This document shows, piece after piece, positions 1-64,000 of a DNA stretch of 64,000 nt. This stretch comes from Echinarachnius parma (taxonomy: Eukaryota; Echinodermata; Echinoidea; Clypeasteroida; Echinarachniidae): NCBI GenBank assembly GCA_037951105.1, contig JBAMJV010011236.1, positions 1 to 64,000 on the forward strand, in the 5' to 3' direction. How positions within the stretch are numbered: the stretch's first letter is position 1; each line of letters starts with the position of its first letter. Below the pieces are notes generated by a model, which searched no databases, had not been told where the DNA came from, and was given only the letters and a program-made list of their open reading frames with translations. Both the position numbers and the translations under genes were made by a program.

Positions 1-80
1 CCATTGATCAGGGGGTGGGGGGGGGGGGGGGGGATGATCCATTCATCCACCCCCCCCCCCCCCCCTGATGAATGGGTATT
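1..80. repeat. G/C-tract inverted repeat (hairpin)
   Basis: A G run near the start and a C run at about 49-65 are flanked by matching arms (CATTGATCAGGGGG on the left; CCCCCTGATGAATG on the right), so the stretch can fold on itself. The inner spacer GATGATCCATTCATCC is itself partly palindromic. It may be the truncated end of a small foldback element running off the window edge. Confidence 0.6.
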
Positions 81-1135
81 ACGTAAGTATCGACGCCCAT
101 GGCCAGAACCATATACACAGACGACCTGGAAGCCATAAACCACTGTGCCAGAGCCTACATACTGTACTGGACGGGAATGACTCGAGAAGAAGAAGAAGAC
201 TGTTGAGGGATAGGCATCCATTATGAAATGTCATCCAGCGTGCTGTCAGCTTTGATACGGACAAAACGAAGACCTTTAAAGGCAGTGTAACACATTTGCA
301 CCCACCAAACCAGGTGGGAAAACAAATCTTGTAACTTGTGGGCCTGCACGAAAGCTCTTAACGGACGCATTCTACAATTTAGGTTATGTGTCCCCTTTTG
401 ATCAGGTACGAGAGAAATCGAATTTTGTATTGATTTATGTTTTCAAAATCGCTAATGGAGTGGTCACACGATACTTGCGACGACCTGCAACAGCTTGCGA
501 TTGGTCACGTGCACATATGAAAGGCGGATTTTGCCAAAGTCTGTAATACATCACCGCCCTGTACAAACTCACTGCAGATGTACAATATAAACACTCACAA
601 AATGTTCCGCAATTCAAGGATGAGCGTTAATATCTCTCTGCTCTTATATTGATATGGTCTTGATGCACAAATTACTACTATTACTACTACCACTACTACT
701 ACTACTTCTACTACTACTACTACTAATAATAATTATAATAGTAATATTGTTAATTATAATAATAATATTATTTAATAATAATTAATAATAATAGTAGTTC
801 GTATTATATAGCGCCTATAATAGCCTCTAAGCGTCACACCCGCATTGTACACATCCTCTACTCCCTGAGGAGCATGCTATCGGTGGGTACCCTATTGGTG
901 CACCAAGCTTATATGAAATTAGCCTGAGTATGGAGCCATAGCAAAGACAAATGTTGCAAAATATAAACATAGGACGTGGTGCAAGCTTTTGGCTCTTAAT
1001 TAGCTCATACAAAGACCTCCAATAGGCCAAATATAAATTACCGCGGTAAACAAGGTAGAAAAACAACAAAAATAATAACTGTGGGACATGAAAGAGAATC
1101 GTGGGCCCCAAGAGCCCAAGAGCCGAGACCCCCCA
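81..1135. other. Gene-free stretch with ACT/ATT simple repeat
   Basis: No recognisable coding signal. Positions about 672-800 hold an ACT-then-ATA/ATT trinucleotide microsatellite. The open frames here have no family-like pattern. Confidence 0.5.
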
Positions 1136-1158
1136 CCCCCCCCCCCCCCCCCCCCCCC
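1136..1158. repeat. Poly-C tract (23 C)
   Basis: An uninterrupted run of 23 C, preceded by a shorter C run broken by one A. The reverse strand is a poly-G tract that could form a G-quadruplex. The glycine-rich and proline-rich open frames over it are artefacts of the homopolymer. Confidence 0.9.
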
Positions 1159-1295
1159 TCCCATTCGATCGTTGTCATGTGGATGCCAATCCCAATAATG
1201 ATAATACAAATCTGTCGGTTGAACACCTCCCTTTCATTATTGGTAAGGGTATGTAATGAGAATAAATAACTTTTGATGAAAAGCAGAAATATCTA

Positions 1296-1478
1296 GAGGC
1301 TTGCCTGGAGTATTCAGGATAAATCATTGTCTACCAAACCATGCATCGTTGCCATGGATACGATTTCAATAGGTCACCGCATGCGACGAGACTTGCCTGA
1401 AGTATTCAGGATTAAGTATTGTCTACCAAACCATGAATATTTGCCATGGATGCAATTTCAATAGGTCAATATGGTGAG
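1296..1478. repeat. Two-copy tandem duplication, 92-bp unit
   Basis: The unit starting GAGGCTTGCCTGGAGTATTC at 1296 is repeated at 1388 as GAGACTTGCCTGAAGTATTC. Both contain TTGTCTACCAAACCATG and ATTTCAATAGGTCA. The copies differ at several bases, so the duplication is not very recent. Confidence 0.8.
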
Positions 1479-2749
1479 ATGAAGCCACCGCAATAACCGC
1501 AATCACCGCAATCACCTTGCTCTTTCTCTCTCTCTTCTGTTGTTTTGATCGCAACGGATTTTGAACCGACTTTTTGATGTTCAAATACCTTGCGACAAGA
1601 CTTGCGACGGGAACCCTGCCGTCGCAAGAGAACACACGGCGCATGCGTTCCTCGTGACCAGTCGTGCTATTGTTCGATCGACAACCCAAAACCAGGCTTA
1701 TGATGCTTATTAAGCACGGTAAATAACATGTTAGGTTAACTTTAGCCTAAATGTAATACATACAACCTATTTATGGCTATAATGGGAATAATACCGAATT
1801 TATTGCGATATTTGCATTCTGATGTAACGTCTAGTTATTTCGAACATGATCGGCCCTTCATAAGTTCTATTGTCTTGTTGCCTAGACGTTAAGGGGTAGC
1901 TACACACGTCGATGAACACACACATCGTTCAATATAAAATGTGACCGACTGCAATGACAATGCATTGACTTGCGAACACACACGGTGCAAGGATCCAGGG
2001 AACAAAGGCTCTCACTACCCTAATTGCTAAGCTACAAAACAGCTATTGTACCTGGTCACTTTCTATAGCTTGCCTACCATACCTTAGCACTGTTCTACAC
2101 ACACCTCCTATTGCTATATCATTAGTCTTCATACATTCTACACTCAATACAATGCATAGTGTGCATACCGACTAAACAACTGACTTGATAACTTAACCCA
2201 GCCCATGTTACTCCCTATTCAACCTAATTTCAATGTGCACTGTCGTGTCCCCTGAACCTAACATTATATACCAGTGGCCATATTAATAAAAGCCCGATAG
2301 CCTATCTGTCAGCTATAGAGGCCTTATCTTCTTGCCAAAATGCCAGTTTGGACGATAACTAGCGGCGAACTCACGAAACTCGCTTCGGTGATCACCTTTG
2401 TTTTCCACAACCAGTGCACAACACACACGTGCATGGGTATGTCTTTAGTAATGTTTGTAGATTTTGCACGCTGTCTATGCCCTTACCATATCGACCAATC
2501 AACGAGCGTCTAAGCCCTGTAATACAATAGCCATTTAAAATCTTCGTAGCGGGTTGCTAAATCGTTATTCAAGAAGCACTTCTAACCATTTCGATAACAA
2601 GCTAACAACTTGGATGATCTAATTTATTCATCGTGGCTGTCATGGTAACAGTTCCATCTGTCGCAAGTTTGTCTGACATCGCAACATAACATAAATGCGC
2701 AGTTAATTCAAACTTGTGAAAGAAAGAATGTCTCACTTTCTTCATGTTA
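1479..2749. other. Gene-free stretch, nothing recognised
   Basis: I see no gene, RNA or clear element. A minus-strand open frame at 1423-1689 is arginine/lysine-rich with a short AVI repeat from CAATAACCG repeats and has no family signature. Confidence 0.4.
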
Positions 2750-2917
2750 GGGGCCATCTACAAAGTACACGTACGCACAAGAGGGGGGGGGGGGGGGATT
2801 CACGCTGGTGCGTACGCTACATTCAACCACATGCAAACAAGTACAAATAGTGCGTAAAGGGGGAGGGGGTTTAATTTCGGACAAGAAATGTTGCGTACGT
2901 ACTTTGTAGATGGCCCC
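2750..2917. mobile_element. Short TIR element (MITE, 168 bp)
   Basis: Left end GGGGCCATCTACAAAGTAC and right end GTACTTTGTAGATGGCCCC are perfect inverted repeats. The interior has a G tract and no coding capacity. The flanks TCATGTTA and TCATGATG share six of eight bases, which could be a decayed 8-bp hAT-type target duplication, but this is uncertain. Confidence 0.75.
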
Positions 2918-3041
2918 TCATGATGCGTTTTATTGAGTTTGTTGTGTGCTATTTTTAAATACAAGATGATCAAAATATGGTTAGCATGAGCTGAACCGGG
3001 CAAACCCGATGGGGGAGTCAAGGGTCTTAATAGGGGTGAAT

Positions 3042-3072
<31 letters not shown>
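3042..3072. repeat. Poly-G tract (31 G)
   Basis: An uninterrupted run of about 31 G, the longest homopolymer in the window. It lies directly at the 3' end of the recognisable Harbinger transposase remnant on the minus strand. Confidence 0.9.
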
Positions 3073-3073
<1 letters not shown>

Positions 3074-3089
3074 GGAGGGTGGGGTTCGG

Positions 3090-3393
3090 GTGAGGGAATC
3101 ACGCGGAAGCACATTTTGTCATTACGATCCCCAATATAACAAAACAAATACATCTCCCTCCTCATAAGTACCGTACCCTCCCCCTTTACTACATTATGAC
3201 CATGCTCCACCACGCCTTTACTTATATCATGACATGGGATACGATTTGTGATCTCCATAATAATTTCACGCGAAAACCTATATCGCCCCCTTAATTCGCT
3301 ATCATCAAAAACTTCTAGTGGGTTTCTCCTATCACGAAAAACGCACTCCCTACGCATGGCACGCCTTAATTCACCTAACTCGAAGAGCCATGT
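3090..3393 (-). pseudogene. PIF/Harbinger transposase N-terminal remnant
   Basis: The minus-strand frame reads a pattern typical of HARBI1-like transposases: an R-R-x-x-V-F-R-D-R stretch followed by NPLEVFDDSELRGRYRF and an I-I-x-E-I-T-N helix. In the family this N-terminal segment comes before the DDE nuclease core. Only about 95 residues are recognisable: an in-frame TGA lies just upstream near 3394 and the frame then runs into the poly-G tract, so the DDE catalytic residues are absent. It is therefore a dead fragment of a class II transposon rather than a host HARBI1 gene. Family assignment is by motif memory, not by search. Confidence 0.6.
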
Positions 3394-3599
3394 TCACGAT
3401 CGCGCTTCACGCAGTGACAAAAACCGGGCAGATTGTTACTTGCTAGCAATTTAGAGGTACAGCCGAGTACCTCTAAATTTTTGGTCCAGTTGTCGCTAAA
3501 ATTAGTCCTATCTGGCTTTGGTGAATAAGAAACATTTAGCTGGGTGGTAGGTCGTCATTCAAATGCACGCCTTTGTTGTAAGTCCAACAAAGCTCTATA

Positions 3600-4129
3600 C
3601 AGGGTGGCCCAAAAAAAACGGAACGGGGCACTTCCCAAAATAAAGTAGCACATGTATTATGTCCATCGGATAGAGTGTCTTTTCAAATGAACAACGATAC
3701 CAAGAACAGTCAATTTGGTCGTGTAGTTTTTGTTTTAGGGCCCTGTGAGTGACACCATGTCAGGTTCTCTTTTTTGTCAATTTGTATTGAGCCAGCGCTT
3801 GATGAATTGCACGAACCGCCGTTCATATCGTTGAGCATCGCGCACTATTGTTAGTGTGCACTCAGTCGTGTGCCGAGAGAATGGGCCTGGTCGCTGAATG
3901 GTATTACGGGCAAGGAGTGCGGTTAAACTGGCATTGACTAGGTCGAAATCGACATAAATCGGCACCTGACATGGTCTCACTCACTGCGTCCTTAAACAAA
4001 AACGACCTGACCAAAATTACTGTTCTTGGTATCGTTTTTCATTGGAAAGGACACCCTATCCGATGAACATAAACATTGTGGTATTATATTTTGGGAAGTG
4101 CCCCGTTCCGTTTTTTTTGGGCCACCCTG
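3600..4129. mobile_element. Tc1/mariner-type element with ~140-bp TIRs
   Basis: The ends read CAGGGTGGCCCAAAAAAAAC and its inverted complement, and the match continues inward for about 140 bp through CGGAACGGGGCACTTCCC, ATCGGATAG and AACGATACCAAGAACAGT, with scattered differences. TA dinucleotides flank both ends (3598-3599 and 4130-4131), as expected for the Tc1/mariner superfamily. The 530-bp element is too short for a transposase. A 67-codon minus-strand frame at 3777-3980 in the middle has no domain I recognise. It is probably a non-autonomous internal-deletion derivative. Confidence 0.8.
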
Positions 4130-4131
4130 TA

Positions 4132-4830
4132 TAGAAGGTCCCACATGAATAGATTTCAATGCATTTAGTCGGCACCGTAGATCTATTGTTGTAATTGTTC
4201 GCATTTCGACTAACAATGTCGTGGAATACCAAATGATTGTGGAAATTAGACAGATGGGTTGTCATTCCAGGCCAGGCCTTGACTACGATAGCGAATTATG
4301 CCTATCGGCCTTTTGTGAATACCAGCCAAGCCTAGCGGACATCGAAATTGTGATTTGATCAACCAACTAGCTTATCGGGGTTTAATGAATATACAGGCAT
4401 ATATACAAAAAACCTGGGAAAATCTTTACAGTGTATTGTAATGTGTGTATGTGTCATCGATATCAATGGTACGTGTATTATAACGTACGTTTATGTGTGT
4501 GTCGCTGTGTAACCAGCGTATGTCGTATTAGTATCGACTAATCAAGACTAGTGCCGAATTATCCAGAGTAGTAAAACAGAAAAATATTAAATTCGTTTAT
4601 TGAAGAAGGGTTCAATTGATTTGATATTTCTTACACATTTTATTAACATCATTCCCTAGCTACATGCCATGCTTTCTGGCAGCCGCAAGACGCCATTAAC
4701 GACATACATGTACAATTGCATAAAGTCACGTTCTACCCCTACCGGCTCCCTATTTATACATCTGGGTAGAGAGGAGGTATGAGGAATTGATCGGGGTTTA
4801 TTTGTTGTATTGTGTTTTAATTATGATATT
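4132..4830. other. Gene-free stretch, intron side of minus-strand GPCR exon
   Basis: No coding pattern is seen. For the minus-strand receptor exon at 4842-5004 this is the start of the downstream intron. The next receptor exon (TM2 onward) is not found between here and position 1, so it should lie outside the window. Confidence 0.5.
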
Positions 4831-4841
4831 GATCGACTTAC

Positions 4842-5004
4842 CGGTGTTACGGAGACTTTGGTGATGCCAAACGGCCCCGATCACGAGCACGTTACCGATG
4901 CTACCAGTGAAAATTATGACGAACGTCCAGACCAGATAGATCGTGTGGACCACGTGTTCGTCAGGGTAAGGATTCACATACGCGTGATCGAACTGTGACG
5001 TGTT
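4842..5004 (-). CDS. Rhodopsin-class GPCR, internal exon (TM1), melatonin-receptor-like
   Basis: Reading the minus strand from 5004 to 4842 gives 54 codons plus one base. It begins with an N-glycosylation sequon (NTS), passes through AYVNPYPDEHVVHTIYLVWT into a hydrophobic TM1 with the class-A signature GNVLVI (the conserved Asn 1.50), and ends in the first intracellular loop with SLRNTG. The upstream side has a good acceptor (CCTAAC branch-like motif, pyrimidines, CATACCAG) and the downstream side a GTAAGT donor after the first base of a Gly codon (phase 1). An in-frame TAA lies just 5' of the acceptor and there is no ATG, so a separate upstream exon must supply the start. The splice position after LRNxG is that of melatonin-receptor genes. 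Its paralogue lies at 50633-50882 on the other strand. The receptor class is fairly sure; the ligand is unknown. Confidence 0.75.
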
Positions 5005-5006
5005 CT

Positions 5007-6030
5007 GGTATGAAAAGGGTTAGGAGGTTTCCTGAGTACTTTTTACATTTCCTGATTTTGGATTATATGACCTTTTTATTTGTGTACTTTGTGTGCATTT
5101 ATCTATCATATCAAAGCTCTCTGAATTGGAGGATTTTGTGACCAAAATCTAGCGTGTGATCTACCAAGAAATACAAAATGATCGTGGTTTTCCCCATAAT
5201 CCGCTCACCAATAGCACTGGCACCTTGACTTTGTTTTTAAAAGCCCAACAATAAACAATAAGGCTTTTGAAGCGTGATCTGCAAATTGAATTCCAAGTTC
5301 ATCACTTACTTTCAGCCGTCATGAAATCAAACAATGGCCAAATAGTTCTCGTTTAACGTTTAATATTCATTATACATTTATTGAAAGTATGTTTAATGTG
5401 CCAATTTTGTTGATAATGACAAATGTGATATCATTTTAATATCGACATAATATTTTGCACATCGTGTAGTAGCTAGGCCTATAATCATGGTGTTAATGTT
5501 TTACCCTATTTTGGGTGGCTACATCTGGCATTTTAGAAAACAGTAATCGGGAAACAAAAAGTGATCTTAAATAGTGGAAATGCAAGACAGTATATCTTAC
5601 TTACCATTGTCTTTGCTACGATGTCAAAATTAATATGAAGAGATTTAGTTACAACCAGCTGCCAACGAAAACGCGCGTAATTTTGTCACATTCGTTTCGA
5701 CATGTACGCGAAAGTATACTAATATAATGTCAGTCACTCTACAACAAAAAAACATATAACACGCGATGAAGATGACGATGATGGTGGTCCGTATTTGAAA
5801 ATAAATGAGGATTATGTAGCTCTTGTTCATCCACAAGCCCTATTGCTTTGTGCCACACCAATTTCCAGGTAAAGGGAAATGCAGGAATACTGCAAATCTC
5901 CAAATTAAAAGCAAAGATTGTCTCGAAGCTTGTGCCTTGCAGTTTAAGAACTATGCAGCGTCCACCAAAATTCAACCCGCACGCGCGTGCATTGAATATT
6001 GAGATAAATGAAGTACAATGAATGGATAGA
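5007..6030. other. Gene-free stretch upstream of the minus-strand GPCR exon
   Basis: This would be the intron or 5' region of the minus-strand receptor. I see no second exon, although a short signal-peptide or 5'UTR exon could be hidden here. The minus-strand frames at 5645-5975 carry no family signature. Confidence 0.4.
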
Positions 6031-6219
6031 AAATTTGCGATGTCAAATTATCCGGTGGTGAAAGTCGTCTCCATTGCTTCATGCACAAAACATTCCGCCG
6101 GATAGAACAACGTACATCGCCTAAAATAACGCATTAACCGAACACGAAACGCATACAAACGGAGACGAGCGGATATAAATTTGGCTCTTCGTCGATCGTC
6201 CGTTAAAGTCATACCTGTA
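6031..6219. mobile_element. MITE family F, truncated copy
   Basis: Contains the family core TCAAATTATCCGGTGGTGAA, TCTCCATTGCTTCATG and ACAAAACATTCCGCCGGATA, shared with the copies at 6742-6999 and 61942-62168. The left terminal repeat is missing and the right side meets another element at about 6220. Confidence 0.65.
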
Positions 6220-6732
6220 AAGTGTCCAAATCCACGAAAATTACTTGGAGCTTCCTCGTTTCTCTTCTACCGTGTTGTTTAGCTTATGGTAAGAGAAGAA
6301 TAAAATAGGGTTTGATTTTTTCAAATGTCCCTTTAGTATGAAGATAATTATCATTGAAAATCATTATTTCTAAAGCGTTAATCAACGCAATTGAACAAAA
6401 GTACAATTGTCTTAGCTGAGAACGTCCGCATGCAGCACCCGTGAGAACATTCTGGAGATTGAACTTTGAGCCGAGCGAGTTCAAATTCCATGAATTATGT
6501 TCTACGTGTGTAAAAATACACGGGTGCGAATATCTCAAACGGATCATTCATTACTGCGACAATTCCATGACAAGCCATCAGTATTCGGTGATACAATTTG
6601 AACTCAATATTCGTTTTTTTCACTAGGTAAACAGTGTTCGTTTTCTTTCAAACTTTCACAAATCTTTCAATTGTATTTTACAATGATATTGATGTAGGAT
6701 TGAAGTCTCAAATATCTGACACTTTACAGGCA
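6220..6732. mobile_element. Possible TIR element (513 bp)
   Basis: CCTGTAAAGTGTC near 6220 and GACACTTTACAGG near 6732 form a perfect 13-bp inverted repeat, and the segment sits between two family F MITE sequences. No coding capacity is recognised, and no target duplication was seen with confidence. Confidence 0.4.
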
Positions 6733-6741
6733 TCACTTTAA

Positions 6742-6999
6742 GGTCTGGTCACATATCACCGGATAGCGTAAACGGACGCCCGACGGATAGACAATTTCCG
6801 AAATCAAATTATCCGGTGATGAAAGTCTTCTCCATTGCTTCATGTACAAAACATTCCGCTGGATAGAACAATGTACATCGCCTGACAAGAAACACATACG
6901 AACGGAGACGAACCAGGGATATCCCTGGACGAACGGATGGAAAATGTTGCTCTCCGTCGGGCGTCCGTTTACGCTATCAGGTGATATGTGACACGGGCA
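6742..6999. mobile_element. MITE family F, complete copy (258 bp)
   Basis: Left end GGTCTGGTCACATATCACC, followed by GGATAGCGTAAACGGACGCC, is matched in reverse at the right end (GGCGTCCGTTTACGCTATC, then GGTGATATGTGACACGGGC). This makes terminal repeats of about 45 bp. Two other copies in the window share the core. No open frame. Confidence 0.75.
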
Positions 7000-7664
7000 A
7001 TAAGCGTTGCTTATGATCAATAACTTGTTGGTCATGTGTGCACAGCGTAAAAGGTCTTCGCGCAAGTATAAGTTATTATAATTTACCAAGCAATCAGCCG
7101 TGTGTATAGCAAGGTAGTTCTAATTCGTCGTTGGAGCAGGAACATTATATAATTTATTTTGCAATTTACTACACACGTTAAGCCCACACTTCATTTTTTT
7201 TCTTCTTACATGTTTTTACTTGACAATTGATTGGCATTCAAGACTCATCCATGAACGAGCACCACGACGTTTAAATAATTTTAATAATGACGAACAAATA
7301 TATGGGTTGAAAAGGGTGGAAATGATTCTGATATTTCCACTCTCATAGCTATCATCTGAACATCTATTATTAACTTGAAACTTTTCTTCTTTTTGTTTGT
7401 TTGCTTTCTTCACTTCATTTCAAATTCGTATACAAAGATGAGGATCAATTTAATACTACTCTCAGCAAAATTCCGCATTAGACACAACAATACTAATATT
7501 GCAGACAAGATCCATCTAGATCAAGATATATGGATAAGAGAGATGGATATTGAAGCAAGGGGATAATGGAAAATGAAAGATGGGAATTTTCACAACATCG
7601 TGTAATGTAACATCAGGTAATAAAGATGAGGTATACTAACTTAGTTATCAAAACATTGTACAGA
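7000..7664. other. Gene-free stretch, nothing recognised
   Basis: AT-rich sequence with no coding pattern, RNA gene or repeat that I could identify. Confidence 0.4.
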
Positions 7665-7838
7665 TGTTAACTGGATATGGAGGGAACATCCTGGAATGTT
7701 TCTCTCCGAGTGATTTCAAATTCGTTCGAGGGAAGATTATAAGCCCCGAGACGTAATCGGGAGACTTATTTTCTTCAAGAAATAGCATTTCAAATCCCGA
7801 GGGAACATTTCATGATGTTCCCGACAACAAAGTTAACA
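7665..7838. mobile_element. MITE with TGTTAAC ends (174 bp)
   Basis: Ends are TGTTAACTGG and AAAGTTAACA. Internally, GGAACAT and CCCGAG motifs recur as inverted pairs. A related copy with the same ends and internal CCCGAGATGTAGTCGAG-type sequence lies at 22918-23074. The 3' tail of the minus-strand CR1-like LINE abuts its right end. Confidence 0.65.
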
Positions 7839-7973
7839 TCTTCTTCTTCTTGGTACTGCAAACAAACTCCACATGATGCGGATATACAGTTGCAGGCACT
7901 TGGTGGGTTTAGGTGTGCGCGCCTAATTGGGGAGCCCGTGGTGGGCCCTCCTAGTGAAATCTAGTATATTCAT

Positions 7974-9370
7974 CTAACTGAAATGTCCTTGAAATTATTG
8001 CAACGATGTGGCTTGTCGTGCGTTATTTGGTAAGAGATTCCACTCCGCCAGAGTTCGTGGTATGAACGAATATTTGTAGCAGTCCTTCTTGGTTGCGAGA
8101 CGTTTGAAGGAAAGAGCCGATGACTTCCTTGTTTAGATTCCCCCTGATGAGTCTGTCTGGTATTTGTCCGAGTCAATTTCAGCAGTGTGCTGTATTGATT
8201 TATACAAGAGGTTGAGTCTCGAGGTAGCCCGTCGATCTTCCAGGGGTTTCCATCCCAGTGTTGATATCATAGATGAGACGCTACTAGTTCTCCTCCAGTC
8301 CTTGCATACAAATCTGGCAGCTCTTCGTTGAACAGCTTCAAGTCTGCTTTTGTGTTCCTCTTTGTATGGGTCCCATACTGATGCAGCGTATTCTAGCTTT
8401 GGTCGGACCAACGTCTTGTAAGCTGTCTCTTTCACTTTGCGCGAGCAACTATAGAGGTTTCTCCGAAGCAGGCCCAGTACCTTGTTTGCCTTGGATGCAG
8501 TTGTGTATATGTGGTCTGCCCAGTTCAGTTTTGAGTTAAGCTCTACCCCAAGGTACGAGTGTTTCGCTATTGAGTAAAGGGGTGTTCCATTCATGGTGTA
8601 TTATGTTTCTTTTGCTCTCCGTTTGTGAGTAATGTGCATCACATGGCACTTGTCAATGTTGAATTTCGTCTGCCATTTTGCCTCCCAGGCGCACAAACGG
8701 TTAATATCCTGCTGTAGTGCCGTATTGTCAGCATCGGATTGGATCTCTCGGTATATAATGCAGTCGTCCGCGAACAGTCGCACTTGGGAGTCGACTCCCT
8801 TTGGTAAATCGTTAATGTATAAAATAAATAGTAGTGGGCCCAAAACAGTACCCTGTGGAACTCCTGATTGTACGTCCACGTGTTCGGATGAAGCCCCTTC
8901 CAGTACGACAGATTGCGTCCTTCTTGTCAGAAAATTATTTATCCAGGTGTGTATAGATCCTGTTATCCCTGCTTGGTTCAGCTTCAGAAGAAGCCTCTGA
9001 TGGGGGACTGTATCAAACGCCTTGCTGAAGTCTGTGATGACGACGTCTACTTGTCCTTGACGATCTAAGATTTCGGCGATGTCATGCACGGTCAGGGCAA
9101 GTTGAGTTTCGCATGATCTCCCTTTCCTGAAGCCATGTTGTTCTCCATTGAGGACGTTGTATGTCTCGAGATGTGTCATGATGTTTGTGTGGATTAAATG
9201 TTCCAATAGTTTACAGGGTATATATGTCAATGAGACTGGTCGGTAATTTTTGGGTTCCTTTCTTAAATATCGGCGTAATGTTGGCTTTCAACAAGTCCTC
9301 TGGCAATTCTCCCGTGTCGATGGATTTTTGAAAGATGTTCTTTAGCAATGGGGCCATGTTATGTGACATA
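7974..9370 (-). pseudogene. CR1/L2-like LINE reverse transcriptase, decayed
   Basis: The minus strand encodes most of a non-LTR reverse transcriptase. It starts inside the fingers (a PEDLLKANITPIFKKG pattern at about 9300-9260), has one frameshift near 9235, then continues with ENGEQHGFRKGRSC-like sequence. Motif A is DFSKAFDTVPHQRLL, then SGVPQGTVLGPLLF and the catalytic FADD box, so the polymerase aspartates are intact. Motifs of the thumb and C-terminal region follow (KYLGV-like, RPKLEYAASVWDPY, then FIPRTLAEWNLLP). From 9230 to 7974 the frame is single and broken only by about three nonsense codons (near 8597, 8130 and 7990). The tail ends near 7840 with a GAA-type simple repeat. The 5' part is cut off by the TIR element starting near 9369. 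Confidence 0.85.
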
Positions 9371-10257
9371 CATCCCATTCATACTAGCGTCTAGCACTGG
9401 CTCGGCACTGGCCTGGCACTGGCCTGGGATAATATGTCTACCCATTCATACTAGGCATCAACACTGGACAAGTGTACTGCAGCGTATCATGGAGCCCAAG
9501 ATTTGTTACAGACGACAAAAAGATTGAAGCAGTACAGCGAAGAGCAACAAGGCTGATTCCAGGAATGAGCTCCTCATCGTACCCAGAGAGACTGAGAAAA
9601 CTTGAGCTTTTCTCTCTTCACTACCGAAAGGAGAGGGAGATATGATCCAAGTCTACAAAATCCTGCACGGTATTGACAGAATCGATCCAGAACATTTCTT
9701 TGTCAGATCTGATTACCTACGTACTCGTGGACATCCTCTGAAGTTTTTTACTACCCGTTGTAAACTCAACTTCAGAAGCAGTTTCTTCAGCAAGCGTGTT
9801 ATAAGTTCATGGAACAGTCTTCCTGCGTCATTAGTCACTGCTACTAGCGCCGTCACTTTCAAACATGGCCTGGATATTGTTTGGTTAAATCAAAGATTTG
9901 ATATCGTTTGACTTCCATGCGCGCATGCTGTGCACAGCCAGTAAAAGGAATGCTATCAACGTGTTTATGACCAGGAGATCTACAGGGCTACCCTACACTC
10001 CTGTCTAGATTATGATGATGATGATGATGATGAAGTATCGCGCAGGTATGAATGCAACAGTATCCTGGATGCTTATTGGCATGCGAATTACGACGTTGGT
10101 AGCAGCAAAAATGACGTAGTACACACCTATTGTGACGTAACAGTGACTAAGCAAATTCTGTGCGAGCAAGGCCGTACTGCGCATGCGCGAAGTTATGCTA
10201 GACATGACAGTGCCAGTGCCCAGCCAGTGCTAGACGAAAGTATGAATGGGATGTAGT
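9369..10257. mobile_element. TIR element carrying a LINE 3' end
   Basis: The left end CATCCCATTCATACTAGCG, with CTAGCACTGGCT, is mirrored at the right end (AGCCAGTGCTAG, then AAGTATGAATGGGATG). These terminal repeats are about 33 bp with two or three mismatches. A second partial left end (CCCATTCATACTAGG) occurs at about 9440. The interior holds a plus-strand CR1-like 3' end and a GAT repeat. It abuts the broken 5' side of the minus-strand LINE, so it probably inserted into that LINE. Confidence 0.65.
9455..10030 (+). pseudogene. CR1-like LINE C-terminus and 3' tail
   Basis: The plus strand encodes the end of a non-LTR polyprotein: KKIEAVQRRATRLIPG, then YPERLRKLELFSLHYRKERE, then after a small frame break MIQVYKILHG and the closing pattern FFSKRVISSWNSLPASLV. 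The stop lies near 9911. About 100 bp of 3'UTR follow, ending in a perfect (GAT)n run at 10012-10031, which is typical of CR1-type retroposon tails. No reverse transcriptase core is present. It is a severely 5'-truncated insertion inside the surrounding TIR element. Confidence 0.8.
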
Positions 10258-10261
10258 TTAA

Positions 10262-10662
10262 AACAGCCGTTTAAATACAAACGGGCGCTCTCTAAAAGCG
10301 CATTGGTTTCAACCTTTCTGTATCGAAAAATTTGCATGAGATGTTTTGTTAAAATAATGATTAAATAGAGAGATCATCAACAACTATTTAGAAACCTCTT
10401 TTGTAAATTTGTGAAAAGTATAAGCTTTTTTTTTATTGTCAACGGCTGGTTCAAAATTATCGAAGCATTGTGGGATCCCACAATAATTACAAATGGTTAT
10501 ATTTATGGATATTTTAGCCGTCTCTGAACCGATTTTGATCAAAGAAACTTGATTCTGTCATTAAAACTGTGTGCTCTTCCAAATTGTTCACTCAGTTGTT
10601 CATTAACTCACAAATTGTTTCCTGAAGCGCCCTCTATACCAAAACTGAACTACTCCCTTAAG
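10262..10662. mobile_element. MITE family B (TTAA-type), old copy
   Basis: The right end CCAAAACTGAACTACTCCC matches the family B terminus (consensus CCAAAACTCAACTATCCC, then TTTAA). The interior shares GGTTTCAACC, TTTTGTTAAAATAATGATT and CGATTTTGATCAAA with the copies at 15345, 16547, 18410 and 26184. The left end is eroded. It preserves the unoccupied form (single GATTAAAT) of the site into which a foldback element has inserted in the 16547-18707 copy. Confidence 0.65.
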
Positions 10663-11062
10663 CCAATCGGTGACTCGAATTATATTTCATGCATGTGCGC
10701 GACCAAAGATATGCACGAAACATTATGATTGATAGTGGGCGACTTGCACACAACTCAATTTTGTGCAACTTTCTTTTTAACAAATGTTGCATTCTACTAA
10801 CTTCTAAACTTTTGACCAATTATGTACAATTTACTGTGAACTATCCTACACAACCAAACCAAACTTTATTCAGGTATCTTTCCTGACTTAGCAGATGAAA
10901 AGGGATGCATGAGTGAATTCACACAAACACGGGGATCAGGGAAAACATGGGAAACACGATAGATCAGGAAAGTTACTCATTTGGTCTGAAATCAAGCATG
11001 TTTTCATTGTACTCGTTCTCTGGCATAAATCATTTATTTTTTAATTATGAGGTATACGGGGG
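10663..11062. other. Gene-free stretch, nothing recognised
   Basis: AT-rich sequence without a recognisable gene or repeat. Confidence 0.4.
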
Positions 11063-11258
11063 ATATTATTATTTTTGGTTGCTAACTTCAATGTGCTTAC
11101 GTTCAGCCACCAAATCTAACCATAGCCACTAAATCTAGCCATAAACACCAAATCTAACATAATTATAGCCACATCATTTAGGGGTAGCCTAGGGTTAGGG
11201 TAAGTCTTGGTCGCAGCCGCATTTTTGAAAATTGAAGTTAGCAACCAAAAATAATATA
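11063..11258. mobile_element. TIR element (MITE, 196 bp)
   Basis: TTATTTTTGGTTGCTAACTT at the left and AAGTTAGCAACCAAAAATAA at the right are perfect inverted repeats. The interior has four imperfect copies of a CACCAAATCTAACCATAGC-type unit. No coding capacity. Confidence 0.75.
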
Positions 11259-12186
11259 TCGGCACTTTAGTCTGCTCGGACTATTCCCGCGCCCGGACTA
11301 GATCCGCTCCTACACCAGCCCTTCATGTACTTACAACACACCAAGAAACTCCTACGACATCGCTAACATGATGTGACAACATCGCATCGTAGTTGCAAGA
11401 CACCGTCAAGACCTCACTCAGCATTACCTGACAAGTTGTCACTTTAAAGAATCACCAGTACGCGTCATCACGTGGGGAAGCGCCATTTTGTTAATTTCCT
11501 GTTGGGGCCAAAATGCAGCATTGGGAACGTGCCAGAAACCATTATCAACACTGTTGACATAGTCTAAAAGAGGGCCTTTTTGGTAAAATCTTAACCATGA
11601 CATCGTGAATTGCGGAAATATAAGGAAACTTCCATGCGCGCCGCTGAGATTGGGCCAAAATGTCGCAGCTTGTTCCGCCCGTCTTCGCCGGGTTGAGTAC
11701 CCGGCCGTGGCTACCCGCTCAACTGCGTGGGGTCCGCGGCGCACGTGGTGAACATGTACGGTTGAATCGAATATGTTATGTTGTTTTCATTTCGAACATT
11801 CTATTGTTCAAATGGTCAATTTCAAAGTAGTTTTTGTGCAATAAATGTCTTTCACCATACAATAATGGACAACGAATATGAATATCGTTGCAGGATTGAA
11901 GGGGATGGAAGTCTACCTGTTGTTGTTGCTCTACTGATCACGCTGATATCATAATTATATTTTATTATTATATTTTATCATAAAGTATAGGCTTTTAATA
12001 AAATATCATATTTCCTGCGTGTTTTTCTAAACCTGAAAAGCAATTAAAACAATTTACTTCTAATGGGAAATAAGATGAAGAAGGCACTTTCAATAAAAAT
12101 CTTAATTTTGGGAGGAAAAAACTCAATTAAACATTGAACTTTAAAAATGAGGAAACGGTTTGGAAATCCAAAAAAACATGACACTG
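11259..12186. other. Gene-free stretch with a GC-rich island
   Basis: Most of it is AT-rich and unremarkable. Positions about 11440-11750 are clearly richer in G+C and CpG (for example GCCGGGTTGAGTACCCGGCC, a stem-loop). The minus-strand 101-codon frame here shows no domain. It may be an old repeat or a regulatory CpG patch. Confidence 0.4.
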
Positions 12187-12340
12187 CCCGAATGTAACGT
12201 GATTTTGCCCGAATATGATATGATTTTGCCTGAATATGACATGATTTTGCCCGAATGTGACATGAATTTGCCCGAATATAACATGATTTGCCCGAATATG
12301 ACATGATTTGCCCGAGTTTCAGCTGCGTTTTGCCCGAATA
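12187..12340. repeat. Minisatellite, 21-bp unit, ~7 copies
   Basis: Tandem units of GATTTTGCCCGAATATGACAT type, with two units shortened by one base. In the minus-strand frames the repeat reads as a 7-residue SYSGKIM-like repeat, which follows from the multiple-of-three length and is not evidence of a protein. Confidence 0.85.
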
Positions 12341-12398
12341 TGGCCGTTGCTTTTGTGGGCACGCTTTATGTATTTCTTTATTAATGAAGAGCTTTGAA

Positions 12399-12620
12399 CC
12401 AAAAGGCGCTAAATCCACTTTTTCAACTTCCGAGGAAAACAGGTTTCTTTGTCCCACTTTGTACACATGCCTATGGGAATATGAAAATTGAATTTTCTAT
12501 ATTTTGATTTTGAGTGAGTTATTTGTTGTAAAATGTGGATTCCTAGATAGCTACGTAGCTTATACATGTAGATATATCGGTACCTCAATTTTTATGGAAA
12601 GTGGATTTAGCGCCTTTTGG
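12399..12620. mobile_element. TIR element (222 bp)
   Basis: CCAAAAGGCGCTAAATCC at 12399 continues to a perfect 23-bp match with the inverted sequence ending GGATTTAGCGCCTTTTGG at 12620. The spacer is AT-rich and non-coding. No clear target duplication. Confidence 0.6.
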
Positions 12621-13284
12621 AAGTGAGATCTTTTTCTGCCGATTTCCCCCGATTCTTCTTTTTAAACAGTATTATTGTTGTTAAATTAGTGGAGGCACAG
12701 CCGCCTTGCCCTCCGCAGCTACGCCGGTGTACATTATGACCGAGTGCCCGGTCACCTTTAATTAATTTAAGTCAAGCATGATTGTATTTTGCGGTTGTTG
12801 GCAAAATTCAAGGAATGCTGATGTCTGAGGAAACCCTTTTGCGGTACTTAAATATGTGACATCAATTTAATTTATAACGATCCCTCATTGAAGGGAGCCC
12901 GTTAAATAAATTATGCGAAATCAACGAACAATGCATTATGTCATAGTTGTACTGCTTGGTTCTTGATGATAAAAGCCCATAAAGCAAGTTGTTCCTTTAA
13001 TAATACGAATGCCTGAGATAAACATAATGCAATTCTTAATACAATTTGATAAAATAATAATTGTTCAATAGAGATTCAGAGAATCAGTTTAACCACCACT
13101 TCGGTATATCTTACGAATACATAATGTGTACGCGGAAGTTACTATTTGTGCAATCGCGCATACAATTCAACACGGCGACTGAGACTACAGTGACTTTATT
13201 TCGGGGTATATGTCAACCGTTTCCATGGTTTCTGAACGGATATTGATATAAACATACGCTGATTTGTTCTGACAATTACGTGCT
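12621..13284. other. Gene-free stretch, nothing recognised
   Basis: No gene or identifiable repeat. Short open frames without family signatures. Confidence 0.4.
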
Positions 13285-13434
13285 TTTGCACTTTTGACAT
13301 TTACTGTATGGTAGATTTCCTCTACACTGCAGACAGATGTTATGTAGCGCCGTCCGTGTTCGGTAATGGGCCCAGGTGGGGTTCGAACCTCAAACATTAA
13401 TTAGACAGACGCTCTATTTCTGAGCCACCCGTCC
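13285..13434 (-). repeat. tRNA-derived SINE candidate
   Basis: On the minus strand, starting near 13434, the sequence GACGGGTGGCTCAGAAATAG resembles a polymerase III A box, and 40 bases later GAGGTTCGAACCCCACC gives a near-perfect B box. The anticodon arm does not fold properly, so it is not a functional tRNA. A tRNA-unrelated stretch follows (CGAACACGGACGGCG, then CAGTGTAGAGG) down to about 13285. This head-plus-body layout is that of a SINE; it needs other genomic copies to confirm. Confidence 0.45.
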
Positions 13435-14245
13435 CAATTTAAGGAGGAGATTAATGCCAAAAACACATCAGTAATGTTTGTTAAGTATTCGATAATGATC
13501 ACGTAATTAAGTTGTCTATATAATTATGAATAAATGAATTAATCAAACATGGCAAATGTGTTTTACAAAACAAAATATAACATAATTTTGGTACATATTA
13601 AACAAGCCATTAATTCAGTTAGAAAATAATAAAGAGTGCTTAACGAGTCTAGCCCTTTAAAATATAATTGAATGTAACAGTAAACATTCCTGATTATAAT
13701 GTAACACATATCCTTCTCTCAATTTTAATTCAAATATATAAAATTTAAAAAATCGAAAAATTTATTGATAATTATATTTACCTATATAATTGTAATCCAA
13801 ATAATACCTTTAGAGTAAGATATTGAACGCTTACCAAAGTTGGTCTTTACGTTGATCGGCTTTAAATACATGAATAAGCATTCTTGGCAACTTACCGACG
13901 CATCAGCCATGACTTCCCAATATGATTGGTATATCGTCGCCTGTTGTTTTCGAAACACTCAGAACTATACGGGATCGTATCGAATTATGGTATAATTCCG
14001 TAGTTAACACAGGTGCAAATATGATCGACCACAAAACACTGTACTTCATAAAAGTCAGGATAAAGTGTTGTTGATGCTGATGATGATATACCACGTTACT
14101 ATAATAAAACGTTACTCTAAATATGTCCCATATTCGAAGTATCGACGTATATAAACACGATCACCTACTCGAAATAACAATCAGCTGTTTACCAACATAA
14201 TGTAAAGTCATTAAATAAAGCTAGAAAGTTCATCTTAATATAAGA
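13435..14245. other. Gene-free AT-rich stretch
   Basis: Strongly AT-rich, with runs of TATAAT/AAATAT. Nothing coding or repetitive was recognised. Confidence 0.4.
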
Positions 14246-14302
14246 GCTAGCTATCTAGCTGGTAGAGCACTGGGGGTCTCTGGTTCGATTCCCGGGAAGC
14301 CT
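14246..14302 (+). repeat. tRNA-like fragment (A and B boxes, no anticodon arm)
   Basis: CTAGCTGGTAGAGCACTGG matches a D-arm/A box and CTGGTTCGATTCCCGGG a T-arm/B box, but only a few bases separate them, so the anticodon arm is missing. It cannot be a working tRNA and is best read as a tRNA pseudogene or SINE head remnant. Confidence 0.55.
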
Positions 14303-15140
14303 TTAATATTTTATTTGCTCATTTTCATTTAAATAAATCATTAATACAAATACAATTGTAAGTGCTCCACAGACATGGCAGATAACACAATTTGTGAGAA
14401 AAAGATGGTTAGAATGTGGTCTCACGTTCTCAACAGTTACCATCTCTGACGGAATAATGATAATTGTTAAAATCGATAGTTTCACGCGGACGTCTAATTT
14501 AATGGAAAACGTGTCAATTCCCAAGCTGTCAGAAATGCAGCGTTTTAAATGAATCGAAGGCCAAATCTATCACCTTCCAGCAGATGGTCTCAAGTGATAT
14601 CTATACAAATTATGACAATACAACCAAGGTCATGGTATTTATTTGAAGTGCATAGTGCGGACTGTAAAGCGAAGCAGCACACACGGACCTCGAATTGAAT
14701 AGATGTCACGTAATACAGTAATTGGTGGATTATATGCCAGTCTGGCAGTCATAACGCGCCCGCTTGTCAACATGCAACTATACGATATTATGCCATATAC
14801 AATACGGTAACTTGTTCCTTCTTTGGGAAATAGGCTCACAAAAGAAAGAACAAGAACAAGACAGTGTACCTCATCGACGTGTAGGTGTTTTGCGCGAAAG
14901 CTTCTTCGTATAGAAAACGCCTTTTAGGTAATCATGCACGCTTATTGGCTAATCACGTGGATACAATGTCGATTAGTGTAGGATTTATATGGCGCCAGTT
15001 TAATCACATTAGTTGAAAAGATGGTGAATTTTTGTTGTTGTTGTCATTTGATAAAAAATATGATAAAATGCATAACACAGTCATAATATATTATTTAAAA
15101 TCATTCACATGAAATGAAACTCAGAGTTATGCAATTACTA
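14303..15140. other. Gene-free stretch, nothing recognised
   Basis: No coding exon, RNA gene or repeat was identified. Confidence 0.4.
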
Positions 15141-15142
15141 TA

Positions 15143-15303
15143 GGGTCCCCTTGCAGAGATACAATCGATTGTAAGTTACACTTGATTGTGAGTCAGCAAC
15201 TTTGCACGTTTCAGCCAATCAGATTCGCGCATTTAGAACACATGATCTGACTTACAATTAATTGTTACTGACAATCGATTGTATCTCTTTCTGCAACGGG
15301 GCC
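15143..15303. mobile_element. MITE with ATCGATTG terminal repeats (161 bp)
   Basis: The left end GGGTCCCCTTGCAGAGATAC, followed by AATCGATTGT, and the right end ACAATCGATTGTATCTC, then CTGCAACGGGGCC, are inverted repeats. The duplicate copy is at 16021-16181. No coding capacity. Confidence 0.75.
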
Positions 15304-15344
15304 AGGGTTATGACACAGCGTATTTGATGTATAGCGTGAAAGGG

Positions 15345-15535
15345 ATAGTTCAGTTTTGGTATAGAGGGCGTTTCAAGAATGATGTTTTGTGAGGTAATGA
15401 TAAACTGAGTGTCAAATCTGAAAGAGCATACAATTTATGATGACAGAATAAACTTCATTTGATCAAAATCGGTTCAGAAACAGCTGAAATACCAATAAAT
15501 ATATCCGATCTGAATAAACCTGGGATCCCACTAAT
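15345..15535. mobile_element. MITE family B, partial copy (repeated at 16223-16413)
   Basis: Begins AAAGGGATAGTTCAGTTTTG, then GTATAGAGGGCG, matching the family B terminus, and continues with the shared core GATCAAAATCGGTTCAG. It is cut off where the LINE reverse transcriptase sequence begins. The second copy belongs to the tandem duplication. Confidence 0.65.
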
Positions 15536-16546
15536 TTCACATTCATCATTACATTTAATTGATCAATATCCCTGTGTTTTAAAAATATACTTGTATCATC
15601 TGCAAACATTAACATTTTTAAAGTAGGTGAGTAGAGTGGCAAATCATTAATTACAAATAAAATGGGTCTTAAAGGGATAGTTGAGTTTTGGTCAAGAGAG
15701 TACAGTTTTGGTCAAACTAAATTTTAGTAACCAAAACCTGCACCATTACATTACAAACTAACAGTTATAACTCCACCATGCTCGAAAGGAATACAACATT
15801 TCAAATGACTAAGTAAAAAGCCTGTTATCATTACAAAAAAAGAGCTGTTAAAACTCAAGGCGGCGCTCTCTAAAAACTCGTTGGTTTCAACCATTTGAAA
15901 TAAAACATTGTGCATGTGATGTTTTGTTGATAGTGATTAGATGGTTACAGTCCGTTATTCCGAAGATTCGTTATTCCGAAGGTTCAGTTATTCCGAAGGT
16001 TCGTTATTCGTTATACTATAGGGTCCCCTTGCAGAGATACAATCGATTGTAAGTTACACTTGATTGTGAGTCAGCAACTTTGCACGTTTCAGCCAATCAG
16101 ATTCGCGCATTTAGAACACATGATCTGACTTACAATTAATTGTTACTGACAATCGATTGTATCTCTTTCTGCAACGGGGCCAGGGTTATGACACAGCGTA
16201 TTTGATGTATAGCGTGAAAGGGATAGTTCAGTTTTGGTATAGAGGGCGTTTCAAGAATGATGTTTTGTGAGGTAATGATAAACTGAGTGTCAAATCTGAA
16301 AGAGCATACAATTTATGATGACAGAATAAACTTCATTTGATCAAAATCGGTTCAGAAACAGCTGAAATACCAATAAATATATCCGATCTGAATAAACCTG
16401 GGATCCCACTAATTTCACATTCATCATTACATTTAATTGATCAATATCCCTGTGTTTTAAAAATATACTTGTATCATCTGCAAACATTAACATTTTTAAA
16501 GTAGGTGAGTAGAGTGGCAAATCATTAATTACAAATAAAATGGGTC

Positions 16547-18707
16547 TTAAAGGGATAGTTGAGTTTTGGTCAAGAGAGTACAGTTTTGGTCAAACTAAAT
16601 TCTAGTAACCAAAACCTGCACCATTACATTACAAACTAACAGTTATAACTCCACCATGCTCGAAAGGAATACAACATTACAAATGACTAAGTAAAAAGCC
16701 TGTTATCATTACAAAAAAAGAGCTGTTAAAACTCAAGGCGGCGCTCTCTAAAAACTCGTTGGTTTCAACCATTTGAAATAAAACATTGTGCATGTGATGT
16801 TTTGTTGATAGTGATTAGATGGTTACAGTCCGTTATTCCGAAGATTCGTTATTCCGAAGGTTCAGTTATTCCGAAGGTTCGTTATTCCGAAGGTTCGTTA
16901 TTCCGAGGGTTCGTTATTCCGAAGGTTCGCTATTCCTAAAACGAAATCGGGTTCGTTATTCCGAAGGTTCGTTTATCCGAGAAAAAAAATCGGGTTCGTT
17001 ATTCCGAAGGTTCGTTATTCCGAAGGTTCATTAGTCCGAAAATAAAATAGGGTTCGTTAATCCGAAAATTAAATCGGGTTTGTTATAATACTATAATTTG
17101 TGTTTTGTTTATTTAATTTACATCCTGCATTAACCCTAATAGGGCCGGGGGGGGGGGGGGGGGCATAATGGCCCCCCCCCCCTCCGCGATTTTTGTTATT
17201 GCTCCAAAACGCTGTAAGATGACGCGCCGCTGCTCCGTGACATTTTTCTTTCGGGTCTTGCGCACATTTTAAAACAAAAATTTCGAAAATCGGACATACC
17301 GTTACAAAGTCACGTGACCTTTTGTCTATGCATGTCAGCCCGAAAATCGCTCAATTTCGTGATTTGTGTACAAAAGATATGGAAATATCAATTTTCGTAA
17401 AATGAGGTTTATCATTGGTTATTCAGTGTTGTTTACATTTACATGTTGTTTTGGGGGTTCAAAATACTTAAATTATAGTTAGAAATAAAATAAACAACAA
17501 AAACAATAAAATACATAAGTTTAAAAAAACAAAGAAATACATAAGAAATTATCAAAACAATACAAAACATAAGGAAGAACCTGGCTCTTCCTAATTTTTT
17601 TGTCGTATTATTATTCCACATGCTCTAAAGAATATATGTAGTGAAAACCAGAGTTTAATTATGAATAATATATGATTTATGGGTAAAAATATGAATTTCA
17701 TGACTTATTTGCATAAATTACCATAAATATGCAAATTAATGAATTTTTCAAATTTAAAAAAAATTACCATTGTATTCTATACACTTCACTTATCATGCGT
17801 GCAAATTTTCACGGCGATCGGCCGCTCTGCGGCCGAGATCTTAGGGGGGGGGGGGGGGGGGGGGGCCATAATGCCCCCCCCCCCCGGCCTGCTGAAGACC
17901 TCAAATAGCCCGGCCCTTTTAGGGTTAAGCATACCCCTCCCCCTTTCCCTCCCTTGGCCAGACCAATCAAACATTTAAGTTCATTTTATCTCTTTATATG
18001 AAATTATAGCATTATAACAAACCCAAATTCATTTTCGGATTAACGAACCCGATTTCATTTTAGGAAAAGCGAACCTTCGGAATAACGGACCGTCGGAATA
18101 ACGAACTTTCGGAATAACGTACCCGATTTTATTTTCGGACTAACAAACCTTCGAAATAACGAACCTGATTTCATATTAGGAATAGCGAACCTTCGGAATA
18201 ACGAACCCTCGGAATAACGAACCTTCGGAATAACGAACCTTCGGAATAATGCAACAAATGTTCAGATTAACGAACCGTATTTCATTTTAGGATTAACGAA
18301 CACTCAGGTATACGAAATTTGCGTGTTCGGAATAACGAACCTTCGGAATAAAGAACCTTCGGAATAACGAACCTTCGGAATAACGAAGCGCACCCGATTA
18401 GATAGGGAGATAATTAACAACTATTTTAAAACCTCTTTTGTAAATTTTTGAAAGGAGGAAGCATTTTTAAAATTATTTTTAACGGCTGTTTCAAAATTAT
18501 CGAATAATTGTGGGGCCCGACAATTATTACAAATGGATATGTTTATGGATATTTCAGCCTTTTCTGAACCGATTTTGATCAAATAAAGTTTGTTCTGTCA
18601 TTAAAATTGTATATGCTCTTTCAAATTTGACACTCAGTTTTTCATTATCTTACAACAAAATTATTTTGTGTAGCGCCCTCTATACCAAAACTCAACTATC
18701 CCTTTAA
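16547..18707. mobile_element. TTAA-type element (family B) with internal foldback insertion
   Basis: Termini AGGGATAGTTGAGTTTTGGT and ACCAAAACTCAACTATCCCT are inverted repeats directly flanked by TTAA at 16547-16550 and 18704-18707. The uninterrupted reverse transcriptase frame contains this TTAA once (codons for S-I-L-R-P), so TTAA is the duplicated target, as for piggyBac-type transposases. The element proper is about 0.6 kb; the remaining 1.6 kb is a foldback element inserted at 16821-18395. No transposase is encoded. Confidence 0.85.
16821..18395. mobile_element. Foldback element with 16-bp minisatellite arms, 8-bp TSD
   Basis: The left arm is a tandem array of GGTTCGTTATTCCGAA-type units (16821-17090), with variants containing AAATCGGGTTCGTT. 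The right arm (about 18010-18390) is the same array inverted. The inner domain also mirrors: a G-run/CATAATGG/C-run block at 17148 and again at 17846, and AGGGTTAA-type sequence near both. GATTAGAT occurs at 16813-16820 and 18396-18403 as an exact 8-bp target duplication, and other family B copies have a single similar octamer there. Long tandem-repeat arms plus 8-bp TSD recall the TU foldback elements described from sea urchin. Confidence 0.85.
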
Positions 18708-19257
18708 AATGGAGCCTTGTTGAACTCCGCAAGTAATTGGTTACATGTCTGAACTAATAGATTTATAACTTACAAATTGATGTATATTTCTTAAATAACT
18801 TTTAATACCATACAAATGTAATTTTTGAAAAAAAATGTCATGATTAATATACTGTCGAAAGCTTTCCTAAGGTCTGAAAATAATCCTAAAAACGTTTCTC
18901 TATGTTCAAATGCATTATTTTACATTCAATAACAAATCAAAAACAGCTAATAAAGTGGAATGCTTCTCTCTAAAACCCAATTACCGAGCGTACAACATAT
19001 AATTTTTCCCCAAAAAATGTAATAATCGTACATTTATACATTTCTATAAAAAAAAAAGGAGAAAAAAATGTCAATAGTGAAATTGGACGATAATTGAAAA
19101 AAAAAAAATTCTTTTGCGCCATTTTTATAAATCGGAATTACTTTAGAAATCTTGCAGAGACTAGGTACAACAGCTCTTTGAAAGCAGAGATTAAAAATAT
19201 TGAACAATGGTATGGTTTACATAAAATATGAACTAATATCTTAATTGCTTGTCGATC

Positions 19258-19722
19258 AAAGCGGCGTATATTTTTTTTACACCACTGTTCGACATGTTCG
19301 CCCAAAACGGGCCAAAAACGCGCTGGTAAGCCAAGACTACAGTCTGCTGTATGCCATATAAATTATATGCAACAAACTCAGCGACCTTGCGATATCGATC
19401 TAGCGAAGACAAGTCCAAGGCCCGTCCAAGGGCGAGGGTGACCATTAATTAGTGGCTGATCTCGATGCTGACTACGACCACGACGATGAGACTAGGAATA
19501 TTGATCTACGCGTAGATACAATGCACTCACAGTCACCATGGTGTGTGAAACTACGATTTTATTGAGAAAATGGCTCGGCGTTTGATGCATAGAAATTGTA
19601 TCGCAGGCGCTAGTTGCATACAGCTAGAGCGCGTGCGCTAGTCTTGGGTTACCAGCGCGTTTTTTGGCCCGTTTTGGGCGAACATGTCGAACAGTGGTGT
19701 AAAAAAAATATACGCAGCCCGG
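19258..19722. mobile_element. TIR element with ~80-bp terminal repeats (465 bp)
   Basis: The left end GCGGCGTATATTTTTTTTAC, then ACCACTGTTCGACATG and CGCCCAAAACGGGCC, is mirrored at the right end (GGCCCGTTTTGGGCGAACAT, then AACAGTGGTGTAAAAAAAAT). It interrupts the minus-strand LINE reverse transcriptase between SPG and the next coding piece. No coding capacity. Confidence 0.8.
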
Positions 19723-19880
19723 TGATGTGCCATTTTTAAAAGATAAAACAACATCACTACTTTCTTTTTGGGTGATAGGTTTTACAAAGAAAGAATCAAG
19801 ATAGGAACCTGCAAGATATGAAGAATATAAGATATCAGTATCATCAATATTCAAAGAGATGTCCTTACCTTTAATAATTC

Positions 19881-20230
19881 ACAAAATATTCATTAAATTT
19901 ACAAGCAACATTTTCTCTATAATTATATCATATATAATACCATTCTCATCCCTAAATTCAATCATCTTTCACACTCAAATTCCTTTTGTTAATCAAATTA
20001 TTTATTACTTTCCAAGTTCCATTATTAATTATGATAATTATAATAATACAAAATATAATAATATCAGTATTATAATTACTTTAATTATTATAAGTACATG
20101 TATTATTATTATTATCATTATCATTATTATTATTATCATAAATATTATGATTATTGTTATTATTATTATTATTGTTATTATTACTAAGTACTATTATCAT
20201 TAATAGTATTATTAATATTAGTTGTAGAAG
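19881..20230. repeat. AT-rich stretch with ATT/TTA microsatellite
   Basis: Positions about 20030-20225 are almost entirely A and T with ATT, ATC and TTA trinucleotides. Isoleucine- and asparagine-rich open frames over it are artefacts. Confidence 0.7.
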
Positions 20231-22917
20231 TAGTAGTATCATACAATAATAAAAGTTCTGTTTAGTAAAAGTGAGAGTCAATACGTGAACTGATGATGTT
20301 CAACTCCTAGATTTAAACTAGCGCCACCTTAGTGCAACCGTACGACAGCCTGCAGTTTACGGCGTCGGACGTTACACTAATTGGCGCGCGATACGAAGGC
20401 TAACTCTTTGTCCACGTGACTGGCACGCTATTGACCAATGAGCGTGCAGGGATGCATAGCTGGCGTTCCACAAGTGTGAACGTGCATGCCCACACAAAAT
20501 CGTGGCGCCCTATTGATAATGTTGTTTGAAGGATTTTATTTGTTGGGGTGAATAATAACTTGCATGTCATTTTTAAGGAGTAAGAAAGTTAAATACCGGG
20601 AGATCCGGGTGTATTTAAAATCATTTGACTGTCCACACAATATATTCATTATCCAACGGACGATTGTAGTGCTATACAGCGTTGATGTTTATAGTCTACG
20701 TACGCCGTCAATCCAATCATTATTATGTTTGTCTAAGTGGATATTGAAACCTGGACGATACCTGTAGGGATGTTGGACCGTTGTCCGCTGATTCATAACA
20801 ACGGTGGATCTTACATGAGGGATTTGCCAGGCGATACAAAAATCACCACTGACACTTATAACAAGTTTTTACAACGTTTGTGTATACAGTTGTTTTCCCT
20901 AGTTTTGTGATAACTGGCGGATTTGTCTTTTTGAAAAGCTTTATAAAATGGAACATTCAACCTCATCAGTTGTTGATGTGTAATCGAGTATGTGTGCTAG
21001 TTTGTTTAAGAAGCATCTTGGAGGGATTCAACTTTAAATTTAGATTTATAAACAGTTTTAATCTCGTCTCAGAAGCCATACTTGTGATGTTGATACCTGT
21101 TGGAAAATTCCTATTGAGCCCTGTTTTTAAAGAAGGATATGCGTGATATGGGATTTGCAACTTTGAAGATGTAAATTAAGCCTTTCTTTGATCTGTTGAA
21201 GTCATCTCCGAAACCATAGGTTGTGATTTGTGTTGAGATCGATTTCAAACTCGTCAACTTGTATTGGTTGATCATGACTTTGCAAGTTCTTGTGTGTGTT
21301 CCCAGCACATGCGTAATGCCTAACAATTAATCGAAATAATATGTACAAGGTACCGCCGACCTTATCATAACTGACCACAACCACCACCACCAACTCCTCC
21401 TCCTTAACATCCTTGATATCATTGTCATCAAGTGTCTTCTGGCGTTGCGAGCGGACTGTCATCAATATCCCTCCAGTGTATCATGCTGTATCAACATCAA
21501 GTTTTTACTGTTGAATCCGCCAAATATTTGTATATACCGTTCTTGTGGGTTGATTTTATTTTGATAAACTGCAGTCTACGCTCCTTATCATTGGAATCAT
21601 GGCCAAATCATTGGTAAGTGAATAGACATACTCGTCAACTATTGGATTTTCCGGTCGCTTCCGTAAACTGGCCAAACAAAATTAATACATTCTGTGTGCA
21701 ATCAATTTCACCAATTCTTTCACCGCACCTATATTTTTAAAAGTTATAATTCGTTTCTTAACATTTATGATTCGTATAAAATGAACTCGAAAATGTGGTG
21801 TTTGCATTTTATTTAAAACGTGCTTTTTCCTCAAAATTGTCATTCAATTTAAAGCCTTTGCGTTTGAGTTTGTATGTTAATTTGAATGCTTATAAATAGC
21901 GGACTTGCTGACGATTTGTTAAATCGTAGGCAACAGGTGCTTAATAACTTGACCAAACAGCTGAATCGAATGCACTAAATGCCATTTTGAATAGCGATAT
22001 TCAGCTTTCAGCTCAATGTCGGCAATTTGAATGAACCGATTACCAATACGAATAAATAAACATCCTACCGTAAACATGTTACCTGTGAATACAACTTACA
22101 GGCCAATCAGTAAATTAATTCCCAAATCGTCATTGTCGGGTCACGCGTCGGCCGATTTAACCACATCAGTTAGTGTAACTGGTATTTAGATGATAAATTC
22201 AACATAAATTGAAGAGATTTCCTAACCACTGTAATGGCATCCAATGAGAAGAAGAGTACCTCGCGTAATTATTATCTTGTATCTCCGAGCCTTTTTCATT
22301 GAAATACCACATTTCAGACAACAATTAAATAACAGTCTAATTTGGGGAATATCTATCAAAAAAAGAATGAGAGCTAAATTCGGTTTCTTCGAACTTCCCA
22401 ACTAAAAAACATGAGTATATTCGAAGTACAAAAGACAGCTTAACGCCTTTCTCTTTCTCAATCACTGTAAATCATGTCATAATCAATCATTCCGCTGTTC
22501 AATTGGTAGAGTACTTGATTTGTTTGCGTAGGTTAAAATCAAGACATAACATTTTGTTTTGTCCTGACCGCCTAAGCCTAAAGCCTAAAGCCTAAACCTG
22601 TCTCAATGTGATTTCGACACGCTATTTTAGACAACACTGAATCATTTATTAATTTATTATAGCATATAAATAAGTAAGCTATCTTTGGAAAAGCAGACAT
22701 GATTCATCTTTATAATTCAGCTTCTATACATAATTAAGCCGCCACGACATACAAACGAATTTGCTCAAATTAAGGGTAAGACTAACATATTCGCTAATAC
22801 TCTACCATACTTGATTAACTTGTTGAATAGTAAAGTATCACATGTAGCCATAACGTTGTTTGGATTACTGTTAGATCGAATTAAGTAGAATTGCACATCC
22901 TTCCATTATTATACAGT
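20231..22917. other. Gene-free stretch, nothing recognised
   Basis: About 2.7 kb without a convincing exon, RNA gene or transposon. Several short frames (for example 20880-21146 and 21202-21465) lack family patterns. A three-fold CCTAAAG repeat occurs near 22572-22597. Confidence 0.4.
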
Positions 22918-23074
22918 TGTTAACTGGTGGTGGAGGGAAAAGTACGGAATGTTCCACTCCCGAGGGATTTTAAATGCTATTGAGGGAAGAGTAAATAAGT
23001 CCCGAGATGTAGTCGAGGGACTTTTAAATTCCCGAGGGGAACATTCCATGATTTTCCCGACAGCAAAGTTAACA
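22918..23074. mobile_element. MITE with TGTTAAC ends, second copy (157 bp)
   Basis: Ends TGTTAACTGG and CAAAGTTAACA, and the internal GGAATGTTCCACTCCCGAGG and TCCCGAGATGTAGTCGAGGG, match the copy at 7665-7838. Confidence 0.65.
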
Positions 23075-23439
23075 AATGTTTTATCATCTGATTGCCATGT
23101 AACAGTCCCGTGTAATATCCAAAAATATTACATGGCAGCTCATGTACTGTATTTACTAAGTCAGGTGATAAATAGTTTTATATATATGTATACGATTTGA
23201 TTGTTATTACTCTAATACAAACATATGCTATTTAGTATGGTATCAATAATTATCTGAATATTATGTGCTAGAAGTGTGTATGTATTGATAATCACTGAAC
23301 AGTGTTTGAGATAACATAAATCGTAACGTTTGATAAGTTTATAAATTATCCTACTTAAAATTTCCCCCATTATCCTTAATCCAATAGCCATAATCTTGTT
23401 CAGGTCACTGTTGAATTGTCCATCATTCTGTTAGATAAT

Positions 23440-24540
23440 TTTGTATTACCAATATACCTTTATGATTAATTTGAAACGTACAAATAATAGTATAACATTT
23501 ACATATTTTAATATCACGGGCTTAAATTGTTTAATATGTATTGATAATAACATATATATTGGTATGTATACTTTATTATTTTGATAAATGGGATTGGATT
23601 GGATTAGATAATGAAATTGTAATAAATATGGATTTGATTTGATTGGATTAGATAATGAAAATGTTAAAAATATACTATGCACTGAAATGTTATAATCACA
23701 CTTATTAATAATATAATACAAAACAATATTGTCATTGCATATGTTTACATAAGGGAATTTAATTGAGGTATATTGATTATCCCTCGAATTTTGTTCGGAC
23801 CATTGTTGGATTGTATAATGTTGAATGGTACACCCTTCTGTTAGATAATTTTAATTATTAATATACTTATATATATGATTGTATTGTGATTACTCAAAAA
23901 TGTTCAAATTATAGTTAGTAGTTTGTTACATTTGAATATTTCGGACTAAATGTGCTCAACATGTATTGTTTATATAGTATATTTGTTTTAAAACTTCATT
24001 ATATTGATTTTGTTTAGATCGATTAGACATTTTAAAATATCATTCATTATGTACTCAAATTTTATAATCACAATTATTAATGATATAATTTATACCAGTA
24101 GTTGTCATTTTATATGTCTACACTTTTCGAAGGAAATTGTATCGCAGTACATTAATTATTATGATGAATTTTTTTTAATGATGCACCATTATACATTATA
24201 TGCTTTGTACAATATTAAATACACATGAATAAATGATCAGTTAGACAAGTGCAAGAATGTACTTTTTAAGATTTAAATTTATTATGTCTAATATCTCGGG
24301 CTAAAAGCGCTTAACATGTATTGTGTATATATATTTATATTTGTACTTCATTATATTGATTGATTATTTTAATCACAATTATTAATAATTTAATCAATAC
24401 CAGTATTTGTAATTTAATATATTTACACATATTGAAGGAAATTTTATCGCAGTACATTAATTATTATTATGAAGGTTTTTATGATACACCATTATAAATT
24501 ATATTTTTTTGTAAAACATGAATTAATAACCAAGTTTACT
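23440..24540. repeat. Degenerate tandem repeat, ~350-430-bp unit
   Basis: Three decayed units are visible. CATGTATTG-type sequence recurs at about 23530, 23958 and 24313, CTTCATTATATTGATT at 23993 and 24346, and ATCGCAGTACATTAATTATT at 24140 and 24448. The region is very AT-rich and non-coding. Confidence 0.6.
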
Positions 24541-24807
24541 GAATATAGATAACAAAATTAAGGTCATATAATGTACAAACAGTAATACAATTTGTTAATA
24601 CCATAAAGTGAAAACTGCTAAGGCAGGTATAGCAGCTAGAAAGGAAATCTTCCTTATACCCGGCTGACTATAATCATGTATAAAACCTTATAAATTAATT
24701 TACGCTAGAATAACGAGTACAACTTATAATATATGAATGTTGAATATATTAATGAATATTGCAACCATTTAGATCTTTAGTTCGCATCAGTATTGGTTCG
24801 TCAACAC

Positions 24808-25957
24808 TTCTTCTCACCTTCTCATCCTGACGCCTGTAGGCCAGTTGGCCTGTCAGTTAACAGCCTCGTGAAACTCCTCCACTTCGTCCGGTCAAGTGGT
24901 CAAGAGTCAATGCTTTGCCTTTCTGGAAGTTGCTCTCCTCTTTCTGGGTAATTTCTCTGATCTGATCCTCCCATCTTTTTCTTGGTCGGCCTATTGGTCT
25001 TTTCTTCCGTGGTTTCCAGACATACATTCTTTTTGTGTCCCTTGTATCAGGCATCCTCAATACATGTCCATACCATCTCAGTTGGTTCATTTTGATGATG
25101 GTTAGAATGGGTTCCACTGAGAGTGTGCTTCTGGTGTTTTCATTTCTTATTCTGTCTCTTTTGGTCACGCCATGAATGAGTCGTAGTACTGGTTAGAATC
25201 CAGGTTTCACTACCATACAGCAGGACTGGGGGGCGTTGCATAAAACTCAAAGTTGCGTTTGATTTTGCGTTTGATCGAACGCATATCAAACGTAACTTTG
25301 CGTTTGATCGCAATTGACCGTATAAACATATGGATCAAACGCAACTTTGCGTTTGATATAAAACGCAAGTTTAATTATGATATGGATCAGACGCAAAGTT
25401 GCGTTTGATATCAAACGCAAAGTTGCGTTTGATTTCAAACTCAAGTCTTTATACAACGGAGTTTTTGCGTTTTGAGTTTTATGCAATGCCCCCCTGGTCT
25501 TAATATGGTAGTGTACATGCATGCTCTGACATCTTGCGGTATCTACCTTTCCTTGAGGAGGGGGTACAGTGCATTCACGTTCCTTGTGAACTTGGTGATT
25601 CTGCTGTTAATTTCATCTTCCATCAAGTTGTTTGCTGTTATTTTGCTGCCTAGATAGGTGAAGTTTGTTGTTTGCGTCAAAGTGTGTCCATTTACGTTGA
25701 TTTCGCCTTCCTGCATTTCCCTGCTCACTTGCATGTACTCTGTTTTGCTGTAGCTCAGTTTAAGCCCTGCAGCAGTAAGTTCCTGGTCCCACTGGTAATG
25801 CTGGTTCATAATAGATTGTACTCTAGACTGGCTGTCTGCCGTCTGTGCCAAGTCGTCTCCATAACCAAAGCGTTCTGCTCTGTGGTCCTCCCTCTCTATT
25901 TTAACTATTACATGGTTGAGGTATTTGAAAAACAGGAGTGGTGAAAGGACAACCATG
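24808..25957 (-). pseudogene. LINE reverse transcriptase fragment, split by a TIR element
   Basis: Minus strand: the sequence opens inside the palm at VLSPLLFFKYLNHVI, with a degenerate catalytic box FGYGDDLAQTAD. It then reads GLKLSYSKTEYM, NFTYLGSKIT, LYPLLKER and TTILRP. After a 267-bp inserted element it resumes with VLLYGSET, and ends with LRWYGHVLRMPDT and GRPRKRWEDQI (24857-25168), the conserved C-terminus of many LINEs. The 5' half is missing (truncated at about 25957), and stops and frameshifts are present near 25540 and 25190. The 3'UTR runs to about 24808. Confidence 0.85.
25228..25494. mobile_element. TIR element inserted in LINE (267 bp)
   Basis: Ends GGGGGGCGTTGCATAAAACTC and the inverse ending ATGCAATGCCCCCC are about 22-bp terminal repeats. 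The interior is filled with inverted and direct copies of CAAACGCAACTTTGCGTTTG. CAG (minus strand) is duplicated at the junctions, and removing the element with one CAG restores the host LINE frame across T-I-L-R-P-V-L-L-Y. Confidence 0.8.
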
Positions 25958-26183
25958 TTTCGTCAACAATGTGTTATTTTATTTACATTTAATAGTGTTA
26001 ACAAAATACAATTCTCGTATTGTACGAAGTATTATACTCTATGATAAAGGTCCATTATTTGATTTGATTTGATTTGATTCATTTACTTGCAACATAATAT
26101 CATGGTACAAATTATTATATAAATGATAAAGAAATATATTCATTGAATATTACAAAATTAAACATGTATAACTGAAAAATTGA
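25958..26183. other. Short gene-free stretch
   Basis: AT-rich sequence with a four-fold GATTT repeat near 26057-26080. Nothing else was seen. Confidence 0.4.
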
Positions 26184-26730
26184 TTAAAGGGATAGTACAG
26201 ATTTGGTCAAACTGAATTTAATTAACAAAAACTTGCACGATATCATTGCAAACTATTAGTTACAATTCCAACATGCCCGAAAGGTAGAAAAAAAATTGCA
26301 AACGGCTAAGTTAAAAAGCTGTTTTCATAATTAAAAAAAATAAGCCTTTAAAACGCATGAGGGCGCTTTCTATGAACATATTGGTTTCAACCATTTTTCA
26401 TGAAAAAATGTGAATGTAATGTTTTGTTAAAATAATGATTCAATAGAGAGATCATTAACAACTATCTTTAAACCTCATTGTTATATTTTCGAAAAAGTGT
26501 AGGCATTATTGAGATATTTTCTTGAATAAAATGTGAGACCCACATTTATACCAATCTGATATACTCATAGATATTTCAGTCCTTTTCTGAACCGATTTTG
26601 ATCAAATAAAGTTGATTCTTTCATTGAAATAGTCTGCTGCTCTTTCAAATGTTACACTCAGTTTTGCATTACCTCACCAAGCAATTATTTCTTGAAGCGC
26701 CCTCTATACCAAACTTAACTATCTCTTTAA
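26184..26730. mobile_element. MITE family B (TTAA-type), complete copy (547 bp)
   Basis: Begins TTAAAGGGATAGTACAG, then ATTTGGTCAAAC, and ends CCTCTATACCAAACTTAACT, then ATCTCTTTAA, giving inverted ends with TTAA at both sides. The interior shares GGTTTCAACCATTT, TTTTGTTAAAATAATGATT and CCGATTTTGATCAAATAAAG with other family B copies. It has no foldback insert. Confidence 0.75.
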
Positions 26731-26858
26731 CAGAATAGTAACGTTAAAGTAATGGAGAAATACAACATATACATCTTTGTTCAAACAGTAAGGTCGACAG
26801 TTTACTCAGGATATATGGTTGTATTGTTATTGTTCAATGTGGGGGTGTACCGTGACCA

Positions 26859-26880
26859 CCCCCCCCCCCCCCCCCCCCCC
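26859..26880. repeat. Poly-C tract (22 C)
   Basis: An uninterrupted C run after GTGACCA. The glycine-rich minus-strand frame across it is an artefact. Confidence 0.9.
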
Positions 26881-27406
26881 TCTCCACTGATATAATGAAA
26901 TTATGTACGGGACCATGCATCATCGTAACCATTGCTTGTACGATATATAAAGTTGTATGTACAATTAGTGGCAACTGCATATTTTCAACGTAAAAGTGAT
27001 TTAGGCAAATTGTGTAAATATCACACATACCAATGTAAATCAATATATGTTAATTTATTTTAAAACGTATATTGTGTAAGGACAGGATAAGACGTATATC
27101 AAATACTACGTAGTGCACGCTTTTGCAATAAAAATTACTTTCTTTATAATAGTATCTTGGCATTCCTCCATGCAAGTATTCCATAATAAAAACAAATGAA
27201 AGATTACAGTATTTCATCTCCATAATAAATTTAGGCAATTATTTATATTTGTTACCAAACACCAATATTTTCCGATAGAACATCACACACAGAGTTCATG
27301 TGATCGGTCCATTTCGATTGATTATCAATAATTAAACCATGAAAGACACCTGTTGAATTTCTGAATTCCACAAACGAATAGTATCAGTACTGCACTTTAT
27401 ATTATT
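26881..27406. other. Gene-free stretch, nothing recognised
   Basis: AT-rich sequence with no recognisable coding or repeat pattern. Confidence 0.4.
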
Positions 27407-27820
27407 GGTTTTCCCGCTCAATTTCGCGATTGTGTCAATCCAATTGATAATAGGAGCAAACGAATTCGCGCGATTTGCGATCGCCGTGTCAAAGCAGCTT
27501 TCGAATTCGTAAATAGTCGTTCAAAATCACGTCTGAGCAAGTGAATTTGCACAAAGAGCATACCTTTTCATCAATGGTCATTCAAAATGGCGTGTAGTTC
27601 ACGCTGGCGCTACTGCGCTGGCGCTACTGCACATTCGCGAATTCGAGTGTCCATAAATAAACTATTGTGTCTATTCACGAAACCGTATGCGTATGCATGA
27701 ACTCGTTTGCACTTATTCGGTATTTGAAAGACCGATACCAATGATTACGCGGCAATGCGTGAATTTGAATGACCCTTAATGAATTCGATTGAAAAAAGTG
27801 TAAAATTGAGCGGGAAAACC
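27407..27820. mobile_element. TIR element (414 bp)
   Basis: GGTTTTCCCGCTCAATTT at the left and AAATTGAGCGGGAAAACC at the right are perfect 18-bp inverted repeats. TATATTA occurs just outside both ends (27399 region and 27821), consistent with a slightly shifted 7-8-bp target duplication. The interior has several GAATTCG motifs and a repeated GCTGGCGCTACTGC. No coding capacity. Confidence 0.75.
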
Positions 27821-28500
27821 TATATTAAAAAATCAAATAATATGACTTACTTAACAATTTATTTACATTAAACCATGCAAACCCATTATCTCTAGCAAAT
27901 TATATTGAAGTGACTGATTGTTTTGATGGGATAAGAATATACCTGTATCGTCGGCTAACAATTGTAATAGCCACCGCAATGTCAATTATTCTAACCATGG
28001 GCAGGCACACGGTCAAAAAATTATCTTTAATTTCTTGGCCGTTTTTGTTTAAATTGTTATCAATTACTCCTCTTGAACTCGGTTTCTCATTCTAATAACT
28101 ATCATTTATAGGGTTTCATTGTCCTTATTAAAGGAAACCACACATGCCAATCAAAAAAACAAAATCCTGCCTATAATAGATCTTTTAAAAAAATCTTTAA
28201 TACTCACGATTGAAGACAATATCAGGCACGTAGCACACGATTGTTCAAACAACACGCATTATTCTTAAGTTTAGCATGAAGTTAGGGTACGATGAGAGAG
28301 AAATAGTTGACAATATTAAACCAATCGGCCTCCCACACAAGAAATGGACAATTTTCTTAATGTTATCTCTGATATGATTCCGATATGATTTCGGACAACT
28401 TGACCGCTTGATTTCTTGACACTGGATAACTCTACCCGCTCGAGTTGACCAGGCTTAGGTGGTAAAATGCTAGGGGGGTACTTACTTGTTGTGAGTAGTG
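27821..28500. other. Gene-free stretch, nothing recognised
   Basis: No coding exon or clear repeat was seen. Confidence 0.4.
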
Positions 28501-28600
28501 TATATATAGCGGGCAGTTGGGCCCATTATTCAGTACTACATGTGTTACTTGTTAACTAAACAAAACTTTGCCCAAAAGTGTTAGCATTTGCCAGGGTAAG
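28501..28600 (+). promoter_or_regulatory. Possible TATA + initiator core promoter with first-exon donor
   Basis: TATATATA starts at 28501, and TTCAGTAC, a good metazoan initiator (TCAGT), places +1 at A 28532, exactly 31 bases downstream. A good splice donor, CCAGG/GTAAGA, follows near 28595. This would define a non-coding first exon of about 64 bases. There is no downstream exon I can link to it, so this is a pattern-only suggestion. Confidence 0.3.
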
Positions 28601-29280
28601 ATTTAGTATTGTCCGTGGGTCGTGTTATTGCTTGATTTAATTATCTGACGGTCGAAATTGGAACACGTGCATCCGGAAGACAATTGTAGCGATGTGTAAG
28701 AAGAACCCTGGTTTCTCTCGTAAATTACATTGCTTATGGACAAAAAGCGAATGGTGACATATGTGTTCGTGTAAATGTAAGGTTTTGCTGATAATCTGAA
28801 TACATGTAACGAGTGTAACTTCCATGTCTTCTAATATAGGAAACTGATATATCTAAACAAGTTAATGTGAGACGCTGATTAAATTGAACCGTCATTTCCA
28901 TCTCACCCGCATCGGCAGATCGCTCTTAAAATTTAAAGAAAAAGCAAAGAAAGAAATTAGATTCAAATAGAATACAATTGTCCAAAGGTGCGACGGGTAA
29001 ACAAGTAACGGAAATGCATGTTGAGATGACGTGGTTATAAATGCAATGTAAATCTTACTAGAAATCGCTATTCAATCCCCTGAAAGATTTACATTGTATT
29101 GTACTAAACATGACATTGGGTGTTTTTACAACGATCTTAAGTTAAAGTTAGATTTTAAGCTAGACTGAATGTATGTTAGGCCATTTAATTGAAGACTTCG
29201 TAATAAAAGAAAATCCGAATACATGAAATCTCCTAATTGAAGACATATCAGGCCCGTAGCAAGGGGATACGTTGGGTGCG
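28601..29280. other. Gene-free stretch with a 17-bp hairpin
   Basis: No coding pattern. At 29040-29101, AATGCAATGTAAATCTT pairs with AAGATTTACATTGTATT (one G-U pair) around a loop of roughly 25 bases. Confidence 0.45.
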
Positions 29281-29336
29281 TACGCACCCCCCTCCCCCCC
29301 CCCCCCCCCCCAATTCAGAACAGTCCAATTTAGAAA
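29281..29336. repeat. Poly-C tract (18 C) beside possible hAT-like end
   Basis: A C run occupies 29294-29311. Just upstream, CAGGCCCGTAGCAAGGGG (about 29250) resembles a hAT-type terminal sequence, but no partner end was found. Confidence 0.55.
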
Positions 29337-29864
29337 GTATAAATGTGTACAAAGTCAGTGCAATGAGTTAGCAAATATCACCTTACTTTTTCGCTCAATG
29401 GACGTATCAGATCACAACAATACACATTTTATCAACCATTTATCAATTCTTGCACATGCCGAGATTCCTTTACCTGTTTACATGGATCTAGTAACATTGT
29501 CCAAATCCCCCAAAACATTATTTTAAATCTAGAGATTCTCTTATACAGTGTTGTATCCGTATTACCAATAGAAGCATGAAACAGGTTTTGTTTTTTTTTA
29601 TTTCCCCTTTCGTTAAAAGGATATTTACGATCGAAGTGTTCGGATTTTTCATCATCCACTGACAAGTTTAACTGTGTACAAAGTCAGTGCAATAAGTTAG
29701 CAAATACCACTTTGCATTTTCGCTCATTACTTGGCCATACGATATCCATTTAACGTAAAATGTTACGACATTACTCAGAGGACATATCAGATCTCGACAG
29801 TACACATTTTATCAACCATTTATCATCTTTTGCACATGTCAACAAAGTTACGAGATCCCTTTAA
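29337..29864. mobile_element. MITE family A copies (one partial, one near-complete)
   Basis: A partial copy at 29337-29470 shares GTACAAAGTCAGTGCAATGA and ATATCAGATCACAACAATAC with the family. A nearly complete copy follows, from GGATCTAGTAACATTGTCC at 29483 to ACAAAGTTACGAGATCCC, then TTTAA, at 29864. After it the terminal GTTACGAGATCCCTTTAAGG is repeated once more. Confidence 0.7.
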
Positions 29865-29890
29865 GGGAAGTTACGAGATCCCTTTAAGGG

Positions 29891-30282
29891 ACAAATCAAT
29901 ACAATGTTATTCCATGAGTAGAGTGACACGAGTTACACGAGTATACCGTTGCACTCAGATAATTAAGGCTACTTGTTTGCGTGTACTCCCACTCATGGAT
30001 TCCGTCCTCCCTGGATAATTATGTAACGTTTTCCATGATGACCTATACATATATCACCCGACGATCACGTAGATGCGGTGTACTTTGAAAACTAAATACA
30101 TCATTAAATCATTGCCTATCCGATCAAATCCGAGGACATAACATTTTGATATATCGATACAAAATCAGTGTTAATAAAAACAATAAAATAGGTAATTATA
30201 ACCACGTTAATTTCCCATCCTCGCTGAGGGACAACTAGGGTTGCTATGACAACCGTTCCCGTTAGTTCAGTCTGCTCAGTTA
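29891..30282. other. Gene-free stretch, nothing recognised
   Basis: No gene or repeat was identified apart from a triple ACGAGT-like motif near 29927-29942. Confidence 0.4.
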
Positions 30283-30518
30283 CAGTGGCGTAGCCAGGAA
30301 TTCTCCGAGGGGGGCTCCTACCTGCGAGCGCGTTCACTCGAGCTGCTCCGGGTGGGTTTCAGGGGGCGTAGCCGCCGGAAGCTTTTGGATTTGAGCTAAA
30401 CAAAGCCCCACAAACATGAGAAATAAACTTCCGGCTGTCCGGCTAACAAGCATTAAAAACGGGCCTGACGTGGTAGGGAAAGAAGAGGGGGCTCCTGGCC
30501 CTCCTCGTTATTCCACTG
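30283..30518. mobile_element. hAT-like MITE with perfect 8-bp TSD (236 bp)
   Basis: The left end CAGTGGCGTAGCCAGGAATT is a typical hAT-type terminus; the right end ...CCTCGTTATTCCACTG is its imperfect inverse. CTCAGTTA is present at 30275-30282 and again at 30519-30526 as an exact 8-bp target site duplication. The interior is GC-rich compared with its surroundings and does not encode a transposase. Confidence 0.85.
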
Positions 30519-30526
30519 CTCAGTTA

Positions 30527-31540
30527 TGTATCCTGTGTTAATATACTACTCCTTTAAAATAATAATGGTTGTTGCACCTTAAATATTTTTCTAGCAAAGT
30601 TGTTGTGCATTGTGTTATCACCTAAAAAAAAAGAAGAAAAAAACGTCTGCGTCAATGTTTACATGGGTTAACTTACCGTGTATACCTGGGTACAGCACTA
30701 TGTGTATTAATATGCCACTTGCGACATCAATTTCTTAGCATTTTGTCCAGCCAAGTACTTTTTGAGATGGTCCTTCAAGTTTTTTTTATTGCATTCTTTG
30801 ACTGATTAACACTGTCTTGACAACTGCAGGAGTTGTATGTGTTTGAATCGTTTCTCCCCCACCCCCTTCAAAAAAAAAAAAAAAAAAATTACACATGCTT
30901 TTCGCCCACGTGTGACGAAATCCCATGTATTATTATTCTGTCAGTCAGTGTTTATGGATCGTGTTATCCACGCAGGGAGAAAGATTGTTCCGATCTGAAC
31001 AAGTTACACGAGCGCCAAATTGGTCGGCCCTCGAGACACAGCCTACGCGATTCCTCATTATCGCCTGTTTACTTCCATTTGGGCGGTACTGTTACGTTGA
31101 TAGATTCATTCGAATGTAAAGTGATATGGCATCAATTCAGCAGGTTTCCATGGTGATGGTAATAGAAGCGATATGATGAGATATATAGGTGAGAAGCGGG
31201 TAACACGTTGCTTTCTTACCACATTTCAGATTTATCCTGACTCCTGAGAGAATTGGGTTCGTAAGTTGTTTTGTATATATATTCCACTACTGCATGCCAT
31301 AACTGTGTTAAAAATGTTGCAACAAGGTCGAAGCAAATAATTAAAACTAACGATCTAGATATGAGTCTAGAACACGGCCTAGTATTTCCAAATACAGAAG
31401 AAAAATAGGAAGAAAAAAACATATAAAACAAACCTACAAACAAATAAACATACGAACAAACACAAAAAATAGACGAACAAACAAACATACATGCATACAA
31501 ACAAAGGGGCCCCCGGCAAGCTGCATGCTGACCTGCATCG
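30527..31540. other. Gene-free stretch with a poly-A run
   Basis: A run of about 18 A lies near 30872-30889. Two overlapping plus-strand frames at 30833-31156 have no family pattern. Confidence 0.4.
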
Positions 31541-31544
31541 AGAG

Positions 31545-32440
31545 CTACCTCTCTGATCGATCTATCTTGCCTGGACAAACATCAAGTACTTCAGCAATAA
31601 ATGCTTCAGTTCCCCAGGGATCAGTTCGGCCCATAACTGTTTTTCGCTTATATTGACGATATTGGAGACAGCTGTGAAAATACCCTGTAAACGCGGACGA
31701 TTCCACCCTGTTCTGTGAATTCCGATCCCCTAGTGATCCTAGAGGCAACATCAGCAAGCCTAAACAGAGACCGGGATAAAATAAGGGCTTGGGCTCACAG
31801 GCGGAAGTAACATTCGAGCCAAGCAAGTGACAGACCTCTACTTCGTTCACACCACACTTACAGAAGTGGATGAACTCGACATCTTGGGAGTCACTTTGGA
31901 CGAGAAACTTTACCTGGACATCACATATCTCAAACGTAACAGACCAGAGCTGGACAAAAAACTAGGTGCGTTAAGGAGGGTAGCTACCAAGCTTGATGCT
32001 GCAGAAAAAGCTACCGTCTACATGCATACTAGAGTATGCTTCGCAATGCTGGCTGAATGCATATACCACAGTAGTAGGACTGCTAGACTCTATCCAAAGG
32101 AAAGCTTTACGAGTCATTGGCGTGAATGAAGAAGATGCACGTTCCCAACTAAATAATATTATCCCATCTCTTCAACACCAAAGACATGTAGCTGGCTAGC
32201 TGCTGCAGCAGTAATCTTCAAGATGCAGACCAACTGTAGTCCTTCAGACATGAAGACCATGCTCCATCAACCGCGATAAGAAGATCAATTCGAACAAGCG
32301 TGGCAATGCCAAGACACGCCCTCACAATACCCACCTGTAGAACTTACTCAGCAAGGCAGGAGCTTTCTCCACACAACAGTTCCTTTTCGGAACGAGTCTC
32401 TGATCTGGCCACGCAGTGCATTCACATCGATGTCCACCTT
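31545..32440 (+). pseudogene. LINE reverse transcriptase remnant
   Basis: Plus strand. The start reads AINASVPQGSVRP (the GVPQGS box of reverse transcriptases) near 31600. DELDILGVTLDEKLY (the thumb YLGV-type motif) lies at 31870, KLGALRRVATKLDAAEKATVY at 31960 and, after a frameshift, LLDSIQRKALRVIGV near 32085. SFLHTTVPFRNESLIWPRSA near 32370 is the usual closing motif. The catalytic FADD segment is lost to frameshifts or deletion between about 31640 and 31840, and several stops interrupt the frame. It is a decayed, 5'-truncated copy, not closely similar to the other LINEs here. Confidence 0.75.
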
Positions 32441-33665
32441 GTAACTCGATGTGTTCGTATGTAACACAATGTGGTAATTGCAGTAGGAATTATACGATGC
32501 TCGCTCTGTAACGACTGCGTGAACCCGTGGTCAAACACACAAGGGTCGCAGGTGGCATGGTTAATTGAACCATTAATATTATATAAGGTTTATTCATACA
32601 ATAATTAAGCAAACTGGGCATTAACCTTTTTCAACGAAGGTGATCATCGAATTTCATACAAGTAAATTGAAATGTCGATGACATGGAAATGGAATATTTA
32701 ATGTATCCCTCTAACGATGTCGCTGATGCTCATAAGGCGTGACATAGATTACATCTTAGATGACGTTGGTCAACATCTTCAACATTTAGAGTACGTTGGT
32801 ACTTATCATCTACGAATTCATCAAGTGGGGTATAAGGTTCTACTTATAAGTGTAACCTAAACCCGGCGCTGTTGTAATCATTTAACAAAATTAAAATAAC
32901 ACAAGTTTGTTTGTGTATTTAATACAATAATAACAAAGAAGATAATGCAACAACATATTCCCTGTAATCAGGTAATCAATGTTCTAAGTAAGAAAACAAA
33001 AAAGTTAAATGGATGCAACATACACATTTGACATACATATATATTCCTTTTGTTTTGTATGACATTCGGTGGTCGAAAAATCCAAGATGGCCACTCACCT
33101 GTATATAGAGACAGATGAGTGCCATGTCTGTTTCCCTTGGGAGGTCGCTATAGACAGGTCTGACTGTATAATTATAAGGTTTGCAGCCGAAAAAAAATGT
33201 CTGCGCATGAGAAGAAATACAGACTTGTATAAACTGACTTCTGGTAAGAACACACAAATCAAATTGCTTAAAGAACAGTAACACCATAGAAAAGATATTT
33301 CAGATAGGACGCAGAATACGAGGAGTAATTGGTAAACAAAAAACACGAATCAACATGGTAAATCAATAGATAGTTATGACTGTTTGTCTTACCGGAACGA
33401 AATGACCAAAACTGCACCTTTTTTAAAACAAATTTGCCGCTCTCTCCCGTCCGACTGTTGGGCCAATAAACACATTTTCTGATACTTTGTCAAAAGATAC
33501 TTATTAGCTTTAGTAAAAGTCTCAACCTTTTGGAAATAACATATCATCGATAATAAACAACATTCACAATTTAGTTTTCACGGGTCTGATACCGGTTTTA
33601 ATTGAATTGCTAACACGCCGCAGCAATTTAAAAACGATAAAACGCCGTATTGACCCCAATAAGCC
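32441..33665. other. Gene-free stretch, nothing recognised
   Basis: No coding exon or repeat was identified. Overlapping frames at 32976-33346 lie on both strands and show no family pattern. Confidence 0.4.
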
Positions 33666-34061
33666 TTAAAGGGACTTAGTAACATTGTCCAAATCCTCAA
33701 AATAAAATTGTAATTCTAGCGGTTCCTTTATACCTTGTTGTATTCGTATTAACAATAAAATCATGGGACAGCTTTCGGTTTTTCAAATTTCCCTTTCATT
33801 ACAAAGATATGTATGATTGAAGTATTTAGATAAGAAAATCTCCGGGCGAGATTTTCATCCCTGTACAAAGTGAATGCAGTGAGTTGGTGAATATCACCCA
33901 ATATCACTTTGCATTTTCGCTCATTACTTGGCCATACATTGTCCATTTGACCTGAAATTTTCACACAATACCCTGAGGACATATGAGATAACAACAGTAT
34001 ACATTGCATCAACCATTCATCAGTTTTTGCACATCTCAACAAAGTTACTAGATCCCTTTAA
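33666..34061. mobile_element. MITE family A, complete copy (396 bp)
   Basis: Begins TTAAAGGGACTTAGTAAC, then ATTGTCCAAATCC, and ends GTTACTAGATCCCTTTAA. The terminal repeats are about 18 bp with TTAA at both edges. It is, base for base as far as I can read, identical to the inverted copy at 40497-40892; both even contain the same 93-codon open frame, which is incidental and not a gene. Confidence 0.85.
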
Positions 34062-34333
34062 AAGTCGAACATAACGTATGATGTATCCCATCATGTTCTA
34101 ACATTTCTATTTTGCTTATCACACATAATATAAACAAGTAAATAATGGAACAACAAACACGTAGATCAAACGTCAGAGAGAGAGAGAGAGAGAGGGAGAG
34201 AGGACCAGGAAGAAAGGGGGGGGGGGGCATCGAAATTCGAAAACATGGAGACAGATGCAACTACACGATTCATGCATATGACATACAGACAGACATACAA
34301 ACAGACATACAAAAGGATAGATAGATAGACAAA
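34062..34333. repeat. GA and GATA simple repeats at element border
   Basis: An (AG)n run at about 34174-34193, a G run at 34207-34217 and CAGACATACA/GATA repeats at 34285-34330 directly precede the 9.3-kb element. Its opposite border also lies in GATA repeats. Confidence 0.7.
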
Positions 34334-34664
34334 TTAGGTGAGCGGCGAGAGGCCAATTTTGGGGACTTTAATGCCCCCGACTGGATTAAAGCAAAAACAG
34401 GTCTCATTTTAAAGGAAATTTTCTGTAGTTTTTGAAAATGACCATTAAAATTGCCGCAACTTGTAGCATCACCATGGAAACCAGCACTGAATAGAGCACG
34501 CCCCTTTTTTCAAGAAATACAACTTGATTACAAATTATTAGTTATTTACACATTTCATATGACATTTTACAATAAATACTTGTCTTCTAATGATTGAGAA
34601 ACCTTTAATGGAAAGACAAAACCCATCCTAACAATGTGGCATAATTTTGAAGTAAATATCAATC

Positions 34665-35485
34665 AAAGTGCGTTGCCTAGCAACATTATTTTCCTTAGCA
34701 ACCATTTTATCCTTGCATGAAAGTGTGCGTTTTCATTATATTAAATGATTTTTCTTTTAAAAACTAAATTAAAAAATACCTGAATCATTAATTTAATTTT
34801 TGTAGACTTGGTTTTGATTATTAGGTGATGCAATTCAAGAAAAACAAGCACGCCAATCCAAATGTATCAGTAAATGTGTGTTAGTCTTTGCCTAACCAAA
34901 CCCAAATTTTCATGAAAATGTCATTTTGCAGTACAATTCTATACAATTACAGAATCAATCCAGCTGTATAAGACAATTTAACTTGTAAAGATTGAATGTT
35001 TAGTTTAAAAACTTTAATGAGACACAGCAGAAAACAATAAACATTGATGATGAAATGCTTATACAATACAAATGATTATCCATGGAGACTATGTTGTTGC
35101 CTAGCAACAACATTTTACCTAGCAACGACATATTTTGCTCATATTTAGCGTTTTTTTTTTACCCTTCCTTGGCAAATTTCTGTTTTATAGGTCTGTATTA
35201 CTTTGGGTACTCGGATAACAATGATGGTACAGACATGAATATACTTTTCATTATCGATGGATACCATTATGTTGCCTAGCAACAGCATTTTACCTAGCAA
35301 TCACATATCTGACATACATTCAGAGAGTTATGTTACCTTTCATGGGCACAATTTTGCTGTAAAGCCTTCATTAATATGGATTCTTGATTAACTTTGATGG
35401 TGCAACACATGAAGTTAGTCACAATGACCATTGCATTGCCTATCAACCACATTGTACCTAGCAACCACACATCTGACTTATAATC
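34665..35485. repeat. X-box satellite, left arm (4 units)
   Basis: GTTGCCTAGCAAC-type palindromes at about 34672, 35095, 35270 and 35434, each followed 15-20 bases later by a half-matching TTACCTAGCAAC. The unit length is about 170 bp where regular. Orientation is inverse to the right-arm array. Confidence 0.8.
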
Positions 35486-35871
35486 AACAGTTCATTCAAC
35501 ACGCTTTCTCTGGACTTTTCTGCTTTGTACATTGTTTGTTTGGTCCTGGACATTGCTCAAGTTGAACCACTGATGATAATTTGGGCCGATGAGCCTTGAT
35601 CCATGACAAGAAGACTGCCTTTTATCCATACCACCTTCAACAACCATGGTGCTAAGTAAAAAAAAAAAAAAAACAATTAAAAAGTTCATCCTCTGCATTC
35701 TGAGTTTGACCATCAACAAATTATTCTTCAGCACTGGAATACACAAGCCCCAAATGGTTTAGCAAAGGAAAGTTTCCCTAGAATTTGCATGATATATTTC
35801 GTATTGCTGATCATTCCTTTTTCTATTCTGAAAAGAATATATGCCAAGCTCTTTTTGACCAGCACAGATTT

Positions 35872-36210
35872 TCAAAGACAGCACATTATGTCTTTATCCG
35901 TTAATCTTTTTATGTTGTAGAGTGGTTTCAAAGACAGCACATTATGTCTTTATCCGTTGATCTTGTTATGTTGTAGAGTGGTTGTATCGAACTTTAAGCA
36001 ATGCACTGCAATCCTATCAGTCTTCACTTACACAGGCAATAATGCGACATTCCTCAAGAAAAGGTACCTATTCTGTTCAAGATCTATGTTAATGACCCAT
36101 TGTTTGTTTGTTTTTCGTACAACATATATGCGCATATATGCGTACAACATATATGCGCATTATAAATTTAAGTCTAAACTGCGCATTATAAATTTAAGTC
36201 TAAACTGTCT
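35872..36210. repeat. Two short tandem duplications
   Basis: TTTCAAAGACAGCACATTAT, then GTCTTTATCCGTT, occurs at 35871 and again at about 35928 (57-bp period). Downstream, ACAACATATATGCGCAT repeats near 36120 and 36142, and GCGCATTATAAATTTAAGTC repeats near 36156 and 36181. Confidence 0.8.
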
Positions 36211-36399
36211 GGTCTGGATTCCCGCAGTCACATGCAGGGCTGTCTTTTATTTTCCATCGATAGAGATGATGGGCTGACCTTGCATGGAGTGTTCTTATCC
36301 TGTTCATAGTCACGCATTGCTTTATAGGGAGGTTAAATCCTGCCGGCTCTGACGTACTTCTACTTCTACTTCTACTTGAATGGGTACTCGACAGGGTCC

Positions 36400-38760
36400 A
36401 TCAGTCAGGACGTAGAGTCGAGGGGAACCGGTGAGGTGTCCCATTAATTGCTGATTGTGGCATTGCCGATTGAGGTGAGCCCATTATCTCCTGTATAAGG
36501 ACTTGATTAGGGAGGTCAGACTCCGCCCAGGTTTTGCGCCATTCTCCCTTTAGGTCGAACTCTTTAGAGACTTCGCAGAAGACCAAAAGGTTGTCCGTGA
36601 TTTAAGGCGCATGTTGGGTAGGTCCTCTAGGTCCTCATGGATAGGTAGGTCTGGATTGGTGGAGGTGCGGCGAATTTCCTTGCGCATTATCTCCTGTCTG
36701 TGTACTCGAGGGGGAACAATGTGTGAGAGAGAGCAAGAGTGCCAGTAATTATTCTCATAGCACAGTATAAGATAACATATACACGTACCTTATTGGTATG
36801 ACAGCTCTCTTCACACACTGGTGAGCAGTACTATGCAACAGAGTACACTAGTGCTATGCAGACCGTTCAAAGGTTGTGTGTGCCAGAACACCAGCTGTTT
36901 CCTGCTAGCGAGATAATGTTGACTCTGGTCTTCAGTTTACAACCTCTTCAGATGTTCATGATAGGTGAGGCTGTGGTCCAGGGTTACTCTAAGTTATTTG
37001 GGGAACTCTTCATGCTTGACTATTTTGCCACAGAAGGTGACCTTCAGTTCTGTGTTTGCTTGTCGGTTAATGATGGGGAAGGCAGTGGTTGTAGTCTTTA
37101 TAGGATTGGGACGAAGGCGCCAGTAGGTGAAGTAGTCCTCCATCTTCTTCATGTCTATGGTGAGGGTTGTGCTAAGACAAAGGACATTGAAATCGGTGGA
37201 TTGGATAGCTAATTCAGGATCAACTGCATAGGCAAATTTCCTGGGAGTGGTCTCCGGCATGTCGCTTACATAAATGTTGAAAAGCATCAGGGCCAAGACA
37301 GATCCTTGAGGGAGGCCGTCGTTTAGGGTTCTAGTTGTGCTTGTTTGTCCTCCAAGTGAAACTCTGAATCTTCTTTTGCAGAGTATGGAAGCGAGGATGC
37401 CCATGGTTGTCTGATACTTGAAGAAGCGGGAGGCTTTGTGCAGCAAGCCACATCTCCATACAGTGTCATTGGCTAATGAGAGGTCAATCAGTGCTACACC
37501 TGTTTTAAGAGCGCGCTGATATCCTGCCTCTATTAATGTAGTGATGGCTAAAACTTGATCGGAACAGCTCATTTTTGGTCTGAAGCCTGCTTGCTCCTTT
37601 GGTAGCACAGGTTCTACCAATGGGCTAAGCCTGACCAGAAGGAGACGATCGAACAATTTGTACGATGTGCACAGAAGAGAGATGGGACAGTAGCTTGCAT
37701 GGTCGTTCACAGGTTTTCCTGGTTTATGGATCGCAATCACTCCGGAATAGTGGACGCAGGTGAAGAATGTGGCCAGTCAGCCGCTATCTCAAGGTTCTTC
37801 AGGAATTCTGGGCATATTCCATCAATGCCAGCTGATTTCCCTGATTTTGTGGATAAGAGGCCAATGTCGACATCTTCTCTAGCATAAGGTTTTTACAAGT
37901 GGGGAAGTCTTTGCTGATATTGAGTAGGACTTGGAAAGGTTCTTCTTGACTTCTTTACGTGATGTCTTGGTAGAAGGAACTTTGGAAATAAGGAGCAGGC
38001 GTGAAGCAACAGCATTTGCTGTTAGTTTAGAAGGTTGATGTTGAACCGGGGTTGCTGCTATAAGATGTCGAAGGAGGTTCCAAGCCTTCCGACTCGAGTG
38101 TGTAAAGTTGAGATGTTCTACAGTCTCTTGCAAGCGCTTTTGTCTAGCAGTTTCAGGGGAATACAAGAGTTCTATTGCAATATCTGGATCACGAGTGGAT
38201 TCGTACAGCTTGTGGAGCTCTTCTGATTCTGGCAGCCAGCGAGGTGTGTAGTCTTTACGAAAGCCACGAGGGATGTGTTTCTTGGCAGTGTCATTGAGAA
38301 GAAGGATTGCAGAAAGGATGTGTAGCTTTCGGGGACTGGTTCAAGATTGGTGATTTTCTCCTCCACGTCATCTGTAAAGGGTTTCCAGTCAGCTTTTCTA
38401 AAGTTTCATCGTGATTGGGGCTTCGATTGGATAAGAGGGATCTCTACACCAATATGGATCAGAGCTGGACGATGTTGACTATGAGGTAAGAGAGGGAGTA
38501 TCTTGCGAGATGCATGGGCGGCCATTCTGTCAGGTCATGTCTTAGGTAGGTAGCAAGATACTTGGCGTGATGCACGGCCGCGATGAGCTTGAAGCCATAG
38601 ACGCGAAAGCTAAGATGCACACGTCTTATCACGTATATGGGTTTCTTGTAGAAGAATAACGTCGATGTCAAGATCCTTTGCTGATCTAGCGAGGTAGTCA
38701 CTTTTTGCACGTGACATACCTTCCGCATTAATTTGGTATATATGCCCAATAATCAAATAC
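36400..38760 (-). pseudogene. Degenerate LINE (endonuclease + reverse transcriptase)
   Basis: Minus strand. Near 38740-38640 the sequence reads AEGMSRAKSDYLARSAKDL and then DIDVILLQETHI, the opening of an AP-like endonuclease. A linker follows (RKAWNLLRHLIAATP at about 38090). The reverse transcriptase at 37740-36994 shows IAIHKPGKPVNDHASYCPIS, EQAGFRPKMSCSDQVLA, VALIDLS (motif A), NDGLPQGSVLALMLFNIYVS and a mutated catalytic box FAYAVDPELA, where the first Asp of YADD is now Val. The C-terminal part runs on to about 36400 with many frameshifts. It sits in the centre of the 9.3-kb inverted-repeat element. It is enzymatically dead because of the motif C change and the breaks. Confidence 0.85.
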
Positions 38761-39635
38761 CAATGAGATCAATGTGATTGCCTAAGTCAGAAGCCATACC
38801 TTAGAGGCCTTAACCAACCTATCCCCGATTTTGAAGAACATGCATGCACATTAGAATCAGTCTGTAATATTGTGAGTCTGTGACTATCCAGTCTTGATAC
38901 AAGCATAATATGCAGATCTCTGACGTGTCTGTTTAACCAAATTCAGGAGAGCAAGCGCCAGGAATCAACAATCTAGCAGAGAAGCCAGTGATGAAGTGTT
39001 GCTTGCTATTGATAGATCATTGTGTGATGATGATGCATTGGTCTTCACTTGCTACATTCCACCTCTGTATCAAAGGCAATAGTTTTTACATTGACATTCT
39101 TATATCAAATCTAACATTTGCTGGGAGGCTGTGTCCGTTCCGGATCGTCCAAGTCAATGCACCAAACCAATTCTTACCGATACTGTATATTATATTTATA
39201 ACCCATTCGAAAAAAGTTATAATAATTTCCTTAAGTCTTCTCCTAAATCATGTTAGCAACCTCATCAAATTGATTTTAAATACTTTCAACTGCCTATTCA
39301 TTGGCCCTTTGATCATAATATTTTCTAACTCCATGCCAAACACTGCCACTTTGCAAATGTTATGTGTATTGTGATCTGAAACCTGAATATGTTTTTTTCT
39401 TGTCTGTCATTGGATCGTCCTACCGAGGGACGGACTGTTCCGTGAATCCGTTTACTGCATAGGAAGCGTGGGGGAGGCCAATAACACACAGCAAATGTCA
39501 AGAAAAGATTAAGTATTTAATTTTAAAGGGCTACTTTTGCAATCTGATGGAAATCACAAAATATTTCACATAATACCCATGGTAATTTTAGGGGCTATTT
39601 CGAAAATTAGGGGGCAAAGTCGCCCTCAGACCTCG
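38761..39635. other. Gene-free stretch inside the 9.3-kb element
   Basis: No domain pattern. A 128-codon plus-strand frame at 38988-39374 is hydrophobic and AT-driven, without family signature. Confidence 0.4.
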
Positions 39636-39679
39636 CTTAAGAGTAAGCTCGAATGTATTGCTTGATAAAAGACGCATGC

Positions 39680-39735
39680 ATTGTCCGATGGTCAGTTCGA
39701 ACCGGGGATCTCTCGCGTCTAAGTCAGATCGACGT
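39680..39735 (-). repeat. tRNA-like 3' half (B box)
   Basis: On the minus strand, GAGAGATCCCCGGTTCGAAC has a good B box and T-arm, but there is no matching A box at the expected distance and no acceptor stem. It is a tRNA or SINE remnant. Confidence 0.4.
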
Positions 39736-39799
39736 GCACCCACTTGAACAGAAAAGTCCTGAGGTAGGCCAGTGTAAAACCCGTTGAAAATAAGTCAAA

Positions 39800-41590
39800 T
39801 GGGTGGTTGCTAGGTAAAATATTGTTGCTAGGCAACATGATAATATAAGATAATCTACAGTATAATATGTGTGTTGCAACAAAAAGGTTTACCGCTAACC
39901 CAACTCGATGTAAGCCTATAAAGCAAGACAGTACCCAGGAAATGTGAAAGAATCTTCCAAATATATAATACAATGTATGGTTGCTAGGCAGAATGATGTT
40001 GCTAGGCAACACACCAGTTTCCATGAATAATCTTAAGTATTTCAAATGTATGTGTAATCAATGTTAACTGAGTACACAAAGTAAAACAGGCATATAGAGC
40101 AGGAAATTGCTAAGGAAGGGTAAACAATCTACTAAATTAAAGTCAAAATGGTTGCTAGGTCAAATGTTTTTGCTAGGCAACATAATGGTCTCAATGGATA
40201 GTCGCATGTGTTGCACCATCCATGTACTTTGTTTTATGCTTTGTTGCTTTATAATCTTAATATAACATACATATTTTTACACATAAACAACGTATATTGT
40301 ATTTTACAGATAGATTCAGATTAATTGTACAGATAATGACATTGGAAATTGCATACATAGGAAAATGCACACATTTGAAAGATAGTAATTTTACTGTAAA
40401 AATGTGTAAAAAACAAAATGCACCAAAGCAGTCAATTTACCATGTCTCTGGATTAAGTTTTAAATGTTGTAATAGCTAACATAATAGTTTATATTATTAA
40501 AGGGATCTAGTAACTTTGTTGAGATGTGCAAAAACTGATGAATGGTTGATGCAATGTATACTGTTGTTATCTCATATGTCCTCAGGGTATTGTGTGAAAA
40601 TTTCAGGTCAAATGGACAATGTATGGCCAAGTAATGAGCGAAAATGCAAAGTGATATTGGGTGATATTCACCAACTCACTGCATTCACTTTGTACAGGGA
40701 TGAAAATCTCGCCCGGAGATTTTCTTATCTAAATACTTCAATCATACATATCTTTGTAATGAAAGGGAAATTTGAAAAACCGAAAGCTGTCCCATGATTT
40801 TATTGTTAATACGAATACAACAAGGTATAAAGGAACCGCTAGAATTACAATTTTATTTTGAGGATTTGGACAATGTTACTAAGTCCCTTTAATGCCAATC
40901 ATTTGGAATGTTGCATCATCAAATGTAAATACTATATACTCAACATACTGAAGGTAAATACAGCAAAAGGCCACAGAAATGTAAAGAACCGTCTTTGAAT
41001 AAGTCAAATGGGTGGTTGCTAGGTCAAAAAGTGTTGCTAGGCAACGATATTGGTCACTATGTATCATTGTGAGTATTTCATATGTGCTGCACTATCAATG
41101 TTTACTATGAATTCAAAGAATTAAAAGCCATAAAAGCAGAAAAGTGAATAACCGTGCAAAAGAAGCTCTACATATTAGTTAAATGCGTGGTTGCTAGGTA
41201 AAATGCTGTTGCTAGGCAACAAGAAAGTCTACATGGATACCCTTTAAATGTTTACTATGGGTTGCACCATCGATATCAATCGATGTACATGTATGCTTTG
41301 TGTCTTATTTCATAATAATGAAATTGTATATTTGTAAAATGCCACAGAAATGTACAGAATCATTTTTGAATAAGTAAAATGGGTGGTTGCTAGGTCAAAA
41401 AGTGTTGCTAGGCAACGATATTGGTCACTATGTATAATTGCGAGTATATCATAAGTGCTGCACTATCAATGTTTAGTATACAAAGATTTAAAAGCCATTA
41501 AAGCAGAAAAGTGAATAGCCGTGCAAAAGAAGCTCTAAACTAGTTAAATGCGTGGTTGCTAGGTAAAATGCTGTTGCTAGGCAACAAACT
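39800..41590. repeat. X-box satellite, right arm (7 units, dimeric)
   Basis: Each unit holds GGTTGCTAGGTAAAAT-type sequence followed by the palindrome GTTGCTAGGCAAC. Units start at about 39804, 39979, 40150, 41013, 41190, 41384 and 41553, i.e. every 169-194 bp. From 41013 on, two unit types alternate (AAGTCAAATGGGTGG and AGTTAAATGCGTGG), giving a higher-order dimer of about 365-370 bp. The array is interrupted by a family A MITE (40497-40892). A further unit lies at 43277-43310. Confidence 0.85.
40497..40892. mobile_element. MITE family A, complete copy identical to 33666-34061
   Basis: TTAAAGGGATCTAGTAAC at the left and GTTACTAAGTCCCTTTAA at the right, with TTAA at both borders. It is the exact reverse complement of the 33666-34061 copy, so transposition or gene conversion was recent. 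It lies inside the X-box satellite array. Confidence 0.85.
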
Positions 41591-42881
41591 AGATGGATCT
41601 TCGACTGCGCGCAGTCGAAAATGATGCCTCCGCCATTACGCAATTTATTTATATCAAGCCCAAATCAACATATACTGTACACTGAATTAATTCTGTACAC
41701 TGAATTAATTCTGTTAACTCAATTTTGATGGTACTCTGCCTTTTAGATCTTGACGTATCACAATTATGAGCTATCAGTGACCTTGACCTTTGCCCTCATG
41801 ACCCCAAAATCTAATGACTACAATTGTTCCCTAAGATACATTCAGGTATCAATTTGGATTGAAATCTGATATTCAGTTCTTGAGATTTCCAATCTCAAGC
41901 TACTTTTACATATAATGAGCCCTGTGTCCTTTGACCTCATGACCCCAAAATCTAATCAGATCATTGGCCCCCCAAGATACATACATGTACCAAGTTTGGT
42001 CAGAATCCGTCAATCCGTTCTTGAGATAACGCGATCACGAGCTATTTTTGCATATATAATGAGCTCTGTGACCTTTGACCTTTGACCTCATGACCCCAAA
42101 ATCTAATCAGATCATCGGCCTCCCAAGATACATACATGTATCAAGTTTGGTCAGAATCTGTCAATCCCTTCTTGAGATAACGCGATCACGAGCTATTTTT
42201 GCATATATAATGAGCTGTGACCTTTGACCTTTGACCTCATGACCCCAAAATCTAATCAGATCATCGGCCTCCCAAGATACATACATGTACCAAGTTTGGT
42301 CAGAATCCGTCAATCCCTTCTTGAGATAACGCGATCACGAGCTATTTTTGCATATATAATGAGCTGTGACCTTTGACCTTTGACCTCATGACCCCGAAAT
42401 CTAATCAGATCATCGGCCCCCCAAGATACATACATGTACCAAGTTTGGTCAGAATCTGTCAATCCCTTCTTGAGATAACGCGATCACGAGCTATTTTTGC
42501 ATATATAATGAGCTCTGTGACCTTTGACCTTTGACCTCATGACCCCAAAATCTAATCAGATCATTGGCCCCCCAAGATACATACATGTACCAAGTTTGGT
42601 CAGAATCCGTCAATCCGTTCTTGAGATAACGCGATCACGAGCTATTTTTGCATATATAATGAGCTCTGTGACCTTTGACCTTTGACCTCATGACCCCAAA
42701 ATCTAATCAGATCATTGGCCCCCCAAGATACATACATGACCCAAGTTTGGTGAAAATCCGTCAATCGGTTCTTGAGATAACGCGATCACGAGAACGGGAC
42801 GTACGTACGTACGTACGTACGTACGGACGGACGGACAACCCGAAAACATAATGCCTCCGGCTACTTCGTTGCGGAGGCATA
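41587..42881. mobile_element. Satellite-bearing element inserted in the X-box array
   Basis: A neighbouring X-box unit (41213 onward) continues directly from GGCAACAA to AAGTCTACATGGATACC. Here these parts are separated by about 1.3 kb, so the segment is an insertion. Its ends carry ATGATGCCTCCGCC (left) and GCGGAGGCAT (right) as short inverted repeats, and a CGACTGCGCGCAGTCG palindrome lies at the left edge. The right end contains (CGTA)n and (CGGA)n at 42800-42836. The interior is the DR1 satellite. No coding capacity. Confidence 0.75.
41770..42795. repeat. ~150-bp satellite with DR1 nuclear-receptor motifs
   Basis: About seven tandem units of 149-151 bp. Five in a row (starting 42068, 42217, 42366, 42517 and 42668) contain GTGACCTTTGACCTTTGACC, i.e. 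on the minus strand three AGGTCA half-sites each spaced by one base. The other parts of the unit, such as CAAGATACATACATGTACC, TTGAGATAACGCGATCACG and GCATATATAATGAGCT, are nearly identical between units. The first two units are more diverged. Confidence 0.9.
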
Positions 42882-43655
42882 AAAAGTCTACATGGATACC
42901 CTTTAAATGTTTACTATGGGTTGCACCATCGATATTAATCGTTGTATGCTTTGTTTCTTATTTCATGATAAAGAAAGTGTATATTAGTAAACATTGGCAA
43001 TGCATACTGTCTTATGCAGCTAATTCCAGTTTAGTCCTGAATATTACATCATAAAAGTACAATGTTATGAAATGTAAGGTGTGTAAGGCATTGACTAAAA
43101 ACATATTTATAATAAAGTATGATTGGATTTTGTTTTTCTTCTTAAATTTTATCAAATAAAAAGCAAAATAAATGCCCTTGCACTTAAATTAATGATTCAG
43201 ATTTGTTTTTATTTAGTTTAGAAAAGAAAAAACAGTTCAGAGAATGAAAACTCTAGTCAATTAAACATGATAAAATGGTTGATAGGGAAAATTTTGTTGC
43301 TAGGCAACATTTTATGAGCAATAATTACATAAAATGTATGTCCGATTGTTTGGTGGTATTTCATCTTTGCATTAACATTGATTTAATCATAAGAAAATAT
43401 ATATTTATTTCTAAAATGATTATAATATCACTAAATAACTCATATTTGTCATTCCAGTTCTATATTTGGTAAAAATGGGCGTGGCCTATTCAGTGCTGGT
43501 TTCCATGGTGATGCTACAAGTTGCGGCAATTTTAATGATCATTTTCATAAAATTCAGAAAATTCCCTTTAAAATGAGACATGTTGTTGCTTTAATCCAGC
43601 CGGGGGCATTAAAGTCAAGAAATAAGCCACTTTTTGGCCTCTCGCCGCTCACCTA
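42882..43655. other. Right terminal part of the 9.3-kb element
   Basis: Non-coding. It contains a last X-box unit at about 43277-43310 (GTTGATAGGGAAAATTTTGTT, then GCTAGGCAAC) and the 170-bp terminal inverted repeat. Confidence 0.6.
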
Positions 43656-43656
43656 A

Positions 43657-43925
<269 letters not shown>

Positions 43926-44520
43926 CAAAAAGAAACACAGGGATATATATAGAGAGGTACACAAATAGATTGATGTATAGGATATATGGATATCTACACT
44001 TTTCCGAATGAATTAAATAAGTTAAGATCAGAAATGAGTCCACATCTTCAGTAGATTAGTAACGAGGTATAATGCTAGGAAGGCTGCTGGCACGGATACA
44101 ACTATTTCTTAAAGAAGACGTCCACCTAGAAAACAGAATGATGCATTCAATTTCAACGTAGAATTAGACCAAGTATTAGTAACATTAAATTCATGAAAAA
44201 TATTTAAAGCTAAAATGTATTGTATCTACGTCACTCAAATAAGTTCAGCCAAATTGGTATTCTGAAACTGTTCTTATAAGGAATAGCGATTTGCTAAATA
44301 TATTTTGGTGACGTAGATTATAACGTAGATACGATAAATGTTATCTAAAAATCCTTTTTAGAATCGACCCCCTGGACGGATAGAAAATAGTACACAGTTG
44401 AGAAATTAAACATGACCATTTGAGACCAGGATAAAGGTAGTGTGAGCGATGCATTTCGTAATAATCACACGAAAGGCATCAATCTTGTTGGCATGCAGGC
44501 TCATTTAATCTTGAGGGCAT
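43926..44520. other. Gene-free stretch; first copy of a ~1-kb spaced duplication
   Basis: GAGCGATGCATTTCGTAATA and GGCATCAATCTTGTTGGCAT at about 44445-44505 recur at about 45432-45500, together with the preceding GTTGAGAAATTAAACATGA. No coding pattern. Confidence 0.6.
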
Positions 44521-45240
44521 TTAAAGGGACATACTAACATTGTCCAAATCCTCAAAATAACTTGTTTTATTTGTATTAACAATAAAATCATGGGACAGGT
44601 TTCGGTTTTTCAAATTTCCCTTTCATTACAAAGATATGTACGATCAAAGTATTCAGATAAGAAAAACTCCGGTGGAGTTTTGAAACCGTGTACAAAGTGA
44701 GTGCGGTGAGTTAGTGAATATCACTCATTACTTGGCCATGCAATGTCCAAATGACTTGACATTTTCACACAATACCCTGTGGACATATGAGATAACAACA
44801 ATATACATTGCATCAACCATTCATCACTTTTTGCACATGTCAACAAAGTTACTATAGATCCCTTTAAGTGACATTGTCCAAATCTTCAAAACATATACTT
44901 GGAACTCTAGTGGTCCTCTCATACCTTGTCATATTCATATTAACAATAACAAAACACGGTACAGGTTTCGGTTTTTCAAATTTCCATTTCGTTCAAAAGA
45001 TATTTACGATTGAAGTGTTCAGATGTTAAACTGTCTACGGGATAATTTAAGCCGTGTACACAGTAAGTGCAATGAGTTAGTGAATATCACTTTGCATTTT
45101 TGCTCATTTCTCGGCCCCAAAAAATCCAATTAACGTGAAATTTTCACACATTAGTTTGTGGACATATCAGATCACACCAATATACATTTTATTAATCCCT
45201 CATCACTTTTTACACTTGTCAACAAAGTTACCATGGTTAC
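44521..45240. mobile_element. Two MITE family A copies head to tail
   Basis: The first copy (44521-44867) has both ends: TTAAAGGGACATACTAAC and GTTACTATAGATCCCTTTAA. The second (44868-45240) starts at GTGACATTGTCCAAATC and ends at ACAAAGTTACCATGG with eroded termini. Both share CGGTTTTTCAAATTTCC and TTTTCACACA with the family. Confidence 0.75.
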
Positions 45241-45889
45241 TAATTTAGTAACTATCAATTAAATTATCAATATCAACGTATAATGAGATCCATTATGAGT
45301 AATACCGTCGGTTCGTGGAAAAAAAAAATAAAGTGTAACATTTTATTTATTTTAAATTTGAATATCGTCATGGACGGGTAGAAAGGAGAACACAGTTGAG
45401 AAATTAAACATGAACATTATTTTGGCACCAGTATATAGTTAGTGCAAGCGATGCATTTCGTAATAATCACGCGAAAGGCATCAATCTTGTTGGCATGCAG
45501 GCTTGTATTTTAAGCTTGATGGCATTCAAGCGTGATGCATCGTAAGAACTGAACGAACAGAATGATGGAATAGTTTTAAGGTGAACGATGTTTTCATATT
45601 ATTATTTCGATAGGAGGATATCGACTGAAACATATTCTAGGCAGGCATTCACTAAAGGATGTTCATGTTAGCCATGGTTTAAAACTACGGAGCGACATCG
45701 AGAAAAAAAGTGTATTCTACTTAAAATGTCGAAGCAACACATTTTGCTAAATAAACGCATCAAATTAAGGTGTATGTTCTCAGATGGTGATTTTTAATTC
45801 GTGACAATGGTTAGCAAGCATCAATGGCGGAGTCATAATAAATATAGCAAATGCAATTTCCACTACTTATCTACAAGCAGCATCTAGTA
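45241..45889. other. Gene-free stretch; second copy of the spaced duplication
   Basis: Holds the repeat described for 43926-44520 (here 45377-45511). Nothing coding was seen. Confidence 0.45.
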
Positions 45890-46232
45890 ACATTGTCCAA
45901 ATCCTCAAAATCCGATTGGAATTTTAGCAGTTCCCTCATACCTTGTTGTATTCGATTTTTAGAATTTCCCTTTCGTTAAAAAGATATTCAAGATTGAAGT
46001 GTTCTGACGGTAAACTATCCACTGGATAGTCGTAACCGTGGACAAAGTCAGTGCAATGAGTAAGTGAATATCACTTTCCATTTTTGCTCATTACTCGGCC
46101 ATGTAACATCCATTTAACTTGAAATGTTCACACAAGACCCAGTGGAGATATGAGATATAATATTACATTGTATCAACCATTCATCACTTTTTGCACATGT
46201 CAACAGAGTAATACTATATAGATCCACTGGCG
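45890..46232. mobile_element. MITE family A, copy with eroded ends
   Basis: Starts CATCTAGTAACATTGTCC and ends ATGTCAACAGAGTAATAC, then TATATAGATCC. The interior carries the family core (AAAGATATTCAAGATTGAAG, TTTTTGCTCATTACTCGG). Confidence 0.7.
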
Positions 46233-46239
46233 TACTGGT

Positions 46240-46510
46240 GGGGGCTTGGGGGGGGGGGGGGCGCCCCCCCCCCCAATAAAATTTCAATCATGGCTTATAT
46301 CTAATTCGATGCAGTGATTAAATAAAGGGTTATTTCTTTATACAAGATAACTCAGATTTTACTTCATGTCAAGTCAAATTTCCGTCCTAAGTATGCACCG
46401 TCAAGATTGCATAATTCCAAGTAAAACATGCAAAAACACCCTTAACGTGCACGGACGGACACCCCCTACCATCACACCCTCCCATCACCCTCCCCCTCCC
46501 CCCCCCCCTT
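46240..46510. repeat. G-run/C-run hairpin and a second C-rich tract
   Basis: At 46240-46274 a G run is followed immediately by a C run (…GGGGCGCCCC…), forming a near-perfect hairpin. A C-rich stretch follows at about 46483-46508. The plus-strand frame at 46366-46773 is proline-rich only because of it. Confidence 0.8.
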
Positions 46511-47259
46511 CGCTCCCTCGGGTATCTGTCTTGTCTACGACTGGAATACTTTGTTCATGTTGTTCTATCATACATAATGTGGCTTTTGATGCACTGTTTG
46601 AATTGTATATGTCACTTTGCGATTATTATTTTGGTGGTGCATATTTTGTTTTTTTTATGAAACAAAAAAAACTCTTTTTCCGGTCGAATCATGACGCACT
46701 TACCCACATTATAGTACATCTTGTCAGAATGTTTTTTCTAGGTATGTACAACAAATTTCTATGGCACCGCTAAAAGTATCGCGATATTTTTTTGTTTTCC
46801 TCCAACCTTATAACTATTACTTTTATATACAAAAATATAAACATTAACCTTATTTCAATGACAAAGCACACCTCTCACATCGGGACTCCCGCCACTTTTG
46901 TGGAAGTGGGCCTCTTATGGTCAAAACTATTCTCTTACAACACTTAATTATAATATAATAATAATAAAGCTAACAAAACAAAAAAAACATTTATTCATAA
47001 ATAAATACTATTTTAGCGCTACTATTAAATATCGCGATATACTTTTCTCTTTTTTTCTTTCTTCTTCATAATATACTAATTCCTAACAAATTAGTGCAAA
47101 CATTTCGTGGGCTTATTTTGTGCATGTTAGTACAAAGAGCTAATACAAGATACAATAATTGTCTTTTTTTTCAGTTCACTTACAAACTGAAGTAATCATA
47201 ATACATGTGAGAATAACAGACACCCAACAAAAGTAATCAAGACAATGCATTAACATATT
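46511..47259. other. Gene-free stretch with a recurring CGGGACTCCCGCC motif
   Basis: CTCACATCGGGACTCCCGCC occurs at about 46872. Nearly the same sequence returns at 47511 and 47758. No coding pattern. Confidence 0.5.
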
Positions 47260-47482
47260 AAGCCCTCTGCAGACAGAGCCGACTCGACCCGATCCGACTG
47301 GTTTCAATCAGGCTAGAGTTGGGCCGGTCGGTCGGAGCCGATTCATCGTGTTGAATCGGCCCCAACTGGCATCCGACTGTCTCTCGACTGGCAAAATGTG
47401 TTTCGCGAGGCACTGAAAACTGAGCCGATCCGAATGAAAACCAGTCGGATCGAGTCGAGTCGGCTCTGTCTGCAGAGGGCTT
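47260..47482. mobile_element. TIR element with TTA target duplication (223 bp)
   Basis: Left end AGCCCTCTGCAGACAGAGCC, then GACTCGA, and right end TCGAGTCGGCTCTGTCTGC, then AGAGGGCT, are perfect inverted repeats of 27 bp. TTA flanks both sides (47258-47260 and 47482-47484), as in Harbinger-type insertions. The interior is GC-rich with several CCGACTGG motifs. No coding capacity. Confidence 0.85.
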
Positions 47483-47934
47483 TAAAGACGCACTGCTTTT
47501 AATGCTTTTCTCACATAGGGACTCCCGCCTCTGATGTGTAGATCCATTTGAGTAAAATACATTTTGCGAAAGTTAATGTTATTTCATGATGGCTATGAAT
47601 CACAAATATTAATAATAATATTCTCCAAAATTAATTACTAACCATCGACAAATTTATGTACGGAAGATCACAAAAAGGGGTTACAAACTATAATTTATTC
47701 ATTTATATTAATGACGTTATATTACACTAACAAGGTCAACTGATTTCGATGCTTCTATCACATAGGGACTCCCGCCACTGATGTGTATACTAGTTTGGCA
47801 TCAACATAATTATATACATACTCGACAATATTTTATGCAATTAACTAAATTATACATGTAGCGACACGACAATCAACATTATACAATAATCACGCCTATT
47901 CACTTCGATGCTGTTCTCACTTAGTCATTTATAA
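47483..47934. other. Gene-free stretch with repeated motif units
   Basis: Two further copies of CACATAGGGACTCCCGCC, followed by CTGATGTGTA, occur at about 47514 and 47761 (247-bp spacing). Confidence 0.6.
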
Positions 47935-49910
47935 TGACTGCATTATACTTCACCAAGGTCATTTCAATGAGTCTGCCATTAGAATAATTGTTTTGGCTGC
48001 CCCAAAGTGTATTGTGGGCATTAAAATCACCCACAATTATATAATTACGCTGTTTTGCATAAGAACAAATTATATCCAAAATATGTTCATCTAATTTCTT
48101 ACATGGATTATAAAAATTAACTAATGTAACCCTTTACCCCCCTACAAATAAAGATATTTTTTGCAATTCTATCTCTTCATCGCATACACATGATACATAC
48201 GTATGCGTCATAATTCATTATAAATATATATAGCACACCCTCCTCTAGATTGCTCCTTTCTGTTCCTATGTAAACACTGATAGTAAGGAATATTCAAAAT
48301 TATATTCCCATCGTACCATGTTTCTTGTATACAAATGAACCGGTACGTCATTTCAGTATTATGCAAAAAATGTACTAATTCTTGGCCCTTGCCCAAACAT
48401 ACCTTGGGCATTCCATTGTAGAATATGGAGTGCGGCCAACATAATAAATTCAATCAATTTCATTTCATTTATGAATGCCTTCTCTTTAATTTGTAAGAGC
48501 CTTTCGGCTGCAACTTTAATCATATTAATATTATATAATTCATCAATTCGGTTATTGTCCTTAATTAACACTGAAATCAAAGCCATTTGATTATGAGATT
48601 AATGAACTTTTCACCATCCTCTATCGTGATGTTGTATTTGTCTTGGGGTTTCCTTCTTGGAATAAAGTCTTTTTCACTCCTTTAGTCTTTCGCTGATTTT
48701 GTTTCATTGGTACTTCATTTGAGCGGGAGGTGAGTGAGGATTGGGTGGCTACTTTATCCAAAAGTATACCTGTTGGTATTCCAGCACTGCTTGTTGTTTG
48801 GATTGATTCTCCCACTACATTTAATGTCTTACTTTTATCGGGTGCATTACCTATACCATGACTACTAGATTGTTTTTCCAAGGGAAGGGCTACTGCACCA
48901 TTCTCGTTTGGTTTTGTAGTGTAAATCTTTGTTGCTTGCGCATACGAAATGTTATGTTCTATTTTCATCTTTTGAATAGCTTGAGCGGTTTTGGCTATTT
49001 GGCAGCCACCGTAAGCTGCCCGCCGAATGGGTGCCCCCGCAATTTACGCACTCAGGCGTTTCTTTTGGGGGGCACGAGTCAAAATTGTGCTATTCCCCGC
49101 ACCTAACACATCTTTCTTTGTGCCAACATTGTTGAATAGAATGTCCAAAACGTTGACACTAAGAGCCTTTTCACATTGGCGAAAATGCGTGATTTCAATC
49201 ATGATTTGAGTTATTTTTCACTCCAATCACGGTATTTTCGACGGTGTGAACACTAATTGGAATCACGAATCGCGGAACTCAAAGCATGCTCCAGAGGTGT
49301 TTTCAAATCATGATTCACTCAAATCACAGTGCGAATCGGTAGTGTGAACGGCTTGACCTCCAAAACATGATTTGGGAGGCGGAGCTTATGTGACCTTACA
49401 TGCACTTCCACCAATAAACGGGGCGCTCTTCGCTTCGAATGCAGTCATGCAGTGTAATACTAGTGTTCTCCTTGTTTGATTGACAGGTACGTCTCCAGAA
49501 ACTGTGATTGTAATCACAGTTTGTTTTCGTAGTGTGAAAGCAAGGCAACAGAATCACCGTGATTGTAAACATAACTCCAATCATGATTGCAATTACCAGT
49601 GTGAAAACGCTCTGAGTCTGTGCCACACACCTTTTGAATGGATTTAGCGATCGTGAGTGGGCTAACATTTTTTAGGTTTTTTGTTTTATCTATAGCCGAT
49701 AGCAAAATCTTCAATTCATCCTCCTGTTTGGGTGGTGGGGCTTGTTTTGGGGTTTGAAAAGGGATATCCTGGGTGTCCGAGTCAGATGTGGAATAATCGG
49801 AGGAATAATGTCCATTTAAATTCTCTACATTGAGACTACCTTCTCTTGCTCTTTTTTTTCCCGCGTCGACGTTGTTTGGGAGTGAGCACTTCTTGAAAAA
49901 CCTCTTCATG
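47935..49910 (-). pseudogene. Jockey-like LINE: ORF1 with zinc knuckles and 5' part of ORF2
   Basis: Minus strand. ORF1 starts at 49909 (MKRFFKKCSLPNNVDAGKKR) with an acidic, Ser/Pro-rich N-terminus, and is interrupted at 49612-49163 by a MITE. It resumes with gag-type CCHC knuckles: CQRFGHSIQQCWHKERCVRC and CVNCGGTHSAG, with one stop between them. A Lys/Gln-rich tail runs to 48621. ORF2 begins with an AP-endonuclease: HILQWNAQG at about 48410, a frameshift, then CIQETWYDGN, RNRKEQSRGG and, near 48060-47990, IIVGDFNAHNTLWGS with NGRLIE. The EN catalytic landmarks (N, E, D-F-N) are visible. The element stops before any reverse transcriptase, so it is a 3'-deleted copy. ORF1/EN order and zinc-knuckle spacing fit the jockey group. 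Confidence 0.8.
49163..49612. mobile_element. MITE family H inserted in the jockey-like ORF1 (450 bp)
   Basis: Left end GAGCCTTTTCACATTGGCG and right end CCAGTGTGAAAACGCTC are inverted repeats of 17 bp. The interior is full of AATCATGATT- and CGTGATT-type palindromic words. A second copy lies at 52229-52547. It separates the N-terminal part of ORF1 from its zinc-knuckle part. Confidence 0.75.
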
Positions 49911-50632
49911 ACTAGATCTAGAGTCTACCTCTATAGGATCATTAGCCGCCATTTTAGACTATGTCTAAAATGGCGGGAAATCCAATGTTAGTCTGTGCAG
50001 TGCAAAAATAAGCCCACTATGTTTGCCTACCTTTACCACGGTGCCATCAATCCAAGAATCCGTGTTTCCAAATCCACACTCCAAAACAAATTATACAAAT
50101 TCCAAAAAGCAATATACTACAAACAACAACAAACTATATAAGAATATGAAGAGCGAGGGAGAGAGGGACGAAACACGTCCAGTCTCCGCGACCTTCCCCT
50201 TTGTTTCCCCTTTGTGATGCGGATTTGGTTTTGCCCCCCCAAAAGTTTTTGCTCATTACGCAATTGACTAGATCCCTTGTTTTCATGTTTTAGACGATGG
50301 TTCACATAAATCTCCTTTGTGAGTTCCAGCCAAAGCCTAAAGTAAACATGTTCTAGAATTAACCCGACTGTACTGGCCTTTACCCCTCTTTATCTGATCC
50401 CATGTGCGCCCTAATGCATGGTGTCATTATCTACAGGTGGTTGTTTTATTATTTTAAAGAATCAACATGTTGGATTAACGTGTTTTAGGCTACACCTTCC
50501 GCGTGGTTAAGATTATTAGCCCGAAGCACGCCTCCAAACAAAATATACGTCTCCATTTAGCAGCTGCAGTACCGTACATGCCACATTTTACAGTAATGAT
50601 AACGCATATTAATTTAAATTTTGTTTATCCAG
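49911..50632. other. Gene-free stretch upstream of the plus-strand GPCR exon
   Basis: Probably an intron or 5' flank of the receptor. A short inverted repeat (GCCGCCATTTTAGAC at about 49949 and GTCTAAAATGGCGG at 49963) flanks the LINE boundary. No other exon was recognised. Confidence 0.45.
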
Positions 50633-50882
50633 AGCGGCAATGCGACTCTATTCGGGACAGCCTTCATGGTCGCCGATTCTACCCTCCAGATGAGCCCGTC
50701 ACCAACGAGGTCCCCGACCACGACCTCGAACGAAAACAGCGCGTACGTGAACCCTTACCCCGACGAACACGTGGTCCACACGATCTATCTGGTCTGGACG
50801 TTAGTCATCATGTTCACTGGTTGCCTTGGAAACGTGCTTGTCATCTCGGCCGTTTGGCTTCACCGAAGCCTCCGTAACATCG
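50633..50882 (+). CDS. Rhodopsin-class GPCR exon (N-terminal tail and TM1), melatonin-receptor-like
   Basis: The exon runs from the acceptor TTTGTTTATCCAG (ending 50632) to a GTAAGT donor at 50883: 83 codons plus one base (phase 1). It starts with the sequon NAT in SGNATLFGTAF, has a Ser/Thr/Pro-rich extracellular tail, then AYVNPYPDEHVVHTIYLVWT into TM1 with GNVLVI (Asn 1.50), and ends at SLRNIG in the first intracellular loop. An in-frame TAA at 50615 closes the upstream frame. Translation could start at ATG 50666 or 50690, but the paralogous exon at 4842-5004 has no ATG, so an upstream exon is more likely. The remaining six helices are not found in the following 13 kb. The break after LRNxG matches the coding intron of melatonin-receptor genes. 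Ligand unproven. Confidence 0.8.
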
Positions 50883-50899
50883 GTAAGTAACTCTAAAAA

Positions 50900-51033
50900 A
50901 TAACAACAACAACAACGACGACGATGATGATGACTGTGATCGTATTGCCGTGATGATGATGAGGAGGATGAGGAGGATGAAGATGATGATGATGATAATG
51001 ATGATGATGATGATGGTGATGAGGATGATGATG

Positions 51034-51064
<31 letters not shown>

Positions 51065-51065
51065 T
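50900..51065. repeat. (GAT)n microsatellite in GPCR intron
   Basis: ATG/GAT/GAG trinucleotides run from about 50912 to 51064, starting less than 40 bases after the splice donor. The isoleucine-rich minus-strand frame over it is an artefact. Confidence 0.9.
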
Positions 51066-51994
51066 ATAATTATGATTATTTAACGACGTTAGGTTTTTTC
51101 GCATTTGTACAATTTTGATGACATCGATTTGAGTTACAACTAGCAACATACATAATTTTCGACATCTTATTTCTAAAAGTCTCCATTGGAGACTTTCAAC
51201 TATGTGCAAAGCTAGTCCAATGAGTTAGCAAATATCATATGACATTTATTTACGATGGAATTTTCATACATCACTCTGCGGCATATTAAATCAAAGAAAT
51301 ACATATGACATCAACACTTTGTCATTTTTATTTGTTTTGCACAAGTAAATTAAGTTACTAGATGCCTTTCAGTCAACTCTTCACCGATAACTGCTGATCA
51401 AGTATTTACTTCAAAAGTGTTCTTAAAAAGAAAAATGAAATGCTAAGTGTGGGCGCCAAGACAAATTCAAGTCGCCATGCTCGCGGACGCTCGTTCTGGC
51501 GCTACATGCAAATGTGTTATCTGATCCAACCTGACGTCTCCATGGCCATGACCGTGAAGGCCGCGACAGTTTATTAACCCCTCATTCTCTGATCTTGCTG
51601 AAGTATATTGGGAACGCGAAATGACCTTGCCTTTACACGCTATATTTGGACATGTATTTAATATGCATCTAACGTGTGTAATGCAGAATCTCTCTCACCC
51701 TTTCGGCATTTTTTCTTTCCCTTTTCACTCTCTCATCGAAGCCCCATACACTCTATAGATAAGTGTTAGACATTCTTAATGTCTTATTTAAACTATCCAT
51801 CATTAAATAAACAATCTACAGTCTTTCTTGTTTCGATGAGGGACTTTCCCTTCGACCATGCATATCATTCTGTAATAGTGATTAAAATAATTATCGCGCC
51901 TCTTCCTCTGGTACATAATAGGGGTTTTTATCGTTCAACAACGTGTACATGGTATAAGTCATGATAAGTGCATGTTTGAGTCGCAGTAAAAAGA
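51066..51994. other. Intron-like stretch with a decayed family A MITE
   Basis: Positions about 51155-51370 keep weak family A similarity (AGTCCAATGAGTTAGCAAAT, AAGTTACTAGATGCC). The rest shows nothing recognisable. Confidence 0.5.
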
Positions 51995-52228
51995 AAATTA
52001 CAGATGGACTGAAGTGTTCAGATTTGTATTTATCCACTGGAAAGTTATAACTGTGTACAAAGTCATCGCAATGAGTTAGCGAATATCACTGTGCATTTTC
52101 GGTAATTACTTGGCAATATAACGCGATATCTTCACACATATTTACTCAGTGGACATATCTGACCACAACAATATACATTTCACCAACCATTCATCACGTT
52201 TTGCACATGTCAACAAGTTACTAGAGCT
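51995..52228. mobile_element. MITE family A, partial copy
   Basis: Shares TGTACAAAGTCATCGCAATG, AGTTAGCGAATATCAC and TTGCACATGTCAACAAGTTA with the family. The left half is missing. The right end is joined to a family H MITE. Confidence 0.65.
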
Positions 52229-52547
52229 CCAATCACGGTATTTTGTTGATCGTGTTAAAGCAAACTAGACTCACGAATCGCGAAACTCTAATCGTGGTCC
52301 GGAGGTTTGCTAATCATGATTCACTCAAATCACAGTGCAAATCTCTAGTGTGAACGGCTTGACCTCGAAATTGTTTGATTGACAGGTGCACAGAAACACG
52401 TCTCCAGAATCGCGATTGTAATTACGGTCTGCGTGAAGTCTATATTTTCCTGGTGTGAAAGCAAGGCAACAGAATCACAGTGTTTGTAAACATGATTACA
52501 ATCATGATTGCAATCACGATTTAGCTTGTGTGTGAACGGGCTTTAAT
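52229..52547. mobile_element. MITE family H, second copy
   Basis: Shares CTCCAATCACGGTATTTTG, TCAAATCACAGTGCAAAT, GTGAACGGCTTGACCTC and GTGAAAGCAAGGCAACAGAA with the copy at 49163-49612. The right end GTGTGAACGGGCTTTA is intact; the left terminus is lost at the junction with the family A MITE. Confidence 0.7.
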
Positions 52548-52614
52548 AAATCACACGTAAATTGAGGTTGGGGAAACTCCTTCAACCTGAACAAAATAAT
52601 GTCCCTTGCACGAA

Positions 52615-54453
52615 CGTATGGCAAGGCGTTTTCATTTTTATTCCTATTTCTTGATAGCAATTACCATTGCTTAACAACAGAAAATAATTTCTTGATATCA
52701 AGAATTCATTTCTTGATATCAAGAATTGAATTCTTGATATAAAAAATTGTTATAGTGATTGATTTCGTGCGCGAAAGTATTGCACAAATTTATTTGGATT
52801 TCGAGCTCAAAAGTAGTGCAGAAATTCACAGTTGAATTCGAACGCAAAAGTAATGCAGAAATGCATTCTGATTTCGAGCTCAAAAGTAGTGCAAAAATTC
52901 ACAGTTGATTTCGAGCTCAAAAGAAGTGCAGAAATTCATAGTTGTTTTCGAGCGCAAAAGTAATGCAGAAATTCATTCTGATTTCGAACGCAAAAGTATT
53001 GCACGAATTCATGCTGAGCGGTGCGGTGTCGAAAGTCAATGTATCGCGAGTATTCAACTAATGCAAGAATTAATTTTAAGATATGTTGCCAGTTTGCAGT
53101 GCATTGAATGTCTCGGTGATTTTCCTTGTAGCAAATATTTCTTTGATACTATTTAAACATATGTTTATTTAGACCATTTATACATGTTGAATTGAAAATG
53201 TAGGACGTGATTTGTTTCTGGTTTAATCACTTGTTATAAAACATACGAATACGCGTCTTTCAAAAACGTAAAACGGCAACATATCACGAAATCATTTCGT
53301 GATATGTTGCCAATGGCCGTTGCGCAAACCTGTTGTAAAGATTGTCCCGTGTGCAATAATATGTCCACGTTTTTCTGAATAAATAATTTTATATTGTACT
53401 AAGTCATGTTAGTTGAAATAAAAATGTCAGATGTGATAATTTTCCAGAAAAAATCTTCTAAACAGACTTACAAAACACGCGTTGTAAAAACATAAATTGG
53501 CAACATATCACGAATTCATGCCACGTGCACAGAAGTCATCATTGAAATACACCACGTGGCATGAATTCGTGATATGTTGCCAATTTATGTTTTTACAATG
53601 CGTGTTTTGTAAGTCTGTTTAGAAGTCTTTTTGCTGGAAAATTATCACATGTGACGTTAATATTTCAACTAAAATACTAAGTACATTTTAAAATTAATTA
53701 TGCAGAAAAAAACGTGGACATATTTATTGCACACGGGACAATCTTTACAACAGGTTTGCGTAACGGCCATTGTGTTTCGTGATATGATGCCGTTTTACGT
53801 TTTTGAAAGACGGGTATTCGTATGTTTTATAACAAGTAATTAAACTAGAAAAAAATCACGTCCTACATTTTCAATTCAACATTTATAATTGGTCTAAATA
53901 AACATATGTTTAAATAGTATCAAAGAAATATTTTGCGTTCAAAATCAGGATGAATTTGTGCACTAGTTTTGCGCTCGAAATCAACTGTGAATGTTTGCAC
54001 TACTTTTGATCTCGAAATCAGAATGAATTTTTGCATTACCTTTGCGTTCGAAATCAATTGCGAATTTGTGCAATACTTTTGCGCTCGATATCCAAATAAT
54101 TCTTGCTATATCAAGAATTGAATTTGTACGATCAAAAAATGATTTCTTGATATCAAGAATTGAATTCTTGATATCAAGAAGTGAATTATTGATATCAAGA
54201 AGTGAATTCTTGATATCAAAAACTGAATTCTTGATATCAAGAATTGAATTATTGATATCAAGAAATGATTTCCTGTTGTTAACAAACGACAATTCTTGAT
54301 ATCAAGAATATAATTCTTGATATCAAGAAATGCATTCTTGATATCAAGAATTGAGTTCTTGATATAAAAAAAAAACAATAGAATTCTTGATATCAAGAAT
54401 TGAATTCTTGATATCAGGAAATATGAATAAATGTTAAAACGGCTTGCCATACG
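52615..54453. mobile_element. Foldback element, ~850-bp inverted arms
   Basis: The centre of symmetry is at about 53540, where ATATCACGAATTCATGCCAC and its inverse GTGGCATGAATTCGTGATAT face each other. Going outward, both arms hold the same domains: an inner unique part (AAATTGGCAACATATCACG, TGTTGTAAAGATTGTCCCG, ACATATGTTTATTTAGACC); a tandem array of about 36-bp units (ATTTCGAGCGCAAAAGTAAT, then GCAGAAATTCA); an outer array of TTCTTGATATCAAGAATT units (larger on the right); and ends with CGTATGGCAAG. No transposase. The layered tandem-repeat arms resemble sea-urchin TU or fly FB foldback transposons. A clean target duplication could not be read. Confidence 0.8.
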
Positions 54454-55195
54454 AACGAGTTTACCGCAGGATATAAACTCATCAGCGCACGACTCTTCCT
54501 CGAAGATAAATCTATTCACCGCAAAAAAAACCCAGGTGTACCATATATCAACTCTATTTATGTGAAATGTAATTTCTCGTAGGCAAGGGGTTAACTTTGT
54601 CGTTACCTCGATGGCGAGAGCAAATGCTGAAAGTTCGGAATTTCTACAAGCAAAATTCCCCAGAGTGATGTGGAAATCTCTGGCGTCGACAACATGTTTT
54701 GAATGCAATGTTGCTTTGGCATTGATTGAGGTAGACCGTAAGTTGGCGTTCATTTGGAAACTAATTCAAATTTCCATCTGTTTATTTTGATTATAATGTG
54801 CGATGCGAATTCACAACATCCTTGAAGTTTTTTACACTCGTGTAATAATGTTCATTATCAAAACACTTCGAATAAATCCGTGTCCATCAGTAATCGCATG
54901 CGCATTATTTAGAATTGTGTGTTCCTATAAAGCATCAATGCACACCGAAACATAATATTTTTTTGTATGTTCAAGTTCTCAGTTGACATTCTTTTTGCGG
55001 GTTAGAAAAAACATTCCATGAATCACAATAATACCCAGTGCATCAAGTTGGTGGAAATTCAAAACCAGTGATAAAGAATTCAAATGATGGCAGAAAAAAC
55101 AATCACTTTGTAGTCTAGCACTCAGGCTCATTTCCTTTTTATTCTGAGTACTTGTATCATGTATTAATATATCCTTTCACCAAGTTAGAAGAAAA
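54454..55195. other. Gene-free stretch, nothing recognised
   Basis: No exon or repeat was identified. The minus-strand frame ending at 54753 is mostly the foldback repeat read through. Confidence 0.4.
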
Positions 55196-55254
55196 ATCGG
55201 TAGAGCGCCGGTCTGGCAATCCGGAGATCTCGGGTTCGAATCCCGGATGAATCC
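55196..55254 (+). repeat. tRNA-like sequence (pseudo-tRNA, GGC anticodon loop)
   Basis: ATCGGTAGAGCGCCGG resembles a D-arm and A box. CCGGTCTGGCAATCCGG folds into an anticodon arm with a CTGGCAA loop, and CTCGGGTTCGAATCCCGG is a good T-arm and B box. The 5' acceptor strand and half of the D-arm do not pair with the 3' side (ATGAATCC). It is therefore probably a tRNA-Ala-like pseudogene or SINE head rather than a working tRNA. Confidence 0.5.
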
Positions 55255-56292
55255 CATTTTCTTTGCTCTTTTTCATATAGGCTATACTATATATTTCTGG
55301 TCAGTTTCCTATTATGTTTGAAAAATCAACCCGTAACATAACGAATCTGATTGAATAAATTTGAGTATACATTCGATTTCTAAAAAATACCTTTGAAACA
55401 ACCCTCACTGTGTTTTTTTCTTCAAATTATATAGTAATCAATAACGGCATGGAAAGTAAAATCAAAACCAAAGCTTCGTAAATCAGACGCGCGGTGCTAT
55501 CTTGTGAACGCCTTGCGCGCGGTGCGTAATGCACACTGGCTCAGTGCAAAGACTGTAGAATTACAGCTCACTGGCGGTCGCGCAGCGATGTCCCTTCAAA
55601 CAGAATGAAGATTCAAATCGAGCTTAAGCCTAGAGCTTAGTAGCCATATGAAATTTATTATATCACTGTATTTGTGTCATTTTTATTAATAAAAAAACAT
55701 TTAAAAATTATAGACGATTGCTTTTTTTGGAAATTCAGTTCCATTCTTTAGTAAGAATTTAAAAGAAAATAAGGATCAAACTGTACTTACAAATACTCGG
55801 CAAATCAGGCTAGCATGAAGATTGAGCAACAGCTTAAGTGTCGACCTTAGTAACCTATAGGAATATGTTTTTATGTAGAATTAATATTATCCTCATGATA
55901 AGAAAAATATTAAAAAATTATAGTCGATAGCGATTTTACAATTGAAATCAAAGCTGTGAGAAACATATTTTTTAAATTTAAAGATTTGTTACCGTGTAGA
56001 GAAAAATGGCAATGGCTACTCGCGTGTTATAATGTTAATGCGCGCTCAGTCCGCGCACTGTCTTTATTTAATTCTTTATAATTATACGCGCAAATTGTGC
56101 GCAAAGCAAATTTCACGCGCGATATGCAACTTTAGGGTCGTCAAACTTTATCACGTCATCTTGAAGTTATTTTTAGTCAGGCGAAGTAAACATTGTTATT
56201 GTGACGTCATAATGAAAAGCCTGCGTATCAAAGTGCGTGTTAATTTTGTACATCGCGCTCTGCCCATTCACGTTGTACAGGATAATTGCACA
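55255..56292. other. Gene-free stretch, nothing recognised
   Basis: CpG and GCGCGC words are more frequent near 55485-55580 and 56030-56120 than in the neighbourhood, but no exon pattern is visible. Confidence 0.4.
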
Positions 56293-57932
56293 AGCCGTAT
56301 TCACACGATGAAAGCCAAGTTCTTAAGAATTGCAATTCTTAAGAATTGCAATTCTTAAGAACTTCAAAATGTGTGTTCAAACCATAGAAGTATGACTCCA
56401 ACACTGCCGTTGTAGAACTAGAAGGTAAACTGTATTGTCCGTAGGTACCGTACCCCATAGCCTTTGTACATAAAACAATGGCGGGCTGACGGTCTTGTTT
56501 ACGAGCAGTATTGAACGGAGGAAGTTCGTCACAAAACTGCATTGTGGGGAAATAATATGACGAAACAATAGGAATGTGCGTAAGGCGCGCACTTTACCAA
56601 GCGCACTCACACTGTACATTTTCTATGGCAAAGATGTCATTAGCGCGTACATTTGTGATTTTGCGCGCGATGAATTTGTAAACAATTTTTGCCCTTGGCT
56701 GAGACGGTGATCCGTGTATGAAGGGCGACTCTTCTGCAAATATTGAGCAATCATAAACAGTATTTAACCCAAAATGTAACTAAAAAGTGGTCTTATTGAT
56801 GTAGTAGAAAATGGCAACACAAATTGATTACGCTAGATAAAGAGGTGGTGAATATTTCACCGCTCAATGTGATGTATTTTATTATTTAACTCCAGATCAA
56901 TTTCGAAATACACAGCCTGTCATACTTTTGATGACGTTTTGTGACGTAGCTAAACTGCTTCTAATCGCATGCATACCTAACCGTCATGGCGGCTGAGTTT
57001 ACCCCCCCTGGTTCAAACGATGCCAATTCTCGAAAGTTGCAATTCTTAAGAATTAAAACCGGAAGTAGTGTGCGCGCCTTTCTCATTTGAGGTCACGCGC
57101 ACTCACTTGACTTGTTTTCACACCGGAAGCATATCTCGGTCATGAGGTCAACCCAAACCACGAGTCTCGAATCTGATTGTGTTCAGACGGTAAAAAAATT
57201 AGACTGCGCGCAGTCGCGCGCTTATCGCGCGCTCATTCTGCGCAAAATCTTACAAGTATCTTGTGGTTATCTCATAGAAGTATGAATAAACAAACCAACC
57301 CGTTTATAACTAGAAGGCTCACTTAACGCGCGCAAGTCACGTGTCCCATAGACTTTGTACATGGGCAACATGGCGGAGTGAACCGATTTTTGAAGCTCCC
57401 GTAGCCCACTTCTCCACGTCATCGCGTAGTGACCTAGAAATACTGGACCAATCATCATGCCTATGCAGTGCGTAGACTATCGCGCCTATTTTCCTGCGCA
57501 CTGTCCTAGATTTCATCACGCTTATGAGAACAATGGGAGCCATTGTGACGTATGCATATGAACTTGTTTTATTGACCTCGATCCCGTGACGACGCGTTTG
57601 AACTACTCTGTGATTGGTTAACTGTAGTTCCCAAGTAGCCCATAATGCAACCAGTTGTGGGCTCTTCCGGTGAGCAAAAATCGCTGCACTCTGGCAGCAG
57701 TGACACCCCCCTGGGTTATCTTGTGGTTTGCAAACCACAAGATAACCACAAGATAACCACGAGATTGCGCATATTTTGCAGTGCGCGCAATCTCGTGGTT
57801 TGGAAACCACAAGATAACCACGAGTTTTGCGTGTTCAAACGAGCGCTAACCACAAGATATTCTTAAGAATTGCAAACCACAAGATAACCACAAGATAACC
57901 ACGAGATTGGCTTTTATCGTCTGAATGCAGCT
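56293..57932. mobile_element. TIR element with AACCACA/TTCTTAAGAA palindromes (1.64 kb)
   Basis: The left end AGCCGTATTCACACGATGAA, then AGCCAAG, is matched by the inverted right end (CTTTTATCGTCTGAATGCAGCT): about 30-bp imperfect terminal repeats. Near both ends are subterminal arrays: TTCTTAAGAATTGCAA repeated at 56320-56360, and AAGATAACCACAAGATAACC repeated at 57735-57910 with a perfect palindrome centred at 57731. The interior is CpG-rich (GCGCGCAGTCGCGCGC at 57206). Minus-strand frames at 57337-57810 show no transposase motif. Confidence 0.6.
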
Positions 57933-58073
57933 ACAGTGGTCGGTCTTTCCATTAAGCGTCTTTGCTCAGTGTTAAATATGCAGTGCGCACAGACTAGCCT
58001 ATTTCACCTAGGTTGATTTTGGATGTACACATTGCACATATTATTATTATTTACAGTATACAAAAAAGGTCCA

Positions 58074-58389
58074 GGGGGGGGGGGGGGGGTGTTTTACAAA
58101 GATTCTAAGTTGAGCTTAACTCTAAGTTGGACTTAAAAAGTATGGTAAGCCATTTGTAGCCTTGGAATAAAATATATTAAAAAGCAAAAAAGCAATAGAC
58201 TTTGCATAACATGTTGCATCAAGAACATGGTATCTCCTTGATAATAAAACATATTAATGATTTAAATCAACATTTCATGCCTTTGAAAAGGGGACTTTTA
58301 AATTTGTTTCAAAGAAATTAATGACTTTCCATACTTTTTAAGTCCAACTTAAAAAGAGTTCAACTTAGGATCTTTGTGAAACACCCCCC
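58074..58389. mobile_element. TIR element with long hairpin ends (~316 bp)
   Basis: A G run followed by GTGTTTTACAAAGATTCTAA and GTTGGACTTAAAAAGTATGG at the left is mirrored by CCATACTTTTTAAGTCCAAC and GATCTTTGTGAAACACCCCCC at the right. The imperfect terminal repeats are about 65 bp. Non-coding. Confidence 0.75.
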
Positions 58390-58659
58390 AGATCCTTCAA
58401 GTGCCAATTCGGCACAAATAGGCGGCGCCTATCGCCGGTTCTGAAGCCCTAGAGGCCGCTGCACGTGTATACCTATAATTCATGAAAGCTACAGAAGGCG
58501 GCTTGTCCTCTAATAACGCCCTTTGTGATTATACATATGTTTCATTGTTATTGCTATTATCATTATGACCGATATAATATTGCATTATTATTATTATTTA
58601 AACGCACCATATGCTCAATTAAGAAACAAACATACATGTATAAAATGACCACGCTAAAC
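58390..58659. other. Gene-free stretch, nothing recognised
   Basis: Short stretch between two MITEs with no recognisable content. Confidence 0.4.
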
Positions 58660-59029
58660 TTAAAGGGATCTAGAAACATTGTCCAAGTCATCAAAACTTA
58701 CATGGAACTCTAACGTTTCTCTCATACCTTAACAATATAACTAAGCGTGGGACAGGTTTCGGTTTTTCGAATTTCCCTTTCGTCTTAAAGATATTTACGA
58801 TAGGAGTGTTCGGATTTTTAACTATCCACTGGATAGCCATAACCATGTACAAAGTCAGTGCATTGACTTAGTGAATATCACTTTGCGGTTTCGCTCATTA
58901 CTCGGCCATATTACATTAACCATTTAACGTGAAATTTTCAGGCAATACTCGGTGGACATATCAGATCACAACAACATCAACTATTCATCACTTTTTGCAC
59001 ATGTCAACGAAAGTTACTAGATCCCTTTA
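58660..59029. mobile_element. MITE family A, near-complete copy
   Basis: TTAAAGGGATCTAGAAAC at the left and GTTACTAGATCCCTTTA at the right, with the family core between them (CGGTTTTTCGAATTTCC, CATGTACAAAGTCAGTGC). Confidence 0.8.
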
Positions 59030-59448
59030 TTATAAGGCGCTTTACATTCAATGAGTAAGCGACTCTCCCTACTACGCGGCTACTGACCGAGGCAGAATTA
59101 CGTGTTCAATTATCATAACATCGAAACTAGATACTCTTGTCATATATCATACATTGCTTAAGTGACTAAAAACTGTTCTTTAATATCCGTTAATCTTCAT
59201 CATTCATCATATACTTTGTTATGTCGCCTCTAGGCGCGATGTTTCCCTCGATGCAAATGATATCACTGTGCGCTCACATCTGAACTAGTCTTTTCCAAGA
59301 GTTATGTAAGAGTTATGTTTTCCAACGAGTGTAACATGTTTTCTATAAGTCTGTGCCTATCGGCAAATGTGGCACACTGACAAACATCCAGGAAGCTCAT
59401 AAATGTTTAATCACATTACAGCTCGGTCTTGCCATTGACAGTGTGCCA
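59030..59448. other. Gene-free stretch between two family A MITEs
   Basis: No coding or repeat pattern was recognised. Confidence 0.4.
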
Positions 59449-59845
59449 TTAAAGGGATCTGGTAACTTGGTTGACATGTGCAAAAAGTGATGAATGGTTG
59501 ATGCAATGTATATTGTTGTTATCTGATATGTCCACTGGGCATGCTGGGTATTGTGTGAACATTTCTAGCTAAATGGACGTTATATGGCCGAGTAATGAGC
59601 AAAATGTAGAGTGATATTCACTTACTCATTGCACTGACTCTGTATATACGGTAACGACTATCCAGTGGATAGTTTAACATCTGAACACTTCAATCGTAAA
59701 TATCTTTTTAAAGTAAGGGAAATTTGAAAAAACCGAAACCTGTCCAATGCTTCAATTGTTAATACGAACACAACAAGGTATGAGGGAACTGCTAGATTTC
59801 CGATTGGATTTTGAGGATTTGGACAGTGTTACTAGATCCCTTTAA
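59449..59845. mobile_element. MITE family A, complete inverted copy (397 bp)
   Basis: TTAAAGGGATCTGGTAAC at the left and GTTACTAGATCCCTTTAA at the right, with TTAA at both edges. The orientation is opposite to the copy at 58660-59029. Confidence 0.8.
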
Positions 59846-61941
59846 ATATGTATACTAACCATTTGTCTTCCGCTTTTCTTTCCTTTCTGTCCGCTCCTGG
59901 GTTATTGGGTAGTAAATTCGTTTTCTTTAGCTCATCGAACATACATGTTGTCGACATTGAATTATGAATTAAACCCTCCCTTAATTAGATCCCAACAATA
60001 ATTGGAAGATATATATGTGAAAATATATTTTGTCCGCCACCTTCCCCCCCCCCCCCCCCCCCATAAAAAAGGAAGAAAAAAGAAGAAAAAAGAACGATGA
60101 TGTCCAAACAATATTATAGAAATGCATAAATGCCTATTCGAGCTATTTGCGCATGAAGCTTTTTTTAACAGTTTTTTTTAATGAATTTATTTACTATAAA
60201 ACATAGATAATCAATCTACTTTTCTAAGAATGTTAGTATTTTTTTATAGAGTCATTGTTATTAATGAAAACAAAACTGCTTCATTTAGGTCGTGTACTAT
60301 GGATTCTCTGCTACAACTTCTACACCCATTAACGATTTGTATGTATTTAAAAATAAAAATAAAGCAGCATAAACAAACAATTTCCCCATTAAATACGACA
60401 AAACAATTAACCCATTACCCACATTTACGTATAAATGCATCATGATATCCTTTACTTGTGCAATATTGATAATTACAATAATAACTTGTGTCTATTGTTT
60501 TTACCATTTTAACCCCACCAAAGGAAAACAATATTTTAAAACATGTAAACTAAAGCTCATTTGATCAAGACAACGTAACAATAAAATCCATTAAAGAACA
60601 TTATATATGGAAATCTCTAAATCCAGTTTTGCTATGTAATGGCGTGCTTCTACGCCTGTATTGTTTTTCCAGTTTCAAGTTCCAAAACAGGTCACTCAAA
60701 GGGACATGTCAGCTCCTTTCATATTATCAAACAACGATTACAAAGCTGTCAACTCATTATAGAACGCAATTGATGATGTTTTAAAAGAAGGCTTTATTGA
60801 CGAATAAAAAAAACAATATGTTGTTCTGTATACCCTCAAAGGTTGATCTCCACAAAAAAATCAAATGTATAACCTCAAATAAAGTCTGCATTTGTTTTTC
60901 AAAAGTACCTGTTTTTGTGTTTATATATATGCTAATGTCGTGACGTCATTGAATTCAAACTATGATTGTGTGCTCGCTTTACGTACACGCATGACCTTTG
61001 TACTCTGTTGTTCGCGCACAATTACCATTTGTGAACTGCTGTACCGTATCGATCGTGAATACGCCAAAGCTCGGACAAGCATGACAAGGATGTATTCGAA
61101 AAATTCGATTTCTTGGCCCGTACAAACTGGTTCCTTTTTTTAAAGTAAAGGAATCTTGTTTGTTAGGTCAATTGATTAACTAAGAATTGCAAAGTAAACG
61201 ACGTACATTACTTTCTCTCACGTTTTGTGTCTGTTTATGTAGTGCGTGTGCTCCATAAACGGGGGTCTATGAGGGCACGTGCGGAGTTACCAATTTTGTC
61301 GTAATTTGCTAAAGATTGTATCAAAGTATACCATCACGTTTCGGGTTATTTTATCGTTGATATTGTGGATATTATTTGTAATGTTCTTGTCTATTTTTGT
61401 AGTGAGCAAATAGGAAGAAAATAATGAAGTAAATAATGTTTGGTTTTACTTAGTAGATTGGCCTATGGGGATTTTCACGAAAAACGTATATTATTGCATG
61501 GTAATGGATTTTGAGGCTCGTTCCATTACTCATTGATTATTTATGTTTAAAAAAAATCAAATATGGAAAAAGTTCAAGGTTTCAAATGATTTATTTGTAT
61601 GGAATGGTTTTCTAAAATCATGATTTGAATTATCAAAGTAGTGCGTTTCTCCAATAAAGTCTTCTTTTAAGGATCTATATTTGCACTAATTGAATTTATA
61701 TGCGCATTTGTGTTATCCCCCAATACCCGTATGACCACAATAAGTGGATTTCAGGATTGTAAAAGCCTATAGTTGCTATGACGACTGAAGTGTGGCTCTC
61801 ATCCGGATTTCTAAAATGGTGCTCCTTGTTTACTTCGGTTTATTTAAAGAGTAAATAGTAAAAAGTAAATAAAAAGGAATATCTTTATTTTGCGTCAGGC
61901 ACATGCAGGGGGTGATCAAGAGGGAAAGTTGTTTTCTTCAT
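59846..61941. other. Gene-free stretch with a 19-base poly-C tract
   Basis: A C run lies at 60044-60062, followed by AAGAAAAAAG repeats. The rest is AT-rich without an exon pattern; short frames at 60230-60445 and 60892-61143 have no family signature. Confidence 0.45.
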
Positions 61942-62168
61942 AGCCCGGTCACATATCAACGGATTGTGCAAACGTATGTCAAACGGAGAGCTAAATTTTC
62001 CATCCGTTCTATGCGTTTCTTGTCCGTTCCTTGTCCGGTGATGTACGTTGTTCTATGTTTTGTACATGAAGCAATGGAGACGACTTTCATCACCGGATAA
62101 TTACATTTCGCAAATTGTCTATTCGTTGGGCATACGTTTCCGCGCTATCCGTTGATATCTGACCGGGC
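61942..62168. mobile_element. MITE family F, complete copy (227 bp)
   Basis: Left end GCCCGGTCACATATCAACGG and right end CCGTTGATATCTGACCGGGC are inverted repeats. The interior carries the family words CATGAAGCAATGGAGACGAC and CATCACCGGATAATTA in inverse orientation to 6742-6999. Confidence 0.8.
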
Positions 62169-62170
62169 AA

Positions 62171-62533
62171 TTAGAGGGAACTAGTAACATTGTCCAAATC
62201 CACAAAACTTAACTAATGGTTCTCTCATACTGTGTTGTATCCGCATTACCAATTGAAGCATGGAACAGGTTATGGCTCTTCAATTTTCCCCTTCGTTAAA
62301 AATATATTTACCCTTTGAACTATCCACTGGATGGTAATGACTGCGTACAAAATCACTGCAATGAATTAGGGAATATCATTTGCATTTTTGCTCATTACTC
62401 GGCCATAAAACATCAATTTAACGTAAAACTTTCACACACTACTCAAAAGACATAATCAAATCACAAAATAACACATTTTAACAACCATTCAGCACTTTTT
62501 GCACATGCCAACAAAGTTACTAGAATCCTTTAA
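62171..62533. mobile_element. MITE family A copy directly beside the family F MITE
   Basis: TTAGAGGGAACTAGTAACAT at the left and AAAGTTACTAGAATCC, then TTTAA, at the right, with the family core between. It begins two bases after the family F element ends. Confidence 0.75.
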
Positions 62534-64000
62534 GTTTGTTCCTTCAGCTACATTGCGTTGACAATACAATGGTCATCCTTTATACAGGGCAGAATGGTGG
62601 TGGGGTGGCGGGTGGGGCCATAGAGAATGAGAGTCGTTCAGTTATGTTTGTAAAGCATGCGTGCACCTATAACAGGTAGCCTGGCTAGAATAACACTCAG
62701 GGAGTTGAGAATGTGTACTTGAAGTGCAGGTTAAAAGTGCGTGTATCCTATGACCAAGGTAATAGTAATGCGGTTGTTAAGTGCTTTAAAGAGATGATGG
62801 TCTAGTCTATCATATTAGGCGCTATGTAACATGATATTATTGTATTGTTGTGATATCGTGTGCCAACTAATACTTCATTTATTTATTTATTCATTTATTT
62901 ACTCATGTTTGGCATCTGCGGGTGGGGGCCACAGGACCGATTGAGTTAACCTCCCCCCCGGCCCCCCTAATGGCCCAACTAATGATTGGCGGCAAGGCAG
63001 CAAATATTAACCGTCAGGGCGTTAACCTCATCCAGAAACCTACAATGTTGTTGTCCCTTTGGTATCAATGTGCAATAATATATGCATTAATATTCACCAC
63101 AAACATTCATGGAAGTAATTCAACATCTTTAATAAATGTCGTTTGCTATTTAAGATTTGTTTTGGGGACGCAATCGATATCAAGCTAACCGCGTTCAATT
63201 AATCTTGGATTTGTTCAAAGGAACAAACGTTGTCAATGTGTTTCTATTCTTCATGTGTTTATATGTTTTATGTATGGAAAATATTTGTAATATTATGTGT
63301 TGCTTATTGGCGTACTATGTATCATTTTGAGAACGCAGAAATACATGCAGACAAAAATATTGCAGCAATAACACCATTCATGAAATGCAAATTTGGCTTT
63401 TCTAGATTCAAAACAGCTTGTTTTCAGATTGTCTCAATGTAATTGGAATTGATAAATAATTTTCCTATGAATTGTAATGTCCTAAAATATTGTTTTTTTC
63501 TCGGTCATTTACCTTCACGAAGTCCCAATCGTCATTTGATTATAGAAAAACCACCGAAAACATTATTTTTGTTGGAAACATAAATTCAAATTCCCACGTG
63601 TTAACCGTTTATTTAATGTCATCGGAATCTCATGCGAAAACGGTTACAAATTATTCGACAAAACTTTCGTTTTCGCACTTCAAATATTTGTAAAAGCTCT
63701 CATTCAATGTTGACATTGTGTCTGGTAGCTTTCATAAATACACAATAAATATACAAATCAAATACAAATCAAATCATTCTTATATTGATGCTGTTTAAAG
63801 TGGATTATGCAGTTTTATGCAGATAATATTAAGATTGTTTACAAATAATAATTCCAACTAAGTTCCAAATGATATATGGCTTTGTACAATCAAGTGCACA
63901 TTCCATTTTATACGTTTTTGTTCCCTTTCTACTGGTTCAGTTACCTATTGCAACAGTTACTATCAACAAGTTTTTCGAGAGAAAAAAAGTTGCATAAATT
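62534..64000. other. Gene-free right end of the window
   Basis: No exon is recognisable; in particular TM2-TM7 of the plus-strand GPCR is not here. An ATTT repeat lies near 62876-62903 and a short C-rich patch near 62950-62965. Confidence 0.45.

What the first reader, a model, noticed from the sequence alone, without database searches (positions are those of the whole stretch)
15536..19880. Three-level transposon nest with exact target duplications
A LINE reverse transcriptase is interrupted inside the CGVPQGSILGP box at a TTAA. The inserted element carries AGGGATAGTT terminal repeats and is itself interrupted by a foldback element bounded by an exact GATTAGAT octamer. Family B copies elsewhere (10262, 26184) show the empty octamer site. 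Removing both inserts with one TTAA rejoins S-I-L-R-P-I-L in frame. This gives relative dating (LINE older than the TTAA element, older than the foldback), and it proves TTAA target use for a family that has no transposase here.
Basis: seen in the sequence. Interest (0 to 1): 0.7.

Follow-up and report, generated by a model that had tools for sequence, protein, structure and literature searches.

The report
Transposons nested three or four deep
A dead retrotransposon was hit by a small DNA transposon, which was hit by a foldback element that probably holds a fourth element, so the order of the hits can be read off; it is a clear but ordinary piece of repeat DNA.

Summary
The nest is real. A LINE reverse transcriptase (minus strand) is split at a TTAA (16547-16550 / 18704-18707) by a non-coding element with AGGGATAGTT ends. 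That element is split by a 1575-bp foldback (16821-18395) flanked by an exact 8-bp repeat, GATTAGAT. Two related copies carry a single, drifted octamer there (GATTAAAT, GATTCAAT).

The left part of the nest is tandemly duplicated (15136-16009 and 16014-16887, 872 of 874 bases alike), after the foldback arrived. The foldback's centre holds a 791-bp element with TTAA on both sides and CCCTAA(T/A)AGGGCCGGG ends, a probable fourth level.

The classification lead needs correcting. TTAA plus terminal AGGRR is the published signature of T2-MITE/Kolobok elements, whereas piggyBac ends mostly begin CCC. So the innermost element, not family B, looks piggyBac-like. A second AGGGA family in the window has TTAA at 11 of 14 readable ends.

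Dating by nesting is sound and routine. The genome-wide test could not be run: the genome search gave no answer in 13 tries. Verdict: a new example of known kinds, low interest.

The parts
16410..16546 (-). LINE reverse transcriptase, part after the insertion: RPILFVINDLP ... FADDTSIF
   Evidence: Open frame; aligns to RT 8601-9287 from residue 149, 22.7 bits against at most 20.0 for 200 shuffled queries. Pfam: no match. Left limit approximate, where family B similarity ends.
18708..19260 (-). LINE reverse transcriptase, part before the insertion: NYRPISL, SDLRKAFDSI, CGVQQGSIL
   Evidence: Motifs in order but in different frames, with stops; aligns to RT 8601-9287 up to residue 149, 20.8 bits, equal to the best of 200 shuffled queries. 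Pfam: no match.
16547..16550 (.). TTAA target duplication of family B, left
18704..18707 (.). TTAA target duplication of family B, right
16551..18703 (.). Family B element (Kolobok/T2-type MITE by its ends) with AGGGATAGTT terminal repeats; about 570 bp without the foldback and one octamer
   Evidence: Ends; halves match the complete copy at 26184-26730 at 75-76%; alignment
16813..16820 (.). GATTAGAT, left copy of the foldback's target duplication
18396..18403 (.). GATTAGAT, right copy of the foldback's target duplication
16821..18395 (.). Foldback element, arms of a 16-bp tandem unit CGTTATTCCGAAGGTT in inverted orientation
   Evidence: Inverted arms, tandem arrays, 10 units left in + and 11 right in - orientation at up to 3 mismatches
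17130..17928 (.). TTAA-flanked inner element (17134-17924, 791 bp) with CCCTAATAGGGCCGGG / CCCTAAAAGGGCCGGG ends, 15 of 16 alike: piggyBac-like ends, probable fourth level
15136..16009 (+). Tandem duplicate of 16014-16887 (872 of 874 alike), joined by a 4-bp filler GTTA at 16010-16013; carries the first 67 bp of the foldback
16219..16409 (-). Fragment of another family B copy, right end only, next to the LINE piece (tandem duplicate at 15341-15531); outer flank TGAA
26184..26730 (+). Complete family B copy with TTAA at both ends and a single octamer, GATTCAAT (26437-26444)
10260..10661 (+). Left-truncated family B copy, TTAA at the right end, single octamer GATTAAAT (10359-10366)
19261..19718 (.). 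Another inverted-repeat element within the same LINE; no clear target duplication seen
   Evidence: Arms of 58 nt, 98% complementary; 80 bp at 96% by self-comparison

Best explanation
This is a stack of successive insertions by ordinary transposons. First a LINE copy inserted and at some point decayed. Second, a non-autonomous Kolobok/T2-type MITE (family B) was pasted into a TTAA in its RT region by a transposase encoded elsewhere, duplicating the TTAA. Third, a foldback element with 16-bp tandem-repeat arms inserted into family B, duplicating 8 bp (GATTAGAT). Fourth, a TTAA element with piggyBac-like CCCT...AGGG ends probably inserted into the foldback's centre. Separately, after the third step, 874 bp reaching into the foldback's first 67 bp were duplicated in tandem with a 4-bp filler. 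Shown by sequence: the boundaries, the duplicated target sites, the RT pieces that meet at the same residue, the single octamers in two relatives, the duplication in this assembly. Inferred: the transposase families, and that the inner element is an insertion. The order of the inner element and the tandem duplication is unknown.
For: Ends and target sites; in-frame join with one TTAA; RT alignment broken at residue 149 on both sides; family B relatives run through the octamer; second AGGGA family with TTAA at 11 of 14 readable ends; T2/Kolobok signature in PMC6004289 (passages); piggyBac ends in PMC4625184 and PMC10813416 (passages).
Against: No transposase for family B, the foldback or the inner element was found in the window: 24 of 24 stop-to-stop frames of at least 120 aa were scanned with Pfam and gave only RVT_1 and weak matches below cut-off. 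The RT pieces are short: the right one does not exceed the best shuffled query, a second RT of the window (36994-37776) gives only 16.9 bits at best, on the right piece, and Pfam finds neither piece. One family B end is TGAA and 3 of 14 family C ends are not TTAA. The foldback and the inner element have one copy each here, so their target duplications rest on one case each.
Confidence: 0.85

Rival explanations
1. The 874-bp duplication is an assembly artefact (two haplotype pieces laid end to end), not a real tandem duplication.
For: Two differences in 874 bases would also fit two alleles, and the break lies in a 16-bp repeat array that is hard to assemble.
Against: The junction holds a 4-bp filler, GTTA, that is not present at that point in either flank, as is common after real break repair (general knowledge).
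Confidence: 0.35
2. The inner TTAA-flanked 791 bp is the foldback's own middle domain, not a later insertion.
For: Only one foldback copy is in the window, so no copy without it could be compared; foldbacks often have a middle domain of variable make-up (PMC4079207, passages).
Against: It has its own inverted ends (15 of 16) exactly next to TTAA on both sides, with 30 and 72 further bases between it and the inverted arms at 17099 and 18001.
Confidence: 0.25
3. Family B is a piggyBac-type MITE.
For: TTAA target, shared by piggyBac and Kolobok.
Against: Its ends begin AGGGA, the AGGRR motif of T2-MITE/Kolobok, not CCC.
Confidence: 0.08
4. The octamer and TTAA repeats are chance matches.
For: TTAA occurs 539 times in 64000 bases, and the window is repeat-rich (16 of 62409 positions match at the octamer spacing).
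Against: They lie exactly at the element ends, and relatives and the RT frame give the matching uninterrupted sites.
Confidence: 0.02

Closest known systems
T2-MITE / Kolobok superfamily (Xenopus; PMC6004289, passages)
   Same: TTAA target duplication, AGGRR terminal motif, short non-coding copies: family B (AGGGATAGTT) and family C (AGGGAYYTAGTAAC)
   Different: No transposase seen here; beyond the terminal motif no sequence relation to the Xenopus families was tested
piggyBac superfamily (PMC4625184, PMC10813416, passages)
   Same: The inner element: TTAA on both sides and CCCT ends
   Different: 791 bp, non-coding (longest stop-free stretch 72 codons); family B does not fit
Foldback elements, such as Tetris (PMC4079207, passages); sea urchin TU elements (recalled; that paper names a 1983 sea urchin foldback report)
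   Same: Long inverted arms made of tandem repeats; 8-bp target duplication (Tetris 8-10 bp)
   Different: Unit of 16 bp against about 220 bp in Tetris; the relation to TU elements was not tested
Nested transposon clusters used for relative dating (PMC2517846, passages)
   Same: Older elements interrupted by younger ones; relative age read from the nesting
   Different: One locus here, not a genome-wide analysis

Membership tests
Kolobok / T2-MITE (family B) | TTAA target duplication | tested here: met
   5 of 6 independent readable ends TTAA, one TGAA
Kolobok / T2-MITE (family B) | Terminal AGGRR motif (AGGGA) | tested here: met
   AGGGATAGTT at both ends of the nest copy; AGGGATAGTA and AGAGATAGTT at the ends of 26184-26730; motif from PMC6004289. 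The right end of the 10262 copy has drifted
Kolobok / T2-MITE (family B) | Mobilised by a Kolobok-type transposase | not testable with these tools
   None among 24 frames of at least 120 aa in the window; whole-genome search not answered (13 tries)
piggyBac (family B) | Ends that begin CCC | tested here: not met
   Ends begin AGGGA; piggyBac ends from passages
piggyBac (inner element 17134-17924) | TTAA on both sides and CCC-type ends | tested here: met
   one copy only
piggyBac (inner element 17134-17924) | Transposase, or relatedness to an autonomous piggyBac | not testable with these tools
   Non-coding, longest stop-free stretch 72 codons
Foldback element | Long inverted arms made of tandem repeats | tested here: met
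Foldback element | Constant target duplication over several copies | tested here: inconclusive
   8 bp in one copy; no other complete foldback copy seen in the window
LINE (non-LTR retrotransposon) | Reverse transcriptase motifs in order | tested here: met
   Motifs in order and aligned to a window RT on both sides of the insertion; Pfam alone found nothing
LINE (non-LTR retrotransposon) | Clade | not tested
   Pieces too short and broken

The most novel reading that the evidence does not exclude
Two unrelated TTAA-using transposon types, Kolobok/T2 and piggyBac, form separate levels of one four-level nest. In the same genome a T2-like MITE (family C) moved very recently: two copies are identical over 396 bp in unrelated flanks, so a working Kolobok-type transposase with AGGGA ends should exist there.
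Probability: 0.4. Interest if true: 0.35.

Novelty: new member of a known kind. Interest (0 to 1): 0.2.

Why it matters
It gives a relative order for several events at one locus and corrects the lead for the TTAA family from piggyBac to Kolobok/T2. Finding the Kolobok-type transposase with AGGGA ends in this genome would settle the class. The mechanisms and the dating method are routine.

Tried and rejected
Genome-wide copies: the genome search 'own', the same pattern 13 times, never answered.

Pattern scans of viral contigs for family B and the foldback, and one of genome contigs for the foldback, found no exact match; these collections are viral and prokaryotic and may leave out the window's own genome. 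An 18-base family C end matched one contig, L001, which has the 18 bases but not the rest of the element: taken as chance.

Rfam: no match in the window at gathering thresholds. Paper searches by letters: the family B end gave 0 papers; others (35 papers, 20 listed; 7 papers) gave listings on other subjects, which I did not open. The library holds open-licence papers only. One search (Kolobok, piggyBac, TTAA, sea urchin together) gave 0.

Considered and rejected: family B as piggyBac (ends), and chance for the octamer and TTAA. The clade of the LINE was not pursued.

Rows left out of counts: of 14 matches to C33666 I scored the 7 that reach both ends and left out 44867-45231, 45885-46219, 52054-52225, 51256-51369, 29400-29457, 29346-29382 and 6317-6358. 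For family B, the ends at 15669 and 15341 are tandem copies and were not counted as independent.

Full report
On the minus strand, 18708-19260 and about 16410-16546 carry reverse-transcriptase pieces in the right order: NYRPISL, SDLRKAFDSI and CGVQQGSIL on the right side, RPILFVINDLP and FADDTSIF on the left side. An RT of another LINE in the window (8601-9287, Pfam RVT_1 3.8e-34) aligns to the right piece up to its residue 149 and to the left piece from residue 149, so the insertion falls in the QGS(I)LGP box. Each alignment alone is weak: 20.8 bits on the right, equal to the best of 200 shuffled queries, and 22.7 on the left, against at most 20.0. A second RT of the window (36994-37776) gives no more than 16.9 bits, on the right piece only, and Pfam finds neither piece. 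The evidence is the order of the motifs and the break at the same residue. Joining 60 bp of each flank with one TTAA gives PITCGVQQGSILRPILFVINDLP in frame, with a stop just before PITCGV. The motifs on the right side lie in different frames, so the LINE is broken well beyond this insertion.

Family B. The insert runs from AGGGATAGTT at 16551 to its inverted copy ending at 18703, between TTAA at 16547-16550 and 18704-18707. The complete relative at 26184-26730 has TTAA at both ends. The left-truncated relative at 10260-10661 has TTAA at its right end, with a slightly drifted terminus, and the fragment at 16219-16409 has TGAA. That makes 5 of 6 independent readable ends. PMC6004289 (passages) gives T2-MITEs a TTAA target and a terminal AGGRR, and links them to Kolobok. 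piggyBac ends mostly begin CCC (PMC4625184 and PMC10813416, passages). Family B is therefore best called a Kolobok/T2-type MITE. A transposase was not found in the window: 24 of 24 stop-to-stop frames of at least 120 aa were scanned with Pfam and gave RVT_1 in three (one just below its cut-off) and two weak matches below cut-off. Split or shorter coding pieces would be missed.

A replicate of TTAA use. A scan for TTAA-flanked inverted 14-mers led to a second family, C (about 396 bp, ends AGGGA(T/C)(C/T)TAGTAAC). Of 14 matches to C33666, 7 reach both ends; 4 of these 7 have TTAA on both sides, and 11 of 14 ends are TTAA, the others TTAC, TTAG and TTAT. Two copies, 33666-34061 and 40497-40892 (inverted), are identical at 396 of 396 bases in unrelated flanks (63 and 52 of 200 alike), which points to recent movement.

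The foldback. 16821-18395 has inverted arms of a 16-bp tandem unit between exact GATTAGAT octamers. In two family B copies without it the alignment runs through with a single octamer, GATTAAAT at 10359-10366 and GATTCAAT at 26437-26444. These differ by one and two bases from GATTAGAT, not surprising for copies 73-86% alike.

(a) 15136-16009 and 16014-16887 are a tandem duplication, 872 of 874 alike, with filler GTTA. An assembly error is not excluded. (b) Inside the foldback, TTAA at 17130-17133 and 17925-17928 enclose 791 bp with ends CCCTAATAGGGCCGGG and CCCTAAAAGGGCCGGG, the signature of a piggyBac-type element and so a probable fourth level. (c) The same LINE holds another inverted-repeat element at 19261-19718, without a clear target duplication.

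Interpretation. The most economical account is a series of ordinary insertions: LINE, family B, foldback, and then the inner TTAA element and the tandem duplication in unknown order. Reading relative age from such nests is established (PMC2517846, passages). Genome-wide confirmation was not possible: the genome search gave no answer in 13 tries (listed under Tried and rejected). The host was not identified; that it is an animal is inference from the repeat types. The finding is sound, needs one change of family name and gains a probable level and a duplication, but it is ordinary.

Noticed in passing
33666-34061 and 40497-40892: Two copies of a T2-like MITE (family C), identical over 396 bases, inverted to each other, in unrelated flanks, both at TTAA: a sign of recent transposition.
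   Followed up: partly
44521-45231: Two family C copies in the same orientation abut at a TTAA (44864-44867); the second lacks its AGGGA end.
   Followed up: no
6203-6741: Another TTAA-flanked element, 24-bp inverted ends 92% alike, beginning AGTCATACC; its next bases resemble family C.
   Followed up: no
15136-15320 and 16014-16198: A short element with inverted repeats (137 aligned positions at 73%) that begins near GGGTCCCC, within the tandem duplication.
   Followed up: no
19261-19718: Inverted-repeat element (58-nt arms, 98%) in the same LINE, between a TSPG-like and a GFD-like stretch; no clear target duplication.
   Followed up: partly
41950-42708: A repeat at steps of about 150 bp: ATCTAATC with the same context recurs six times.
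   Followed up: no
53153-53913: TTAA-flanked inverted ends at two nested spots (53153/53913 exact over 14 bases, 53223/53843), suggesting a long palindrome.
   Followed up: no
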